The notes beneath the pieces were generated by a model, which had not been told where the DNA came from, searched no databases, and saw only the letters and a program-made list of their open reading frames with translations. 15,683 bases of DNA from contig JANBPK010000271.1 in the NCBI GenBank assembly GCA_027579435.1, forward strand, positions 1-15,683, in the 5' to 3' direction. The position numbers and the translations under genes are program-made. Positions 1-15,683 of this stretch are shown one piece after another. Position 1 is the stretch's first letter. The number at the start of each line of letters is the position of its first letter. This DNA is from Candolleomyces eurysporus (taxonomy: Eukaryota; Basidiomycota; Agaricomycetes; Agaricales; Psathyrellaceae).

Positions 1-1431
1 CTGACGTCGTCTCTCTCAGAGCATGCTAGCCTGGAAAATCGCACCTGCTGTTGCTACTGGAAATACTGTCGTGATCAAGGTCGGACAAACTGGGGCTCGC
101 TCTAACCAGCTGCTGATTTGAATTTGTGGACAGCCTTCCGAGGTTACGCCTCTGACGGCTCTGAAGCTGGCTGAGGTGGTGAAGGAGGCAGGGTTCCCAC
201 CGGGAGTCATCAACATTGTCAATGGTTATGGTAAGTCCTCGACCTAAGAAATGCCTCGGATGCTTAATGCTGAATCATACATAGGCGCTACGGTCGGCCA
301 GGCCATCTCTGAACACTACGGCATCGAAAAGGTTGCGTTCACGGGAAGTACTTTGACGGGACGCCGAATCCTGAAGGCGGCTGCCGAAACCAACTTGAAG
401 GATGTCTCTTTGGAGCTTGGAGGAAAGAGCCCTACCATTATCTTCGAAGACGCTAACCTTGAGCAGGCAATCAAATGGGCTGCTGGTGGTATATTGTTAG
501 TCCCTTCCTCTGGTTTATCTCGAAGCCCGTTCAGGCTCTGATTGGCGTATTAACACACCCAGCTTTAACATGGGCCAGGTTTGCAGTGCAGGATCGAGAA
601 TATTTGTTCAGGAAGGCGTTTACGACAAGTTCTTGGAGCATTTCACTGCAGCGGCCAAGGGTCTGGGAGACAGCGCTGGCGACCCATTCGCCGCTGGTAC
701 TCAACACGGTCCCCAGGTCTCGAAAACTCAATTCGACGTACGTCCTCATGTTATACTCGTCTACTTGGCCTCGCTGACTAACACCATGAATCAATTCAGC
801 GCATTATGTCGTACATCGACTCGGGCAAAGAAGCCGGCGCGCATGTCCAAGTCGGAGGAGAAAGGCATGGCGATAAGGGTTTCTTCATCAAGCCCACTGT
901 CTTCACCAATGTTACACCCGATATGAAGATTGTGCGCGAAGAGATCTTTGGGCCGGTTGGTGTTGTCTTAAAGTTCAAGACAGAAGAAGGTATGCATAGC
1001 CATTCATATACACCGGATTTTGATGAACCGCTCACGTCGTCGGGTGGCCATATTCGTTTTTAAGAGGTCATCGAGCTGGCGAACGACACTACGTATGGAC
1101 TGGCAAGTCACATCTTCTCGGAAAATACTAGTCGTGCAATCAGAGTCGCGCATGCCCTTGAATCTGGCAGCGTTTGGGTATGCTTTCCCGCGACGTCCTC
1201 ATGCCAGTCAGTGCTCATGTAGTCCGTAGGTGAACTGCGCCAACAGCCTCGAGATCAGCGTTCCGTTCGGAGGATACAAGCAATCTGGTAACGGTGGTCG
1301 GGATCTGGGTGAATATGCTTTGGAAACGTATGTGGTTATTCTCTTTTCTGCTGACCAGGACATGATTCTGATCTTGCATTAGGTACACACAGGTCAAGGG
1401 TGTTCACATCAATGTGGGGCTCAAACTGTAA
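1..1431 (+). CDS. NAD(P)+-dependent aldehyde dehydrogenase, 3' part (5' end outside window)
   Basis: Oxidises aldehydes to carboxylic acids with NAD(P)+. Exons read as 20-79, 134-230, 285-495, 563-737, 800-989, 1065-1177, 1230-1327 and 1383-1431; the first is internal, as an acceptor (ctctctcag) ends at 19. All phases agree and give about 330 residues of a family usually near 500. In order I see [14 protein letters not shown] and VVIKPSE (cofactor pocket), [13 protein letters not shown] (general-base Glu), GQVCSAGSR (catalytic Cys), EEIFGPV, and [17 protein letters not shown] (here NGGRD) near the end; it stops after HINVGLKL. The most unusual junction is the donor at 80 (GTCGGA), but removing 80-133 restores the standard family reading. 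No defect is seen in this part. Transcription converges with the minus-strand pseudogene, whose modelled stop is about 90 bp away. Family is certain; substrate is not. Confidence 0.95.
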
Positions 1432-1520
1432 AATCGAACGTTCGCGTCATGTAATTGTACACTGTCAGTCAAGAAATATCAAAGAGCAACGTCGTTGAGA
1501 TGCAGCAACTGGACGACGTC

Positions 1521-3893
1521 CTATCCTGCACTATAACGCGTGGACCACATCCAAGAAACGAGCGACGACCATTTTAAACAAGTCAGCTTATGGGCTGATG
1601 ACTGGCGACAGTGTAATCGGGGGGCCACTCACATAATTGTACCAGGTCTCTCCGTCTAAGAAGGTTGGCAATGCATCCGGTGCGCTGTCCAGAGGAACCT
1701 TGATTCGCTGTTATCAGGTACATCCCATCCCCATCGTCAGTCCTTTTCAACAATCCAAAGAGAATGTTTCGCGTACATGGGGCAAGATGGTGTGTTGGTC
1801 CCGTAACTTGAGGTCGGTCTTCTCGAGGGCCTCCGTCAACCCATTCTTTCGCAGGTAAGCCATGAACGCATCTGAGTTCTCAAAAACGGCGTCCAAATTG
1901 TACGTCGCCGTGTATTTCTAAGTGACGAGGTTCGCTGTGGGAATCAACAAATGGTTTAATCAGGAATGTTGACTAAACAAAAAACNAAAAAACGGAAAGA
2001 ACGTACCTAGCTTGTCGTTCATCTTTGGAGCAGCAGATATAAATTAAAGAGAGGCGACGAGTGAAAAACCAAAGGTAATTGTACCTGCTCCAAATCGACT
2101 AATCGTTGAGTGCATACCAAGGCTGTTTTCTCTCCACAATTTGCAGCCGATCTGCCGTCGTTAAACCAGACAGTGAAAAATCCAACGAGGCCAGCTGAAG
2201 GGCGTGTAGAAAGAAGCGGCCCCCAGGTTTCGACGACGTTCTCGAGTCTAGCACCAAATCGGTCTTAATCCATGATGTTGGATACGTTGATTCGGTCAAA
2301 ACGAGTGGTTGAAGGAAGATCTATATCCTCGAATATGATCTTCTTCATAAATTCTCCCACTTCGCAGGGGCTCCAGCAAAAGAGCTTGAATGCAATGCGC
2401 ATCTCGCGGATGCGACGAGCAAATGTACGGAGTTGCTCCGAAAGGAAGAGGTAGAGACAACCAAAGATGTCTTCGGCCTGGGCTCCGTAGCGTTTTCCTG
2501 TCTTAATGACTTCGCAGGGACTAGCATCGTGAGTGTGAAATAAATGACAGGTAAAAAGAAACCACATACTCCCATCCATTGAGAGGACTCGCAGAGTCGC
2601 TCTGCCACCATTTGGCTTCGAGAGTGAATAGAGACAAATTCGGTTTGGTGAAATGGGGATTCTGAACACCAAAAGGGCGGACGATACCAGATCGCCGGTA
2701 TTCCTCAAACGCAACTCGATGAGAAGGTCTCAGTTGTGCCATAAACCGTTCCCTATGGTCTCGTCGTGATGGGGTAGTCTGTGCTTGGCTGTATTCAGTT
2801 CGCGCGGCTCCTTCGGAGATCTTGCCGTTCAAGCAGTGCCAGAGATATTCTTTCGATTTGGCACCGTAGTACCATCCTAGCGTAGATTTCTCTCCGAGGG
2901 GTACGTTCTACTGTTCATCCTGGATCTTATTGAGGACTATGTCTGCAGCGAGTTGCACCTGGGCTTCATACTCGGCCAGGAGAAAAGCGGAGTACCAGTA
3001 GTGGAGGGCGATCTCAGCAGCGAGAACTTCATCAGGTACAGTCGCGAGCGTGGTGAGTAGTAGTAGGTTTTGGGATGCGATGGGCGGCGCGTCGTTGAGA
3101 AGGATGGTCATACGACCCGAGAATTCAGAAGGAAGGCTAAATAATGCGATATGAGTGTATGTATAGCCTGGGCGTGACGATCCAACGACGTTACCAATGA
3201 ATGCAAGATTCAAATCCGAGGACAAGTCTTTTTCATTCATCTCGAGGTTCATAACGTCCATTGCAGTTGTAGTTCCCCATATAAAGAATGAGCTAGTCAT
3301 GCTCGTTAAAGGGTACAAATTGTATCATACATGGCCATTGGGGTCGCAGGCTGTCCTTTGCTTGATCTATTTTCTTCTCTCTCAAGGGTATTTGTCTCAA
3401 TGAAGTCGGGGGCACGGTCATCCTGGACCCAGGAAGGCTGCCAATCCTCGTCCCTCAGCTTACCCTTGCAATCTGTTTAACGTCATCAACGACTGCCTGA
3501 CAGACTGCATGGAAAAAACAGCAGCTTTCTTATGGGCCTTCCAATGTGCTTTCTGACATTCCTGTTGAATTTTCGTTTTGGTCAGACCAATACACCACAT
3601 ACATAGCGAGAACTGAGGGATACCCTAGAGCAATAAGCTGTCAATCTGCAGGACCCGCAAACCGACTTGCCTGGTTTGTCGCAGGAAGGGGATTCGGCGG
3701 CTTGCCACTGCCAGTGCGCATTAGCACAGGGCAATGATTCCAATGGTGGATACACTGGCGTCAAATCTTTGAGCATCTTTGCCATAACACCCTCCCGGAT
3801 TTCAGGATTGGTGCGAGCAGTGGCGATCACGATCTTTGCCAGTTGATCAGGCGAGGACACGCTGATCGTTTTGCTCCGTGGTTCTGGGTCCAT
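1521..3893 (-). pseudogene. MYND zinc-finger / DUF4470 protein gene, inactivated
   Basis: Nine exons can be placed from the ATG at 3893: 3893-3624, 3561-3525, 3472-3331, 3292-2570, 2520-2085, 2022-2007 (16-nt microexon), 1934-1777, 1707-1633 and 1586-1521, about 640 codons. Exons 1 to 3 encode a MYND finger (CGSCRLTAYC, ECQKAHWKAHKK, DCK) formed across two introns. It is followed by a DUF4470-like segment (FIWGTTTAMDVMNLE, LHYWYSAF) and the long C-terminal region usual in Agaricomycete members (WYYGAKSKEYLW, FDRINVSNIMD, ENSDAFMAYL, GETWYNY). MYND fingers bind partner proteins; this family's role is unknown. Lesions: TAG at 2908-2910, TAA at 2265-2267, TAG at 1918-1920, each inside a continuous frame, and a CT instead of GT at the donor of the intron 3524-3473. 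The intron 3330-3293 is only 38 nt. The stretch coding GNVVGSSRPG matches the family poorly. Family assignment is strong; loss of function is inferred. Confidence 0.82.
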
Positions 3894-4463
3894 GGCACGA
3901 AGTCTGGGTGCAAAATGCGTTTGAGGTCGTTAGAATAGTGGGACGGATGCCTTCACTAGCACTGGCTTGAATCCACGTAGACCAGATATGGATGCACCTT
4001 GGAGGTGAGAGATCAAGTCGACGCTTATTTGAAATTCACCGGCCTTTAAATTGGTCATTTATGGATGCTCCCCGTGCCGACCAACTTTATTGAGGTTAAA
4101 TAACGAGCGGCCGGGTATAGCTGCTTCCCCAGCACATGACTACCGACCTGGCAACCTACCTAGCGTGTTCTAATAGGACCATCAGGACTCTTTCGCTTCA
4201 GCCAGAAGCGTCCGTCGGGTCTGTACTCTGGCTGCTACGTTTGGGTCAAAGCACCGGTTACCCGAGGGACATCATGAGCTCAGCGCTGTCAGACTCTCTG
4301 CGGTACTTGCCTTGAGCAGAGGCGACATGTCCATAGCCAGTGACGAATTTTGCTTTTACCGAGCTCGACGTAGGTGAGTTACAGGGATATTTCACATATT
4401 TACATACACGAGTTTATATCTTATCGGTTACATCTCGGGCTTCAGGGAACGCTCCGAAATTAG
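3894..4463. other. Intergenic region between two minus-strand genes
   Basis: No gene is supported in these 570 bases. They should hold the 3' flank of the dienoyl-CoA isomerase gene and the promoter of the MYND-family pseudogene. A CCAAT box lies on the minus strand at 4050-4054, about 157 bp before the pseudogene ATG, next to a TTTAAA stretch; this is weak evidence. The start context at 3893 (GCC before ATGG) fits a normal start codon. A short open frame at 4340-4621 on the plus strand runs into the antisense of the isomerase 3' exons and has no recognisable features. Confidence 0.5.
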
Positions 4464-5643
4464 CTAGAGTTTGGGTCCATCCAAGCGAGATGGCACTTTC
4501 AACGGGGCGAAATTGGCCTTCCTCTTCTGCTTGGTGGCTTGAAGATTTTCAAGGATGTCCTAAGGCAACGATGAGCGACAAGTACCGAAGGAGGCGTATT
4601 CTCTGCGTACGTTTGTCATGAGAGCATGGGCATTCCATGCGCCAGTATACGCTAGGTTCTCAGGGACGCTGCGGAGATTCTAGTAAGATAGAGCCTACTC
4701 TTGCGAGGAGGCTGAGGGCGTACCTGTGGTCTCGGGCATGAGTGATCAGGTGCTTTGACCCTGATACGGCGATTGGGCTCTTGGTTGAGATGAAGCGGGC
4801 CAATTCCAGGGCCTCTTTGACGACTTCATCCCTGCTTCCTGGGACTACCTTGGAAAGGAGCCCAATCTTCTCTGCCTCTGCAGCGCTGAAAGGTCGAGCG
4901 GTGTAAGCCAATTCACGAACCAGGGAGTGGTTTCCTGTGATATGAGGGAGGAAGGCCAACGATCCAATGTCTGCTGCGAGCCCAATGTCCACTTCCTATT
5001 ACGGGTGTAAGCAGGTATTCACTACGTGAACGACAACGCGCACCTTGATGGAGAACTTGGAGTCTGCAGCTGCGTAACGAATATCACAGGCGCTGATCAA
5101 GTCCACGCCGAGACCGATAACGTGGTTGTGGGTAGCCGCGATGACCGGGAACGGGCAGCGCTCNGGGGGCACCGATGGCATGTTGGAATTCGAGCAGCAT
5201 CTTGCGCATGGCAAGAGACGACCTGGCACCGTCACGGGTAGTATCTGCGCCGTCGCCTCCAAGGTTTCCAGCATCTCCCACTAATCCAGGTCAGTCTCCT
5301 CTACGCCTAATGAAACGGGAGCAACTCACAGTCCAGTCCTGCGGTGAATATTTTGGGAAAGGCAGACGACACTACGGCTGCACGAACATCCACGCCGTCG
5401 GCGACGAGCGAGTCGAACACCTTGCCATACGATCTCCAGAACCTGATACCTCTTATGAGAAACCCCGTTCCACGTCCTGATCCTATACATACTCTTGAGA
5501 GAATGCGTTTACCGGGCCCCTAACCATGGTAAAGATCTAAAATGCTAGGGAATTGCAAGGGTTGCTTACCTGGCAAGTTGGATATGTGCTACGTGAGGAA
5601 ATGGCTCAGAGACCTTTATCCACTTTGTCGAGTAGTTATCCAT
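4464..5643 (-). CDS. Peroxisomal delta3,5-delta2,4-dienoyl-CoA isomerase (ECH1-like, crotonase fold)
   Basis: Isomerises 3,5-dienoyl-CoA to 2,4-dienoyl-CoA during beta-oxidation of unsaturated fatty acids with odd-position double bonds. Exons 5643-5570, 5519-5493, 5451-5330, 5280-5044, 4995-4724, 4668-4611 and 4559-4464 join in phase to about 294 residues, a normal family length. Start MDNYSTKWIKV; then HIQLARGPVNAFSQ, FTAGLDL (oxyanion-hole region), ERCPFPVIAATH and GVDLISACDIRY. The catalytic residues known from rat ECH1 (D176, E196, D204) correspond to D134 (GVDLIS), E154 (KEVDIG) and D162 (LAAD), all present. The protein ends PKL, a PTS1-type tripeptide, so peroxisomal location is likely. 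The N at 5164 adds one base in exon 4; dropping it gives the family reading APERCPFP. Intron 5492-5452 is 41 nt. A transposon ends about 380 bp upstream. Other crotonase activities are possible, but the residue pattern favours ECH1. Confidence 0.9.
5164..5164. other. Undetermined base that breaks the isomerase frame
   Basis: A single N sits in a run of G on the plus strand (C on the coding strand) inside exon 4 of the dienoyl-CoA isomerase gene. With N counted the frame shifts by one; without it the conserved ERCPFPVIAAT reading is restored and the exon phases agree. It is therefore most likely an extra consensus base at a homopolymer, not a mutation. The other N, at 1986, lies in a T-rich intron of the MYND pseudogene. 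Confidence 0.85.
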
Positions 5644-6022
5644 GGTTGAGATGGTAGGAGGAAGCTAGAAAGGGTTGGCAGAACATAGCGGTCAGCGAGT
5701 TAGCCGGTTGTAAACATTTGATTTCCGGCGCATGATGTACAATGTTTGTCCTTGAAGGCTTTGGTCTTTCGAGCCAAACAACGGCTTGCTTTGATTTCAT
5801 TTCTCGCTCTTTTGGGCTTCTTTTCGACTACCACTATCAACCAACTGCTGAACCCATCGTCTCAGAATGCCACAAATTTTGCGAATACCGAGTAGCAGCT
5901 TGGCGCTTATGCTTGCCATTGTCGTCAAGTCTAGCGAAAGAGCGATCAACGAGTGAGCACTCGAGGAGTTTGACGACTACCCAATCCTAACCATCCTCGG
6001 TCATCACCGCTTCACAACCCAC
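5644..6022. promoter_or_regulatory. Upstream region of the dienoyl-CoA isomerase gene
   Basis: No gene is supported here. The region lies between the isomerase start codon (minus strand) and the left target-site copy of the transposon. It should carry the isomerase promoter. A CCTCGG hexamer occurs at 5995-6000. This is the core bound by FarA-type fatty-acid regulators in ascomycetes, but one hexamer is weak evidence and its use in basidiomycetes is not established. A plus-strand open frame at 5742-5990 shows no recognisable features. Confidence 0.4.
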
Positions 6023-6028
6023 TACTTA
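6023..6028. repeat. Left target-site duplication (TACTTA)
   Basis: A 6-bp direct repeat directly abuts the left terminal inverted repeat, and the same six bases directly follow the right one at 11408-11413. Setting the element ends at TGG..CCA gives the only symmetric placement with a perfect duplication. Confidence 0.8.
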
Positions 6029-6069
6029 TGGTTGGCGGGAACTTCATGGCAGGATTTTTTCCCGCGCGA
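6029..6069 (+). repeat. Left terminal inverted repeat of the transposon
   Basis: These 41 bases match the reverse complement of 11367-11407 at 40 positions. The outer end is TGGTTGGCGGGAAC and the inner end TTTTTTCCCGCGCGA. Similarity stops abruptly just inside and just outside the repeat. This is the likely transposase binding site. Confidence 0.93.
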
Positions 6070-6836
6070 CAGTGCCACAGCCACCCGCCACTCCTCGAGT
6101 CCTCCGCCTCGCTATCGTCGCCCTGCCACAATTCAAGCTCGGGGGTTTATTTTCTTGGTGAAATCAAGTTCTTTGAGATTAATATTACATGTTTAAGCAG
6201 TCCGTTTTTCTTAGTGAAGTCCCCAGACGTACAGAGGAGCCATGTGGCTGATCGAGCAGCCTCATGGATGTCCTGCACACACGCTCGTTAAAGATGGCTC
6301 TGCCACGCCCCAGGATCGAACCAGCTTTCATCGAAACCGGTTTGTAGCTGTAGGAGGTATGAAATGGATTCTTTCTGATACATTCTTGGGTGTAGGACAT
6401 TTTGGAGAAGCTGAGTTATTAGCAGTTAGAATCTCCGGCTCTCTCTTCAATGCACCGCGAAATCAGGAGCTTGCTTTGTATTTACAGCTTCTATCAGCTA
6501 CTACCGTCGGTAGAAGGCACAAGAGGAGTTGTTTTCTTCGCCCATAGCACTAGAATCACTTGTCGAAACAGTTCCAACTGCTAATTCCGATGATTCTCAT
6601 TGGTTCTGCCTTTTCTTTGTTCTTACCGAGAAAACTGGAAGCGAAATTCATGAGAATCCTCCGTGAATCTTGCATTTGAAGCAAGGAATACTGAGTGCTT
6701 CTTTAAACGTGCAGAGGATCGTGGCTGGGGAGTGTGGTGCGACGACTTTAGCATCCAAGTCAAACGACAAGTGAATGTTGAAAGTATAAAAGCCTGTTAG
6801 GCTCTTGCCAGAAATGCACCCTCACACTCAACGAGC
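6070..6836 (+). promoter_or_regulatory. Leader region inside the transposon, upstream of the alpha-kinase gene
   Basis: These 767 bases between the left inverted repeat and the kinase start hold no supported gene. A clear TATA box (TATAAAAG) lies at 6785-6792, 45 to 52 bp before the ATG at 6837, so the cargo gene seems to bring its own promoter. A 101-codon open frame at 6242-6547 has no recognisable motif and stops well before the kinase gene; I treat it as chance. Confidence 0.6.
6785..6792 (+). promoter_or_regulatory. TATA box of the alpha-kinase gene
   Basis: The sequence TATAAAAG lies about 50 bp before the kinase start codon, leaving room for a short 5' leader. It fits the consensus and is the only strong TATA element in the leader region. 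Confidence 0.65.
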
Positions 6837-9322
6837 ATGGCTAACGTTGAGCTCACTCCAACTTCGCTCTGTGGTGCCAATGATGGCGATGGCTGTGGGG
6901 GAGTTTTTCCCCGCAAGGTTGAGGATGGTTTATGCGCAAGATGTGCAATGCTCTCGACGCTCACCGAAGGAACGGAGGAGTGGAGCAAGTATCAGGTATT
7001 TTTTGGTGCCATTATTAACAGTGCAGGGCTATAACAGCTAATGTCTATCTGTTTAATCAAATTTTAGGCGTACAAGCAGTGCCGCTCATGTGGAAAAACA
7101 TGGAAATATATGACAGGCCAAACTTGTGGCTCCTGTACACTCTCTGGCGGGAGACCTTTGACAGGGCCGCCACCAGCTAACCCACGTCAGTAATTTTGGT
7201 TTGTTCTTATATTTTATCTGCACTGAAGCTGCTTTGACCTCAGCTCAAGCCGATAAAGCGCAGCTCGCTGCTGACGCGGCAAATCTGGCTAGAGGCCATG
7301 CCTTGTCTGCCCGACTTACGAAGAGCGGAGCACCAGCCTTTGCGCCTGGAGGGCCGCTTGCAGGAGGCAAGACGAGTGGCTCCACAACGCTTCCAAGCAC
7401 ACAGGTTATGTGTAAGTTTGCGTGTCGCCTCCGGACTGGATCCAAAAAAGATAGCAAGAGTGTCGACTTGGATCTTGGGTCTTGGTGTACCCCATTTCCA
7501 CGGGAAGCATATATATCAGGTTTGTTTCCCGACCTACTGCAAAATCAAGGGCTAAATTTACGAGATATAGAGGTCTTTGACGACGCTTTGGCCAATGCCA
7601 ATCATAGGTGGAGCAAAAATTACGGGATGGACCTTCTCGAGTGAGTTTTCTCTTGCAGTCGTCTACTTAGTCATGGTAGTTTGATATTCATTCAACCGTT
7701 CGATTACATCTGCTAGGACCGAGGTGGAGCTTCGATTTGCTGGGAATAAGACTTTTCTCCGGAACACTGAAAGTGGTACTGTTGGTGACGTCTGCTCCCA
7801 GTATCTTACCGGCCCAATGGCCGAGTATTACGGGCAATCAAGGGCATCAAACTTGAAGCATGCATCGTCAGCTGTAGCACGTATGCAGTCTTCCCTTGAC
7901 TTGGAGTTATTCATTGACAAGGTCACGGTACGTCCTTGAGATATTCAATCGGGTTTTATTTAAACTCCTGATGCACCGTGTTTTAGTTTCTGGAGCGCCT
8001 GGAATTGATTCATGGCGGTGAGGGGACAGTGTCAGTCTCAACAGCACCTCGAGGCTCTCGAAAACGCAGCGGCACTCAATCTACGCTCCATGAGGCTGCC
8101 ACAAGGCAGAAGCGTCCAAGTCTGCGCACTGGTACAGATACATTCTATATTTGCCTGCTATCATCGCCTTCTAATGTCAGTCTCTTAGATCCACTCGAGT
8201 CAACTTATGCCCCAACTCACACCCGCAAGAACAAACCATCGAGTACGGAGATTCTGATTGAGCGGGCCAACTGTGTTAGGTCCGAAGAGAACAGCCAAGT
8301 CACGATCTCTTGGCCAGACGACCCATTGCGCACTGAATTTGCTACCATCTCTCATGGCCTTTTTGCCATGGGACGTACCAAGCGTGTCTATGAGGTAAGT
8401 GATGTACAAGCTTGCTATGTTTTTTGCCGCTAATCTTCCCCAAACCTAGCTCCGCATTCAGGATGATGAACAGCCTTACGTTGCAAAGCGCTTTTTCAAA
8501 GTGAGAACCGGTGAGAACAACTTGATCACCGCAGAGGAAAATGAAGACTTCCTTGAATGCGAGTTGATTCGTCTACAAGTTCTGGATTGGTTCATTAGAA
8601 GCTTTCTCAAGCATGCTGGTCCAGATGGCGTCAATGTTGAGCACCACAAGTGTACGTCCTCCCACTTCTACGACTTCAAATTCTTAGCAAACCTTTCATA
8701 CTTGTTGACGTTAGACATCACCGTGTCCGAAGCCTTTCTTATACATGAGATTGGGGACCCATCAGACCCATCAGGCTTGCCATCCGAAGACCCTAACACG
8801 TCAGTTTGGCTGGTCGAGCCAAAGCGCACACGCTCAGTGAGGAAATTCTGTGGGACGCTTGGACATCCAGAGCGAAATGATAAGGTTGGAAAAACAATTG
8901 CTGCTTTGTGTCACTGGATCTATGTCTCCACTCGCAAGACTGAGGTGTATGCTGACATTCAAGGTACGTTTCCAACCTTGAGTTTTAAGCTGTGAATAAG
9001 AATTCATTACTGAAGTATTATTTTCAGGCTCATTTATGACTATTGACGGCCAAGAGACGCTAATTCTATTTGATCCGATGGCTCACACCGTTGATCAGTA
9101 AGTCTGCAAGCTAGTCCTCTCATTGCCTGGTCTGATGAGCATCTCTTTTACAGGGATAGCGGTGTGGGAGACCACGGTGAAGAAGGCATCCAGAGGTTCC
9201 TTTCCGAACATCAGTGCAACTACATTTGCCAAGGTCTTGGCTTAGTGCCTATAGCCGATATGAATGACCTAAGCAAGAACGTTCAAACGGACACAGATGC
9301 CAGTAACGAAGATTCCGATTAG
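6837..9322 (+). CDS. Zinc-ribbon alpha-kinase (MHCK/EF2K type), transposon cargo
   Basis: An atypical protein kinase expected to phosphorylate Ser/Thr; substrates are unknown. Nine exons (6837-6995, 7068-7185, 7229-7640, 7717-7927, 7987-8394, 8450-8651, 8715-8963, 9028-9097, 9154-9322) join in phase to 665 residues with no stop. Residues 20-76 hold an upstream Cys and three CxxC pairs (C33/C36, C58/C61, C73/C76), a zinc-ribbon-like module common in Agaricomycete alpha-kinases. A variable middle with a basic linker (RGSRKRSG) follows. The kinase domain covers roughly 420-640: YVAKRFFK (probable ATP-binding Lys), ECELIRL, TRSVRKFCGT, VYADIQG, and the C-terminal signature DSGVGDHGEEGI with CNYICQGLGL. 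The tail is acidic and ends EDSD. The gene lies wholly inside the inverted repeats and 321 bp before the transposase, on the same strand. The start in AGCATGGC has a TATA box about 50 bp upstream. The open frame argues for function or recent arrival. Family assignment is strong from motifs. Confidence 0.92.
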
Positions 9323-9643
9323 AGGCTTGAACTTTCCCTACTATTACTACTACCTAAATTGCTGTCTTCTACTTCCGTCAATTGTCTTGGAGTTTCCTTT
9401 CTTGTTCGTCTGTTCTTGACAGAAGCTGTCGATAATTAATATTTGGCAAGCTTCTTGCGGTTACTGTTCTTTTAGTCAGTGTCGGAGATAGGGTCTATCA
9501 AGGAGATGTACGCTACCTGAACACTATTTAACGAATGAGTTTACTATCACTAATTTAGCCCAATCGAAACTGAACTCCCCTACCAGCCCCGTACACCACT
9601 ACTCTCATAGTTGTACACTGAGTCTCTGATTTGCGCACTAACC
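9323..9643 (+). other. Spacer between alpha-kinase and transposase genes
   Basis: These 321 bases hold no gene. They should contain the 3' end of the kinase transcript and the promoter of the transposase. A TATTTAA stretch near 9525 is a possible but weak TATA-like element about 115 bp before the transposase start. No inverted repeat divides the two genes, which supports a single element carrying both. Confidence 0.5.
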
Positions 9644-11115
9644 ATGAGTAATAACAACATGGCAGGAAAGAACAGCTACGGAGACAAGAACTGTGAGTTA
9701 CCTTATCCTTTATCATGCCACACTCGTGTCTAAGGGCTACGCTCAAACACAGATCCTCCCGATGAGGTTCTTGAAGCAGCACTTTCCCAGTACGCTTCAG
9801 AGAGGCTGAGCACCGAACAGAAGCTTGTTCGTCTTCAAACTGAGCACCAAACAGTTATTAAGTGAGTACCTTGTGCTCTCAGTTACCCTCATTTTATTTA
9901 TAGTGACATCATTCAGGCCGTCTACGCTTTATGCCCTGCAGCGAAAGTTCAAGATACCAAGTGTTCGAAAGCCTCCTCCTGAGGAGATTGCGACTGCCTA
10001 TGTGCTCAAAAAGGTAGCTGAAGACGTGAATCAACGAAATGGAACCGGTACAATTGGAACCCTTCTTGCGAGCGAAGGAGTTCTCATTCCACGGTATGAT
10101 TTTGCTCTATCTCTTGCCTGTAGGCTCCTTACTCCCTCTCTAGTGACCTCATCCGTAAAATACTGGCATGCCATGCTCCGGAAGGGCTCGAGCGCTGTTT
10201 TCCTGGTGCAGGCCGCATCAAACGAGCCCAGCTCAGTGCACCTGGACCCGGCTGGCAGTACCATGCTGATGGGCATGAGAAGTTAAATGCTCAAGCACTT
10301 AAAATGGGAGGGGTTGGGCTCGAGATCTATGGGATCAAGGACCAATGGTCGTCATTCCTTTTGCATCTGGTTGTGGTCCCAAATAATCGACTGGCGGACA
10401 CCATTGGGCATGTTTATTTGGATATGATTGAGAAATACAACCGTACGTCACTCAAGATCCTTCAGGCGCTGATATGAACTGAATTCAAGCGCCATGTGTC
10501 CCAGACATTCCTCTCACAATGGTTACCGACAAAGGCAGCGAGATTCCATTTCTGTTTGCGCATCAAACAGGGCTGCGGTATGCTTCACTCCTTTATTCCT
10601 AAACTTCTCTTGCTCACTGACCTCTCAGCGAGGCTTACACCCCCGAGCTTGATGTGACGAAAATCCCACCTGTTCTTCAGCTCAAAAGCGTTCACAACAC
10701 ACCCATTGAGCTTCTGTGGCATTGGTTTTCAGACACATGTGGTCTTAATATAAAGGAGGTGATTATTTCTGGCTATGAAATGGGCATCTACAATCCAAAT
10801 AACCCAATTCATCCGTATGTTGTCACCACTATTTCGTTCTCTGTTCTCCACTTAGCAAGGTCTCTTGTTAGTCAGCTTTTCAATTGGGTGTGGCCGAAGG
10901 CTTTGCAACTTCAGCTCGATCGGTTTGCCACATATTGGAACAACCATAAAGTTCGGACCCAGAGGAACAAGGCCAACATGTCCGGATTGACCCCTCGGCA
11001 TGCATTTATTACGCCAGATCCAACCCGCTACACAAAATGCTATGTCGAGATTGATCGTGTCGTTGTAGATGCTCTCAGGGAGCAGATTCCTACGTCACGC
11101 AAGGAGTCGATGTGA
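9644..11115 (+). CDS. rve-type DDE integrase / transposase, truncated near the C terminus by TGA
   Basis: Predicted to cut and join the ends of the surrounding transposon. Exons 9644-9692, 9753-9861, 9917-10093, 10144-10442, 10490-10577, 10629-10814 and 10860-11115 join in phase to 387 residues. The N-terminal 110 residues (YPPDEVLEAAL, LYALQRKFKIPS, VAEDVNQRNG, GTLLASEG) look like the helical DNA-binding part of fungal integrase-core proteins. The catalytic core carries all three acidic residues: D154 in WQYHADGHEKL, D225 in VTDKGSE and E268 in SVHNTPIELLW; it continues FNWVWPKAL and TYWNNHKVRTQ. The frame stops at TGA 11113-11115 after KESM, yet the same frame continues for 44 codons (FVDDAFLELVEEAYNAVG) to TGA 11248-11250. 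The family, as I recall it, has Trp at the stop position, so TGG to TGA is likely. I tested introns across the TGA and none keeps the frame. Activity of the shortened protein is uncertain. Confidence 0.88.
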
Positions 11116-11250
11116 TTTGTTGATGATGCATTCCTGGAACTTGTAGAAGAGGCGTACAACGCAGTGGGAAAGCCTGACCTTTCTGATATTCATCGGGTTT
11201 GGAACGTCTTTTCTGCAATTCTCATCCATATTCCAGACTTTGTTCAGTGA
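11116..11250 (+). pseudogene. Orphaned C-terminal tail of the transposase
   Basis: Directly after the TGA the same reading frame stays open for 44 codons and ends at a second TGA. It encodes FLELVEEAYNAVGKP and IHRVWNVFSAI, which resemble the C-terminal helices of related fungal integrase-core proteins. It was probably part of the transposase before a nonsense change. It would be restored in expression only by stop-codon readthrough. Confidence 0.7.
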
Positions 11251-11366
11251 TCTCTTATTTAACTACATGTATTGATAGGCTTTGACACGAAACACGGTCC
11301 CCCGCAGTCTGCGCAAGGTTGATGAGACATCAAAGGTTGCGCTAGGGATTGGGAGGCAGATATCGC

Positions 11367-11407
11367 TCGCGCGGGAAAAAATCCTGCCGTGAAGTTCCCG
11401 CCAACCA
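11367..11407 (-). repeat. Right terminal inverted repeat of the transposon
   Basis: Reverse complement of the left repeat at 40 of 41 positions; the outer end reads CCGCCAACCA on the plus strand. It lies 117 bp after the last stop codon of the transposase frame, so the coding content fills the element almost to its right end. Confidence 0.93.
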
Positions 11408-11413
11408 TACTTA
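11408..11413. repeat. Right target-site duplication (TACTTA)
   Basis: Direct copy of the six bases that precede the left inverted repeat. Removing the element and one copy would give a pre-insertion site reading CCACTACTTATCCCGG. Confidence 0.8.
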
Positions 11414-12018
11414 TCCCGGCGCAAATTAAACGCTGGAGGGAGACCCTGAGTTCCTTCGGGAACGGGTTGTTGACCGAATGGATCGAAGCGGCTGAGTGTA
11501 TGTCGTTCAGGTGGTTGTCTTGGCGGATAGCTTGACCGACGACCTCCGGTTTACTGAGTAGGGTCGGATTGTGGGTCAGGATTTGAACCTGTTCGACGAT
11601 AAAGGTCAGAAAAGTGAAGCGGCTCGAGAAAGGCCTAAGGAAGACTCACGGCCTGCTCTACTAAGGGCTGGTTGAGAGCAGAGTTCTGGCTTATCGAGTG
11701 AAGAACAGGGACCGATGGCATAAGAAAGAATTTCGGGATTATCTTGCCGAGGCGTTCCTTCCAGAAATCGGCTATGTTGCTGGAGTTCATAAGGGGTTGG
11801 GACGCCATAGTAAACGAAGGCGGGTAGTGCGGAAAAGTAAGGTAATAGCGGAAGATAAAGGTCGAGTGTTGGGTCTGGAGCGGCGTGGTTTTTCTGCGGC
11901 TTGACGCCTCTCTTATGAAGGAGGCTAGGTTTCAGGCCGCTCCAGTAAATGACGACACGCTGCTAGCGATTTTGTTTCATTTCTCCTATATCCCTCAAGC
12001 CGGGGACGGCTAGAATTT

Positions 12019-12034
12019 TGGTTTGGGGGAGATG
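12019..12034 (+). repeat. Direct repeat copy A, polypurine-tract-like
   Basis: Sixteen bases identical to 15376-15391. Both copies are read in a frame giving WFGGD, preceded by an Arg- and Glu-containing segment (RGRLEF here, RLRTVED in the other copy). The similarity beyond the repeat is at protein level only. A matching coding end plus a purine tract points to two related retroelement 3' ends. Confidence 0.6.
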
Positions 12035-12276
12035 GCGCCGCTTATTGCGTCATAACTGAGACTTCAGGAATTTTTCGCGTTTTAACAAGTCTTATACTTA
12101 CTAAAGTACGGGGCGGCGCGAGACTATGTTCTAGTTTGACTAAGATAGTTCACCTTTTGGTCAATAAAGACTTCGCAATTTAGTTCAGAAAGGACTTAAG
12201 GGAATTTCTTGAAGGTTCACACTCATAAAAGACACAAGAAAGATGATAATTTTTGAGGAGCTGGTACACTGCTACA

Positions 12277-12306
12277 CTATATAACTGGTACCAGTAAGTT
12301 ATATAG
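12277..12306. repeat. Perfect 10-bp inverted repeat with nested palindrome
   Basis: Arms CTATATAACT and AGTTATATAG enclose a 10-base loop; the 12-base palindrome ACTGGTACCAGT overlaps the left arm and loop. It lies about 100 to 180 bp past the 3' end of the minus-strand gene. It could be a transcript-end structure or a remnant of a small mobile element; nothing decides between these. Confidence 0.6.
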
Positions 12307-12483
12307 GAAAAGATTAACAAGAATAAGAAGGTCCGATGGATGGTCTGCCGCAAGAAAAAGGAAGATGAAAGGGTGTTGAACCCCGCAAAAGAAAGACGCC
12401 CATGCCACTATGCCCCTCCACCTCGACGACGACGACGATTGAGGGCAGCCTGAATGAGAGGGTTGGCCGTCGACGAGATTGGG

Positions 12484-14758
12484 CTACTTTGAGGACCGAA
12501 AACCTTTTCGGGGAGACCTCTGGTAAAGACGTAGGTCGAGGTGAGGAGGGAAAGAGGACTCAACGGTAGCAGGAGCGGCGGGAAGCGGCGCGGCTTGACT
12601 TGCGGAAGCGGGAGCAGGAGGCAACGGAAGAGCACTGGGACCTTCGCCTCGGTCGTCGCTATCCTCTAGGGTGAGTTGGAGCACGGCAGCCGCGTCTAGC
12701 TCGCTGAAAGAGGTCTGAGGCGTCGCAAAAGGTGTCTGGTGAGAACCAGAGAATCAGAAGAAAAAGTATAATAAGGAAAAAGGACTCACCTCAAAGCCTC
12801 CCGGCGACAGGCTGGGACCAGGCACCAAGTCATCCTTACGGAGATCGGCTTCGGTATGGGCCGGCATCATCGACTTGTAAGGGGGCGTCTGGAGCCGGGT
12901 AGGGGCCACGTCCATGGCGTCGTCGGAGACGTAAGACAAGCTCCCGAGGTCATCTTCGGCGGAAGGAGGGTTGTAAAGAATCGACGACTCGTAGTCGGTA
13001 GTCCAATGATACTCGGTAGCCTCTGGAGCCTGCGCTGTTGCATTAAGCCTTTGAGGAAACAGCATCGGGGTGTCGAGAGGTACGTCCTTAGCGTACTCTA
13101 GGACTTCTTGGAAGTCCTGGACGTTCCGGGCATAGTCACTCAAGCCGGCGTCACCGCGATTAGAGTATACACGTTGAAGGACGAGGGAGAGTGTGCCGAG
13201 CTTGGCCTCGGTCATCTTCCTCATGTCCTCAGCGTGAGAAGCGGCAATCTGAGCCATAGCTCGGAGGTTTAGGACGTCGGAGACCAAGGCCGTGATATCT
13301 ACAAAAGAAAGTGAGAAAGGATGGGGAAGGAAAAATTAAAAGAAAGATACTGACTCCAAGGAGAGTCCTCTCCGCCAAACGCCATTTGCTGGGACGCGCG
13401 GAACCGAGGCACACGCGTATCGAAACCACAGGTTTGCTTCAGGAGGGCGCATTGGTTGCAGCGGACTCCGTTGAGGAGGTCTCCTCCTGTGCAGACAAGG
13501 CCGTGAGAGGCACATTGGCCACAAGCCGGGCGTACCTGAAGTAAGGAAAAGGAAATTCAGAAAGAAAGCGGCCCCAAAGACAGCTAAGAAGCTTACCCAG
13601 TCTGGTACCGGGCCCGTGTGGATTGGCACAGTCAGCTCGCGAAGAGCCGCTGATTGGAGAAAGAGGGGGCCGGACTCGTAAATGGGGAGTGAACTGGAGG
13701 CCGGCGTGTGCGTGTAGTCTTCGTTTTTCTGGTGACGTTTCTTGCCTGACGAGACACGGGAGTGGACGCCGAGGGGAGGAAGCAGCTTGGAGTGTTCTAT
13801 AACGGTGGAAGGACGGCCAGCATTGCTCAGTTTGCGAGCGGCCGGATCAGCACGAGTCTTGGACGAAGCAGAAGGCAGGGTAATCGTTAGCGGATTAGGT
13901 CCTTCCTCTTCTTCCCCTTCGTCATCTTGAAGCTCGTCGATTTCGACGTCCGGGTCCTCGATAGACATGGCATCTGAATCGGCGACCGCTGATAGTGATA
14001 AGAGGAGGATGGAACACTATAATACAAGGAATAAGAAAGGACATACCCGCAGGCCCTGGAGCAGAAGGAGCGGCTTCATCGTCGGTATCATGAACGGAGA
14101 TTACCTCGTGAGGAGGCAGGGAGACCGCCACGGACGCAGAAGGGGAGGAGGGCACCAATTCTGGCAGCTCGCCGGTGACCTGGTAGGCCTCTCCGGATGT
14201 TTGAAGGCCACGGAAGCGTTTGGTTGGGGTGTTCGTGTTCACCCAGGACCAGGCCGGTTTTCCCAGGACCCTTTCGAAGTGCTCATGAGAAAGTCGACGA
14301 AGAAAAAGAGAGATGTGGTCGCATAGGTCGGCCAGGTCTCGATTCATACAGGTATCGAAGTCATGAAAAGCGGCATTCTAAGGAAAGGCAAAAATATGAA
14401 GCAAGATCCTCCAGAAGAAAAGAAAAGAAACGTTACGTACGATATGAGGTTGGAGGCGGCTAATCCCCATGAAGAGGCGGCGGTACGAGACATCGTCGGT
14501 CGGGATGGCGGTCCGGGGATTCAGGTAAGCCTCGACGGACTCAAGAGACGATGCCAGGATTGGGTATTTGTCGAGTGTCCGGATCGGGCGGCCTTGACTT
14601 TGCAATCGGGTCTCGTACTGGCGGGGAATGGGCGGCGCCGGTATGACGTCAGGCGCCAGGCGAGGATCGGCCGAGGGAGTCGGCGTGACTGATCGCGCCC
14701 GCTGCTTGCCTTTCGACTTCGCGGACTTCGGCTGCTTCGTATTGGAGGGACCGGGCAT
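12484..14758 (-). CDS. Unknown protein with a Zn2Cys6-like cysteine cluster, repeat-associated
   Basis: Exons 14758-14441, 14377-14047, 13988-13597, 13535-13355, 13298-12790 and 12735-12484 join in phase to 660 residues. The start (MPGPSNTKQPK) opens a basic, low-complexity N terminus. Then come a predicted folded part (YPILASSLESVEAYL, CMNRDLADLCDHI), a strongly acidic stretch (IDELQDDEGEEEEG) and a cysteine cluster at 352-383: CGQC-x6-C-x10-CNQC-x6-C. This is the spacing of a fungal Zn2Cys6 cluster but lacks its usual basic residues, so DNA binding is doubtful. A helical segment follows (AASHAEDMRKMTEAKLG), then a Pro/Ala-rich tail. I recall similar proteins as large unnamed families in Agaricomycetes, often near repeats; no function is known. 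The C terminus is uncertain: the model stops at 12484, but an overlapping frame runs on to 12408 (NPLIQAALNRRRRRGGG), suggesting a frameshift. It lies between the two retroelement-like repeats. Confidence 0.75.
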
Positions 14759-14810
14759 AGTGAGAGGGAAGAAAGGAAAGTTTGGGGCGTACCTAGCAGC
14801 ACGACCCCGC

Positions 14811-14816
14811 CTTATA
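14811..14816 (-). promoter_or_regulatory. TATA-like element of the minus-strand unknown gene
   Basis: On the minus strand the sequence reads TGTTATAAGG, about 53 bp before the ATG at 14758. The spacing is almost the same as for the TATA box of the alpha-kinase gene, which makes both more believable. Confidence 0.5.
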
Positions 14817-15375
14817 ACAATTCAGTCCGTGCCGGCTGAATAGTTTGACGTGCTTCGAAGATGCTTCGCAGAAAATAAGGTTTGCGCCGGGAAAGTTAAG
14901 GAAAGTTAAAAGTTTGAATGCATCCGGGCACCGTCAGACGCGGCTCGCGTAGGCTAAACTTGCCTGCCGCGGCCCCATGAACTACTCAGTGCTCACAAGG
15001 AAAGATTACAATTACAAGGACCGGTGTAGCATAGAACGGAGGGGACGGAGGAGCGAAGCATGATAAGCGCCCGTACTGGAGATGAGGCTTCAACGATCGG
15101 ATCGGTTTGATCTTGATGGCTGCGGAAGCGCAGTCCATCAGTTCAGTTGCTGCCGCGTGCCTGACGGTGCCGCTACCTGGGGATTCTCACATAAGACGGA
15201 ACCGAGTAAGAGTGCGTCCCGACGTATACGCTACCAAGAATAGAAGTGACGTTTGATGCGGCGCGACGGGATTTGGTCTCTAAGCGCCGGGCCAAAAGAC
15301 TAAGCTGTGTTTTCTCAAAGGCAAAGGAATAAAGCCCCGCTGCTCTATACACCGCGACTGAGGACAGTCGAAGAC

Positions 15376-15391
15376 TGGTTTGGGGGAGATG
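15376..15391 (+). repeat. Direct repeat copy B, polypurine-tract-like
   Basis: Exact copy of 12019-12034, 3.36 kb downstream and on the same strand. The bases after it begin TGATACGACC, compatible with the TG start of a long terminal repeat. The two copies bracket the minus-strand unknown gene. Confidence 0.6.
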
Positions 15392-15393
15392 AT

Positions 15394-15469
15394 ACGACCG
15401 TGTTCGCATTTTCGCGAATAGATACCAACTTTATTGAATATATTGTTCATTATTCAACTAAACGGTCGT
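15394..15469. repeat. Nested inverted repeats
   Basis: Outer arms ACGACCGT (15394-15401) and ACGGTCGT (15462-15469) enclose small inner hairpins: TTCGC/GCGAA, and TTGAATA/TATTCAA with a 10-base loop. The arms are short, so this may be part of a long terminal repeat rather than a separate element. Confidence 0.4.
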
Positions 15470-15683
15470 GTCTATTAAATCTCTATGTTAAGAAACCCTG
15501 CTAGTTCTAAGATAACTCGCGCGGCGCGAAGGATAATTAAAGAGTACATCACTCTTGGGTTCACGAGAGTTGGAGTCTACTCGAGGACTGCTAACTTAGA
15601 GGCGCGCCCGCCATATACCCGAGATTAGGGTTTAGTAGGCCAGCCGGTTGGCGCCGCTTCAGATTAAACGGCCTACCCTGCAG

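Follow-up and report, generated by a model that had tools for sequence, protein, structure and literature searches.

The Locus and Its Question

In the mushroom Candolleomyces eurysporus (assembly GCA_027579435.1, contig JANBPK010000271.1), an alpha-kinase gene and a DDE transposase gene lie side by side between inverted repeats, which raises the question of whether the kinase is a passenger of a mobile element or one of its own genes. The window, i.e. the whole stretch of DNA analysed, comprises 15,683 nt on the forward strand; its features are compiled in Table 1. As will be argued, it very probably holds an IS3EU-like DNA transposon with terminal inverted repeats (TIRs), a DDE transposase and an alpha-kinase, the last most likely being a resident accessory gene and not chance cargo.

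Table 1. Features of the element in the window.
Feature	Position	Strand	Basis
Left target-site duplication, ACTACT	6021..6026	.	Exact 6-bp match outside terminal TA; partner on contig C957
Left TIR, starts TATGGTTGGCGGG	6027..6069	+	98% complementary to 11367-11409
Alpha-kinase gene, predicted 11 exons, 624 aa	6837..9322	+	Hand splicing and own aligner, PF02816
Kinase exons 1-6	6837-6995, 7068-7185, 7244-7519, 7571-7640, 7717-7927, 7987-8131	+	Predicted
Kinase exons 7-11	8189-8394, 8450-8651, 8715-8963, 9028-9097, 9154-9322	+	Predicted
Eight-cysteine N-terminal module, residues 12-76	6870..7136	+	Eight Cys conserved in relatives
Alpha-kinase domain, residues 388-594 of the 624-aa model	8371..9229	+	PF02816
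DDE transposase (rva_4), 7 exons, 378 aa to in-frame TGA	9644..11115	+	PF24764
Right TIR, ends CCGCCAACCATA	11367..11409	-	Pairs with 6027-6069
Right target-site duplication, CTTATC	11410..11415	.	Exact 6-bp match outside terminal TA; partner on contig C1077

Termini and Target Sites

The inverted repeat of 41 bp described in an earlier note on this DNA was reproduced with 40 of 41 matches, and it grows to 43 bp (98%) once a TA is added at each end, giving the termini TATGG..CCATA. Among 36 distinct end-like sites, 32 carry TA (20) or TG (12) directly outside TGG/AGG, the remaining four being poor matches; since, in addition, the paired duplications lie outside this TA/TG, the termini in the window have to be read as TA..TA, and not as the TG..CA originally proposed. 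The sister lineage C534 ends in TGTGG..CCACA.

A perfect 6-bp repeat, TACTTA, had been taken for the target-site duplication. These letters are indeed present on both sides, but they are composed of the terminal TA plus flank and coincide by accident; outside the TA, the two flanks do not match each other (2/6, 2/7). Exact partners exist elsewhere: ACTACT, on the left of the window's element, recurs to the right of the near-identical copy C957, and CTTATC, on its right, recurs to the left of another copy, C1077. The window therefore joins two near-identical insertions, C957 providing the counterpart of its left end and C1077 that of its right end; mis-assembly or recombination between copies may have produced the junction. 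At a related site in the same genome, C236, the element is missing from the left insertion point and ACTACT is present once; the site aligns over 1005 bp at 92.8%, with 94 of 95 positions identical across the junction. The right flank of the window itself finds no match at C236, so that this site speaks for just one of the two joins, that between the left flank and C957. Two stops occur in the matched stretch of C236, and the restored sites of E_B and C534 showed no clear reading frame over the join. TACTTA was rejected as a duplication, and that the window represents one genuine insertion flanked by it is scarcely credible, given the pairing of both flanks with other contigs, the left join at C236, and the position of T[A/G] inside and of the duplications outside related ends. 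The swapped duplications call for caution in treating this contig as a single insertion.

Beside the window's own pair, ten same-contig pairs were obtained among the ends found by the end pattern, six of them with exact duplications of 6-7 bp outside the TA/TG; C650 shows a 6/7 match, and neither the two C1027 pairings nor C1277 has an exact duplication. The duplications include ACTACT, CTTATC, GACTGG, CTGCGG and CCTATG at 6 bp, and ATAGGAG, GCGGTCC and GTGGGAT at 7 bp. The search for further copies thus bore out a mobile TIR element enclosing the kinase: the ends are of the same kind, the duplications differ, the kinase lies inside C534 and C650 as well, and the related empty site was recovered at C236.

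The Two Genes

Both genes announced between the repeat arms were confirmed by Pfam, one as Alpha_kinase (PF02816, E 2.5e-30, above the cut-off), the other as integrase core (PF24764 rva_4, E 5.9e-12). The kinase was first spliced, by hand and with our own aligner, as a protein of 641 aa; although positions 7520-7570 are in frame in the window, they contain stops in C534 and are skipped in the relative P0002, and were for this reason read as an intron, which leaves 624 aa. The kinase domain matches the solved alpha-kinases 4kuj, ALPK1, MHCK-A, eEF2K and 1ia9. The catalytic Lys and Asp and the His-His-Cys-Cys zinc site expected of the family are present, the retained catalytic and zinc residues being K408, E497, H529, D543, Q545, D561, G577, H588, C590 and C594, with roles that we take over from work on TRPM7/MHCK-A. 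We predict an active kinase. On the other hand, E497 is replaced by D in C417 and by V in C981, and C195 has N at the position of D543, so that among the distant kinases some may be modified or inactive. All eight cysteines of the N-terminal module are common to the proteins of C534, C. efflorescens and Coprinellus aureogranulatus, and the module likely forms two zinc ribbons. The predicted kinase structure was poor (mean pLDDT 37.7, seven sequences) and was left out of the fold search.

The in-frame TGA of the transposase (11113-11115) is followed by 44 open codons, the next stop ending at 11250. Its relatives (89 rows) come mostly from other mushrooms, and in an alignment of 50 sequences the residues of the DDE triad are present in 47, 47 and 49. 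The model predicted for the relative P0008 appears to contain an integrase core fold; in Foldseek, TM-scores by query length were at most 0.33 among the matches listed, the core alone matching, and the transposase profile had no match among PDB sequences. Judging from fold and triad, the transposase would bind the 43-bp repeats, excise the element and join it to the target with a stagger of 6-7 bp, whereas the ends, the duplications and the related empty site are directly observed.

Relatives Carrying Both Genes

C534 is a complete, diverged relative with both genes, TIRs and the duplication ATAGGAG, and C650 represents a third lineage, with both genes, pointing away from each other, inside repeats of ~220 bp beginning TATGGTTGGCGGGA. 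In C. efflorescens, the pair g8242/g8243 resides on a contig of 34326 bp, and in C. aberdarensis kinase and transposase appear as a single fused model. The genes are arranged in tandem on the plus strand in the window and in opposite orientation in C650, C417 and C981. C981 has 35-bp repeats (91%) with no duplication seen, C1184 is decayed, with a single repeat found, and at C417 and C195, whose loci were covered on the near side, no repeats were seen. The pairing extends over five divergent lineages (our own grouping) and four gene arrangements.

In the C. eurysporus genome, eight of 11 alpha-kinase loci have an IS3EU-like transposase within 5 kb, as compared with 0.05 expected (binomial P 1.4e-17, a value that assumes independent loci, while C868 and C1077 are near-identical copies and C534 and C1184 their relatives); counted by lineage in our own grouping, it is five of eight. 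Chance closeness was rejected on this count, and the co-location surmised in the earlier note thus holds for this genome. Much of its alpha-kinase family has therefore likely spread as part of transposons, not as host signalling genes. The other three loci (C539, C93, C61) have no such transposase on their contigs. A widened kinase search, which scored only the 7993 candidates with most shared words, yielded no more than two additional proteins from C. eurysporus. On viral contigs, 118 stretches fit a pattern, none of which was confirmed.

Selection and the Role of the Kinase

Between the window and C534, kinase pN/pS is 0.167/0.761 (~0.22), against an average of 0.97 and a minimum of 0.72 in 200 random placements; raw pN/pS was used in place of dN/dS because synonymous sites of C534 and C1184 are saturated. 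A recent kinase pair differs by eight non-synonymous and 13 synonymous changes. By this codon-level measure, the kinase is under strong purifying selection between saturated lineages. Moreover, kinase and transposase identities run in parallel (r 0.98; 13 of 5040 permutations as high), more weakly within the closest family (r 0.77, four members). Selection and parallel divergence suggest a resident gene, and "cargo", the term of the earlier note, is probably the wrong word.

It could be supposed that a host gene was caught by chance and rides as passive cargo, not yet lost for want of time. Along these lines, no kinase match lies within ~1.5 kb on each side of the partial transposase copies C614, C1219, C1097, C917 and C683, so that an element can perhaps do without the kinase, and four loci (C919, C887, C1268, C1045) keep kinase pieces only. 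Such a passenger would hardly be expected to remain under selection across saturated lineages, to recur beside the transposase in five of them in four arrangements, to diverge in step with it, and to be paired with it in rust and truffle IS3EU also (PMC12730594); the idea is accordingly judged improbable.

We consider it just as doubtful that the kinase serves the host in signalling or defence, the transposon merely spreading a useful gene. In rust papers, alpha-kinases do figure among the host gene families that have grown; they are called "highly expanded in the rusts" (PMC4469406) and are 2.34-fold enriched in wheat rusts (Q 0.035) versus eight other basidiomycetes, which was interpreted as a sign of recent adaptation through gene duplication (PMC5295586), and the three loci devoid of a neighbouring transposase would fit. 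Yet eight of 11 loci sit beside a transposase, whose divergence that of the kinase tracks.

As a resident gene of the element, the kinase is predicted to act within the element's own cycle, where its target might be either the transposase itself or a host factor engaged in restricting transposition or in silencing; its cysteine-rich N-terminal part likely provides a docking surface for DNA or for that target. The wider proposal, that fungal IS3EU transposons have the alpha-kinase as their regular second protein, a built-in regulator, and that the mushroom and rust expansions are mostly transposon genes and not host signalling genes, is offered tentatively, at slightly less than even chances. 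If most alpha-kinases were transposon genes, rust family counts would need re-reading, in parallel with TET/JBP genes, which were found to ride on transposons (PMC12730594). A selected protein kinase in a cut-and-paste transposon would also provide a testable case of an element with its own phosphorylation control.

Comparison with Known Systems

Ginger1 and Ginger2 were rejected as a home for the element: Ginger2, too, has an HHCC zinc finger ahead of its core, and conserved His/Cys (a column in at least 25 of 50 sequences) is absent from transposase residues 1-149. For Ginger1, the finger is described in PMC10045372, whose available text gives for IS3EU/GingerRoot TA..TA termini, in GingerRoot occasionally TG..CA, ~6-bp duplications, and an rve-like DDE core lacking HHCC. 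The window shares TA..TA ends, duplications of about this length, the rve-fold DDE transposase and the missing HHCC, and C534 has the TG..CA variant. In its ends, the length of its repeats and its target duplications, the element agrees with IS3EU/GingerRoot, of which its transposase is a candidate member. No word starting with "kinase" occurs in the text of PMC10045372; the window element has an alpha-kinase.

The earlier note knew of no described family with this pairing, a claim that fails because one sentence in Kojima 2025 (PMC12730594) already pairs IS3EU transposase with alpha-kinase, in the TET-bearing IS3EU of rusts and Tuber. In open-licence literature, "IS3EU" and "alpha-kinase" were found together only there; the portions available of PMC11645255 and PMC8955403 only count IS3EU. 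The earlier note presumes alpha-kinases to be strongly multiplied in Agaricomycetes; PMC2838846 describes the domain as rare among the fungi that it covered. Common to TET-bearing IS3EU and the window are the DDE transposase and alpha-kinase in one element (as also in C534) and, for the rust elements, 6-bp duplications, TIRs above 30 bp and TAYGG..CCRTA ends. In contrast to the TET-bearing elements, in which a TET/JBP gene lies between oppositely pointing kinase and transposase (PMC12730594), the window has tandem genes on one strand, 6-7 bp duplications and a mushroom host, and in the 321 bp gap between its genes no TET/JBP gene and no confined plus-strand ORF of at least 80 aa was found. New here are C534 (complete and diverged, its repeats enclosing both genes), C650, the association at eight of 11 loci, the four arrangements, the low kinase pN/pS and the parallel divergence.

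Styx of Zymoseptoria likewise combines an IS3EU-like transposase with extra genes and a 36-bp TIR, 6-bp duplications having been used in the Styx search; its extra genes are of GATA, CCHC and DUF3577 types, an alpha-kinase not being named in the part of the account available (PMC10853768). The window kinase is a sequence relative of TRPM7, eEF2K, MHCK-A and ALPK1 and retains the catalytic and zinc-binding residues; in contrast to these, it is transposon-borne and carries, beside a middle region with no assigned domain, an eight-cysteine N-terminus.

Element structure and gene content

As the earlier note had described, an alpha-kinase gene and a DDE transposase gene (rva_4, PF24764) lie, both on the plus strand, between inverted repeats, whose arms span 43 bases (see the table); contig C868, the window, belongs to a 65.85-Mb fungal assembly. 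A first splicing of the kinase gene gave ten exons and 641 aa, but the 51 bp at 7520-7570, in frame in the window, contain stops in the diverged copy on contig C534 and are skipped in a C. efflorescens relative, so that a product of 624 aa from 11 exons is likely on this sequence comparison. The in-frame TGA of the transposase is followed by 44 open codons, and relatives extend beyond that point.

Coordinates and arrangement of features (C-numbers, contigs of the assembly; L-numbers, further loci)
Feature	Position	Strand	Remark
Aldehyde dehydrogenase piece (PF00171)	C868:248-541	+	host gene, left of element
Enoyl-CoA hydratase piece (PF00378)	C868:4660-4995	-	host gene, left of element
Left terminal inverted repeat	C868:6027-6069		98% complementary to right repeat over 43 bases
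Kinase gene	C868:6837-9322	+	between the repeats
Transposase gene	C868:9644-11115	+	378 aa as far as in-frame TGA
Right terminal inverted repeat	C868:11367-11409		partner of left repeat
Kinase loci	C868, C1077, C534, C1184	same	kinase then transposase
Kinase loci	C650, C417	divergent	
Kinase locus	C981	convergent	
Kinase locus	C195	same	transposase then kinase
Complete diverged element	C534:615-5588		duplication ATAGGAG
Element with divergent genes	C650:1514-6931		
Internally deleted derivative (L020/L054)	C1045:45432-46838		TIRs enclosing the kinase start and the end of the transposase; duplication GACTGG (6 bp)
Miniature element (L007)	C49:100669		40 bases
Open frame at left insertion	C957:636-1022		150 residues
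Close relative of that frame (L082)	C236:46160-46603		two stops
Further rva_4-type integrase pieces	C316:25568-25870; C1034:764-1817; C99:34060-34628; C24:17274-17839		

Pairing and constraint of the two genes

At least 11 alpha-kinase loci (13 stretches; PF02816) were found in the genome, and at eight of these an IS3EU-like transposase lies within 5 kb, with 0.046 expected by chance (29 transposase places, which with a 5-kb reach cover 0.41% of the genome); the counts are lower bounds, because the searches score best candidates only. An excess of integrase-core genes near alpha-kinases, for which the earlier note had proposed a test, is thus found in this genome; the binomial P of 1.4e-17 treats loci that are not independent, and our grouping into lineages gives 5/8. 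No IS3EU-like transposase was found on the contigs of the C539, C93 and C61 loci, and the contigs with the further integrase pieces carry none of the 11 kinase loci. As the pairing persists while gene order and orientation change, it argues for a functional link between kinase and transposase rather than hitch-hiking.

The proposed search for further copies recovered kinase-bearing elements with duplications. The C534 element, with both genes, is 66-70% identical to the window element in matched DNA stretches; its transposase is without stop or frameshift over 419/423 aligned residues, and its kinase has stops confined to the stretch taken as intron. On C650 both genes lie within repeats of about 220 bp, which start TATGGTTGGCGGGA (177/225 identical without gaps) and are flanked by a 7-bp duplication matching at 6/7. 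C1184 still has both genes, but in decayed form, with a single stop in the aligned kinase sequence and a stop plus two frameshifts in the transposase; a single repeat was found there. Kinase pieces adjoin transposase copies or pieces at C919, C887, C1268 and C1045. The miniature element on C49 is barely more than two ends, TATGGTTGG...CCAACCATA, with GTTACG on both sides.

Between window and C534, pN and pS are 0.167 and 0.761 for the kinase (593 codons) and 0.113 and 0.749 for the transposase; when an equal number of changes was placed at random, pN/pS averaged 0.97, with a minimum of 0.72 (200 trials). The kinases of the recent pair, window and C1077, differ by 8 non-synonymous and 13 synonymous changes in 624 codons. 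Pairwise identities of kinase and transposase correlate with r 0.98 over seven elements, six from this genome and one from C. efflorescens, the distant members having approximate spliced models (13/5040 permutations as high), and with r 0.77 within the closest family of four. Residues K408, H529, D543, Q545, D561, G577, H588, C590 and C594 are unchanged in every kinase covering them among nine aligned, C195 not included; E497 is replaced by D in C417 and by V in C981, G574 is altered in two, and the C195 kinase has N in place of D543. Eight N-terminal cysteines are common to the window kinase and relatives in two other species.

Ends, duplications and a related empty site

TA or TG stands immediately outside TGG/AGG in 32 of 36 distinct end-like sites, the remaining four being poor matches. 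Outside TA/TG, six of ten same-contig end pairs (window pair excluded) carry an exact 6- or 7-bp duplication; the C650 pair reaches 6/7, and neither of the two C1027 pairings nor C1277 has an exact one. The perfect 6-bp repeat TACTTA, claimed earlier for the window, consists of terminal TA plus flank, and the window's two flanks do not match each other outside TA/TG. They pair elsewhere: ACTACT, ending the left flank, exactly starts the C957 right flank, and CTTATC, starting the right flank, exactly ends the C1077 left flank. Both contigs start inside the element, with 99.4% (C957) and 97.9% (C1077) identity to it over the parts present. Joined with a single ACTACT, the window left flank and C957 right flank align straight through to C236 (1005 bp, 92.8%; 94/95 across the join), which is therefore a related empty site. 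The window's own right flank has no match there, so that the window is a junction of two insertions. The C236 site holds a reading frame with two stops. The open frame in which the left insertion lies, part of an unnamed gene without a match in a Pfam search, also has a distant relative on C1016. On two contigs (C293:158, C1027:223272) the same 15 bases flank a related short element, which further hints at duplicated or mis-joined contigs in the assembly.

Proposed mechanism and comparison with known systems

The analysis shows the ends, the duplications, the related empty site, the two genes and the constraint on both. The DDE transposase would move the element by cut-and-paste, and the kinase, predicted to be active, may phosphorylate either the transposase itself or some host factor that controls transposition or silencing.

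The alpha-kinase family is described as "highly expanded" in rusts (PMC4469406) and among those listed as enriched in wheat rusts (PMC5295586); no paper tying the rust expansion to IS3EU was found in searches of open-licence PMC papers. The earlier note knew of no described transposon family with this pairing, but according to Kojima 2025 (PMC12730594) TET+ IS3EU already carry it: in all such families a TET/JBP gene lies between transposase and alpha-kinase genes, which point opposite ways. Rust IS3EU have TAYGG..CCRTA ends, TIRs of >30 bp and 6-bp duplications (PMC12730594); IS3EU are described with TA..TA ends and usually 6-bp duplications, and GingerRoot with occasional TG..CA (PMC10045372). 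The element fits IS3EU/GingerRoot in each of the listed features that were testable here, since its ends, duplications and TIRs agree with these descriptions.
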